Below, piece by piece: positions 1-40,917 of a DNA stretch of 40,917 bases. Origin of the DNA: a virus; the IMG/VR virus record IMGVR_UViG_3300020370_000012, positions 1-40,917 of that record. The stretch is one strand, 5' to 3'. Both the position numbers and the translations under genes were made by a program. Numbering within the stretch: the first letter of the stretch is position 1; each line of letters starts with the position of its first letter. Below the pieces are notes generated by a model. That model saw only the letters and a program-made list of their open reading frames with translations. It made no database searches and had not been told where the DNA came from.

Positions 1-539
1 ATGCCACGTTCATGTTTAGCACTCATCTTAGGTGTCGCAGTGAAGAAGTACTTACGTGTGCTCTGAGCAGCAACTATAGTAGTAGCCTCAAAAAAATTGC
101 GTTGCGTAGTGTTGTGTGCTTCGTCACAATAGAAAGTGTCTACGAAGAACTGGTTATTTGCTATCTTGTGTAGACTATGATATGTTGTGAATAATATAAC
201 ATGAGCACCGAATGTATGAGCACTGCTTACAAACTTCATGATGTCCTTCTGATCAGTAACAGAATAGAATGGAGAGTCACCACTGTGTACACTACCAATC
301 TTGTAGTTAGATACATTGGCAAGTATCTCATTGAACTCATTAGCAAGTTGTAGTGCTAACATGATACGTGGTGCTGCTACCACTGTAAGTGTAGGATAGT
401 CACTCTGAACTAACTGAGTACGTAAGTCCTCAATCATACAAATAGTCTTACCACCACCAGTAGGAATATACACTGTACCATGCTCATTATTGTATAGAGC
501 ATCTATAGTGCGTTCTTGATGTGGTCTGAGTGATAACAT
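1..539 (-). CDS. DEAH-box superfamily 2 helicase, N-terminal part (runs off the window)
   Basis: The reading frame starts at ATG 539, with an AAGGA ribosome binding site a few bases upstream, and runs off the left edge, so about 179 residues are visible. In order it shows an N-terminal Q-motif-like stretch (LRPHQERTIDAL), a Walker A motif (IPTGGGKT), a Walker B motif of the DEAH type and motif III (TATP). This is the first RecA-like domain of a nucleic-acid helicase. It lacks the N-terminal domain that precedes the helicase core in T4 UvsW, and its box is DEAH rather than UvsW's DECH, so I do not call it uvsW. A role in replication, recombination or transcript remodelling is inference. Confidence 0.85.
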   Translation of the reverse strand, partial: MLSLRPHQERTIDALYNNEHGTVYIPTGGGKTICMIEDLRTQLVQSDYPTLTVVAAPRIMLALQLANEFNEILANVSNYKIGSVHSGDSPFYSVTDQKDIMKFVSSAHTFGAHVILFTTYHSLHKIANNQFFVDTFYCDEAHNTTQRNFFEATTIVAAQSTRKYFFTATPKMSAKHERG

Positions 540-580
540 AGCATCCTTGTTGTTATCACTATTATAATGTAATTTGATAC

Positions 581-1048
581 TCAATTCATGCTCTTGTGGA
601 CACTTTTTTCAACTGTCACAACACCCTCGTAGATTGCTCTGTTTGCTATATACTTCTCCCATGCTCTCGCATCTATCTCCCATGGTTCATCCCAATACTT
701 AGTGAAGGGAGGCACTACCTTCTTATACCATGTGTTAATACCACTTGCCTTCTGTCCCCACTCTCCTCTGACACGTTGCTTTACGTGTACCATTTCATGT
801 GCGAGTGTGACTAGATAATCCCATTTACTGAGACCATTATGTATTTGTATTTCAAAGAATCGTGGACGTGTGGCACTGTCTAGGCATAACATTTGCCCAT
901 ACATACATTCACGCTTCAATCCCTTGGTTACAATATGGAAGTCAAGTTTATACCGTTTGCCGATATATTTGTCCACGAACCAATCAATGAAGGAGTCTGT
1001 GATAGTGACTCTACGATGATAACCCGAATAGAAGATAGAATGAGACAT
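581..1048 (-). CDS. SprT-like zinc metalloprotease domain protein (HExxH)
   Basis: This is a 155-residue protein from ATG 1048; a TTG six codons further upstream is in frame but less likely. The motif LAHEMVHVKQ fits the HExxH zinc-binding helix of SprT/M48-type metallopeptidases. The residues after it (GEWGQKASGINTWYKK, then WEIDARAWE) resemble the downstream part of SprT-like domains, where a further glutamate or histidine completes the zinc site. Small proteins of this type are common in T4-like cyanophages, and the substrate is unknown. The ribosome binding site is weak and the start may be coupled to an upstream frame. The gene lies directly upstream of the helicase. Confidence 0.65.
   Translation of the reverse strand: MSHSIFYSGYHRRVTITDSFIDWFVDKYIGKRYKLDFHIVTKGLKRECMYGQMLCLDSATRPRFFEIQIHNGLSKWDYLVTLAHEMVHVKQRVRGEWGQKASGINTWYKKVVPPFTKYWDEPWEIDARAWEKYIANRAIYEGVVTVEKSVHKSMN
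594..622 (-). repeat. Stem-loop related to the one at 3596-3621
   Basis: On the minus strand, TTGTGACA and TGTCCACAA can pair with one bulged base around an A-rich loop. The sequence GACAGTTGAAAAAAGTGTC is nearly identical to the hairpin at 3596-3621, differing by one inserted G in the loop. Here it lies inside the last codons of the metalloprotease gene, about 55 bases before the helicase start. Its function is unknown. Confidence 0.5.
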
Positions 1049-1099
1049 GACCAGTGTAAAAACCAAATGAGTGAAACGACGAAAGCTAATTTCATATAT

Positions 1100-1249
1100 C
1101 TAAGCATACTCCCCCTTCATTATAACTAACTTCTTATACAGTTCAACCCCATCAATCTCTTTTGGTTCCTCTGCTTCCATCATGAGACCAAGTAAATAGT
1201 CTATTTGCTCAGGGTTTAGTGGATTCCTGATTACCATAGGTGTGATCAT
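1100..1249 (-). CDS. Small protein of unknown function (49 aa)
   Basis: A short frame runs from ATG 1249 to TAG 1100. It is preceded by an AAAGGAA ribosome binding site seven bases upstream and fills the gap between the first methyltransferase and the metalloprotease. The product starts MITPMVIRNPLNPEQIDYLL and ends LVIMKGEYA. It is acidic in the middle (MEAEEPKEIDG) and has no membrane segment. I do not recognise it. The good ribosome binding site, correct orientation and fit to the gap argue that it is translated. Confidence 0.6.
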   Translation of the reverse strand: MITPMVIRNPLNPEQIDYLLGLMMEAEEPKEIDGVELYKKLVIMKGEYA

Positions 1250-1273
1250 AATAAAATTCCTTTGTTAGTTTAA

Positions 1274-2152
1274 TTATAGCGTATTGAAGTCCAAAGGTGC
1301 GAACTCAGTGGGCACTTCAGCAACTGAACACCGTTCCTCTGCTATTCTAACATACTCTGGTTCTTTTTCAATACCTATGAAGCTACGTTCAGTGGGTAGT
1401 GATGCTACTCCTGTAGTTCCCGATCCACAAAACGGATCGAGGATAGTTCCCTTCTCAGGGCAATATATACTGACCAACCACTCCATTAAAGCTATTGGTT
1501 TAACTGTTGGGTGATTATTGTCCTCACCCTTCTCCTTACGTGTAGCACGTGGAGCATAGAAATACTTCTGGTGTTCTGGTTGTACCTCACCCACTATGTT
1601 GCTTGGGTATCTGCCTTTTGGATTAGCATCTACCTTACCAAACTCCTTCTGTGTGCCTGTTGTCTTACCATCCTTACCGAATGTCCTACGCTTGACACCT
1701 CCTGCTACCCATCCTGTTGGAGGTTTACCATCCCAAGGTACACGTGCGTCCTCAATATTGATCTTACCCACACCATACTTGGCATAGTTATTCTCAATAC
1801 TACCTTCACATGGTCTCTGTGCTACCACAATAGGTTCATGTGCGGGTTTGAGTCTGTTAGTCTTAGGCATCTTGGTAGTTACCATCCACATGATCTGATC
1901 TTTGATCTCAAATCCTGCGTCCTCTACATTTACTGCCATCCTATGATATAACTGTGGACTACAGAATGATAACAGGAAAGCACCAGGTTTCAGTGTCCTG
2001 TATACTTCTTGCCATAGTTCAACTGTAGGCACACTATAATCCCAGTGTTCCATACCCATACCATATGGAGGGTCAGTAATACAACAATCAAATGAGTGGT
2101 CATCCCACCCATCTAACTCTGCCTGAGCATCATTTGAAGAAATTAAATACAT
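1274..2152 (-). CDS. DNA methyltransferase, N6-adenine/N4-cytosine type
   Basis: The 292-residue protein has the catalytic DPPY motif at residues 27-30 and the S-adenosylmethionine-binding motif FCGSG at 241-245, preceded by a TVKP segment. This order (catalytic motif first, SAM site last) is the beta class of amino-methyltransferases, and DPPY is most common in N6-adenine enzymes. The middle third (about 110-200) is the likely target-recognition region. The gene overlaps the 3' end of the PD-(D/E)xK nuclease gene by 23 bases, which suggests translational coupling. It would either protect phage DNA from that nuclease or mark phage DNA against host restriction. The recognition sequence cannot be read from the gene. 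Confidence 0.92.
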   Translation of the reverse strand: MYLISSNDAQAELDGWDDHSFDCCITDPPYGMGMEHWDYSVPTVELWQEVYRTLKPGAFLLSFCSPQLYHRMAVNVEDAGFEIKDQIMWMVTTKMPKTNRLKPAHEPIVVAQRPCEGSIENNYAKYGVGKINIEDARVPWDGKPPTGWVAGGVKRRTFGKDGKTTGTQKEFGKVDANPKGRYPSNIVGEVQPEHQKYFYAPRATRKEKGEDNNHPTVKPIALMEWLVSIYCPEKGTILDPFCGSGTTGVASLPTERSFIGIEKEPEYVRIAEERCSVAEVPTEFAPLDFNTL

Positions 2153-2696
2153 TCTGTTCGCATGTAGGTCTGTCCTTATGTGTAAAGTAGTCAGTATATT
2201 CTGATGTACCCCTCTGTATGTACATCTCTCTCAAATAGAAATCAAAGCCTCTCTCGTCTTGCCACTCTGGTAGTGATTGATAACGAAGGAGTACATCTTT
2301 CATCTCTAATAACATTCTATCATATAATTCTCTCTTGTCCAAGGTGAGTATGTCATCACCCCAGAACAATGTAGTTTCATTATACTTCTGACTTGTGAAT
2401 ACATACAGACCATCTGCGTGTGGTCTACCACTGTTGTACATTGGTTTAGCATTCTGACTAGACTTACACTCTAGGTTGATAATACCCCATCGTGTAGGTA
2501 TCTCATAATCAGGATAGTTCTGAGTACCATTGGGTTGATAGGTATAGACGATACCATATTCATCTAGTATCTCTCCTACTCTCTTTTCATGGTCATCACC
2601 ATTTGCCCAAGGCAGACTCTTGAGTCTAGTCAAGAAATCTGCCATCCTATTAGCATCAAGTAGTGGAGATACGAAACCTATATCATTTAGTTTCAT
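2130..2696 (-). CDS. Predicted PD-(D/E)xK nuclease, restriction-endonuclease-like
   Basis: The 188-residue protein carries the layout of a PD-(D/E)xK nuclease: a helix with E37 (DDHEKRVGEILDEYGI), then P62-D63 (NYPDYEIP), then E76-C77-K78 (INLECKSS), which would form the metal-binding active site. It begins four bases into the end of the preceding small gene (ATGA) and overlaps the methyltransferase start. The arrangement suggests a type II restriction-modification pair, or a nuclease for degrading host DNA paired with self-protection. The family assignment rests on motif spacing only; a non-restriction role such as DNA repair is possible. Confidence 0.6.
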   Translation of the reverse strand: MKLNDIGFVSPLLDANRMADFLTRLKSLPWANGDDHEKRVGEILDEYGIVYTYQPNGTQNYPDYEIPTRWGIINLECKSSQNAKPMYNSGRPHADGLYVFTSQKYNETTLFWGDDILTLDKRELYDRMLLEMKDVLLRYQSLPEWQDERGFDFYLREMYIQRGTSEYTDYFTHKDRPTCEQNVFNFFK

Positions 2697-2953
2697 GAGT
2701 ATGGACTTACTATTTTATCTCCCTTACGTGGATATGCTGCCACCTCTGGGTCTGGGTCTAACCACTTGACATACTCTCTGTCTTCAATACAACAATCTAG
2801 TTGTGCTTGACTATCGAGATAATACATGTCGTAGTATCTCTTCTGTATGTCATTGAACTTCTGTATTCTGAAGTCTGGAGCACCATTTTCTTCTAGTAGT
2901 CCTTTCTGTACAAATCTGTACGGATAGCGTTCAAGAATAACTTCTGTCTTCAT
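2693..2953 (-). CDS. Protein of unknown function (86 aa)
   Basis: This soluble, tyrosine-rich 86-residue protein starts MKTEVILERYPYRFVQKGLL and has no recognised motif. Both its start and its end overlap neighbours by four bases (ATGA), between the small membrane protein upstream and the nuclease downstream, so it is translated as part of the same run. A segment (YLDSQAQLDCCIEDRE) loosely resembles the N-terminus of the adjacent methyltransferase (SNDAQAELDGWDDHSFDCCI), but the match is too short to claim homology. Function unknown. Confidence 0.6.
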   Translation of the reverse strand: MKTEVILERYPYRFVQKGLLEENGAPDFRIQKFNDIQKRYYDMYYLDSQAQLDCCIEDREYVKWLDPDPEVAAYPRKGDKIVSPYS

Positions 2954-3093
2954 GATCTTTTGTCCTCGTTGAGTGGTGAATTGAAATACTTGCGATTAGC
3001 AACATATAATACTGCTAGTGCTGTGATGATTCCGAAGAATCCGATGATAAGAATCGGACTCTGTGGGAAATCGTAAAATGGAACGTTGTTCAT
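2950..3093 (-). CDS. Small single-pass membrane protein (47 aa)
   Basis: A frame of 47 residues runs from ATG 3093 to TGA 2950, and its stop overlaps the next start as ATGA. It has one hydrophobic segment of about 20 residues (roughly 12-31, ILIIGFFGIITALAVLYVA) followed by a basic, then charged tail (NRKYFNSPLNEDKRS). A single-pass inner-membrane protein with a cytoplasmic C-terminus is likely. I do not recognise the family; it does not match the small photosystem subunits I know. It is supported by tight packing between two coding regions and the ATGA junction. Confidence 0.6.
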   Translation of the reverse strand: MNNVPFYDFPQSPILIIGFFGIITALAVLYVANRKYFNSPLNEDKRS

Positions 3094-3098
3094 TGAAA

Positions 3099-3536
3099 TT
3101 ACCTCATGTAAAGATGACCACCTGCCCAATCAATATTGTCAGGGTTATGTAAGAACTCTCTGTCCTTGATGATTCTCATGTCATATCTGACATGTTTGGC
3201 AGGGTTCTGCCAAGATGCTGCCTTGTAGACCTCACCTGTTTTCTTGTCGATGAAACAGTGTACTGAACCATTTCTGAATCTAGACTCATTTTCATCGAAT
3301 GTCTGGTATACAACCTTGAAGAACTTACGTCCTGTAATTGCTTTCCATGTGTAGAGATATCTTGCGTCTCTAGTTTTGATCTCTCTTAGTTTGTCAAGAG
3401 CATGATCAGTGTATCTACCTTCAGATACCATTCTCTGATATGAATCTACTTGATGATTGTAGAAGTTGTCATTTAAAGCAGTAATGTAATCTGCTGTCCA
3501 CTCTTGAACTCTTTGTTCTTGTGGTTTGATCTTCAT
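3099..3536 (-). CDS. Conserved cyanophage protein of unknown function (145 aa)
   Basis: The 145-residue soluble protein starts MKIKPQEQRVQEWTADYI with an AAAGGAG ribosome binding site just upstream. The C-terminal half (VHCFIDKKTGEVYKAASWQ, then KHVRYDMRIIKDRE) reads like a compact beta-rich domain often seen in cyanophage hypothetical proteins, and I recall related sequences without a known function. It opens a minus-strand run that continues through the small membrane protein, the nuclease and the methyltransferase. Confidence 0.65.
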   Translation of the reverse strand: MKIKPQEQRVQEWTADYITALNDNFYNHQVDSYQRMVSEGRYTDHALDKLREIKTRDARYLYTWKAITGRKFFKVVYQTFDENESRFRNGSVHCFIDKKTGEVYKAASWQNPAKHVRYDMRIIKDREFLHNPDNIDWAGGHLYMR

Positions 3537-3595
3537 GTTAGCTCCTTTGTTTGTATGTTCTTATTATAGAGCCTAGTCAACTCGTATGGGAAATT

Positions 3596-3621
3596 AGTGG
3601 ACACTTTTTTAACTGTCCACT
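3596..3621 (-). repeat. Perfect 8-bp stem-loop after the second methyltransferase
   Basis: AGTGGACA and TGTCCACT form a perfect 8-bp stem around a 10-base A/T-rich loop. On the minus strand it starts five bases after the stop codon of the methyltransferase at 3626. No U-tract follows, so it is not a clear intrinsic terminator; an RNA end or processing site is possible. A closely related sequence occurs at 594-622, and the pair brackets the nuclease/methyltransferase block. Confidence 0.55.
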
Positions 3622-3625
3622 CGTG

Positions 3626-4720
3626 TCACATATCAAATGGCAACTTCGTAGGTATAGCCTTGAGTCGTTTTTGGATCAGTGATCCATACTGTTCGTTAAG
3701 CTCACACCCGATATAACTGCGATCATGTTGCTTAGCCACCATAGCTGTAGTTCCTGATCCCATAAATGGATCTAGAATAGTGTCGCCTTTCCTGCTTCCT
3801 GCTAGTATACATGGTTCGATCAACTCTGGAGGGAAACAAGCAAAGTGTGCTCCCTTGAATGGTTTATTTGTTACTGACCAAACATCTCGTTTATTTTTCC
3901 GTTCATAAGACTTGGTAAGACCACTATGAGGTTGAAGGCCAGTGCCAGGATTATGGTACTTACCGCTTGTCCTGTCTCGTTTACCCCAATCTTGCTTGAC
4001 TGGTTCTTTGATTGCTTCGTTGTCATAATAATACTTACGTTGTTTACTCAATAAAAATATGTACTCATGTGATTTAGTACACCTGTCCTTAACTGACTCT
4101 GGCATTGGATTTGGTTTATGCCATATAATATCCTGACGTAGATACCATCCATCTGCTCGCAATGCGAAAGCAAGCATCCATGGTATACCTATCATGTCCT
4201 TCTCTTTCAGACCATCTAGTTTGTTTGCTCTCCTATTACATTCTTCTGGTAGGTCTTGATTTGTTCTACTTACTGTTTGTTTAGGTAGTCCACCTGTGCC
4301 TGGTCTGTAATTATAATAGCTATCACCTATGTTCACCCATAGTACACCATCATCTGCGAGTACATCACGTACCTCACGAAATACCTCTACCAGTGATTCA
4401 ATAAACTCTTCTGGTGTCTCTTCTAATCCTATTTGACTATCTTGTCTAATAGCACCACACTTGGGGCAAACAGTTTTGTAGATAGCATCACCCACACCTG
4501 ACATCTGATCATGATTCTTATGTCCAGTAATACAATGATCAGGATTAACCTTTGAGTCTCTCATGTGATTACAGTTGGGGTCACCACCTATCCATGTTGC
4601 TGTACCATAGTCACGTAGACCATAGTAAGGAGGTGATGTCACACACATTTGAGCACTGCCACGTGGAAACTGTTTAAGTGTATTCTTACAGTCTCCAAAT
4701 AATATAAGATCTTTTACCAT
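3626..4720 (-). CDS. DNA methyltransferase, TSPPY type with cysteine-rich insertion
   Basis: The 364-residue protein has the catalytic motif TSPPY at residues 28-32 and the SAM-binding motif FMGSG at 319-323 (DPFMGSGTT). It is a beta-class amino-methyltransferase; the SPPY form is typical of N4-cytosine enzymes but also occurs in N6-adenine ones. An insertion at about 48-95 holds C51, H53, C64, then C86 and C89 (CPKCG), which looks like a zinc-binding element and is expected to lie near target recognition. No nuclease gene is adjacent, so this is probably a solitary methyltransferase that modifies phage DNA. It overlaps the upstream small gene by seven bases. Confidence 0.9.
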   Translation of the reverse strand: MVKDLILFGDCKNTLKQFPRGSAQMCVTSPPYYGLRDYGTATWIGGDPNCNHMRDSKVNPDHCITGHKNHDQMSGVGDAIYKTVCPKCGAIRQDSQIGLEETPEEFIESLVEVFREVRDVLADDGVLWVNIGDSYYNYRPGTGGLPKQTVSRTNQDLPEECNRRANKLDGLKEKDMIGIPWMLAFALRADGWYLRQDIIWHKPNPMPESVKDRCTKSHEYIFLLSKQRKYYYDNEAIKEPVKQDWGKRDRTSGKYHNPGTGLQPHSGLTKSYERKNKRDVWSVTNKPFKGAHFACFPPELIEPCILAGSRKGDTILDPFMGSGTTAMVAKQHDRSYIGCELNEQYGSLIQKRLKAIPTKLPFDM

Positions 4721-4968
4721 ATCTCGTCGTCATCCGTCCATGTGTACCTGTAGCATTCTTCATCCTCCCAATCGAACTCTGCCTTGTCATACTGCATCAT
4801 ACGATATCCCTGTTCAGATCCAGCTCTGATACTGCTGTCTCCTTCATTCATAGACCATACCCATTGTAACCACTCTGTGATCTCGTGATCAGGGAGTGTC
4901 TCCATCATATGATCTAATAAAAATTCAAACTGACCTCTGCTGAGGTGCTTACGTTTAATTCTTGGCAC
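4714..4968 (-). CDS. Small acidic protein of unknown function (84 aa)
   Basis: The 84-residue protein has a basic N-terminus (MPRIKRKHLSRGQFEFLLD) and a strongly acidic, tryptophan-containing C-terminus (FDWEDEECYRYTWTDDDEIW). It overlaps the gene before it by 14 bases and the methyltransferase after it by seven. No domain is recognised. The charge split could suit a nucleic-acid mimic or binding partner, but that is speculation. Confidence 0.6.
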   Translation of the reverse strand: MPRIKRKHLSRGQFEFLLDHMMETLPDHEITEWLQWVWSMNEGDSSIRAGSEQGYRMMQYDKAEFDWEDEECYRYTWTDDDEIW

Positions 4969-5635
4969 GTCGTTCTTTCAATAGTATTTTGTGATTGACC
5001 CACATATTGACATAATCATTTAATGACTCTTCAATATTAATATCATCTAACCAGAATTCTACCACATATCCAGATTTTAGCAACTTAAGTTTACCTGTCC
5101 GTTGTACGTGGTATGGTTGTCCTGCTTTTACGATGTCTCCATCATACCACATTTCCTCGGTTGCGACAAGTAGTCTGTCAGTGCGGTCAAATATTATATC
5201 TGTGTCTATCTTATGTACTTTCCTATTATAATATCCTATATCTTTATCAGGATCAGGACCTATACAAATAGCACTAGCATTGTCTGTGAGTGCTGTAAGT
5301 CTAGTCATACCAGACATTTTAAAGTTTAAATATGTGCCTGGTTTATTAATTAATGCGTGTGGTACTCCTGCTGTCTCACTCATCCATACACCACTAGGAA
5401 ATAACAGACACCTGTTGTGTAGGTAGAACTTATCTAAGTATGCTTCAGCTGGCATATTATCTTCCAGCCCTGAGACACCACAATTATTATATACTCTCTT
5501 TCTTATATCTTCAGGAATAGGTATCACCTTACCTTCAGGGTCATCACCGATGAACTTGAATCCTTTTTCTACGTTGTAATAATATAATATGGTAACACCA
5601 TGACCTGAGTCTTGGATTACTTTTTCACTATGCAC
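4955..5635 (-). CDS. Unknown protein, paralogue of the neighbouring 253-aa protein
   Basis: The 226-residue soluble protein shares a core with the product of 5628-6389. The segment at about 74-100 (HNRCLLFPSGVWMSETAG, ending NKPG) and the segment at 107-140 (KMSGMTRLTALTDNAS, then ICIGP, then YYNRKVHK) line up in order with the neighbour, while the ends differ. This is a local duplication that has diverged strongly. Its place just downstream of the adhesin gene suggests a link to the tail fibre, such as assembly or attachment, but no motif proves that. Confidence 0.65.
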   Translation of the reverse strand: MHSEKVIQDSGHGVTILYYYNVEKGFKFIGDDPEGKVIPIPEDIRKRVYNNCGVSGLEDNMPAEAYLDKFYLHNRCLLFPSGVWMSETAGVPHALINKPGTYLNFKMSGMTRLTALTDNASAICIGPDPDKDIGYYNRKVHKIDTDIIFDRTDRLLVATEEMWYDGDIVKAGQPYHVQRTGKLKLLKSGYVVEFWLDDINIEESLNDYVNMWVNHKILLKERRAKN

Positions 5636-6389
5636 TAAATCCCTCTGCGTATCCGTCCCATTTATATTCTTTAGGAACTCTGTCTACAAACTCAATCAAT
5701 CCATCCTCAAACTGTTGTAACCATGCTCTTCCTGCTTCAGCTGCGTTAACCTCATTAGTAGTGAACTCAATAAGATATGTTGGCTTAGTTACATTGAATG
5801 ATTGCCAGTCAGTCACTGTGCATTTGAATGCGAAGTGCTTCTTCAATAGAAATCCTTGAATGTAACAGTCCTCTGTTGGTACTATTATACTTCCTTCTGT
5901 CTCTGGTTTAAATCTACCACTCTCTGCCCAATAATATACTTTTCTCTGATAGTTCTTAGCATCTACAGGTCCTACACACACTGAGGATCCATCCTTAACC
6001 ATACTTGTGAGTCTAGTTACACCTGGCATTTTATATCCAGAGTGACTACCCGCATGATGTAATAGACTGTGGTCAGGCATATTTAATGCGTCTGCCTTCC
6101 AGTCTGAGGTGAATAGTATGGATCTATGGTGAATGATAGCATCATCATAACCATACTTACGTAGCAATGCTTCGTTCTCAGCCACCTTACCACTAGGGTT
6201 CTTCTCTATCCAGTCAGCTAACACATCGAAATCAGGTTTCACCTCTGTTATATCAGGGTCATTACCAAATATCTTTTTACCTAGTCTGGCACTCACACAT
6301 GATAATATCTCAAACCCATGCTGTTCGATCTTCTTACCGAACCCATAGGCAGCAATGTCATATGATTTATTTTCAGTTATGTCAAACAT
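5628..6389 (-). CDS. Unknown protein, paralogue of the neighbouring 226-aa protein
   Basis: The 253-residue soluble protein shares two ordered segments with the product of 4955-5635: about 87-114 (HHRSILFTSDW, ending HHAG) and 120-150 (KMPGVTRLTSMVKDGSS, then VCVGP, then YQRKVYYW). The start overlaps the stop of the 149-residue gene by one base, and the end overlaps the paralogue by eight. No enzyme motif is recognised. The surrounding genes point to the tail-fibre region. Confidence 0.65.
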   Translation of the reverse strand: MFDITENKSYDIAAYGFGKKIEQHGFEILSCVSARLGKKIFGNDPDITEVKPDFDVLADWIEKNPSGKVAENEALLRKYGYDDAIIHHRSILFTSDWKADALNMPDHSLLHHAGSHSGYKMPGVTRLTSMVKDGSSVCVGPVDAKNYQRKVYYWAESGRFKPETEGSIIVPTEDCYIQGFLLKKHFAFKCTVTDWQSFNVTKPTYLIEFTTNEVNAAEAGRAWLQQFEDGLIEFVDRVPKEYKWDGYAEGFSA

Positions 6390-6838
6390 TAGCTAGTTAA
6401 ATTTTCAAATTGGAAGTCGAAATCGTCTTCGTGGAATATAGTTGTGATCCTAGTCTCTGTGAGTAGTGGATCAAAGTGATTAGCAGTCTGTTTGTGCATC
6501 TCTGTTAGATGTGTCTCTAACTCTGTTGCTGTACATGTCTGCTCTTGATTCTTAAGAGTATTACACTGAGTCAGCTGACTTGAGCTGTCTCCCTCTCTAT
6601 TCTTCTGTATTAATACAGCATCAAATGCTAGTTTTGCTATCTGTAACCTAATTGGTTCAGTAGCATTTAGATTCCATGCATCAATTAATAGATCATCTGG
6701 TTGAGTTACTAACTCACTACAGTTGATTGATACATGTATTTGTTGAGCATCATCATCAACTTCAGTAATAGTGAACTTCACTGAGTCCGCACCTAATACT
6801 TTGAATTGAGGCTCTTGTGTTACGTCTGATTGTGCCAT
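6389..6838 (-). CDS. Unknown protein next to the adhesin (149 aa)
   Basis: The 149-residue protein starts MAQSDVTQEPQFKVLGADSV and begins two bases after the adhesin stop codon. It is acidic, has a short beta-rich N-terminal half (VKFTITEVDDDAQQIHVSIN) and a helical C-terminal half with acidic residues at the end (FHEDDFDFQFENL). No family is recognised. In T4-like phages a small gene after the distal fibre gene is often a fibre assembly factor, so that is a reasonable guess only. Confidence 0.6.
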   Translation of the reverse strand: MAQSDVTQEPQFKVLGADSVKFTITEVDDDAQQIHVSINCSELVTQPDDLLIDAWNLNATEPIRLQIAKLAFDAVLIQKNREGDSSSQLTQCNTLKNQEQTCTATELETHLTEMHKQTANHFDPLLTETRITTIFHEDDFDFQFENLTS

Positions 6839-6840
6839 TG

Positions 6841-7764
6841 TTATCCTGATGAACGACCTCTACGGTCACCTGTTGCTACCCATGAGTATACATAGGACGC
6901 TCCATCTATATAGTTCCCACTGTTACCATTGGAACCTGAGTTACCACCTGAAGCATTTTGACCAGGATTACCACCTTTAGCTCCTGAGTTGGATCCACAT
7001 CCATTTCCTGATCCACCATTACCACCTGAGTTGTAGGAACCATTGCTCCCACCACCATTACCACCTGAGCCAGCAGGGATACCAGCTCCACCGCCACCTC
7101 CTCCACCAGAGGCTGGGTTGTAGTTATATCCTGTTCCTTGTCTGTAGCAGTTCTTACCACAGTTATAGTTGAAATAGTATGTGCCTACACACTGTCCGTT
7201 CTGACCTCCACGGCCACCACCGCCACCTCCCCACATGTTTCCATTGTTCTCAATGAATACACCTGTACGAGTATACAATGCTGTACCAGCTGACTGTCCA
7301 CCACTTCCTATATTACCACCATTACCACCACGTCCAGCTATACGACAGTTGGAGTTGATTTTAATATACACACGTGACTCACCACCAAAGTTACCTATGT
7401 TGATGCCAGGATTACCTCCTGCGTTACCAGTGACATGTATCACACCACGTATTCTATCGCCATTATTATATGTCCTACCTAGTGTTGGTGAGTTATAACC
7501 ACTGGTAGTCAACCAGTTGCTTAAATTAAATGTGGAGGTACGTGTACCACTGAGTTCAACATAGAATGTAAATACATTCTCTGCGTCATGGAACTTTCTC
7601 CAGTTACCACCAGATTTAACATATGCTTGTTTAACTGTACGCCATGAGTTACCTGACTTGACCGATAGTTGGTCAACCCATCTCCATGTGCCCCCAGATT
7701 TTATACGTGAATGATAAGTAGGGCTAAGATAATTAGCGATACTTGAATCATAAGGTAGTGCCAT
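6841..7764 (-). CDS. Glycine-rich tail-fibre tip adhesin, gp38-like
   Basis: The 307-residue protein has three short N-terminal repeats (IKSGGTWRWVDQ, VKSGNSWRTVKQ and VKSGGNWRKF, about residues 21-58), a beta domain to about 130, then about 150 residues of glycine-rich blocks (GGGGGGRGGQ, ASGGGGGGGAG, GGNGGSGNG). This matches the design of T-even gp38 adhesins, where glycine-rich motifs stack as polyglycine-II helices and expose variable loops that bind the host surface. Several cysteines (QCVGTYYFNYNCGKNC) are unusual and could form disulphides. It follows the largest fibre gene by two bases. Receptor binding is inferred. Confidence 0.7.
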   Translation of the reverse strand: MALPYDSSIANYLSPTYHSRIKSGGTWRWVDQLSVKSGNSWRTVKQAYVKSGGNWRKFHDAENVFTFYVELSGTRTSTFNLSNWLTTSGYNSPTLGRTYNNGDRIRGVIHVTGNAGGNPGINIGNFGGESRVYIKINSNCRIAGRGGNGGNIGSGGQSAGTALYTRTGVFIENNGNMWGGGGGGRGGQNGQCVGTYYFNYNCGKNCYRQGTGYNYNPASGGGGGGGAGIPAGSGGNGGGSNGSYNSGGNGGSGNGCGSNSGAKGGNPGQNASGGNSGSNGNSGNYIDGASYVYSWVATGDRRGRSSG

Positions 7765-7766
7765 AA

Positions 7767-10700
7767 TTAATATCTATACCAAATATCTCCATTGCTACCA
7801 CCACTAGGGTTGTTAGTAGAGATTGTACGTGCTCCGTAAGCATTGGAACCTGATCCTATTGTTAGTGTCAATGTACCTGTGCTTGCGTTTAGTGAAATGC
7901 TAGATCCACCTGATATTGCTAGTGATCTAACACCTGTGTTAGCAATACTGATACTGTTAGTACCATTAGTAACACTAATACCACTACCAGCTGAGATAGT
8001 TGATAGTGAGAATCCACTAGATGAACCTATAAGTAACTGACCATTAGAGATAGTGGAGGTGTTTATACCTGTACCACCATATGCTCTGTTGATTATACTA
8101 CCTGACCATGTACCACTTGTTATAGTACCCACTGTAGCAAGAGATCCCGCTGAAGTCAAGTTGCTTAATGTATCTATAGCACTCTCGATAGTTGCTTCTG
8201 TTGTAGCATCAATACTATCAATACCCTTTAATGAGCAACTACCACCACTGTCTGATATAACCTGAGTTGAGCCGACTGTCAAGTCACCACCACCAACAGT
8301 CAAGTCACCAGTTAATGAGAAGTTATTTCTTATAGTTGTAGTACCACTTGTAGCACCAAGGTTTAAGCTAGTTGCTGCTCCACCTATGTTTACTGTGGTT
8401 GCTGTGGTATTGACTAAGTTGAATGAGCTCTGGTTAGTTGTGATGTCACCACCATTGACTGCTACGTCAGCTGATGCAGTAATATTATTTGTGACTGCCA
8501 GTGTACCACCTAGTGTTGTAGCACCTGAGTTTACATTTAGTGTACCTGTTGACTGTATGTCCAGTCCAAGCCCACTCTTCAACTGCATATCACCTGTTGC
8601 ATCAGAGTTACCTGACCCACCTGTAATAGAAATATTACCTGTGTCTGTTAATCCTCTCTTAATCCAGTAGTTACCATCCCAGTACCATCCTTCATACTCA
8701 CCACGTGTAGGTAGTTCTTTTAGTTTCCAGTCACCATCGTTGGCTGAACCTGAGCCTGGTGAGTTAGCAACAACGTCAATGTTTTTACTTCTTTCACCAG
8801 TCTTACCAATAGTAATATCAGCACAAGTGACTCTATCATTAATTGTAGTCTCACCCTGTACAAGGAACTTACCTTTAAATTCTGTTGTTAGAGTATTACT
8901 CTCAATGGTTATCTTATCCCTTACAATGATCTCATCAAATGTAGGACGTAAGTTTGCTGTCTCACCAACAACTGATAACACTGGAGTGTCTAGTGATTCT
9001 TCCTCACCTGTAACTGAGCTGATACGTGTGTTACCTATGAATAGGTCACCATTACTGTTCAGTCCAGAGTAGAATGCGATACCACCCTCTTCCTTCTGTG
9101 ACTGTGCTAATAGTATCTCATTCTCTGTAAGAACTCTGTTCTGTACTGAGGGTAGACCAGTTGAATAGTTACCTGGTCCGAAACCAACGTATTCAAATGT
9201 GTGGTTACCTGATCTTAGGATACTAGGTCGTCTAACTTCTAGGTCTGTACCACCTGTAGCATTCAGTGGTATCATTCTTAATGCTAGATCTAATTCTTCT
9301 GCGTCACCATCACGTGCTTCTAGTGTGATGTAGTTAGCAGTGGCAGGGTCAGCTGAAGCATAGTTGGTATAGTTATTCTTCTGCTCCATGATGAATTCAG
9401 ATGTTATCTCTCTAGTAATAGAACGAGATAGATCTTCAGCACCTGTACCATCAGTCGTAGTAACAAGTCCAACAACAGTATTAGATGCCACTGAGGTTGA
9501 TATCAATGGATCTTCTGTTGGGTTGTCCTTATCTAACTGTGGATATAGGTTGTTAATATTCTGAGAGAAAGCAAAGTTACTTAAGTTACCGTTGCTTGGG
9601 CTGATCTTACCATTTAACATGGTTAGATAATAGATACCGTTCTGGGCTCCTGACTGTAGTGGTTGTACCTTCTCAATATCGTAGATATAATATACTTTCT
9701 CGTATGACTGTCCAGTTGCCACGTTTCTGGGCTGAATAATATAACCGTTGATTGGGTCTCTTGATAGAACTGAGCTGTCTACAACATATCTGAATCTATA
9801 TGTCCTGTCTCTAGATGACCTGTTGTCTGGTATTCTCATCATGTATGATGCACCAGTGAACAGTGACGTTGCATAGAATGCTTCGTTACCTAGATGATAG
9901 TGTATACCATAGGATGTGTTGCTGCTAGTCGCTGCTGTGATTCTTACATACCAACATACGAGCTGATCATCAAACTGTAGTGGATGATTAGGGTCACCAG
10001 GTACGAATGACTGAGTAGTTATATTTGTAAAATCATTATCAGATACACTAGAACTACCTGTTGGTGTGACATTAGCATAGTATGTCTGAGGTGTAGAACC
10101 ATTAATCAATGACACATATAATACATCATTGATACGAGCACCAAGGTTGTAACCCTGTAGTTTATATGGAGGTTTAGTTGCCTCTGAGTTATATCCATAG
10201 AGATATAATCTAGTATCTACTGCTCCAATAAAACTCCACGTGACTCCTCCATCAGAGACGGATCCCGAAACGTGCGTGGGAGCTGTGATACCAGTAGTAC
10301 CACCATTAGCAGAATAATACGTATTGCCATTGTATAATACACTTGTGCCAGGTTGAATTGTTGTACTTGATGACCATGTTGGTTTAGGTACACCGACTGT
10401 CCTGCTACTGTTATGCTGTATTTTTTGTACGTCGAGAGCGATATATCCAACAGGAATCTCATCAATACTACCACCATAGACTGTTGTACCATTGACTGTA
10501 GTACCACGATATCCTCTGTTTAATGTGATAGTACCATTAGTTGCTACACTAGAAATTTGATATGATTCTGTAGCATCAATCGCAGTGATACGAATGAATT
10601 GGTTAGCAGTCAGTCCATGACTAGCGTTTAGTGGACTAGGTGTGACTGTCCTATTGTTAAGATCAGCATCAAATGTATAACCACTTACTTCTGTATATGT

Positions 10701-12284
10701 ACGTGCTAATTTCTTAGGAGGTATGATGTGTGTGACCTTACCAGCTTTATCCTGTGTGAATGGTAGAGTCTTAAATCCTTTCGCTCTTAGAGCTGTTGAT
10801 CCGAAGTTAGAGTTAGAGTTGGTAATTGACTGGTCGCCACCGCTAAGGGCAACGAAATGATCAGCAAAACCAACAGCGAAAACAGAAACTGCCTGAATAA
10901 CTGCGTCATTAGAGCACTTGACGTGGAAGTTTCGGTAGCTCGGTCTGTAAATACTGTCGCCATCTGTATGATTACCTGCTATGTAAGTTGAGCCATCCCA
11001 TTTAATGAAAGCATTGTCATCCTTTTGCAGTGACACACCAGTGAACTGAGCAACAACCATTGATTTGAAACCAGTTGACTTAGAACCATCAGCATGCATA
11101 CCACATGTACCCCATGTTGAACGTAGGGATATGTTAAAGATGTATGGTGATGATGAATCAACGTTATCAATCTCAACTCTTACTGTAGAACCAGTAGCAG
11201 TTGGGTTGTTAGCAGGAGCAGCCTGATTGGGATCCTTAATTATGTATCTGAATGTTGTTGTGGTTGGTACTTCTGTAATAAAATATGAACCGTTAAATCT
11301 ACCAGCCACAGCCCCTGAGACACCTTCGATCTGAACTGGGGTTCCGTTAGAAAATCCATGAGGAGTAGTTGTTGTTACCTCTGCTGTTGTAGTATACACA
11401 CCACTGTTGATGTAGTCTGTAACGATACTACTAATAGTAATAGGACCTGAGGTATTAGGACCTACAATTCTGTTTTCCTCGACTCTCTTCTGGAACTCGT
11501 CTGCTGCGACAACACCAGTAGTGTCAGGGATATCATCAAATGCCTTTGCTACCTTCTGGTAGTATAGGTCTAAGTCAGTGATAGTAAGAGCATTACCAGC
11601 TGTGTCATTGACACTGCTCAAAACATTTTTACCATCAGCATATTCAAAGCAACACAATTTGTGGTGAGAATATGTTGGAGGTGTAGATGCACTAGGTTGA
11701 GCTGGGTCAGTATATACACCAGTCTTAGGACCATCAAAGAATGAGAACTGCCAGAAATAACATCCACCAGTTACACGAAATATTGCTGCTCTTTCGATTG
11801 CTCCTGCACTTGGATCAGGAACATATAATGGTCTTAGCTTAGTCTTTCTAAGATCCATACCCACGAGGGATGTACCTCTTGGGATTGTAATACCACCTTC
11901 TACTGAGTTAAATTTATATAATATGTTATCTGGGTTTGGTGAACCATCAGAGTTCTGTAAATCTAGATCAGAACTAGAGTTTAGTATGGGTATATCATCG
12001 TCTACAAATGCCTGTCCTGCTACGTTTGTACCAGGTCTGTTATCTAGAACATAATCACCAGGATATAGTACTATCGTAAATGACTCGAAAGCATCGTTGA
12101 ACTGTCCAGTACGATATGAGAATCGTGCTGACTCAACAAGTGCTCTTTGAATTGACTTGAATGGTCTGTTAGGACTATTACCTCTGTTGTCAAAAGAATC
12201 CGATGCGTCGAAATCGTCTGGGTTGACGTAAATACAACGACCTGTCTTCGAGGTAAAGACATTCTTCAGTCTAGTTAGTGCCAT
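7767..12284 (-). CDS. Very large tail-fibre/virion appendage protein (1505 aa)
   Basis: The 1505-residue protein has a conserved-looking N-terminus (LTRLKNVFTSKTGRCIYVNP, then RPFKSIQRALVESARFSYRT) that I recall from cyanophage structural proteins, followed by beta-rich domains. From about residue 1235 it has a repetitive shaft of Thr/Ser/Asn/Gly-rich strands (TTVNIGGAATSLNLGATSGT, LTGDLTVGGGDLTVG), and it ends with a short tip (NNPSGGSNGDIWYRY). The N-terminus would attach to the baseplate or another fibre and the repeats would form a trimeric shaft. It sits directly upstream of the adhesin, consistent with a fibre that carries it. The exact T4 counterpart is unclear. Confidence 0.75.
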   Translation of the reverse strand: MALTRLKNVFTSKTGRCIYVNPDDFDASDSFDNRGNSPNRPFKSIQRALVESARFSYRTGQFNDAFESFTIVLYPGDYVLDNRPGTNVAGQAFVDDDIPILNSSSDLDLQNSDGSPNPDNILYKFNSVEGGITIPRGTSLVGMDLRKTKLRPLYVPDPSAGAIERAAIFRVTGGCYFWQFSFFDGPKTGVYTDPAQPSASTPPTYSHHKLCCFEYADGKNVLSSVNDTAGNALTITDLDLYYQKVAKAFDDIPDTTGVVAADEFQKRVEENRIVGPNTSGPITISSIVTDYINSGVYTTTAEVTTTTPHGFSNGTPVQIEGVSGAVAGRFNGSYFITEVPTTTTFRYIIKDPNQAAPANNPTATGSTVRVEIDNVDSSSPYIFNISLRSTWGTCGMHADGSKSTGFKSMVVAQFTGVSLQKDDNAFIKWDGSTYIAGNHTDGDSIYRPSYRNFHVKCSNDAVIQAVSVFAVGFADHFVALSGGDQSITNSNSNFGSTALRAKGFKTLPFTQDKAGKVTHIIPPKKLARTYTEVSGYTFDADLNNRTVTPSPLNASHGLTANQFIRITAIDATESYQISSVATNGTITLNRGYRGTTVNGTTVYGGSIDEIPVGYIALDVQKIQHNSSRTVGVPKPTWSSSTTIQPGTSVLYNGNTYYSANGGTTGITAPTHVSGSVSDGGVTWSFIGAVDTRLYLYGYNSEATKPPYKLQGYNLGARINDVLYVSLINGSTPQTYYANVTPTGSSSVSDNDFTNITTQSFVPGDPNHPLQFDDQLVCWYVRITAATSSNTSYGIHYHLGNEAFYATSLFTGASYMMRIPDNRSSRDRTYRFRYVVDSSVLSRDPINGYIIQPRNVATGQSYEKVYYIYDIEKVQPLQSGAQNGIYYLTMLNGKISPSNGNLSNFAFSQNINNLYPQLDKDNPTEDPLISTSVASNTVVGLVTTTDGTGAEDLSRSITREITSEFIMEQKNNYTNYASADPATANYITLEARDGDAEELDLALRMIPLNATGGTDLEVRRPSILRSGNHTFEYVGFGPGNYSTGLPSVQNRVLTENEILLAQSQKEEGGIAFYSGLNSNGDLFIGNTRISSVTGEEESLDTPVLSVVGETANLRPTFDEIIVRDKITIESNTLTTEFKGKFLVQGETTINDRVTCADITIGKTGERSKNIDVVANSPGSGSANDGDWKLKELPTRGEYEGWYWDGNYWIKRGLTDTGNISITGGSGNSDATGDMQLKSGLGLDIQSTGTLNVNSGATTLGGTLAVTNNITASADVAVNGGDITTNQSSFNLVNTTATTVNIGGAATSLNLGATSGTTTIRNNFSLTGDLTVGGGDLTVGSTQVISDSGGSCSLKGIDSIDATTEATIESAIDTLSNLTSAGSLATVGTITSGTWSGSIINRAYGGTGINTSTISNGQLLIGSSSGFSLSTISAGSGISVTNGTNSISIANTGVRSLAISGGSSISLNASTGTLTLTIGSGSNAYGARTISTNNPSGGSNGDIWYRY

Positions 12285-13280
12285 TTAAGTAATAGTTACT
12301 GTTTCTTCAAATCCTATAAAATTAAATGCTACGCCAGCTGACGCACTCACATAAAGGTTCTGCCACTGTTCAAGGACTAGCCCTGTTAAACTCACTTCAG
12401 AATTATTTGGTATTGGATATGATTTTAAGATCTTATTCTGATCATCGCTGTACGCTACGGAAGCAATAATAACTTCTGGGAATGTACCAGTCGTCATCTT
12501 CCACTCTGCTGTCACTGCTGTACCACTCGTATTACTAGAGTTATACAATGTTACTGTTGATGCTGAGGGTAACCACTCATAACCTCTTGATGAGATTGAT
12601 AGTTGTCCTGCTCCACCGATACCAGACACCCTTTGTAGTGTTGGCTCAGTATAATATTGTGACTTCACATTGTTATACAGTGAGTCATTTTGGATTAGCA
12701 ACTCACCTTTTAGTCTGTCATAGAATACAACTCTACCACTGGTTCCAACGTATGAGTCAGTAATAGTTCCACTACCACCACCAGCTCCCGCTAGTGTTAA
12801 TGTAGCAGCTGTCACTGGCCATGATCCAACTGGTAACTCATACCATACTTTGAGGTTAGCAGCGTCCCATGCTATACACTTTGCTGTATTAGTACCAGCT
12901 AAACTACCACCTGTGATCGTAAGGACTTCGCCTGGTACATATGCTGTACCGTTGTGACCTGAGACAATAACATATGATGATGTTACCTTCTCATTAGGAG
13001 CGAAACTAAACTCTGAGAAGTTAGATACAGTTGGAGACTGTGCGTTAGGAGCAGCAAATCCAATTACTTCTGTATAGTCTTGAATAGCAACGTCTACAGT
13101 TGCTGTTGCACCAGTCGTATTCATCATTCTGAGTGAACCACTTGTAAGTGTTGCACTAGGAGTTGTGTACATAGGATAATCAGCACGAACTAGACCATTT
13201 GGGTTAGCCGAAGGATCAACGTATGCATTTGAATATTTTGTTGTAGCGGACTGATAGGACGCTAGTACACCGTTTGCCAT
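12285..13280 (-). CDS. Virion structural protein, fibre region (331 aa)
   Basis: The 331-residue protein starts MANGVLASYQSATTKYSNAY and is rich in Thr, Ser, Gly and Val, with short beta-strand patterns throughout and few charged residues. It ends exactly one base before the 1505-residue fibre gene begins. Composition and position suggest a virion surface or fibre component. I recall similar proteins in cyanophage genomes as structural proteins, with no T4 equivalent known to me. Confidence 0.6.
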   Translation of the reverse strand: MANGVLASYQSATTKYSNAYVDPSANPNGLVRADYPMYTTPSATLTSGSLRMMNTTGATATVDVAIQDYTEVIGFAAPNAQSPTVSNFSEFSFAPNEKVTSSYVIVSGHNGTAYVPGEVLTITGGSLAGTNTAKCIAWDAANLKVWYELPVGSWPVTAATLTLAGAGGGSGTITDSYVGTSGRVVFYDRLKGELLIQNDSLYNNVKSQYYTEPTLQRVSGIGGAGQLSISSRGYEWLPSASTVTLYNSSNTSGTAVTAEWKMTTGTFPEVIIASVAYSDDQNKILKSYPIPNNSEVSLTGLVLEQWQNLYVSASAGVAFNFIGFEETVTIT

Positions 13281-13284
13281 TTAT

Positions 13285-15048
13285 TTAAGAATATGCGTGG
13301 AAAATAACTTTTGTTCTGCTAGTAGCAGAGATTGTATCAGCAGTGATAGTTTGCGTCGCACCATTTAAGTCTTCCAACTTAAGACGTTTAGCATATATAG
13401 CACCACCAATTTGGTTGACTGAATCTGTTTCAGTGACATAGAAATCACCATCAACATTACTATCACCTGTGACATCTAATCGTTTAGAGGGAGTCTTAGC
13501 GATACCCACATTACCATTAGAGTCTATCATCATCTCAGTGGTTCCATCAAATTTGTTGAACCTCATTGGAGTAGCATCTAATCTCCTTTGAAGTACAAAT
13601 GATGATGAATCACCACCAATTAATTGACCACCTGTAAAGTATATATCTCCCCCGACTTCAAGCTTATATGCTGTTGGAGTTATATCTATACCTACACGAT
13701 CATTTGTGTCATCTAATATGAATGTACCATTATCAAAGTTGACTGATCCAGTAGTAACTAGGTTACTAACAGAACCAATAGCACTGATTAGTCCAAGGTT
13801 ACCTGTGTGGATAATCTCATTCTTTGTTTCAGTAGCATTAGCATGATTATATGTTCTATACTGTAATGCACCACCAGAGGTGACGAAAGTAAGAGTAGCA
13901 GACGTATAGTCTTGTCCTCCTGCGTCAATAGTAATAGACTCTAAAGCACCATTAACTACGACTGGAGTAACAAGGGCATCAGAACCATCACCAGATATAG
14001 TTGCGGTTAATCCTGCTGTGATGTTAGCACCTGGATTTGTGATAGCAAACCCTGATACAGCACCATTTGTAAGCAATACAGTTACATCAGGCATTGTATA
14101 ACCAATACTCGCTATCCTCATACCATATGAGTAATTGGTAGATGAATAGTCTGTATCTCTATCATAATAAGATAAGTCAAGATACCTTGATGCTGAATCA
14201 GTTGAGACTGCTAAGTCAGCAGCCAACTTTCCTGCGTTAGTATCTTGACTTGTATCAAAAAACTTTAACTTTTTGTATGTACCAGTACTACTAATCTGAT
14301 TAAGTGTGATGTCATCAGTAGCAGTTGTAGCAGCATTAATAGTTACTGGGTTGTTAGCTGTTAAACTTGCGTTTAATGTTGTAACAGCAGCGACTGTCAA
14401 TGTATCAGTATTGGCAGATCCTATGGTTGAGTTACCATCAACTTGTAAGTCACCAGATAATGTGAGGTTAACACCTGTCAAATCACCTGAGAATATAGGA
14501 GATACCAGTGTCTTACTGGTTAGAGTCTGAGTAGATGATGTAGTTACTATAGTATCAGTGTCAACTCCTGCATCAGGGAAGACGAATGTTCTAGTAGTAG
14601 CTGTGGGTAATTGAGTGGCAGAAAATTTTATAATCTTACTATTGTCTGAACTATTAGGAACAGTAAACACTGAGTCATTAATAGCAATAGTAGAGTTGAA
14701 ACGAATGAGACCAGTACCTAGTGCCTGTAGTGTCAGGTCTAAGTTGGAGTCTGCTGAGTCTCTAGCAGATAATACAAGTGAAGTAGATTGCTTCTCAAGT
14801 AATAGTTTAGAGTCACCCAGTGATATACCGAGTTCACCTTGAGCTGTTGAATAAAGCCCAGTTGCTGTCTTTTGGTCAAATGCTAGACCAGGCTGGTTCT
14901 GTGATCCACCAGGCACTGCCTTAAAAATGGATCCTACTTCGCTCTTTTTATTTGTATCTACTGGGTCAGAATTATCAAGCAACAGAAGGGTATCTGAAGG
15001 TGATACTGTAGTCAGTAGAGTCAGGTCTGATATCTTACGAGTTGCCAC
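13285..15048 (-). CDS. Tail-fibre-like structural protein (587 aa)
   Basis: The 587-residue protein begins ATRKISDLTLLTTVSPSDTL, an N-terminus typical of phage fibre and virion proteins that attach through a small beta domain. At about 150-190 it has the motif TRTFVFPDAG, then STQTLTSKTLVSP, common in marine phage fibre shafts. Further repeats of the SGDLTGVNLTLSGDLQVDG kind follow, with a C-terminal domain after about 430. A TATAAATA late promoter lies about 27 bases upstream of the start at 15075-15082, making this the first gene of a late run through the fibre region. The assignment comes from composition and motifs. Confidence 0.7.
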   Translation of the reverse strand: MATRKISDLTLLTTVSPSDTLLLLDNSDPVDTNKKSEVGSIFKAVPGGSQNQPGLAFDQKTATGLYSTAQGELGISLGDSKLLLEKQSTSLVLSARDSADSNLDLTLQALGTGLIRFNSTIAINDSVFTVPNSSDNSKIIKFSATQLPTATTRTFVFPDAGVDTDTIVTTSSTQTLTSKTLVSPIFSGDLTGVNLTLSGDLQVDGNSTIGSANTDTLTVAAVTTLNASLTANNPVTINAATTATDDITLNQISSTGTYKKLKFFDTSQDTNAGKLAADLAVSTDSASRYLDLSYYDRDTDYSSTNYSYGMRIASIGYTMPDVTVLLTNGAVSGFAITNPGANITAGLTATISGDGSDALVTPVVVNGALESITIDAGGQDYTSATLTFVTSGGALQYRTYNHANATETKNEIIHTGNLGLISAIGSVSNLVTTGSVNFDNGTFILDDTNDRVGIDITPTAYKLEVGGDIYFTGGQLIGGDSSSFVLQRRLDATPMRFNKFDGTTEMMIDSNGNVGIAKTPSKRLDVTGDSNVDGDFYVTETDSVNQIGGAIYAKRLKLEDLNGATQTITADTISATSRTKVIFHAYS

Positions 15049-15073
15049 ACGTACCCTACATTAAGTTCTCCAT

Positions 15074-15499
15074 TTATTTATACGCTTTATCAAAGATAAA
15101 AGGTCCGTAACGACTGCCCCATGTCTGTTTACCCTCTTTATCGTAGCCTCTATCCACTACTGTGTACTTATCTTTCTCTAATATTGCTTCAGATCTGAGA
15201 TATCCATCGTTAACCCATGGACTTTCAAAGTTACGTCCAACGTACATATCACCTTCCTTAATAAAGTGAATGTCTGCTACTGGATTGAGTGCTATAATCT
15301 CCCCATCCCTCTCTATTATCTCTATCTCTTTACGTCTATACTCTTCATTATTATATTTGTATCTCTGATATGATCTAAACTTTGTACCCTCTATCCTCTC
15401 ATGTGTCAGTAATACATGAGCATAGTAAGACGGCCAACTAGACGCTTGTCCCCAGTTGTTAAACTCTCCTTCAAACCACTCTAAAAATTCTTCAAGCAT
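15074..15499 (-). CDS. cpeT: CpeT-like phycobiliprotein lyase/maturation protein
   Basis: The 141-residue protein matches the CpeT/CpcT layout: an N-terminal helix and GEFNNWGQASSWPSYYAHVL, a middle strand block with YRRKEIEI, and the C-terminal signature QTWGSRYGPFIFDKAYK. In cyanobacteria these proteins fold as lipocalin-like barrels and handle bilins for phycoerythrin or phycocyanin. The phage form is shorter than the roughly 200-residue host proteins. It fits with the bilin reductase gene at 33015 as a pigment-related set. Its start overlaps the stop of the upstream 2OG oxygenase gene. Confidence 0.85.
   Translation of the reverse strand: MLEEFLEWFEGEFNNWGQASSWPSYYAHVLLTHERIEGTKFRSYQRYKYNNEEYRRKEIEIIERDGEIIALNPVADIHFIKEGDMYVGRNFESPWVNDGYLRSEAILEKDKYTVVDRGYDKEGKQTWGSRYGPFIFDKAYK
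15075..15082 (-). promoter_or_regulatory. T4-type late promoter (TATAAATA)
   Basis: TATAAATA on the minus strand is a perfect match to the T4 late promoter core. It lies 27 bases upstream of the 587-residue fibre gene, and its last bases are the final codons of the cpeT-like gene (Tyr-Lys-stop, TAT AAA TAA). Confidence 0.75.
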
Positions 15500-16022
15500 T
15501 GAACTTGATTGCTAACGTAAATCTATACAATGGAGCAGCAAATGCTTGTTGTCTTGCTGCGTGTGGTATAGTGCTGTCAAATATAATTATTCTACCAGGC
15601 TTATATGGTGTACAAAATTCTATTTCTTGTGCGTCATCACCCAACAGTATAGTTTCACCACCCCACTCGTGCTTCCACTCTCTATTCATATAATATAGCA
15701 GAGTCTTATCTCCTTTGCGTGAACTGTCCACGTGTACATCAGGACTCTCACTATGAATACCACAGTTGATGTATGCTGTCTCTACATTAGCAGGAACATA
15801 GTCATCGAGGAACCCTGCGATACCATCAGTAAAGAAGTTCTCTACCACCCATTTCTGATCCACATATGCTACTGGTTTCTGTGTCTTTATATTTTGTATG
15901 TCATACTTATTGCTCCCTACCAGTCTATATGGTAGTGAACATGCTTCTACGTATAGGTTGATCTGTTGTTGTAGAGGTATCAGATCATCAATGATAACTA
16001 CCTCACCATTAGATAGTTTCAT
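15492..16022 (-). CDS. 2-oxoglutarate/Fe(II)-dependent oxygenase
   Basis: The 176-residue protein has the double-stranded beta-helix iron site: H97-x-D99 (PDVHVDSSRKGDKTLLYY), a distal H154 (DSTIPHAARQQ) and R167 (PLYRFTL), which would bind 2-oxoglutarate. GGETILL and PGRIIIFDSTIPH are typical of prolyl-hydroxylase-like members. Such enzymes hydroxylate proteins or small molecules; the phage substrate is unknown. It overlaps the next oxygenase by four bases (ATGA) and the cpeT-like gene by eight. Confidence 0.85.
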   Translation of the reverse strand: MKLSNGEVVIIDDLIPLQQQINLYVEACSLPYRLVGSNKYDIQNIKTQKPVAYVDQKWVVENFFTDGIAGFLDDYVPANVETAYINCGIHSESPDVHVDSSRKGDKTLLYYMNREWKHEWGGETILLGDDAQEIEFCTPYKPGRIIIFDSTIPHAARQQAFAAPLYRFTLAIKFNA

Positions 16023-16582
16023 CGGAACTTTAAATTAAATCCTATACTGATACGATCTTCATTAGTATTATTCTTCTCTACCTTATGTCTAAGATGAGCA
16101 GGGAAGATTAAGCATCGACCTGGTGTAGGATGAAACCATACTGAATCATGGATCGTTAGATCCTCTTTGATCTCATCATCTATCTTCCAGTTATATCTAA
16201 ATCTTGCGTTCTCATCTTCAAATATTATATCACCACAATGCATAGGTGCTTGTAAATACAAGACACCAGAAAAGTCCACACCCGCATGGATGTGGGAATA
16301 ATTATAATCGCCTGGTTTGTTGACGCTTGCCCACATTGATTGAACATAGAATGGGGCTTCACTTATCTCTCGTAATGAATGAGCGATATGTGCGTGTATT
16401 AATAGGTAATGCTCTAAGAATGATTGATCTTCGTGTAATGTATATTTCGAGTGCCACCCACATGAGGAGGAGTTAGCATCATGCTCTCCTGTCTTATAAT
16501 ATTGTTTAACCCAATCTAATAGTTGGGGTTTAAAATCAAACTCACTGTGTAATAGTGGTGTTGGAAATAACGAAACGATCAC
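16019..16582 (-). CDS. 2OG-Fe(II) oxygenase superfamily protein (SHIHAG type)
   Basis: The 187-residue protein carries NYSHIHAGVDFSGVLYL (H97, H99), then PTPGRCLIFPAHLRHKVEKN (H166) and EDRISIGFN (R177). This pattern is that of the putative 2OG-Fe(II) oxygenase family common in marine T4-like phages, where the first histidines and the distal histidine bind iron and the arginine binds 2-oxoglutarate. It sits next to a second, different oxygenase, with an ATGA overlap on each side. Substrate unknown. Confidence 0.85.
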   Translation of the reverse strand: MIVSLFPTPLLHSEFDFKPQLLDWVKQYYKTGEHDANSSSCGWHSKYTLHEDQSFLEHYLLIHAHIAHSLREISEAPFYVQSMWASVNKPGDYNYSHIHAGVDFSGVLYLQAPMHCGDIIFEDENARFRYNWKIDDEIKEDLTIHDSVWFHPTPGRCLIFPAHLRHKVEKNNTNEDRISIGFNLKFR

Positions 16583-16695
16583 TTTTTCAATCTTTTACGA
16601 AGCATTTTAGCGTAGGCAACCTCTGCAGGTGTCCATTGCTCTTTATTTTTAATAAGTTTTTTGGCGGTTTTTCGGATTGATTCCGATTCTTGCAT
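16579..16695 (-). CDS. Small basic protein (38 aa), conserved type in cyanophages
   Basis: ATG 16695 opens a 38-residue frame whose TGA overlaps the next gene's ATG (ATGA). The product is lysine- and arginine-rich (RKTAKKLIKNKEQWTPAEVA, then YAKMLRKRLKK), helical in character and close in pattern to a small protein I recall in many cyanophages. It could bind nucleic acid or a virion partner. Confidence comes from the overlap and the coherent composition. Confidence 0.65.
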   Translation of the reverse strand: MQESESIRKTAKKLIKNKEQWTPAEVAYAKMLRKRLKK

Positions 16696-16700
16696 GTATC

Positions 16701-17003
16701 CTAGTATCTTTTTGGTATTTTGTGATATGGTGAATCATCTTCATTGTCATCATATAAGTCGTCGTTGATATCCTCTAGGAGAATATCTAACTCAAATCCC
16801 TCCTCTAGGAGGTATGAACTACCACTATATAGGTCTTGATTTGTCAAATGAGGTTTCTCTTCGGCAATCACCACTGTATTTAAGTTGTCAGGAGTGTCAT
16901 CCTCATCGAATGAGAATGGGATACCATTTATAAAGTATACCTTACAAACTCCTATCCCGTCAATAGTACGAAACTCTTTGTAGAGTTGGGTTATCTCTTC
17001 CAT
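16701..17003 (-). CDS. Acidic protein of unknown function (100 aa)
   Basis: The 100-residue protein starts MEEITQLYKEFRTIDGIGVC and ends with an acidic run (LLEDINDDLYDDNEDDSPYH) before a basic tip (KIPKRY). There is no motif or membrane segment. It overlaps the upstream 246-residue gene by 13 bases and ends five bases before the 38-residue gene. Function unknown. Confidence 0.55.
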   Translation of the reverse strand: MEEITQLYKEFRTIDGIGVCKVYFINGIPFSFDEDDTPDNLNTVVIAEEKPHLTNQDLYSGSSYLLEEGFELDILLEDINDDLYDDNEDDSPYHKIPKRY

Positions 17004-17731
17004 AAAAAATCAAAAGGGCATTTGTTTTCTTGCTCCTCTTCCTTCCTCAATCTTTCTTTGATGAGGTTCCATGAGAAGTTTTTGTGCCAGTCTTTGAGCC
17101 ACAAGCTTTGTAGTTGTCGCTTAAGCACTTCTTTAGGGATGGATCGCTTTTCAAGTGTGAATTTGACATCTCTTGTTCTTTGGCTAGAGAATCTAACATA
17201 GCAAAGCGGGGATCCTTTTTCGAGCCAGATGTTTTTGTCATAGTTCTTTACCGTGAATCCTAGGTTGATAGGTCTTGTCCAAACTGATAATGGGAATGTA
17301 CCAGACACTACGTCTAGTCCTTTCCTTGTCATTTCTGGGTGTTGGAACTGTTCAATCCATACATCACTGTCCTCTGTCCAAAAACAGTAACCTTGTTTGA
17401 ATTGTATCTCTGGATGTTCTCCATCTGTCCAACCATCACCAAGCATCACATACTCATCGAACACATCTTGTCCAAGATTAGTCTCTAAGTATTGTTCGGT
17501 AGATTTATATAGCATACCTAGGGGGAAGCATTGCTTCATTACCCATGTATTTTTGTAATATTCTTTAAAGGCAGGGCACTTAGAATGTCTATACGTAGCA
17601 GGATAATCTTTGAGAGCAGGAGTTGGTTCCTCAAAGTAATCCTCTGGAAAGAAATCGAGTTCCCCTTCATCAAGGAAACTCTCTTCACTTCCACCCATCA
17701 CATAATTATAGAATATTTTTTTAGTCTTCAT
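16991..17731 (-). CDS. Unknown phage protein, loosely DUF6065-like (246 aa)
   Basis: The 246-residue soluble protein begins with an acidic segment (EESFLDEGELDFFPEDYFEE) and then has HSKCPAFKEYYKNTWVMKQ, a central DSDVWIEQF and a beta-rich C-terminal half with GTFPLSVWTRPINLGFTVKN and EKGSPLCYVRF. The pattern of a polar ligand-binding barrel ending in a KGxPL-type strand is reminiscent of DUF6065 proteins, but I cannot confirm the match. It overlaps the acyl carrier protein gene by 11 bases and lies near two 2OG oxygenases, so a place in a small modification pathway is conceivable. Confidence 0.5.
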   Translation of the reverse strand: MKTKKIFYNYVMGGSEESFLDEGELDFFPEDYFEEPTPALKDYPATYRHSKCPAFKEYYKNTWVMKQCFPLGMLYKSTEQYLETNLGQDVFDEYVMLGDGWTDGEHPEIQFKQGYCFWTEDSDVWIEQFQHPEMTRKGLDVVSGTFPLSVWTRPINLGFTVKNYDKNIWLEKGSPLCYVRFSSQRTRDVKFTLEKRSIPKEVLKRQLQSLWLKDWHKNFSWNLIKERLRKEEEQENKCPFDFLWKR

Positions 17732-18146
17732 CTAAAGCTTTGTCAATATCAGCATCAAGTTGTGCTTGTTGATCTGCTCTTGCTGCTGTCTGCTCTGAGA
17801 ATGACTTACTGACCTTTCTCTTGTTAACCTTACGTGGTTTTCCTGCCTTGTTCTCTTTGATGATAGTGATAGCATCACCTACAGTGACTATCTCTCCTGC
17901 CTGTTCATCTCGTATTTCTACGCTGAAGCATTCCTCAAGGAACATCACTAACTCAACTGTGTCCAGTGAGTCAAGTCCAAGGTCATCCATAATTTTGCTG
18001 TCCCAGTTAATAGGTTCAACATTTCTTTCACCAAGAGTCTCAGCAATAGCGAGGGATGCCACTTCTAATAGCACCTCGTCTGTTACTGGTTTAGGGGCAT
18101 TACGTAAGATGTCTTTGATCTTTAGATACGTTGCCGAATGTGACAT
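17721..18146 (-). CDS. acpP: Acyl carrier protein with C-terminal extension
   Basis: The 141-residue protein has the acyl carrier signature DDLGLDSLDTVELVMFLEE, with S60 as the predicted 4'-phosphopantetheine attachment site, followed by the usual third and fourth helices (FSVEIRDEQA, VGDAITII). The core spans about residues 25-97. A tail of about 40 residues, first basic (KPRKVNKRKVSK) then acidic (DADIDKALDED), is not part of normal ACPs, which are about 80 residues. The phosphopantetheine would have to be added by the host transferase. No ketosynthase or acyltransferase is adjacent, so it may act on host fatty-acid enzymes or carry a substrate for nearby oxygenases (inference). Confidence 0.9.
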   Translation of the reverse strand: MSHSATYLKIKDILRNAPKPVTDEVLLEVASLAIAETLGERNVEPINWDSKIMDDLGLDSLDTVELVMFLEECFSVEIRDEQAGEIVTVGDAITIIKENKAGKPRKVNKRKVSKSFSEQTAARADQQAQLDADIDKALDED

Positions 18147-18148
18147 AA

Positions 18149-18325
18149 TTAATACTTGTACGATACTTCATTTATTTCGCACGTTGCTCTGACAAATTCT
18201 AATACCCTTAGAAATTGATCTGAGTCACTACATACCAGTTTCTCAACTTGTGATTGGTCACTGATAATAGTGAATGTACGTGCAGGGATATCCACCTCAC
18301 ACTGTTTCAAGTAGTCTGTTTCCAT
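18149..18325 (-). CDS. Small protein of unknown function (58 aa)
   Basis: ATG 18325 with an AGGAG ribosome binding site opens a 58-residue frame ending two bases before the ACP gene. The product starts METDYLKQCEVDIPARTFTI and ends CEINEVSYKY. It contains a short helix (DQFLRVLEFVRATCE) and three cysteines. It overlaps the upstream 95-residue gene by 19 bases. It fills the only gap in this run and has a good ribosome binding site. Function unknown. Confidence 0.6.
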   Translation of the reverse strand: METDYLKQCEVDIPARTFTIISDQSQVEKLVCSDSDQFLRVLEFVRATCEINEVSYKY

Positions 18326-18594
18326 GGGTCTCCTAAATCACTATCCTTATGATAAGGTAGTGGGTACGCATTTGGGGTTGACATTGTGCCACTATGACAT
18401 CTGGCATACTGAATGATGTCATTCGCATAGTGCTTTATCTCTTCCAGATTAGCATGAATCTCTTTATAGATCTCCATAGCATTCTTCTGGGAGGGTATCC
18501 CCTTAACTTTCTCCTCTATGTAGTTTGCTTTCTCAGCGTCGATAAAATCAACGAGAGTCTTAGCTTGACTTGACGAGATTGTCATACCAAACAT
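18307..18594 (-). CDS. Helical protein of unknown function (95 aa)
   Basis: The 95-residue protein is mostly helical (AKTLVDFIDAEKANYIEEKV, then YKEIHANLEEIKHYANDIIQ) with a short proline-rich end. ATG 18594 is used here; a second ATG three codons later is possible. It is the first gene after a strong sigma-70-type promoter at 18609-18637, which would give it a very short leader and drive the ACP cluster independently of the hub genes upstream. Confidence 0.6.
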   Translation of the reverse strand: MFGMTISSSQAKTLVDFIDAEKANYIEEKVKGIPSQKNAMEIYKEIHANLEEIKHYANDIIQYARCHSGTMSTPNAYPLPYHKDSDLGDPWKQTT

Positions 18595-18608
18595 GTGGTT
18601 GTTCCTTT

Positions 18609-18637
18609 ACTATAGTACATTCAAGTCAGAATGTCAA
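18609..18637 (-). promoter_or_regulatory. Sigma-70-type promoter (TTGACA-17-TATAGT)
   Basis: On the minus strand a perfect -35 box TTGACA at 18637-18632 is followed by a 17-base spacer and a -10 box TATAGT at 18614-18609, five of six matches. It lies between the spike gene and the 95-residue gene, with the -35 box overlapping the spike stop codon. It would serve host RNA polymerase early in infection. Confidence 0.7.
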
Positions 18638-19554
18638 TTAAGGTATATACCGTTATTACAGGTTATTCTAAATTCAGAACCATCAGCACTCATAGTCACA
18701 GTTCCCTGTGCTTGTAATCTAAAATCGGTTGTTTTTATTTTTGCGTCTGATCCCTTTGTATCGAGTTCCCACCCTGTACCGTAACTCTTGCTTACGTCCA
18801 TTCCAGTTGGTGCTCCACCCTCGATACAGTCAATATTTTCGCCATGAGTAGTAGTTTTCATACTACCTTGGACTTCTGTATAACTGTTTCTGCCAACTTT
18901 GGTATAGTGACAGCCATCGACATTAAAACGAAGGTCACCCGCTGATTCTAAAGCGAACGTTCCTCCTTCCTTATTCATTCTGATCACACGGTTACCATTG
19001 ATAATCTCTGTCAACTGACCTCCAGCTTCCATGTCTACCTTTTTAAAGGTACATTTCTCGTTGGTGGAGTTAGTGATTACCCTGAGTTCATTCTTAACAT
19101 CAATACCCACGTTGGACTTGGCATTAATCATCATAGTGCCACCAACATTTAATTGATATTCACCATCTACGGTATCATATCTGTTTCCCTCTACCTCTGT
19201 GTGTAAGTCTCCTTCCACATTAAGGTGAGCGTCACCGATAACCTGAATAATAAGTTTGTCCTGTTTTTTATCTTTACCGACCTTCAGGGTGGTCGTTGCC
19301 TCACTATTTAGGTTTAAATCTCTTGAACTGATGACATAAGTGTCTTTTTGTTCGTCCATTTCAATGATAGAACCAGTCTTACCATTGATAAAACGTACCC
19401 TTTCGCCATCTTCTGTATTGTCAAACTCCATTACATGACCAGCTGAGGTCACTGTTACCCAATTCTTTGGGTAGTTGGTGATGTGTTGAGGATTTTCATT
19501 CTCTGACTGATCACCTTGGAATAAATTTAGTTGACTTGTATCTTGTCTAGCCAT
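18634..19554 (-). CDS. Baseplate central spike beta-helix protein (gp5 C-terminal/VgrG-like)
   Basis: The 306-residue protein is a run of short beta strands with VEGDLHTEVEGNRYDTVDGE, YTKVGRNSYTEVQGSMKTTT and similar turns, like the trimeric beta-helix needle of T4 gp5 and VgrG. It begins within the end of the gp5-like OB-fold gene (8-base overlap), and the two together resemble one T4 gp5 cut in two. It would form the tip that pierces the outer membrane. I see no separate PAAR tip protein in the window. Confidence 0.75.
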   Translation of the reverse strand: MARQDTSQLNLFQGDQSENENPQHITNYPKNWVTVTSAGHVMEFDNTEDGERVRFINGKTGSIIEMDEQKDTYVISSRDLNLNSEATTTLKVGKDKKQDKLIIQVIGDAHLNVEGDLHTEVEGNRYDTVDGEYQLNVGGTMMINAKSNVGIDVKNELRVITNSTNEKCTFKKVDMEAGGQLTEIINGNRVIRMNKEGGTFALESAGDLRFNVDGCHYTKVGRNSYTEVQGSMKTTTHGENIDCIEGGAPTGMDVSKSYGTGWELDTKGSDAKIKTTDFRLQAQGTVTMSADGSEFRITCNNGIYLN

Positions 19555-22060
19555 GTGGATGTCCTACGCAGTCAATATATGATTGAGACTCGAAGATCTC
19601 GTTAAACTTACTAGGACCTACGTATTGATATGTAGGTACGATTCTAGCACCAAATCCTTCTCCTACGATAGTTGGTCTGATGAATCCTATAGTCTTGGTG
19701 TTAATACTAGGTGTCAATAATCTACCCTGTATATCAACTGAAACGTCACCGATCTCTATATCACCAACTTTGATCTTAGGTTGTTTATAACCTTTACCTA
19801 CATTAGTTATATCAATAGTATCAAGGACTGGTATAATGTCATCGCAATTAGCATACAACGCTGTTGCGTTAGCTGGAATAGCAAGATCAAAGAATATTTG
19901 ATCAGGATTTAATTCAAATTTATATGTGCCACCTGTTGTCTGTAGTTTTAGACCAGGTGGAATGTAAGCATCCTTGTCCAGTGTAGCAAGAGCAACTTTG
20001 TTAGTATTATTGTAGTTGTAATCCATGATCTGTAGAACACCTTCATTTGGATCACCATCTGTTTCCTGATAGAAAATGATATCACCTTCATCTGCGTAAT
20101 CATTTAATTCTACATTGTCTATGAGGAAGAACTTCTGTTCTTTCGGGCAGTATGTGTTATCTGGATCTAATCCATAACCTATACCTGGCTTGTCAACTCT
20201 TATCTTCTCAATCTTTCCGTTCTTGATGATAGGTGTAAGTTGAGCACCTGTACCTTCTGGTTCATTACAAGTGAACATTGCTCTCACTTTAGCAGTCGTG
20301 TTAATATTAGATCCTTTATTCCTCATCAATACTCCAACCATAGCACCTATGTCATCAATGATAGGTAATGCCTTAATAATACTTGTGGACTGTGCATTGT
20401 CAAAAATTAATTCTGGGAAGCAAGGTTTCTTACGTGTGTTTTCTGGTGAGCAGTTAATACTTTCGTAATTAATAGTGCCATCTGATGCACGTATAGGATA
20501 TACACTATCAAATTTCTCTATTAAGCTCTTACCCTTCTCAAATGACTGATCACTTACACCTGTGCCTGGTGCTCCAACCTCTGCGAACTCACCACTCTTA
20601 GTGTTAAATGCTTTCTTAACTGGTTTACCATTTTCCATCGTAGTGACTGGAACCCAACCACGTGAGTTCGGCTTACCTGAGCCAACTACCTGAGTCTTAC
20701 CATTTTTCAATGCACCCTTTGCTGCATCACTGTACTGACTAACTTGTTTCTTTTGCTTGTCTGCGTCACTCTCCTTACCCCCTGATCCTGTCTCGAATGT
20801 AGATAATCCAAGAGCACAAGATAGGTCACCATCGCAAACCATGTCAATTAGTTCAAGAACGTTTCTGGTAATACCTTGAATTAGATTTGCTGCTCCTTTA
20901 ATAGCACTTATCGCACCTTGAATAATACCCAAGGCAGCATCAATACCAGCCATGAGTTTTTCCATGAGACCACCAAATAACTCTTGGAATAGATCTTGAA
21001 CTAAACATAAGGCAGCATCAAGCACTTGACTGAGAAGATCCATCAACAGTCCACCGATGACATCAAGCAATTCTTCTTTGAGCTGTTTGAAGAGACAGTC
21101 AATCAGATCTCCTATGTTCTTGAGTTTATCAACAGTAGGATCTAATAAATCTGGATCAGGAGTTTTGATGTCATTAATTTCTTTCTGGATCTCTAACTGA
21201 ACCTCCTTCATTATGGTTCCTTTGACGTTACTCAGAACACCGTTCATGAATCCCCCCATCCTGTTCTGCATCAATTCTATTTCATCAGCTATGTCTGCTA
21301 AATCACCAGTCTGTTTGTCAATGAACTCACCTATCTCATTCTGTTCTATACCTCTAGCAAACTTTAAGAACTCAGCAGTAGCACCCTTCATCTTTACGTC
21401 AGCAGGAGTACCACACTTACCATTACCTACATGTACTGTATACTTCTTTCTCTTGTCTGCTGCTTTTTGGGCATCTGTTTGTTGGGATGCTTTACCACGT
21501 TCGTTGACAGTTGATACAGTGTTATCATCACCACCTTCATTCTCATTGACGTTTACATTATTATTATTTTGGTCTTTATTTGTTGTATCACCAGTACCAC
21601 CAGGTGTACTACCACCATCTCCATGTAGTTTTGGATCATAGTCTGGAGCAAATATCTGTTGATAACCTCTCTTATCGTTCTCTGCTACCTTTGTGTATAT
21701 TCCTTCTGGGTTCTGGTCACTGATACTACCCATAATAATAGGTATCTGAGCTGAGTCACCATCCATAAAGAATCCAATGACCCAACTGGTAACCTGTAAC
21801 TGCTGAACAGATCCCATGCCACTTCTCTGAGCATATACTACAGGCATAACACAACTAGCCCATGGCAAGTCTGCTGTAGGTAGAATTGTTTTATCTGGGT
21901 TGTGATACCCAACTATTCTTACCTTAACTTTTCCTGTATAATCGTAGTCTTTTGCGTTCGCACCCGTATACTCTGGATCAGACCCGTCGTTCTCGATCTG
22001 TCCAATCCACCAGTTCATCCCATCTTTACCGATGGCGTGTGCAGCACTCTCTAAATTCAT
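19547..22060 (-). CDS. gp5: Baseplate hub gp5-like protein with OB-fold, no lysozyme domain seen
   Basis: The 837-residue protein starts with an OB-fold like the N-terminus of T4 gp5 (MNWWIGQIENDGSDPEY, then TGKVKVRIVGYHNP, LPWASCVMPV, VTSWVIGFFMDGDSAQIPII and MGSIS), about residues 14-130. A low-complexity linker rich in Asn/Gly (about 145-190) leads to long amphipathic helices (about 220-410, QLKEELLDVIGGLLMDLLSQ) and a beta-rich C-terminal half. T4 gp5 has a lysozyme domain after the OB-fold; I see none here. It sits on the gp27-like trimer and carries the separately encoded spike. Confidence 0.75.
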   Translation of the reverse strand: MNLESAAHAIGKDGMNWWIGQIENDGSDPEYTGANAKDYDYTGKVKVRIVGYHNPDKTILPTADLPWASCVMPVVYAQRSGMGSVQQLQVTSWVIGFFMDGDSAQIPIIMGSISDQNPEGIYTKVAENDKRGYQQIFAPDYDPKLHGDGGSTPGGTGDTTNKDQNNNNVNVNENEGGDDNTVSTVNERGKASQQTDAQKAADKRKKYTVHVGNGKCGTPADVKMKGATAEFLKFARGIEQNEIGEFIDKQTGDLADIADEIELMQNRMGGFMNGVLSNVKGTIMKEVQLEIQKEINDIKTPDPDLLDPTVDKLKNIGDLIDCLFKQLKEELLDVIGGLLMDLLSQVLDAALCLVQDLFQELFGGLMEKLMAGIDAALGIIQGAISAIKGAANLIQGITRNVLELIDMVCDGDLSCALGLSTFETGSGGKESDADKQKKQVSQYSDAAKGALKNGKTQVVGSGKPNSRGWVPVTTMENGKPVKKAFNTKSGEFAEVGAPGTGVSDQSFEKGKSLIEKFDSVYPIRASDGTINYESINCSPENTRKKPCFPELIFDNAQSTSIIKALPIIDDIGAMVGVLMRNKGSNINTTAKVRAMFTCNEPEGTGAQLTPIIKNGKIEKIRVDKPGIGYGLDPDNTYCPKEQKFFLIDNVELNDYADEGDIIFYQETDGDPNEGVLQIMDYNYNNTNKVALATLDKDAYIPPGLKLQTTGGTYKFELNPDQIFFDLAIPANATALYANCDDIIPVLDTIDITNVGKGYKQPKIKVGDIEIGDVSVDIQGRLLTPSINTKTIGFIRPTIVGEGFGARIVPTYQYVGPSKFNEIFESQSYIDCVGHPHG

Positions 22061-23334
22061 CCTATACTATCCCTAAACAGAGTTACTCTAGTAGACATCA
22101 TGTCTCTTTCAGTTAAGAATTGTCTGTATATCTTGCCTACTATGTATTTACCACTCAACTTGGGTTCTTTTTCACCAGTTCTAGCATTATACTTGTTAAC
22201 TCTAACAACTTCTCCAACTTGTAAATCCTGCATGCCCTCATATTCAAAGGTAGCAGACTGATTAAAGAATAATTGATTTCTTATCATAGACTGTGATAAT
22301 TGTTTTGTCAAATCTTGTGTATATGTACCCTCTGTGTACATAGCAGTATCTAAAATCTTAGACATAATTCTAGTAGGTCTTCCACCCTTCTCTTCACTAC
22401 CAAATCTTTCATAGAAACTTGGTAAGGTTCTCTGGTTTAACTTCTTCACTGAGGGATAGAAGTCATTGATATAGAAAGGTATCTCTTCATACTTGAAGTC
22501 TTTCATATCCAAAGTGAATGTTGTACTGGCATAGCTACCTAGATTAACACCACGAAATATATCACTTGTTTCACTGACACTAAATCCAAAAATGTTTATG
22601 TCCTTCTGATCTTCATCTGGATCCTCATCTTCCTCAAAGAAGTTAACATTGATTGACCTAGATGGTGCTATTTGAGTTATAGCATCCATAGATCTGAAAT
22701 TATAACCATCAGCATTTTCAAAGAATAGATATCCCGCACTCTTTTTACCACTATCTCCCTCTAATATTGATCTCCAAGCCAGCCAACCAATAATTGTATA
22801 AGGATCCCAATACGGACTTACAAACGACAACTTTGTCATAGACTTATCTACCTTAAAGTTTTTTGTAGATCCTAAGTCTCTTGTTAGCAACTCTTCAACT
22901 ATATCACTTGTAGATTCTCCACCACCTTTACCAAACCTTCTTGAGATCTTGGTAGCACTATTCCTGAGAGCATCTACACTAATACAGTATAACACTGCCG
23001 ATGACTGCTTTCCATCTTTAACTATACGATCTTTGATATCGTATATAATCATTGATTGTTTATATACATTACCTTCCATTCCTTTACCAATAGAATCATC
23101 TGTCCAGATAATCTCTACAGGTTCCATACCCACAATAGAGTCACAGATACCACTTCCACTATCATTAATTTTTAACATGATAAGGATATTTGATTTAGTA
23201 ATATCCTCAATATAATGTAGTTCCATCAACTGATTAGATGACAAGTCCATGACGACATATCCAGTCGCTCCAGACTCATCTTTTGCGGCTATTCCTATTT
23301 GAAGTTTGATTAATCTAAAATTAGTCTGTTTCAT
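22057..23334 (-). CDS. Baseplate hub protein, gp27-like
   Basis: The 425-residue protein fits a gp27/GpD-type hub: an N-terminal tube-like domain (FRLIKLQIGIAAKDESGATG), a middle segment with DIVEELLTRDLGSTKNFKVD and SPYWDPYTIIGWLAWRSILE, and a C-terminal domain with YEGMQDLQVGEVVRVNKYNA, which fits the second tube-like barrel. WDPYTIIGWLAWRS resembles hub helices of T4-like cyanophages. It overlaps both neighbours by four bases, between an unknown 514-residue protein and the gp5-like protein, in the order expected for hub then spike. Confidence 0.75.
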   Translation of the reverse strand: MKQTNFRLIKLQIGIAAKDESGATGYVVMDLSSNQLMELHYIEDITKSNILIMLKINDSGSGICDSIVGMEPVEIIWTDDSIGKGMEGNVYKQSMIIYDIKDRIVKDGKQSSAVLYCISVDALRNSATKISRRFGKGGGESTSDIVEELLTRDLGSTKNFKVDKSMTKLSFVSPYWDPYTIIGWLAWRSILEGDSGKKSAGYLFFENADGYNFRSMDAITQIAPSRSINVNFFEEDEDPDEDQKDINIFGFSVSETSDIFRGVNLGSYASTTFTLDMKDFKYEEIPFYINDFYPSVKKLNQRTLPSFYERFGSEEKGGRPTRIMSKILDTAMYTEGTYTQDLTKQLSQSMIRNQLFFNQSATFEYEGMQDLQVGEVVRVNKYNARTGEKEPKLSGKYIVGKIYRQFLTERDMMSTRVTLFRDSIG

Positions 23335-24875
23335 ACTATATCATGGGAGGTCTCTCCTCCATGCACTGTGCCAATATTAGCAAGAAGGAATCGACTAACT
23401 TCTAACTCTGTTGGTGCTACACTATTTTTCATATCCATAGTGATACCATTACCTACGTTCATTGATCCCTGTATTTCTCTAATTTTTGATGCTAACTGAC
23501 TCTCATAATTCTGCTCCTCTGAACCATTGATCATAAGAGTATTATTTTCTGACATTGATATTTCATTTAGTTCAACAATCTGATTGGTTAAACTATTGAT
23601 ATCTTGATTATTTGTTTGTGCTCCAATATCAGCTTTGTATACTCCACCTAAAATTTGATTTAATACATTAGAAGTGCTATTAGTGGTAGAACTAGATGTT
23701 GAACTCTTGAATATACTCTTAGCCGACTCTGCCACATTTGTAATAGCAGTTTGAGTCTGATCATAGTGAGTGTTAGCTGAAGCATATATCTTATCTGGAG
23801 CTGAACCATCTAGAGAAGGTCCGCCAGTACCCTCCATCATTTGTATTAAACTTTCATTCTGTCTTCTGCGTTTCTGTAGTCCTGTAACAGCAGCACCCAT
23901 AGGTGTTTCTGGAGAAACTTCATGGTCTTTGTTATTAGCAAGACCGAACATATTTGTAATAGTGGAGAATAATCCACCTCCTGCTATGAGTTGCTCATCA
24001 TTCTTCTGGTTGTTTATATTAGTGTCACCCTCACTTGACATATCAGGTTTTGGTAGGTCAAATGCTTCACTGATACTAGATATTTGTTCTTTTGCTGCTA
24101 CAAATTCTGGTGAGTTAGGCATTGATAGAGCAGCTAACAATCCACCTAAACCAGCTGCTACTGCCTTTAATGGTAATCCCATAGCAGCTGCTAGAGCACT
24201 CTTATACTTGTCTAGTCCAAGATCTTCAGCAAACTCGGAAGCGACGTTAGCATCACCATCAAGTCCTAATTCCTCAAGTGATTTAACATCACTATGCTCT
24301 GTAGCTGGTTTATGAGGTTGTAATGATTTCTTAAGTGGACTACCACCACTAGCAGGATTGACATAACCACCTTTTGCTAATTTAACATCACTTCCACTGT
24401 TGGTTAAATTTTTATTAGTTTGGTTTCCAGGAGTGATATTAAGGTCAGCATTGACATTTTCACTATCTGATCCAGGTTGTCCATCTGACCCATCCTGTCC
24501 GTCCTTGATGTCATCAGCAACCTTTTCTTCTTCCTCATCCTCCACATCATAATCATCATAAAACTCAATAGGTGCATCAAGATCCATTATTGGTAATGAT
24601 GCAGGATTGATGAAGTTAGCAAACTTCCTCATTGTGGTCTGAGCTCTGAGTATCTCATAACCATTAGCTAAGTCAGTTCTTATTCCACCAGATCTAGAGT
24701 CATCTCTATTATCTGCCTCGACCATTGACTGTAAGTTCTCTGCCAAAAGGAAGTCTTTATACTTGTCTTCCTTCATCATGGTATGAAGCATCGCATTGCG
24801 ATCTTCAAAGAGACCTGTAAGATCACTCAGTACTATATGTACGTCTTCTAAACTGGGAAACTTATCTGGTTCCAT
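23331..24875 (-). CDS. Tail/baseplate-hub protein of unknown role (514 aa)
   Basis: The 514-residue protein has an acidic N-terminal third (DYDVEDEEEEKVADDIKDGQ), an Asn/Ser/Gly linker, a hydrophobic alanine/glycine helix at about 230-255 (LPLKAVAAGLGGLLAALSMP) and coiled-coil-like helices in the C-terminal third. The helix could insert in a membrane or line a channel. It lies between the tape-measure-like gene and the gp27-like gene, overlapping the latter by four bases and the former by one. By position it could correspond to T4 gp28 or the distal tape-measure end, but I see no firm match. Confidence 0.55.
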   Translation of the reverse strand: MEPDKFPSLEDVHIVLSDLTGLFEDRNAMLHTMMKEDKYKDFLLAENLQSMVEADNRDDSRSGGIRTDLANGYEILRAQTTMRKFANFINPASLPIMDLDAPIEFYDDYDVEDEEEEKVADDIKDGQDGSDGQPGSDSENVNADLNITPGNQTNKNLTNSGSDVKLAKGGYVNPASGGSPLKKSLQPHKPATEHSDVKSLEELGLDGDANVASEFAEDLGLDKYKSALAAAMGLPLKAVAAGLGGLLAALSMPNSPEFVAAKEQISSISEAFDLPKPDMSSEGDTNINNQKNDEQLIAGGGLFSTITNMFGLANNKDHEVSPETPMGAAVTGLQKRRRQNESLIQMMEGTGGPSLDGSAPDKIYASANTHYDQTQTAITNVAESAKSIFKSSTSSSTTNSTSNVLNQILGGVYKADIGAQTNNQDINSLTNQIVELNEISMSENNTLMINGSEEQNYESQLASKIREIQGSMNVGNGITMDMKNSVAPTELEVSRFLLANIGTVHGGETSHDIV

Positions 24876-26986
24876 TACATTTCACCGTATTTACCTGAGA
24901 GTGGATTGATACCATAGATAGGTTTTCTTTCTACTTTCTTCGTTACAAGTCTATTCACTGGATAAGGAACAGGACTCACAACTGGAAAAGGAAGAAAAGC
25001 AATCAATGGTTTTGTTATTGTAGAGGTTGTGCTACCGTTATTTGGTGCTAGTACAGGAGAGAAGGAAGGACCTCCCATTGCTCCGTTACTACTTGGCCAC
25101 CTAACTGTCTGTGATAGAGGATAACCATAAGACGGACCTCCCATAGCATCGGTTGATGGAGGTTCAAAATTACCTAACTGAATTAAAGGAGCATATGGAA
25201 GTGGATCTCCTGCTCCACCGTATCTAGTTGAGTCTTTTATATTATCAAATTCAAAGTGCAAATGAGGACCTGTGGAATTACCTGCACCAGGATCTCCCTT
25301 GGCACCACCAGTCTTTGCTAAAACCTCTCCTGCTAAAAATTCCCCAGATTTTTTTACGAACGAACTTAAATGAGCAATACGCATTTGTATTCCAGTATTA
25401 GGTAGCCATACATCCATCATGTTACCATAACCACCGTATCTTCCTGCTGCTATTATCTCACCACTTTCAGCAAAACCTACGGGTGTGCCAACGGGGGTTC
25501 CAACATCCACACCACCATGAGGTCTCGTTCTGTTCTCTGTTGAACCATAGTAATCAGTGATATCAAAATTAGATACCATTGTTCTATCACCAGCTATAGA
25601 TGTATTACTACTACTGGTATTTGTGATCATTGTATTTCCTTCAATTACATTTGTCTGTGCTTTAACTGGTCTAGTCAATATATTTGTAATTAATCCAGCT
25701 ACAGGATTAGTAACTGTAATTGCTTTCGTTGCTAAACCCGCAAGTTTATCTTTAATCTTTGTACCGTTAAAAATTTTTGGAATCTCACCGCCAGGAAATA
25801 GTCCAGACAACACAGATGCTTCTTGTAGTAACTTATCTGACTCGGTGCTAGGAGTTGGTAATGTAGTAAGGAATCCTTTAGTAATGCCAAGCATCATGGC
25901 ACCCACTTCCTTGAATAAACTTGACATCACCTTACCCATCTTAGAATGAGGTATGACAAGTTCCCCTTCACCACCTTCACCAATTAATGCTCTAGTAGGG
26001 CGTGTGACCTCTCCACCCTCTGAGAAACCGAGAGCTCCACTTTGACTATCACCATCATAACTCTGGGTTTCTTCATTCCATTGTGCATATGGGTCTTGTC
26101 CCATAAGAACTTGAATAAGTTCAAACCCTGTTAGTCCCCAGCCAGCAATTTGTGAGACAATCTGAGCAATACCTGGAAGAGCAGCACCTATACCTGTAGT
26201 AGCAGCGGGTGATGTGACAAGAGTTGTTCCGTCAGCAGCAAGATCCATGGTAGCAAGAAACATACCAAGTTGTCCTTTCCAACCACCAATTCTTTCATAT
26301 CTCTTTATATCATTAGCTGAAAGAACCATACTTGCTACTGGTATAGCACGTCCAGCCCCCTTTGCCATAACTTTGGAGAGTCTCTTTGCTAGTGGAGAGT
26401 CAAGTATCGCTTTCATCATATCAGATACTTTATCCATTATGACTTTTCTATTTTTCCATAACACTTTTAACTTTTTAAGTTGACCAACAGTACCTTCTAC
26501 CGCCCATTTACCAGCTTTATATAAATTTTTTCCCGCATTGATACCCATATCCCTTACTTTATTCGTCAACCTAGTTAGATTTCTAGGGTTAAAGATACGC
26601 ATGAAACCTCTATATACAGGTTTCTTTCCTAATGACGACGCACCACCAAGTCTTAATGCTCCAGCTCTGACGTTACGAATCATTCTGCCGAACCTATTCT
26701 TTTTACCCCAACTCTTGAACCTCAGTCTCCTCTTAGGTTTAAATCTTATCCTACCTAAACTACTTGGAATACTCGTTCCACCATCTGCATCTCTATCTTT
26801 TTTCTTTCCACTCGTTAAAACTCTTTGTTGTTGGATGGTTGTCATCACAAAGAATCTTCTTCTATTCCTTAGATAATCAATATACTCCATCTCAGTATCA
26901 AGCATTTCCTTGGCACTACGAGTCATCTCACCTGATACAGGCAAGAGTTTAACTCCTAGCATCTTAGAGATAGCGTTACGATTCAT
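24875..26986 (-). CDS. Tape-measure-like tail protein with M23 peptidase domain
   Basis: The 703-residue protein begins with basic and helical segments (KSWGKKNRFGRMIRNVRAG), contains alanine/glycine-rich hydrophobic helices at about 210-300 and the tape-measure-type motif GGEVTRPTRALIGEGGEGEL at 324-343. A complete M23 (LytM) endopeptidase follows at about 475-585 with H490, D494 (PHGGVD), H539 and H575-x-H577 (GPHLHFEF), the expected zinc and catalytic residues. It would cut peptidoglycan crosslinks as DNA enters. It lies where gp29 lies in T4-like phages, directly downstream of the gp26-like gene and its frameshift extension, but T4 gp29 has no M23 domain. Confidence 0.8.
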   Translation of the reverse strand: MNRNAISKMLGVKLLPVSGEMTRSAKEMLDTEMEYIDYLRNRRRFFVMTTIQQQRVLTSGKKKDRDADGGTSIPSSLGRIRFKPKRRLRFKSWGKKNRFGRMIRNVRAGALRLGGASSLGKKPVYRGFMRIFNPRNLTRLTNKVRDMGINAGKNLYKAGKWAVEGTVGQLKKLKVLWKNRKVIMDKVSDMMKAILDSPLAKRLSKVMAKGAGRAIPVASMVLSANDIKRYERIGGWKGQLGMFLATMDLAADGTTLVTSPAATTGIGAALPGIAQIVSQIAGWGLTGFELIQVLMGQDPYAQWNEETQSYDGDSQSGALGFSEGGEVTRPTRALIGEGGEGELVIPHSKMGKVMSSLFKEVGAMMLGITKGFLTTLPTPSTESDKLLQEASVLSGLFPGGEIPKIFNGTKIKDKLAGLATKAITVTNPVAGLITNILTRPVKAQTNVIEGNTMITNTSSSNTSIAGDRTMVSNFDITDYYGSTENRTRPHGGVDVGTPVGTPVGFAESGEIIAAGRYGGYGNMMDVWLPNTGIQMRIAHLSSFVKKSGEFLAGEVLAKTGGAKGDPGAGNSTGPHLHFEFDNIKDSTRYGGAGDPLPYAPLIQLGNFEPPSTDAMGGPSYGYPLSQTVRWPSSNGAMGGPSFSPVLAPNNGSTTSTITKPLIAFLPFPVVSPVPYPVNRLVTKKVERKPIYGINPLSGKYGEM

Positions 26987-27183
26987 CGTCTCTTACGTGA
27001 TTGACGTTCTTTTTCTATACGTTCCCTCTCATCGTTTAACCACTTAGAAAGCATATTGACGTAAATGTCACGCTCCCAAGGGATCATATTCTCTATGTCA
27101 CTCAAGGTATATTTATGGTGTTGCACCAAGGCAAAATTCGTTTGATAGAACCTTGCTAACCCCTCTTGGAATAGGGCTATCCG
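26983..27183 (-). CDS. -1 frameshift extension of the gp26-like protein (gpGT-like part)
   Basis: In the -1 frame relative to the gp26-like gene there is an open frame of 66 codons that continues past the 0-frame stop. It begins right after the slippery site with RIALFQEGLARFYQTNFALV and ends QSRKRR with a stop that overlaps the tape-measure ATG as ATGA. It has no ATG until the middle (a 33-residue start would remain), so it is best explained as a frameshifted 297-residue fusion. The tail is helical and strongly charged (WLNDERERIEKERQSRKRR). This copies the lambda gpG/gpGT tail-assembly-chaperone layout directly upstream of the tape-measure gene. Confidence 0.6.
   Translation of the reverse strand, partial: RIALFQEGLARFYQTNFALVQHHKYTLSDIENMIPWERDIYVNMLSKWLNDERERIEKERQSRKRR
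27110..27117 (-). promoter_or_regulatory. Possible late promoter (CATAAATA) inside the frameshift extension
   Basis: CATAAATA on the minus strand matches the cyanophage-type NATAAATA late core. It lies within codons for His-Lys-Tyr, about 124 bases upstream of the tape-measure start. It may be chance, as it is inside coding sequence. Confidence 0.3.
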
Positions 27184-27875
27184 AAAAAATTGACTAATCC
27201 TTCGATGACACTAGAAGTTTTGACACCTGTGTTAGGATTAGTAACTGTAAGCTCATGGCGAAGAGTAGGCATAGTATCAAAGAACTTTTGGATACTTTCA
27301 AACTGATCAGTAGTAAGTTGCTCAAGCCAGTCTTGAGCCTCTTTAGGCGTGAACGATCCACAATCTTCTTCTCCTTGATAAACTCTGTCGATGCATGTAG
27401 ATACCAATTCGTATGGATCTATTTCTTTGTCAGTAAAATTAACCTCAGTGAAGTATTCTAAGTTAGGATACTTCATCACCACTGTCACAGTGTCGTTAAG
27501 TTTAATTGTATTAGTATGTCCCTTTGGGAAGTCAACCTTGATCGCCTCAACGGGAACAGTCACGGGAACTTTAGTCTTAGGGTCATCTTTACATGGTACT
27601 TCTATCTCAATGGTTTCTTGAATAGACCTACCACGTAGTTGTAAGAAAATATACTCAACATCAAAGATAGACAGGTCATCCATCTTAAATCTAGTTATAA
27701 TACAGTTCTTGAATATAATTTTAATCGCTTCAAGTATCTGTTTAGTATCGTTCTCCTCCAATGCTAGGATCAGAACCTTTTGTTCTTTAACTAAGAAAGG
27801 ACGATATTTTAATTTCTTCTTGGTTGATGGTACTACCAACTCATACGTTGGCGTAACAAGTTCAGGTAATGGCAT
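27177..27875 (-). CDS. gp26: Baseplate hub assembly protein gp26-like (T4_baseplate family)
   Basis: The 232-residue protein resembles the T4 gp26-type family by its N-terminus (TPTYELVVPSTKKKLKYRPF, then LVKEQKVLILALEE) and the middle motif FDVEYIFLQLRGRSI. In T4 this protein takes part in hub assembly. The gene ends VNFFG-stop, and the preceding bases are T TTT TTC, a canonical -1 frameshift heptamer, so a share of ribosomes should make a 297-residue fusion. Its position directly before the tape measure matches tail-assembly chaperones. Confidence 0.8.
   Translation of the reverse strand: MPLPELVTPTYELVVPSTKKKLKYRPFLVKEQKVLILALEENDTKQILEAIKIIFKNCIITRFKMDDLSIFDVEYIFLQLRGRSIQETIEIEVPCKDDPKTKVPVTVPVEAIKVDFPKGHTNTIKLNDTVTVVMKYPNLEYFTEVNFTDKEIDPYELVSTCIDRVYQGEEDCGSFTPKEAQDWLEQLTTDQFESIQKFFDTMPTLRHELTVTNPNTGVKTSSVIEGLVNFFG
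27183..27189 (-). promoter_or_regulatory. Predicted -1 ribosomal frameshift site (T TTT TTC)
   Basis: On the minus strand the 0-frame reads AAT TTT TTC GGA TAG, so the heptamer T TTT TTC fits the X XXY YYZ rule. The -1 frame is open for 66 codons. A weak CCCT/AGGG hairpin could start about six bases downstream. Confidence 0.7.
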
Positions 27876-27902
27876 AATAAGTTAGTCAGTATATATTATA
27901 TA

Positions 27903-28562
27903 TCAGCTTTCTAGAGGGATAGTTTTGGTGTTATGTGAAACAAACTCAGAATACTCATAGTACATACCTATGCTGAGTTTAACAACTCCTGATCCACCAG
28001 AACTGTATGGTATAGATGAAATCATATATGGATAAGAGTTAATCAATTTTACTGTCCATGTATGGAATTGTTGATCCTTAAATGGTGCGTATACACCAAT
28101 ATACTTCTCAAACTTCTTAATTATAGTGTCACATGTGTATGACTTATAGTAGTTCTGTACGTATGCTCTGTGGTAACTATCACCATCTGTACCTTTCCCT
28201 TGTATAAAATCTTGCCATCCTCTGAAAAATCTATATGCTTCTGACTTAACATCAAGTATAAACGACATATCCATCTCATTGAATACCTTTGCCATAGCTG
28301 GTTTCATGTTTATACCTTTATGAACCATCTTGACATCCTGAGACACCATTGATGTGCCTGGTATCTGGATCTCGTTTGCCATATCAACCATCAACTTATT
28401 GAAGGAGTTGTTTCTAACGTCGTATTTCTCCAGAAACTTAGCTAATTCACCATTAACTCCCGCAGGATCAATAGCGAATTGTAGATCATATTGGTTAGTA
28501 GAGGAAGGACCTCCACTGAACTTTAGATCAGTTAAAAATTTTGTAACGCTTTTGAGTGCCAT
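27903..28562 (-). CDS. Tail-tube-like baseplate protein, possibly gp54
   Basis: The 219-residue protein begins ALKSVTKFLTDLKFSGGPSS at ATG 28562; further upstream codons overlap gp4 and are ignored. Its C-terminal part (FHTWTVKLINSYPYMISSIP, then VVKLSIGMYYEYSEFVSHN) has the strand pattern of tail-tube proteins (gp19/gp54 fold). By place, next to gp26 and opposite gp4, it may be the tube initiator gp54, though it is shorter than T4 gp54 (320 residues). It diverges from gp4 over 31 bases containing two opposed late promoters. Confidence 0.65.
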   Translation of the reverse strand: MALKSVTKFLTDLKFSGGPSSTNQYDLQFAIDPAGVNGELAKFLEKYDVRNNSFNKLMVDMANEIQIPGTSMVSQDVKMVHKGINMKPAMAKVFNEMDMSFILDVKSEAYRFFRGWQDFIQGKGTDGDSYHRAYVQNYYKSYTCDTIIKKFEKYIGVYAPFKDQQFHTWTVKLINSYPYMISSIPYSSGGSGVVKLSIGMYYEYSEFVSHNTKTIPLES

Positions 28563-28567
28563 AAATA
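28560..28567 (+). promoter_or_regulatory. Late promoter for the gp4-gp53 plus-strand run (CATAAATA)
   Basis: CATAAATA on the plus strand, 26 bases upstream of the gp4 ATG, is a late-promoter-like NATAAATA core. Its CAT is the reverse complement of the start codon of the divergent tube gene. It is the only promoter candidate seen for the plus-strand block. Confidence 0.6.
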
Positions 28568-28588
28568 TAGTATATGGGGTGGTATTTT

Positions 28589-28596
28589 TATTTATG
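28589..28596 (-). promoter_or_regulatory. Late promoter for the tube-like gene and hub run (CATAAATA)
   Basis: CATAAATA on the minus strand, 26 bases upstream of the tube-like gene ATG, mirrors the plus-strand copy and includes the complement of the gp4 start codon. It would drive the minus-strand run of tube, gp26-like, tape-measure and hub genes. Confidence 0.6.
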
Positions 28597-29067
28597 TCTC
28601 TAAAACAAGGAAAGTTCAAACCCAAGAACTATAAGAAATATAAAGGAGATCCAACCAACGTATTCTATAGGTCTGGTTGGGAACTTAAGTTCATGAACTG
28701 GTGTGATGGTGACAGATCAGTGCTTAGTTGGTCATCGGAAGAGATAATAATTCCGTACAAATGTCCTACTGATAACAGAGTACACAAGTATTTTCCAGAT
28801 TTCTGGGTCAAAATACAAGAAACAACAGGAGTTAAACAGTATCTTGTAGAGGTTAAACCTCTAAAACAGACACAAGTACCCAAACCTCAGAAACGTCAAA
28901 CCCAAAAGTATCTAACGGAGGTTATGACCTATGCTAAAAACGATGCAAAGTGGAGGGCAGCTCAGGAATTCTGCGACGACAGAGGATGGAAGTTCAGACT
29001 CATCACAGAACGAGAACTCAGGATTAACTACCCTGCTCCTAAATCTAAAAGGAAGCAAGGTAAGTAA
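28594..29067 (+). CDS. gp4: Head completion nuclease gp4
   Basis: The 157-residue protein is T4 gp4-like: FKPKNYKKYKGDPTNVFYRS, then WELKFMNWCD, FPDFWVK and YLVEVKP. E30, D69 and E86-x-K88 follow the PD-(D/E)xK/TnsA-like nuclease layout known for gp4 of T4-like phages, which is needed to finish heads before tail joining. ATG 28594 is chosen because upstream in-frame codons overlap the divergent gene. It leads the plus-strand block, after a late promoter. Confidence 0.9.
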   Translation: MSLKQGKFKPKNYKKYKGDPTNVFYRSGWELKFMNWCDGDRSVLSWSSEEIIIPYKCPTDNRVHKYFPDFWVKIQETTGVKQYLVEVKPLKQTQVPKPQKRQTQKYLTEVMTYAKNDAKWRAAQEFCDDRGWKFRLITERELRINYPAPKSKRKQGK

Positions 29068-29425
29068 AGGGGAACTGAGAGAGAAAATATTTGAAGCACT
29101 CTACGACAATGCCACAGAACAACCAGAGGTAGGTAAGTGGTATTTCTTTGAATATGACCCGAAATGGAAAGATATATTAAAAGTATGGGATGAGTACCCA
29201 TTAATAAAACTCATGGAAATTAAAAGTGATAGACTACTTGGTGCGAATATACACTACCTTAAACCAAGAGCTCGGTTAGGGTCACTAAATAGTCAGGAAG
29301 CCCCTATGTCTACACTTCATTACTATATACCTAAGAATGCCGATAACCTTTTCTTTGAGGTCGGTGAAGAAGATGTCGCAGCAATGAGTCAATTACCACT
29401 AGAAAAATTTCATAGAAAACGATAA
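28931..29425 (+). CDS. Virion or assembly protein of unknown function between gp4 and gp48
   Basis: The frame gives 164 residues from ATG 28931, but the first about 45 overlap gp4 out of frame and look like non-coding sequence (Ser/Thr/Asn-rich). The conserved-looking part begins KGELREKIFEALYDNATEQP near 29071, right after gp4 ends; an AAAGGGGAA followed by CTG there may be the real, non-ATG start. It continues YFFEYDPKWKDILKVWDEYP, then GANIHYLKPRARLG, a pattern I recall from marine T4-like phage proteins. It ends one base into gp48. Confidence 0.7.
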   Translation: MLKTMQSGGQLRNSATTEDGSSDSSQNENSGLTTLLLNLKGSKVSKGELREKIFEALYDNATEQPEVGKWYFFEYDPKWKDILKVWDEYPLIKLMEIKSDRLLGANIHYLKPRARLGSLNSQEAPMSTLHYYIPKNADNLFFEVGEEDVAAMSQLPLEKFHRKR

Positions 29426-30639
29426 TGGCCAAAGAAATATATGGTAGTGGAGCGTCATATCCAGCTGGAGTAACTAACATTGCTTACGCTTCTTACCTAG
29501 AGATATCAAAATATAAGTATAACGCAGGATTAAAAGCAGCTTATGCTAATGGTCAGAGAGACGTTGCTGCTTCGTTTGGTCAGAGTGGACTTGCTCAGAG
29601 TGCTAAGGATGTTGTTAATAATATTGGTCAAACATTATTTGGTGGTATAGATCCCAATGACTATGACTTAAATAAGTTTAATGAAGATTTAAAGAATGAT
29701 ATAGCAACCTCAGCAGAGTTTGAAGGTGAGAATAGGAACCAGATCACCAAAGATGTGATGGCAGGAGACTATACTCATTTATTCAAAGATGGCAACTCAA
29801 TAACCCTACAAAATGGTGATGTAATTAATAACGCAGAGCAACTTTTAGAAATTAAGAAGGAAGCACAACGAACAGTAGGTAATGATGTAAGTATCTTTAA
29901 CTTACCCATGCCTCAAGAGTTCAGTTACAACTACAGTGCTGACTGGTCTAATGAGTTCAAGATGGGAACCATGGCTAGAGCAATGGATGACTTAGCTGGT
30001 ACTCTAGGTCAAATGTTAGTAACAGGAACAGCAACAGCTGCTACAAAAAGTCTTCAACTATTAACAGGTGTCGCTGTTGACGGTGTTGAACAAGGGTCAG
30101 GTCTAAGTAATGTAACAGATGTTTTGGGATCTGCGTTTGAAGGAGCAGTTAATCCATTAGGTAGTACTGATGAATTGAATGTCAATAGGATTCTAGGACT
30201 AGCAGGATTAGCACCTAATGAGAATGCTATAAACTTTTTTAAGAAGATACAGAATAGAAAGTTTAACTTGTCATTTGACTTCTTTGCTCGTGATCCAAAT
30301 GAAGCAGATAACATAGATAAAATCATATATGCGTTCAAGGGAGGAATGCACCCAACAGCAACTATGAAAGGAACTGGTGGAGTTCTTGGTTTCCCAGACC
30401 TATTCACTATCAAACCAATGTTTGTTCAAAAGAATGAGGGAGCTGGTATTACTAAAGTGAGACATCCCATGATGCCTAAGTCTAAGCTTTGTGCTTTGAC
30501 TGATCTACAAATAAATACTTCACCATCAAATAACTTTGTAACCACTAAAGATGGTAAGATCCCACTACAGTCAGTTACAATGATGTTTGAAGAGATAACA
30601 GCAATGACTCAATCAGATATAAAGGCAGGAGATTTCTAA
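29425..30639 (+). CDS. gp48: Baseplate tail-tube cap gp48
   Basis: The 404-residue protein begins AKEIYGSGASYPAGVTNIAY and ends with a tube-like domain (NLSFDFFARDPNEADNIDKI, then IYAFKGGMHPTA, VRHPMMPKSKLCALTDLQIN and PLQSVTMMFEEITAMTQ) like T4-like gp48, which caps the baseplate and seeds tube growth. The middle (about 170-260) has an alanine/glycine-rich helical segment. It overlaps gp53 by one base and follows the unknown gene with a one-base overlap. Confidence 0.8.
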   Translation: MAKEIYGSGASYPAGVTNIAYASYLEISKYKYNAGLKAAYANGQRDVAASFGQSGLAQSAKDVVNNIGQTLFGGIDPNDYDLNKFNEDLKNDIATSAEFEGENRNQITKDVMAGDYTHLFKDGNSITLQNGDVINNAEQLLEIKKEAQRTVGNDVSIFNLPMPQEFSYNYSADWSNEFKMGTMARAMDDLAGTLGQMLVTGTATAATKSLQLLTGVAVDGVEQGSGLSNVTDVLGSAFEGAVNPLGSTDELNVNRILGLAGLAPNENAINFFKKIQNRKFNLSFDFFARDPNEADNIDKIIYAFKGGMHPTATMKGTGGVLGFPDLFTIKPMFVQKNEGAGITKVRHPMMPKSKLCALTDLQINTSPSNNFVTTKDGKIPLQSVTMMFEEITAMTQSDIKAGDF

Positions 30640-31265
30640 TGTTATTTGAAAGAGGACCTAACGTATTATACAACTATACAGATCAATACCTTGATCCTAA
30701 AGTTTATACCGCAGCAAATTTATGGAGAAGGAATGACATCAAAGATGATTATCTTTCTTCTCTTGTCCTTATGGATGAATATCTAATAAGGTCTGGAGAT
30801 ACTCCTGAGTCAATATCATTTGATTTCTATGGAAGAGTAGATTATGGATGGGTAGTTATGATAGCAAATGATATTACTAGCTACCATGAACAATGGCCAA
30901 GAACATCTCAAGCTTTAAGTGAATATGTTTATGCTAAGTATGAGAACCCTGCTGCTGTAATGATGTATGAAACTACTGAAGTTACAGATGCTTTAAATCG
31001 TAAGATTGTTAAAGCAGGACTCAGAGTTCCATCTAACTATCAGGTCACATACTATGATGGTACAGCGTCTGCGGGTGTAACTGTCAATCCAGTATCACCA
31101 GTGACATACTATCAATATGAAGAGAGATTGAATAGTGAGAAAGAAAAAATAAACGTAATAAAACCCGCCTACATAGAGGAGTTCGTAAGAGTTTACGTTG
31201 CTTCTCTACATAAAGGCGGGACTACTGTACTCGGTACGAGTAAAGCTGATATTAAAATAAATTAA
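30639..31265 (+). CDS. gp53: Baseplate wedge gp53
   Basis: The 208-residue protein matches T4 gp53 in layout: LFERGPNVLYNYTDQY at the N-terminus, LVLMDEYLIRSGDTPESISF, then FYGRVDYGWVVMIANDITSY, corresponding to the conserved region of gp53 where a small domain sits between wedges and hub. A C-terminal strand (EFVRVYVASLHKGGTTVLGT) follows. Its stop codon overlaps that of talC on the other strand in the shared TTAA. No terminator is visible between them. Confidence 0.9.
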   Translation: MLFERGPNVLYNYTDQYLDPKVYTAANLWRRNDIKDDYLSSLVLMDEYLIRSGDTPESISFDFYGRVDYGWVVMIANDITSYHEQWPRTSQALSEYVYAKYENPAAVMMYETTEVTDALNRKIVKAGLRVPSNYQVTYYDGTASAGVTVNPVSPVTYYQYEERLNSEKEKINVIKPAYIEEFVRVYVASLHKGGTTVLGTSKADIKIN

Positions 31266-32062
31266 GGATTAAATCCTACACCAGGATCAAAGTCACCAAA
31301 GTCGACAGTTCCCTGTGTCTCAGGTGTGTCGATGGTGTAAGTAAATCCATCATCTATTCCTGTAGGAAAACTATAAGACATACCATCTAATTGGTCTAAA
31401 TCGCCACCGACTCTTTCACTAGAGAAGGTGGTTTTGTGGTCTTCATCGAAGATTTTTAATCCTGCGTCTGTTAACACATGGTTGTACATCTTCTCGAATA
31501 CACCTGGTGGTATGGTACAAATATGAGCACCATTCCAGAATGCGAGGGTAACCTTAGCAACGTCACGAATAGATGCTGCTAATACTTCAGTATAGATGTT
31601 GTGCTTCTTGTAGATATCAACTATAGAACGAACAACTTCTACACCTGAGTGAGAGTTATCTTCTAGTCTACCAACGAAAGGTGAAACATATTTTGCTCCT
31701 GCCTTTGCTGCTAGGATTGCTTGTGCTGTGCTGAATATAAGTGTTACGTTTACTCTAATTAATTCTTTTGAAAGAGTGTGACAAGCAAGGAGTCCGTCTG
31801 GTGTACACGGAACCTTGATTGTCGCACAGTCACCAAACTTTGCTTTTAATCTACGACCTTCGTTGATCATAGTTTCAGCATTGCCTACGACTTCCATAGA
31901 GATATCACCGATTCCCATGTCTTTGAGTTTTTGGTACACCTGTTCTGGGTGTCTGCCACTCTTCATAATAAGGGTAGGGTTGGTTGTTACACCATCAATA
32001 AGACCTGTTTCGTATGCGTCTTTAATCGCCCATACGTCAGCAGAATCAATGAAAATCTTCAT
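31262..32062 (-). CDS. talC: Transaldolase TalC
   Basis: The 266-residue protein is a short-type transaldolase of the TalC/FSA family. Visible features are KIFIDSADVWAIKDA, VTTNPTLIMKSG, the Schiff-base lysine K83 (ATIKVPCTPDG), and YVSPFVGRLED. It exchanges dihydroxyacetone groups between sugar phosphates in the pentose phosphate pathway. With CP12 it would shift host carbon toward NADPH and ribose. The last about 50 residues (SSERVGGDLDQLDGMSYSFP, then acidic to FNP) extend beyond the usual 215-220 and match nothing I know. The gene is convergent with gp53, with overlapping stops. Confidence 0.93.
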   Translation of the reverse strand: MKIFIDSADVWAIKDAYETGLIDGVTTNPTLIMKSGRHPEQVYQKLKDMGIGDISMEVVGNAETMINEGRRLKAKFGDCATIKVPCTPDGLLACHTLSKELIRVNVTLIFSTAQAILAAKAGAKYVSPFVGRLEDNSHSGVEVVRSIVDIYKKHNIYTEVLAASIRDVAKVTLAFWNGAHICTIPPGVFEKMYNHVLTDAGLKIFDEDHKTTFSSERVGGDLDQLDGMSYSFPTGIDDGFTYTIDTPETQGTVDFGDFDPGVGFNP

Positions 32063-32064
32063 AG

Positions 32065-32970
32065 TTATTCGTTAGCAAGTTTAGCAAAGTAGGATAATGC
32101 GTCATCTTCTTCTGTCGCAGGAGCAGATGCCGATTTGAAGGAAGGAGCTGCGGATGCTGCTATCTCAGTAGCACCTTTTACTTCTCTATACTTTCCTTCT
32201 GACTCATCTTCCAACTCAGCGTCTGGTATTCTACGAGTTGGTTGAGTACTAAGAACTGTCTGTAGACGAGTCTCTAACTCTTCAAAAGTTTTAAACTTAT
32301 CAGGAGCAGTAAAGTCAGTTAGACTATACTGTTGTGACCACAGTGTTTCTAATTCTGCGTCATCAAATCCTTTAAGTGTGCTTGGTTCAGCAAACTCAGA
32401 CTTGTCATAGTTCCAATAACCTTCTACCTTTCTGATCTTCACCTTGAAGTCAGCACCCTTCCAGAAATCGAATGGATTGATAGGGGTCTCATCAGCAAAT
32501 GCGGGTTGCATTGCTTCAGTAAGTTTGTCAAAGATTTTCTTTCCAAACTTGTAAAGGAATACTCTTCCTTCATTTTGTGGATTAGCAGGGTCTTGTACAA
32601 CGTAGATATTGCTGTAGTAAGATAACTTACGTTTTTGCTTACGAGCAATCTCTTTGTCAGAATCCTGACCACTATTCCATAGTGTTCTGTTTAGTTCTGA
32701 AACAGGATCTTTTTTGCCTAAAGTTGTGAGAGAGTTCTCAATATACCATCCACCAGGACCTTGGAAGGCATGACTCCAAACTTGTGCCCATGGAAGGTCT
32801 TCTCCATCGGGTGCGGGTAGGAATCTGATTACTGCGTAACCATTCCCCGCTTTGTCTACTTCTGGTTTCCAAAGACGCTCGTCGGCACCTCTGACTTCGG
32901 TCTTGTTTAATGACTCTGCCTTAGAAAGCAGATCAGTATAACTTGACTTTTTAAGTGAAGCAAAAGACAT
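32065..32970 (-). CDS. gp32: Single-stranded DNA-binding protein gp32
   Basis: The 301-residue protein is gp32-like: N-terminal cooperativity region (SFASLKKSS), a core with YYSNIYVVQDPANPQNEGRV and FLYKFGKKIFDKL matching the T4 OB-fold, and an acidic C-terminal tail (ATEEDDALSYFAKLANE) that recruits replication proteins. T4 gp32 binds zinc through three cysteines and a histidine; this protein has no cysteine at all, and the corresponding stretch reads GKKDPVSELNRTLWNSG. A TATAAATA late promoter lies 46-53 bases upstream. Confidence 0.92.
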   Translation of the reverse strand: MSFASLKKSSYTDLLSKAESLNKTEVRGADERLWKPEVDKAGNGYAVIRFLPAPDGEDLPWAQVWSHAFQGPGGWYIENSLTTLGKKDPVSELNRTLWNSGQDSDKEIARKQKRKLSYYSNIYVVQDPANPQNEGRVFLYKFGKKIFDKLTEAMQPAFADETPINPFDFWKGADFKVKIRKVEGYWNYDKSEFAEPSTLKGFDDAELETLWSQQYSLTDFTAPDKFKTFEELETRLQTVLSTQPTRRIPDAELEDESEGKYREVKGATEIAASAAPSFKSASAPATEEDDALSYFAKLANE

Positions 32971-33014
32971 TGTATTCTCCGTATTGTGTGTATTGTACTG
33001 TGTAGTCGTACGTT

Positions 33015-33795
<781 letters not shown>

Positions 33796-33799
<4 letters not shown>

Positions 33800-34023
33800 T
33801 GGTATACGCTCAAATCACATTCAACTATAAGTTCACCTTCGTGTACTTCTCTTTTGGGTTGTCCTATCTTTTCTAGGATGTCGCCAGGTATTTTCTTTTT
33901 AGTTATGTCATAGGGTATGGGTGCGTTTGCTACACATACTCTAACACATTCCCACTCTTCCTGAGTTAACTTAGGTTCTTTGTTAGCACTCATTCCTTTG
34001 TATACTCTAGTTGTGAGGGTCAT
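33796..34023 (-). CDS. Small protein of unknown function (75 aa)
   Basis: The 75-residue protein starts MTLTTRVYKGMSANKEPKLT and contains two cysteines (EWECVRVCVANAPIPYD). It has no strong ribosome binding site and overlaps the end of the 25-residue membrane ORF by 17 bases, so it may be coupled to it. Its stop overlaps the next start as ATGA. Function unknown. Confidence 0.6.
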
Positions 34024-34084
34024 AATATTTAATCAAGAGTGCTGTACCCGCTATGAGTACAACGATAATAATAGTAGCGATCAC
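34007..34084 (-). CDS. Tiny membrane protein (25 aa), GTG start
   Basis: GTG 34084 overlaps the stop of the DUF1825-like gene (GTGA) and follows a strong GGAGG ribosome binding site seven bases upstream. The product is almost entirely one hydrophobic helix (IATIIIVVLIAGTALLIKYY) with a short polar end. It fills the gap between two genes. A single-pass membrane peptide is predicted; the function is unknown. Confidence 0.55.
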   Translation of the reverse strand: MIATIIIVVLIAGTALLIKYYDPHN

Positions 34085-34407
34085 TTTGCTCCCTCCAATT
34101 CTTCGATCATTTTTTCTACCTGTTCCTTCAACTGGTTGTAGAAGGTGGTGTTTACATGCTCAGGTTTCATACCTAACAATGTTGCTGCTTCACGAACCTG
34201 TGCCAGAATACGTTTTGCTTCTGGTCTGTCAGATAAAGTGACACGCATAAACATTGTTTGTTGTAAGTCTATGAGTTCTAACAGTTTAATCAGTTGTTTG
34301 ATCTTCTGATCTACTGTTAGTATAATCCCCATACGATTGATGTCAACGTATAAGTCTTGCATTCTTTTTAATTCGTCCTGAACTACGTCAGACTCGAAGA
34401 ATTTCAT
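34081..34407 (-). CDS. DUF1825-like protein
   Basis: The 108-residue, mostly helical protein starts MKFFESDVVQDELKRMQDLY, which closely follows the start of cyanobacterial DUF1825 proteins (MGFFDSEIVQEE-type). The remainder (LIKLLELIDLQQTMFMRVTL, then YNQLKEQVEKMIEELE) keeps the helical pattern. The family is shared by marine cyanobacteria and their phages, and its role is unknown. It overlaps gp59 upstream (ATGA) and the tiny membrane ORF downstream. Confidence 0.75.
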   Translation of the reverse strand: MKFFESDVVQDELKRMQDLYVDINRMGIILTVDQKIKQLIKLLELIDLQQTMFMRVTLSDRPEAKRILAQVREAATLLGMKPEHVNTTFYNQLKEQVEKMIEELEGAK

Positions 34408-34973
34408 AGGTAGAGCTCCTTGAGTATTTTACGGTGCTTATCGGTAGATGTCTTCAGTAAAGGTTCGTACTTTGTGATCTTAGATTTAGCATCTTGCCAA
34501 ACTGGATCAGTAGCAGTCACCCTTTTACAGAACTCGAACATCTTTTCCATTATAACCACCGACTCTAATTGTATTTTACCACCCATCCACAATTTAATCA
34601 AGGTCGGGTGTGGTTTGCCAGTGAATAGGTCATTAAAGTCATTACATGACTCTTTCATTATACGTGCGTCGCTCTGGAAAATATATGATAAGGACTGTAG
34701 TTTTCTTATATAGTCGAGATAATTCTTCTCTCCGTTGGCGGTCATTGCACCAATCCACTCACTATTTTCTTGTACAAAATTTGCCAGATAGAATCTCGCT
34801 AACTCTTCCTCATTATATTTACGTGATAGTTTTATAAAGAAATATTTGTCCTTCCTCTTATCATATGTTTCTTGCTTTGCCTTAGCGAATTGATTCCTTC
34901 CGAAATCGTAGGTTTTAGTTTTAAAATGATTACGCATGGCAAGATACATACGGTAAGCATCATAACCCTTCAC
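34404..34973 (-). CDS. gp59: Helicase loader gp59
   Basis: The 189-residue helical protein resembles T4 gp59: YDAYRMYLAMRNHFKTKTYD, then YDKRKDKYFFIKLSRKYNEE, ELARFYLANFVQENSEWIGA and, near the end, KHRKILKELYL. It loads the gp41 replicative helicase on gp32-coated forks. It follows gp33 with an ATGA overlap, as in T4, where 59 and 33 are adjacent. Confidence 0.9.
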   Translation of the reverse strand: MKGYDAYRMYLAMRNHFKTKTYDFGRNQFAKAKQETYDKRKDKYFFIKLSRKYNEEELARFYLANFVQENSEWIGAMTANGEKNYLDYIRKLQSLSYIFQSDARIMKESCNDFNDLFTGKPHPTLIKLWMGGKIQLESVVIMEKMFEFCKRVTATDPVWQDAKSKITKYEPLLKTSTDKHRKILKELYL

Positions 34974-35230
34974 AGTGCTAAAAATCCTCTGCTCCCCTTC
35001 TTGATGAAATTTAACTTTTGTGCTTCGTACTTAAGCTTCTCCTTAAGTGGTTTGTTAATTAATTTATTTACCCCTTCTATCTCAATAGATTTCTCTTCAC
35101 AATACATAACTATTGCTTCAATATAATTTAGTGATCCATCTTTGACGATGTTCTCAATCTCAAGCGAAAACTTGCTCGCGGTCATAAAATTTTCCTCTAG
35201 GGCATCATTTAGTTTTTTACCAGTCGCCAT
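34970..35230 (-). CDS. gp33: Late-transcription coactivator gp33
   Basis: The 86-residue protein has NYIEAIVMYCEEKSIEIEGV and NKLINKPLKEKLKYEAQKLN, the pattern I know from gp33 of cyanophages. In T4, gp33 links RNA polymerase to the sliding clamp and works with sigma factor gp55 to activate late promoters. Its adjacency to gp59 supports the call. Several late promoters in this window (TATAAATA) would be its targets. It overlaps the exonuclease gene by 14 bases. Confidence 0.85.
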   Translation of the reverse strand: MATGKKLNDALEENFMTASKFSLEIENIVKDGSLNYIEAIVMYCEEKSIEIEGVNKLINKPLKEKLKYEAQKLNFIKKGSRGFLAL

Positions 35231-35885
35231 GGATACTCCTGTAATAGTCTATGTAATCTTTTAGTTTAGGTACGTAAGTTAGAATGTCCTTCTTAACAAA
35301 GACTTGTGGAGTGCCAGTTTCCACTGCGATAATGGTTACAAGTTGTTTTACCTTTAAACCTGTAAGTTCTTGAAACATTATAGCATAAGCGGTTTCTTGT
35401 GAGAAGTAATCTTGTATCCACTCCTCACGCTTGAACTTAGTTGACGTTTTAAAATCTATAATCGCTAGTTCGTTATCATATTCAGCAATACAATCGACTC
35501 GTCCTGCGAGTTTCAATGTGTGAGAATATAGAGATTCTTCTAGTGCGTGTATATTATTTATCTTGTCAATATAAGGTCGTATTTGGTGGAACATTCCTAA
35601 TGATAGCACGTCATCCCTGTATCTGTCTAGGGGCTTGTTACTTAGGTAATCTTCTGCTAACTTATGGCATTTATTACCACGTGTAGTCGCACGTTTAGAT
35701 ATAGCATTAGCCTCATCCTCACCGACCTTACGTCTCCATTCTAATATTGATTTCTTCTTCTTTTCACCAATGACAGTTGTGACGGAAGGGTAGGCATTAC
35801 CCTCAACGAAGTAACGTCTACCCTTCTCTGTTGTCTTTGCTTTTAAGTTTGGAAAATTATGTATATTAAGGTGATTAAAGTCCAA
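35217..35885 (-). CDS. PD-(D/E)xK exonuclease, RecB/Cas4-like
   Basis: The 222-residue protein has a RecB-type nuclease layout: H74 (RGNKCHKLAED), D131 (LAGRVDCIAEY) and D144-x-K146 (LAIIDFKTS), with a following QETAYAIMFQE helix. These would bind metal and cut DNA, likely as a 5' or single-strand exonuclease in replication or host DNA breakdown. It overlaps both neighbours, the PhoH-like gene by 11 bases and gp33 by 14. Confidence 0.85.
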   Translation of the reverse strand: MDFNHLNIHNFPNLKAKTTEKGRRYFVEGNAYPSVTTVIGEKKKKSILEWRRKVGEDEANAISKRATTRGNKCHKLAEDYLSNKPLDRYRDDVLSLGMFHQIRPYIDKINNIHALEESLYSHTLKLAGRVDCIAEYDNELAIIDFKTSTKFKREEWIQDYFSQETAYAIMFQELTGLKVKQLVTIIAVETGTPQVFVKKDILTYVPKLKDYIDYYRSIHGDW

Positions 35886-36621
35886 GATTCAATTTATTAA
35901 TAAGATAAGACTTCACCAGTCCAGAACGAACTATGTCCTGTATACCAAACTCCACCATTTCAAATTCATCCATACCTTGAATGATTTTCATAAAGTCTAA
36001 AATACCGTTCCTTTCGTTTGTCTTAACAAGGTCAGTTTGAGCAGCATCACCTGCAAAGATAATCTTTGTGTTGACACCTAATCTAGTTATAATACTATCT
36101 AACTCGTGAAAATTCAAGTTCTGCATTTCATCGACTAATACAATAGCATTATCTAATGTAGTACCACGTAAGAATGATGTACTCCAAAATGATATAGTTT
36201 CTTGTGCCTTTAGATTAGCATAGAGCATATCAAAGCTAGCATCATCAGGCATCTTGAACATATAACGTACCATGTTCTGATATGGTATCTGATATAGCTC
36301 TGCCTTATCTTCATGATCACCTGGTAAGAATCCTATCTCTCTGGTAGGTACTAATGATCTAACGATGTACAGTTTATCATAGGATGACTGTTCGTTTAGT
36401 ATCTCCTGTAGTGCGAGATACATTCCTATGAATGTTTTACCTGTACCCGCAGCACCGTACATGTATAGATTTTTTTGTTTTGAGAACGCATCAAAAACTT
36501 TCTCCTGACTTGGAGTCAGAGGTTTTATCTGAGTTAGATATCCTGAGTTGATAGGTTTGCGTTTCATTTGTCTCTTAGTTAACCCAACCATTGAAGGTTG
36601 TTTCTTGTCTTTAACAGGCAT
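35875..36621 (-). CDS. phoH: PhoH-like ATPase
   Basis: From ATG 36621 the protein has 248 residues; the frame is open further upstream but overlaps another gene. It has a Walker A motif GAAGTGKT at about 56-63, a Walker B motif VLVDEMQN at about 160-167 and RSLVPTREIGFLPGDHEDKA, all typical of PhoH. This phosphate-starvation ATPase family is very common in cyanophages, with no proven role there; an RNA-related function is suspected. It begins five bases after the FmdB-like gene. Confidence 0.9.
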   Translation of the reverse strand: MPVKDKKQPSMVGLTKRQMKRKPINSGYLTQIKPLTPSQEKVFDAFSKQKNLYMYGAAGTGKTFIGMYLALQEILNEQSSYDKLYIVRSLVPTREIGFLPGDHEDKAELYQIPYQNMVRYMFKMPDDASFDMLYANLKAQETISFWSTSFLRGTTLDNAIVLVDEMQNLNFHELDSIITRLGVNTKIIFAGDAAQTDLVKTNERNGILDFMKIIQGMDEFEMVEFGIQDIVRSGLVKSYLINKLNLGL

Positions 36622-36625
36622 AGAA

Positions 36626-36865
36626 TTAAGGAGCCTCGAATTTAGCGTAAGGGTGATGTTTTTTGACATTACGAAGTCGGTCTTTGAAACCATCAGGTAA
36701 CTTGTCCTGATAATCTCCAACTCCAGAAACCGCGTCTGCGACTCCTGCGTTCCAATCTTTATCCCAGTCGGGATTGCTGTCTCTCCACTCTTCATATTGA
36801 GCAAGAGTCATTTGGAGTTCTTTCATCTCTCCTGTTTTTAGATTTTTAACTGGGTAAATTGCCAT
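36626..36865 (-). CDS. FmdB-like small protein without zinc cysteines
   Basis: From ATG 36865 (TAATG with the ThyX stop) the protein has 79 residues: AIYPVKNLKTGEMKELQMTL, then AQYEEWRDSNPDWDKDW, ADAVSGVGDYQDKLPDGFKD and KKHHPYAKFEAP. The start and the middle match FmdB-type regulatory zinc ribbons seen in phages, but the cysteines of the ribbon are absent here. It is placed between thyX and the PhoH-like gene. Role unknown. Confidence 0.65.
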   Translation of the reverse strand: MAIYPVKNLKTGEMKELQMTLAQYEEWRDSNPDWDKDWNAGVADAVSGVGDYQDKLPDGFKDRLRNVKKHHPYAKFEAP

Positions 36866-37515
36866 TATGTTGTCCAATCAAGTGCTTCTGCTACTGTAGG
36901 GAACTGTTGTATAAACACCCTACGACATGCTTCAGCAATGTCCATGTGTTCTTTTTGTGTCCCATGTGCAGACCTTAAATTTATATAGTGAACCCACGAC
37001 CTACATGATCCCGTCATATAGAGTTTAGTAGGAGTTGCTAACGGGAGTACAAATCTAGCACACTCTTTAGCGACACCTGACCGAATAAGTTCATTATATA
37101 AATCTATTCCCTCAGCAAAATACTTCTTTATTACCTTCTGTAGTCTAACTCTCTCCTCTGGTTCTATATCATCTATACTATTCTGTCTGTTCTTATCGTC
37201 CTGTCTTCTCAAGTCTGGTATGGGTATCTCACCCAATAGGTTAGTGTTAGCATATCGCTGACTAAACTCTTGAAACGTAAATGACCTGTGTCTCAATATC
37301 TGTGCTGCTAGACCTCTAGTAGTGGATATTTCTAGAGTCATAGTAGCTTGCTCAAATACTGACCAATGTTCATGTTGTATACAGTATTTAAGTAATCCTG
37401 CGACTTTAGGGTTATCCTGATTATTAGGGTTGGATACTCTTGCGATGTACCCCATAGTTTTTTCAGCATCAGGGGTTATTGATATCAGTTTGACTGGTGT
37501 CGGTCTCAGTTTCAT
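36865..37515 (-). CDS. thyX: Flavin-dependent thymidylate synthase ThyX
   Basis: The 216-residue protein has the ThyX motif RHRx7S (ILRHRSFTFQEFSQRY, R75 to S85) and WVHYINLRSAHGTQKE near the end. It methylates dUMP to dTMP with FAD, NADPH and methylene-tetrahydrofolate, supplying thymidine for phage DNA. Cyanophages commonly carry ThyX instead of ThyA. The gene overlaps a small upstream ORF and ends at TAATG with the next gene. Confidence 0.95.
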   Translation of the reverse strand: MKLRPTPVKLISITPDAEKTMGYIARVSNPNNQDNPKVAGLLKYCIQHEHWSVFEQATMTLEISTTRGLAAQILRHRSFTFQEFSQRYANTNLLGEIPIPDLRRQDDKNRQNSIDDIEPEERVRLQKVIKKYFAEGIDLYNELIRSGVAKECARFVLPLATPTKLYMTGSCRSWVHYINLRSAHGTQKEHMDIAEACRRVFIQQFPTVAEALDWTT

Positions 37516-37663
37516 TACGTTGTGATGATGTATGTTTATAAAGTGCCTCGAAGATCTCGTCCGCTAAATCGTCGATATCCTCTGTTTCTGATTTGAAGTC
37601 AAACAAATCATTTTTTCTTTTTTGTAGCTCCTTTATTTGATGCGTCAATGTACTTTTTGGCAT
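37469..37663 (-). CDS. Small acidic protein of unknown function (64 aa)
   Basis: From ATG 37663 the product is MPKSTLTHQIKELQKRKNDL, then an acidic stretch EDIDDLADEIFEALYKHT and a Ser/Thr/Asp/Asn-rich end; an upstream ATG at 37690 is possible. It overlaps the gene before it by 56 bases and thyX by 47, which is long, but without it about 90 bases would be left empty. Helical and acidic, with no motif. Moderately supported. Confidence 0.45.
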   Translation of the reverse strand: MPKSTLTHQIKELQKRKNDLFDFKSETEDIDDLADEIFEALYKHTSSQRNETETDTSQTDINNP

Positions 37664-37937
37664 CGAAGAGTTTTGCTGTGACGTTTCCACTTGTGTACTC
37701 TATACTTTTTAAACATCCCTTACCTAGGGAGTCATAATAGCAATCAAATATATTGGTTTTGAGACCAATAATAATATCATGATGTTCAACTCCATCTGTC
37801 ATGTAAGTGACTACGTAGGAGTTACGAGGTAATTTGGGGTTCTTAGCAAGAGATTTTTCGCAATTAATCTCTAATACGATAATACCGTACTTTTCTTGTT
37901 TTTCTGGTACATCCTCGTTCTTTGCCCAAACGGTCAT
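37608..37937 (-). CDS. Conserved cyanophage protein of unknown function (109 aa)
   Basis: The 109-residue protein has a beta-rich core (YGIIVLEINCEKSLAKNPKL, then RNSYVVTYMTDGVEHHDIII), a CYYDSLGKGCLKSIEYTSG segment and a lysine-rich end (GATKKKK). I recall similar proteins in cyanophages next to thyX, but no function. It overlaps the DUF6433-like gene by four bases. Confidence 0.6.
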   Translation of the reverse strand: MTVWAKNEDVPEKQEKYGIIVLEINCEKSLAKNPKLPRNSYVVTYMTDGVEHHDIIIGLKTNIFDCYYDSLGKGCLKSIEYTSGNVTAKLFDAKKYIDASNKGATKKKK

Positions 37938-38386
37938 CCTCTATTGCCCCACTCTATTTGAGGGAATGCTTCAGATACCACTGCTTTAGTGACTCTGTAC
38001 TTCTTTTGAAGAGTCTTGTTACAGGCAGCGATGAATAAATCTGCTTCATCTTCCTGTAGACCTTCTAATAGTTGAATAAACAACTTCTCTCTGTTCATGT
38101 TGTTAAGAGATGCATCTCCTCCTTGGAAGAAACGATAAAATCCCTTGTATTCATGATCTAGTCGAGTGTGCTCTGTTCCTGCGGGTGCTTCATTCCTATT
38201 GAATGGTACGTCACCCTCTGGGAGCAAGAACTTAAGAGACTCATCAAAGTTAATGATGAGTATTGCTCTTAGTCCATTGTTGTTGTACTTCTGTAATAAT
38301 TCTACTTTCTCTTTCTTCGTTTTAGCGGAAGAGACCTGTTGTATAATTTCAGTCAACAACGCATCGTTTGGTAATTTTTTTGCCAT
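37934..38386 (-). CDS. DUF6433-like conserved phage protein (150 aa)
   Basis: Starting at ATG 38386 (MAKKLPNDALLTEIIQQVSS) the protein has LRAILIINFDESLKFLLPEG, then DHEYKGFYRFFQGG, REKLFIQLLEGLQEDEADLF and VSEAFPQIEW. This order of segments matches DUF6433, found in T4-like marine phages. The function is unknown. The upstream codons in frame are ignored because the ATG fits the family start. Confidence 0.75.
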   Translation of the reverse strand: MAKKLPNDALLTEIIQQVSSAKTKKEKVELLQKYNNNGLRAILIINFDESLKFLLPEGDVPFNRNEAPAGTEHTRLDHEYKGFYRFFQGGDASLNNMNREKLFIQLLEGLQEDEADLFIAACNKTLQKKYRVTKAVVSEAFPQIEWGNRG

Positions 38387-38416
38387 AATAATGTTACCTA
38401 TCAAATCAGTATACTA

Positions 38417-38650
38417 CTAATCTTCATCTTCGTCAAGTAGTAGGTCATCATCCATGAATTTAACTGCTAGCAGTTCTTCATTCACATATGACCCATTACC
38501 GTCCAAAAACTCTGGGTGTAGATTATCTAGTTGACGTTTATATGTGTTTTGGTCAACGGTACCTCTATATATCCATCCTATTACACCGCCTAATCCAAAG
38601 GCGAATATGGTGCTCATACTAGCAACATATATCATTAAATTACTTTCCAT
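38417..38650 (-). CDS. Single-pass membrane protein of unknown function (77 aa)
   Basis: ATG 38650 has a GGAGAGCA ribosome binding site. The 77-residue product has one membrane segment (LMIYVASMSTIFAFGLGGVI) at its N-terminus and an acidic C-terminal tail (DDDLLLDEDED). It is likely in the host inner membrane. Similar small membrane proteins are found in cyanophages; the role is unknown. Confidence 0.65.
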   Translation of the reverse strand: MESNLMIYVASMSTIFAFGLGGVIGWIYRGTVDQNTYKRQLDNLHPEFLDGNGSYVNEELLAVKFMDDDLLLDEDED

Positions 38651-38762
38651 TGCTCTCCGTGATGTCAAATTTAATTCTAAGTCGACACCTCCACTTAAAC
38701 AAAGGGAGGGTCAAGTCTAAGTCTAGTTTGGACTTTTTTTCCCTCCTGCGTCTTGGGAGCAT
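38640..38762 (-). CDS. Small basic protein (40 aa)
   Basis: ATG 38762 opens a 40-residue frame: MLPRRRREKKSKLDLDLTLP, then LFKWRCRLRIKFDITESNGK. The strongly basic N-terminus and beta-rich end resemble small basic cyanophage proteins I recall. It overlaps the membrane-protein start by 11 bases. The frame stays open upstream to 38843 but that part overlaps the neighbour. Moderately supported. Confidence 0.5.
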   Translation of the reverse strand: MLPRRRREKKSKLDLDLTLPLFKWRCRLRIKFDITESNGK

Positions 38763-38775
38763 AAGCTCTATGCCT

Positions 38776-39141
38776 TTATTTAGCGATGGATTTCTTCCTT
38801 CTACCTGGTCGGTGCTCCCACTCGTATTTTTTGGCATCGTCAATAATTCCCCTCAAGTATTTTACAATTTTCCTTGCTTCTGGTTTGCTAAGGAAGTGGT
38901 ACGCTTCACGTATTTGCGTATGTTCAGAGTCTTTACCACCCTTGATGTACTCCTCAAGGTCGTGTGCGGTCTCTTCTATCGCTTTAGCGGTAGTTGACTC
39001 TAAAAACTCTAATGTCGCCTTCCTAGTCGCTTTAGAGTGCGTTAGAAGGGGATATAGTTTGAAGAGGAATCTCCTCTCCAGTATTGCTACGTCCAATGCT
39101 CTTTCGGCAAGTTCGTAGATATCGTCATAAGATTTAGACAA
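38776..39141 (-). CDS. Conserved-type helical protein of unknown function (121 aa)
   Basis: The 121-residue helical protein starts MSKSYDDIYELAERALDVAI and has AHDLEEYIKGGKDSEHTQIR, then AYHFLSKPEARKIVKYLRGI and a basic end (RPGRRKKSIAK). I recall similar proteins in cyanophages without a function. It overlaps the glutaredoxin gene by eight bases. Confidence 0.6.
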   Translation of the reverse strand: MSKSYDDIYELAERALDVAILERRFLFKLYPLLTHSKATRKATLEFLESTTAKAIEETAHDLEEYIKGGKDSEHTQIREAYHFLSKPEARKIVKYLRGIIDDAKKYEWEHRPGRRKKSIAK

Positions 39142-39370
39142 AGTTGTGCTCTCTTAAGTATTTTACTGTGTCGGTACAACCACCGAGTTTTTTACCGTTT
39201 ACAGTGACTTGAGGAAATGTTGCCCCATTGCCAAATTCTTCGTAAAACTCTAGTCTGTTGAAGTCCGTATTCAGATCATATACCACATGTTGTAATTTGG
39301 CAAGTGTCAATACTTGTTTGATGCGGTCACAGAAGGGGCAACCGTCTTTTGAGTAAACCGTAAAATTCAT
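39134..39370 (-). CDS. nrdC: Glutaredoxin
   Basis: The 78-residue protein has the thioredoxin-fold glutaredoxin layout: MNFTVYSKDGCPFCDRIKQV with the redox pair C11 and C14, then TFPQVTVNGKKLGGCTDTVK with the cis-proline. It is the right length for a class I glutaredoxin and would donate electrons to ribonucleotide reductase during phage DNA synthesis. It overlaps the upstream oxygenase by four bases (ATGA). Confidence 0.93.
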   Translation of the reverse strand: MNFTVYSKDGCPFCDRIKQVLTLAKLQHVVYDLNTDFNRLEFYEEFGNGATFPQVTVNGKKLGGCTDTVKYLREHNFV

Positions 39371-39936
39371 GGAGTCTCGTAATTAAACCAACCAGTAGCT
39401 ATGTATTTCTCTTCGATCTCTGATATCTGCCCTTTGTGAACATGTGTCCACGCAGCAGGCCAAAGTGCTATTCTCCCCACAATCGCTTCCATGGTAAACC
39501 CTTGCTCAAGAAACATTGTTCCTCCATCTGAGCAATTATTTAGAAATATACTCCATGCCAAGGCACGAGTTGTTTGGGGATTTGGATAATTCGTAAAATT
39601 AGTCGTTTCATGATGCCACAACTTAAAACCTCCTTTTGGTTTATAGTGCTGTAGGTTGAAACTGTCGTGTAACGAAAATCGGTCAGTATATTGTAAATTT
39701 TTATGTTCTTTCTCGTATTTCTGAAATGCCTTCACTAAAGCACCATAGATTATCTTATGAGTAAAACTGGACTCTGAAAATCGCGTATATACGTCTGTAG
39801 AGTCCTTTAACTCAGGATCGACAAAACCATACCCTATCTGTCCCGCTTCCTTGTCGGGATTCTTGTTAAAATATTGAATTATGACATTACAATCATCGGC
39901 AGTCAAAATGTCATCATATATGCCAATAAAGTTCAT
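39367..39936 (-). CDS. 2OG-Fe(II) oxygenase (prolyl-hydroxylase-like)
   Basis: The 189-residue protein has the oxygenase features FKLWHHETTNF (H108-x-E110 in place of the usual HxD), RALAWSIFLNNCSDGGTMFL, then IALWPAAWTHVHKGQ (distal H165 or H167) and EKYIATGWFNY with K177 in the 2-oxoglutarate site. The HxE variant is accepted in some members. It is a third family member in the window. It ends in an ATGA overlap with glutaredoxin. Substrate unknown. Confidence 0.8.
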   Translation of the reverse strand: MNFIGIYDDILTADDCNVIIQYFNKNPDKEAGQIGYGFVDPELKDSTDVYTRFSESSFTHKIIYGALVKAFQKYEKEHKNLQYTDRFSLHDSFNLQHYKPKGGFKLWHHETTNFTNYPNPQTTRALAWSIFLNNCSDGGTMFLEQGFTMEAIVGRIALWPAAWTHVHKGQISEIEEKYIATGWFNYETP

Positions 39937-40164
39937 TTAATCATCATATACTAGACACTCAGGTTCATCTGGGTGTAAATCACAAAATAGCTCTAAAGCA
40001 TTTGGGTCATGGTGGTCTCCCGCCTTGATCTCTTTTTTATGGTGTTCAGCGTACTCTTGTAACTCCTCCAACTCTACTTTATAGTGCCTTCTAGCAGCAC
40101 TAGAAACTGTTGGGTCGTTTACGTGGTCTAAGTCATACTGAATGTGTTCTTCGATAGTTTTCAT
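39937..40164 (-). CDS. cp12: CP12-like Calvin cycle inhibitor
   Basis: ATG 40164 has a GAGGT ribosome binding site and gives 75 residues; the frame is open further upstream, but that part is the leader. The C-terminus, ALELFCDLHPDEPECLVYDD, is the CP12 signature with the cysteine pair C61 and C70, and the middle (ARRHYKVELEELQEYAEHHK) matches the CP12 helix. The N-terminal cysteine pair of plant CP12 is absent. CP12 binds GAPDH and phosphoribulokinase and shuts the Calvin cycle, which with TalC favours the pentose phosphate pathway. A late-type promoter lies just upstream. Confidence 0.92.
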   Translation of the reverse strand: MKTIEEHIQYDLDHVNDPTVSSAARRHYKVELEELQEYAEHHKKEIKAGDHHDPNALELFCDLHPDEPECLVYDD

Positions 40165-40187
40165 CTTTGTAACCTCGTGTACACTAC

Positions 40188-40195
40188 TATTTATT
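40188..40195 (-). promoter_or_regulatory. Late promoter upstream of cp12 (AATAAATA)
   Basis: AATAAATA on the minus strand, 24 bases upstream of the cp12 ATG, fits the NATAAATA late core. It would allow cp12 to be expressed late. Confidence 0.6.
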
Positions 40196-40206
40196 GAAAA
40201 AACCCT

Positions 40207-40239
40207 GTGGGCAAAAAATACCCGAAATATTTTTTCCAC
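40207..40239 (-). other. AT-rich stem-loop between psbA and cp12
   Basis: GTGG, two unpaired bases, AAAAAATA, a 7-base loop, TATTTTTT and CCAC form a bulged stem-loop with 12 base pairs. It lies just upstream of the late promoter of cp12, in the intergenic space after the psbA terminator. The role could be a second terminator or a processing site. Confidence 0.5.
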
Positions 40240-40280
40240 TTTTCTGGGCACAGAAAGTCGGATTTCCCTCAGTATAGCAT

Positions 40281-40312
40281 AAAAAAAGACCCCCTGTAAA
40301 TAGGAGGTCTTT
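40281..40312 (-). terminator. Intrinsic terminator of psbA
   Basis: On the minus strand AAAGACCTCC, an 8-base loop and GGGGGTCTTT form a stem with one mismatch, followed by a T-tract. It starts 18 bases after the psbA stop codon, so it ends the psbA transcript. Confidence 0.85.
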
Positions 40313-40329
40313 GATCGTGGACAAATGTA

Positions 40330-40917
40330 TTATCCGATTGATGGAGCAGTTAATGCTACTTCTGTTGTCTCAGCAGATGCTAAGTCAAGTGGGAAGTTGT
40401 GAGCGTTACGCTCGTGCATTACTTCCATACCTAGGTTTGCTCTGTTTAGAACGTCTCCCCATGTAGGGATAACTTTACCATTAACATCAACAACTGATTG
40501 GTTGAAGTTAAAACCGTTCAAGTTGAATGCCATTGTACAGATACCCATAGAGGTTAACCATACACATACAACTGGGAACACTGCTAGGAAGAAGTGAAGA
40601 CTTCTTGAGTTGTTGAAAGAAGCATACTGGAAGATAAGACGACCAAAGTAACCGTGAGCAGCTACGATGTTGTATGTTTCTTCTTCTTGTCCGAACTTGT
40701 AACCATAGTTCTGTGACTCTTCTTCAGTTGTCTCTTTGATTAAAGAGGATGTAACTAAAGAACCATGCATTGCTGAGAATAAAGATCCTCCGAACATTCC
40801 TGCTACTCCTGCCATGTGGAAAGGATGCATTAGAATGTTATGCTCTGCTTGGAACACGAACATGAAGTTGAACGTACCTGAGATACCAAGTGGCATTCCG
40901 TCAGAGAAAGATCCCTG
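40330..40917 (-). CDS. psbA: Photosystem II D1 protein PsbA, C-terminal part (5' end outside window)
   Basis: The visible 195 residues are the D1 protein from [13 protein letters not shown] to the stop: [20 protein letters not shown] with the chlorophyll-binding histidine, [20 protein letters not shown] with an iron/quinone-side histidine, [12 protein letters not shown], and [20 protein letters not shown], the manganese-cluster end and the precursor tail cleaved after DLA. No intron is visible in this portion. It is host-derived and replaces damaged D1 during infection so that photosynthesis continues. A strong terminator follows. It lies upstream of cp12. Confidence 0.98.

Follow-up and report, generated by a model that had tools for sequence, protein, structure and literature searches.

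A single gene of the T4 gp26 family, carried on a 40,917-nucleotide stretch of viral DNA (IMG/VR record IMGVR_UViG_3300020370_000012, referred to here as the window), very probably gives rise to both a short and a long tail assembly chaperone (TAC), the latter by a -1 ribosomal slip close to the end of the gene. Judging from sequence comparisons, we consider this to be a gpG/gpGT-type system of a marine T4-like cyanophage, because the heptamer at the putative slip site and the -1 peptide that follows it are conserved among relatives, the -1 extension is homologous to gp51, the modelled gp26 resembles TACs in its fold and phage T4 carries a corresponding short and long pair. An earlier note on this DNA had inferred the gpG/gpGT layout and it draws support from these same lines of evidence.

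For the window virus we infer the following as to slippage and its rate, the stimulators, and the chaperone function of the products. Most ribosomes would stop at the TAG codon and release gp26, the short gpG-like form, while a minority would shift back by one nucleotide at T TTT TTC, with both tRNAs re-pairing on TTT TTT, and read 66 more codons to produce a gp26-gp51 fusion, the long gpGT-like form. The gp51 tail of the fusion would then direct it to either the tape measure or the tail tube protein. Slippage is probably aided by an upstream Shine-Dalgarno (SD)-like GAAGG motif and, in the closest relatives, also by a hairpin located past the heptamer.

The gp26-like gene and its gp51-like extension

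The 232-residue product of the gp26-like gene (Table 1) matches PF12322, the T4 gp26 family, with an E value of 5e-62 and phrog_150 with an E value of 5e-72, and this is the only PF12322 match in the 40.9-kb record, which is possibly a fragment. In the 0-frame the gene ends with GTC AAT TTT TTC GGA TAG, such that the heptamer lies two codons ahead of the stop. Past the two phenylalanine codons the -1 frame remains open for 66 codons, with no ATG at codons 3-30, and it terminates in a TGA (26985..26983) that shares an ATGA with the start, at 26986, of the downstream ORF. The earlier note had described the heptamer and its distance from the stop, the 66 open codons, the lack of an early ATG and the ATGA overlap, and all of these, with their coordinates, were found in the sequence as described. 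The predicted long form would consist of 231 + 66 = 297 residues. The downstream ORF is probably the tape measure gene; its product matches tape-measure PHROGs, chiefly via the peptidase region, and carries a PTRALIGEGGEGELVIP stretch similar to a motif that occurs in tape measure proteins.

Table 1. Features of the gp26-like locus in the window
Feature	Coordinates	Strand	Basis
gp26-like gene, likely short form of tail assembly chaperone (TAC-N, gpG equivalent), 232 aa	27177..27875	-	PF12322, phrog_150, AF2 model
Slippery heptamer T TTT TTC	27183..27189	-	Sequence; T TTT TT[CAT] in 91/91 distinct sequences
0-frame stop TAG, end of short form	27177..27179	-	Sequence
-1 extension, 66 codons + TGA, gp51-like C-terminal part of predicted long form	26983..27183	-	phrog_634, phrog_150, -1 selection
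Shine-Dalgarno-like GAAGG, possible stimulator	27199..27203	-	SD-match enrichment among relatives
Candidate downstream hairpin, a degenerate form of that in the P-HM1-like clade	27157..27179	-	Synonymous recoding, dinucleotide shuffle
Probable tape measure protein with M23 peptidase domain	24875..26986	-	PF01551 E 7e-14; PHROGs; position

An assignment of gp26 as a TAC is likely, independently of any frameshift, on the basis of gene position and three lone fold matches. AlphaFold2 modelled the window gp26 with confidence (pLDDT 87.6) and, in VIA-align, residues 1-95 of the model match the structures 3fgx, 3klu (YqbN) and 2ob9 with Z scores of 7.1-7.5, values which, being below 8, are moderate; the next match scores 2.4. 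Structure 2ob9 is that of HK97 gp13 and is titled tail assembly chaperone; 3klu and 3fgx are likewise of the chaperone type. Foldseek alone, run against the PDB, gave no significant match to the gp26 model (E above 1), and for a model of a T4-type gp51 there was no TAC chain among the VIA matches listed.

The -1 extension matches phrog_634, 'baseplate hub assembly catalyst' (gp51), with an E value of 3e-26, and also the end of the gp26 family profile phrog_150 (positions 230-278, E 1.7e-9), a profile that full-length T4-type gp51 proteins match over almost its whole length. A Pfam search with the extension alone produced one sub-threshold match that was judged to be due to chance. The corresponding stretch has been called as a small gene of its own, gp51, in P-HM1, P-SSM2, S-PM2 and phiM12, in the first three of these from an internal start, and it carries no annotated gene in S-CAM8, ACG-2014j, Aeromonas phage Asswx_1 and Cronobacter phage LPCS28. 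Thus, the earlier suggestion that gene callers usually miss the extension holds for the latter four genomes but not for P-HM1, P-SSM2 and S-PM2, where it was called as 'gp51'. That the cyanophage 'gp51' has been annotated as separate short genes is apparently a new observation.

Other genes of the window include a transaldolase family gene (31262-32062, minus strand; PF00923, E 1.6e-54), a host-like metabolic gene of a kind known from cyanophages. An ORF at 28354-29067 on the plus strand matches the TnsA-like endonuclease N-terminal domain (PF08722, E 5e-23) and, by its position and its relatives, it is probably a gp4-type head completion protein. Starting from the listed GTG, it overlaps the tail tube gene (27903-28625), which lies in the opposite orientation, and this start is probably placed too far upstream.

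Conservation of the heptamer and selection on the -1 frame

Comparisons were made with the best 80 IMG/VR relatives, ranging from 91% to about 40% identity and excluding one that was incomplete, and with P-HM1, P-SSM2 and 13 named phages, the hosts of the named phages being Vibrio, Aeromonas, Cronobacter, Stenotrophomonas, Pseudomonas, Sinorhizobium, Methylophilales and Desulfovibrio. The earlier note had proposed conservation of the heptamer and of the -1 peptide as a check, and both were found. T TTT TTN is retained in all 91 distinct sequences (N being C in 65, A in 22 and T in 4), including Vibrio phage KVP40, Sinorhizobium phage phiM12 and the phages of Aeromonas, Cronobacter, Stenotrophomonas, Pseudomonas, Methylophilales and Desulfovibrio. 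The sole relative examined that lacks it is Vibrio phage K444 (L095, 2001-2905), which lies outside the 91 and brings the count to 91 of 92 distinct relatives. There, an ATG that overlaps the stop of gp26 starts the gp51-like frame, perhaps reflecting a switch from frameshifting to a coupled start. A separate ATG-started gene in the absence of the heptamer, which had been named as evidence against the frameshift, therefore occurs at the edge of the family, in K444, and not across it.

The -1 frame is open in every relative for which there is enough sequence. Moreover, in 36 disjoint pairs of relatives, 55% of the changed codons at -1 codons 3-12, a segment that directly follows the heptamer and extends no farther than the first methionine column, are synonymous in the -1 frame, as against 15% in the 0 frame and 3% in the third frame, and farther downstream the corresponding values are 66%, 12% and 7%. 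The -1 peptide is therefore under selection from the slip site onwards, upstream of any start codon.

Retention of the T run could in principle reflect no more than a need of the gp26 protein for a Phe-Phe end, given that F230 is invariant in the alignment, but the codon usage at the heptamer rules this out and leaves the idea practically no chance of being correct. The second residue is leucine (TTA) in 22 of the 91 sequences and T TTT TTN is still kept. The preceding residue varies between D, S, N and A, yet its codon (GAT, AGT, AAT, GCT or TCT, with both serine codon families represented) ends in T in 91/91 cases, where 58.8 would be expected from codon use, and the first phenylalanine is likewise always TTT (expected 59.6). 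At other FF or FL dipeptides of the same genes this spelling occurs in only 10 of 298 cases. The nominal probabilities, about 1e-17 for each of the two positions, overstate the case because the relatives are not independent; kinship notwithstanding, requirements of the protein do not account for the pattern.

A more serious alternative follows most cyanophage annotations in regarding gp51 as a separate small protein, produced by a coupled start at an internal codon past the gp26 stop. It is annotated in this way in P-HM1, P-SSM2, S-PM2 and phiM12, 42 of 77 relatives carry an ATG within -1 codons 3-20, and an ATG overlaps the stop in KVP40, Ps15 and K444. We nevertheless judge it very unlikely, since 31 of the 77 relatives have no ATG, GTG or TTG within codons 3-20, and nine sequences, that of the window included, have no ATG within codons 3-30; the peptide ahead of any methionine is under selection at the protein level, the heptamer is invariant for no reason residing in the protein, and in T4 both parts occur in a single polypeptide. 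A combination of the two, with fusion and free gp51 both made in those lineages that possess an internal start, is improbable, if somewhat less so. Alongside the heptamer, KVP40 (position 2513), Stenotrophomonas phage Ps15 (2732) and phiM12 (near 2705) have a -1-frame ATG at the stop codon of the 0-frame, and many members of the P-HM1-like clade have a methionine at -1 codon 12, but the window has no such start codon and the family as a whole does not conserve it. The ATG at the stop in these three phages and in K444 implies that some lineages may start gp51 separately and, as far as their sequences indicate, KVP40, Ps15 and phiM12 could make both products. For the window, production of the long form by a -1 slip remains the strongly preferred reading.

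Candidate stimulators of the predicted slip

The SD-like GAAGG lies 9 nt 5' of the heptamer. A match of at least 4 nt to the SD sequence is present at positions -17 to -8 in 95% of relatives compared with 13% elsewhere in the gene, an excess that is partly forced by conserved Glu-Gly codons.

Most of the 35 relatives grouped around P-HM1 carry a GCCCUC-N6-GAGGGC hairpin starting 5 nt past the heptamer, and the codons that form it are strongly biased. The hairpin alanine is encoded by GCC in 41/41 sequences, window group included, against 13/354 alanines elsewhere, the leucine by CTC in 32/41 against 26/752 and the glycine by GGC in 32/39 against 6/200. When compared with synonymous recodings, the P-HM1-like clade, which is sister to that of the window, gave a mean z of -4.1, with 94% of sequences at p<=0.05, and three downstream control segments were flat. 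RNAalifold yielded zero consensus pairs for 36 sequences and essentially none in further runs, and a pair count revealed neither covariation nor compensatory changes, so that the hairpin rests on the codon bias and the synonymous-recoding tests. In the window and its five nearest relatives GCC is kept and the stem is weak, the window hairpin being non-significant both for synonymous recoding (z -1.4, p 0.09) and for dinucleotide shuffling (z -1.27). Most other cyanophages lack the hairpin; strong local folds do occur in a few of them (L075, L078, L080 and L082). The presence of such a codon-biased hairpin in the P-HM1-like clade, with a weak counterpart in the window, is apparently new.

Farther downstream, 74-110 nt past the heptamer (-1 codons 28-39), the RNA of the window's own clade (the window, L001 and L003-L006) shows more folding than expected from synonymous recoding (mean z -2.4, 5/6 at p<=0.05), which is not so for other clades.

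Short and long chaperones in T4 and other phages

In T4, gp51 (249 aa) matches PF12322 over residues 1-201 (E 3.9e-52) and continues into the gp51 C-terminus, its C-terminal half matching phrog_634, and the T4 long protein is therefore built as would be expected of the frameshift product. T4 gp26 (208 aa) consists of PF12322 alone and ends with GLKEFFELL. The window resembles this arrangement in having a PF12322 short form and, in the predicted long form, the same domain joined to a homologous phrog_634 C-terminus. It differs in that T4 employs two separate genes, 26 and 51, which are divergent on opposite strands and need no frameshift, whereas the window has a single gene with a slip site. 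A profile comparison of cyanophage gp26 with T4 gp51 (96.8%, E 2e-10) gave a weaker link than the Pfam route. In an unrooted tree the frameshift forms, the T-even gp26 and the T-even gp51 are each set apart by a single branch, and the direction of change, with duplication replacing the frameshift, is our inference. A search for related loci with the Desulfovibrio phage gp26 produced no match.

A -1 device of this kind has already been described for T4-like phages, and the window represents a further, unannotated case. Vladimirov, Gautam and Davidson (2022, Virology 566:9-15), as cited by PMC10885494, reported that in some T4-like phages a frameshift is replaced by two genes, one for a short TAC and one for a longer fusion. 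PMC12846349 cites the same study for -1 signals containing polyT in the TAC-N genes of T4-like phages; to judge from these citations, the genes and the kind of site are the same as in the window. No description of a cyanophage gp26/gp51 frameshift was found in the literature searched, in which the 2022 study was represented by papers citing it. The lambda gpG/gpGT system (Xu, Hendrix and Duda 2004) is likened here by its layout, with no known sequence relation, and differs in that the window gp26 is larger (232 aa), the heptamer is T TTT TTC and the C-terminal part is gp51. A further parallel is provided by the Vandenendeviridae and Andersonviridae (Pseudomonas phage Adele), myoviruses with a TAC frameshift at a conserved -1 polyT site ahead of the tape measure gene, although they belong to another phage group and their site is GTTTTT rather than the T TTT TTM of the window family (PMC12846349). 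Bacillus phage 0305phi8-36 has a two-gene chaperone, gp143/gp144, which is similarly a short and long pair near the tape measure gene but involves no frameshift, and we regard it as analogous (PMC2147016).

A size difference was noted earlier, with cyanophage gp51 missing the first ~200 residues of its T4 counterpart (Sullivan et al. 2010, PMC3037559), and we attribute it to gp26 supplying those ~200 residues through the frameshift. The annotation of gp26 and gp51 would thereby be corrected for many cyanophage genomes, and the poorly understood T4 hub-assembly protein gp51 would gain a concrete role, that of a long tail assembly chaperone, in agreement with published work. The hairpin, differing as it does from clade to clade, provides a ready-made series in which the tuning of frameshift rates by phages can be studied. 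More tentatively, and with a likelihood that we place a little short of even, the T4 superfamily, T-evens excepted, may for the most part set the ratio of short to long form by a three-part signal: an SD-like element, the T TTT TTM heptamer and a hairpin specific to each clade, which some clades have lost and others rebuilt. A single gene duplication may have taken the place of this signal in the T-evens. If this is so, the cyanophage 'gp51' would never exist as a free protein.
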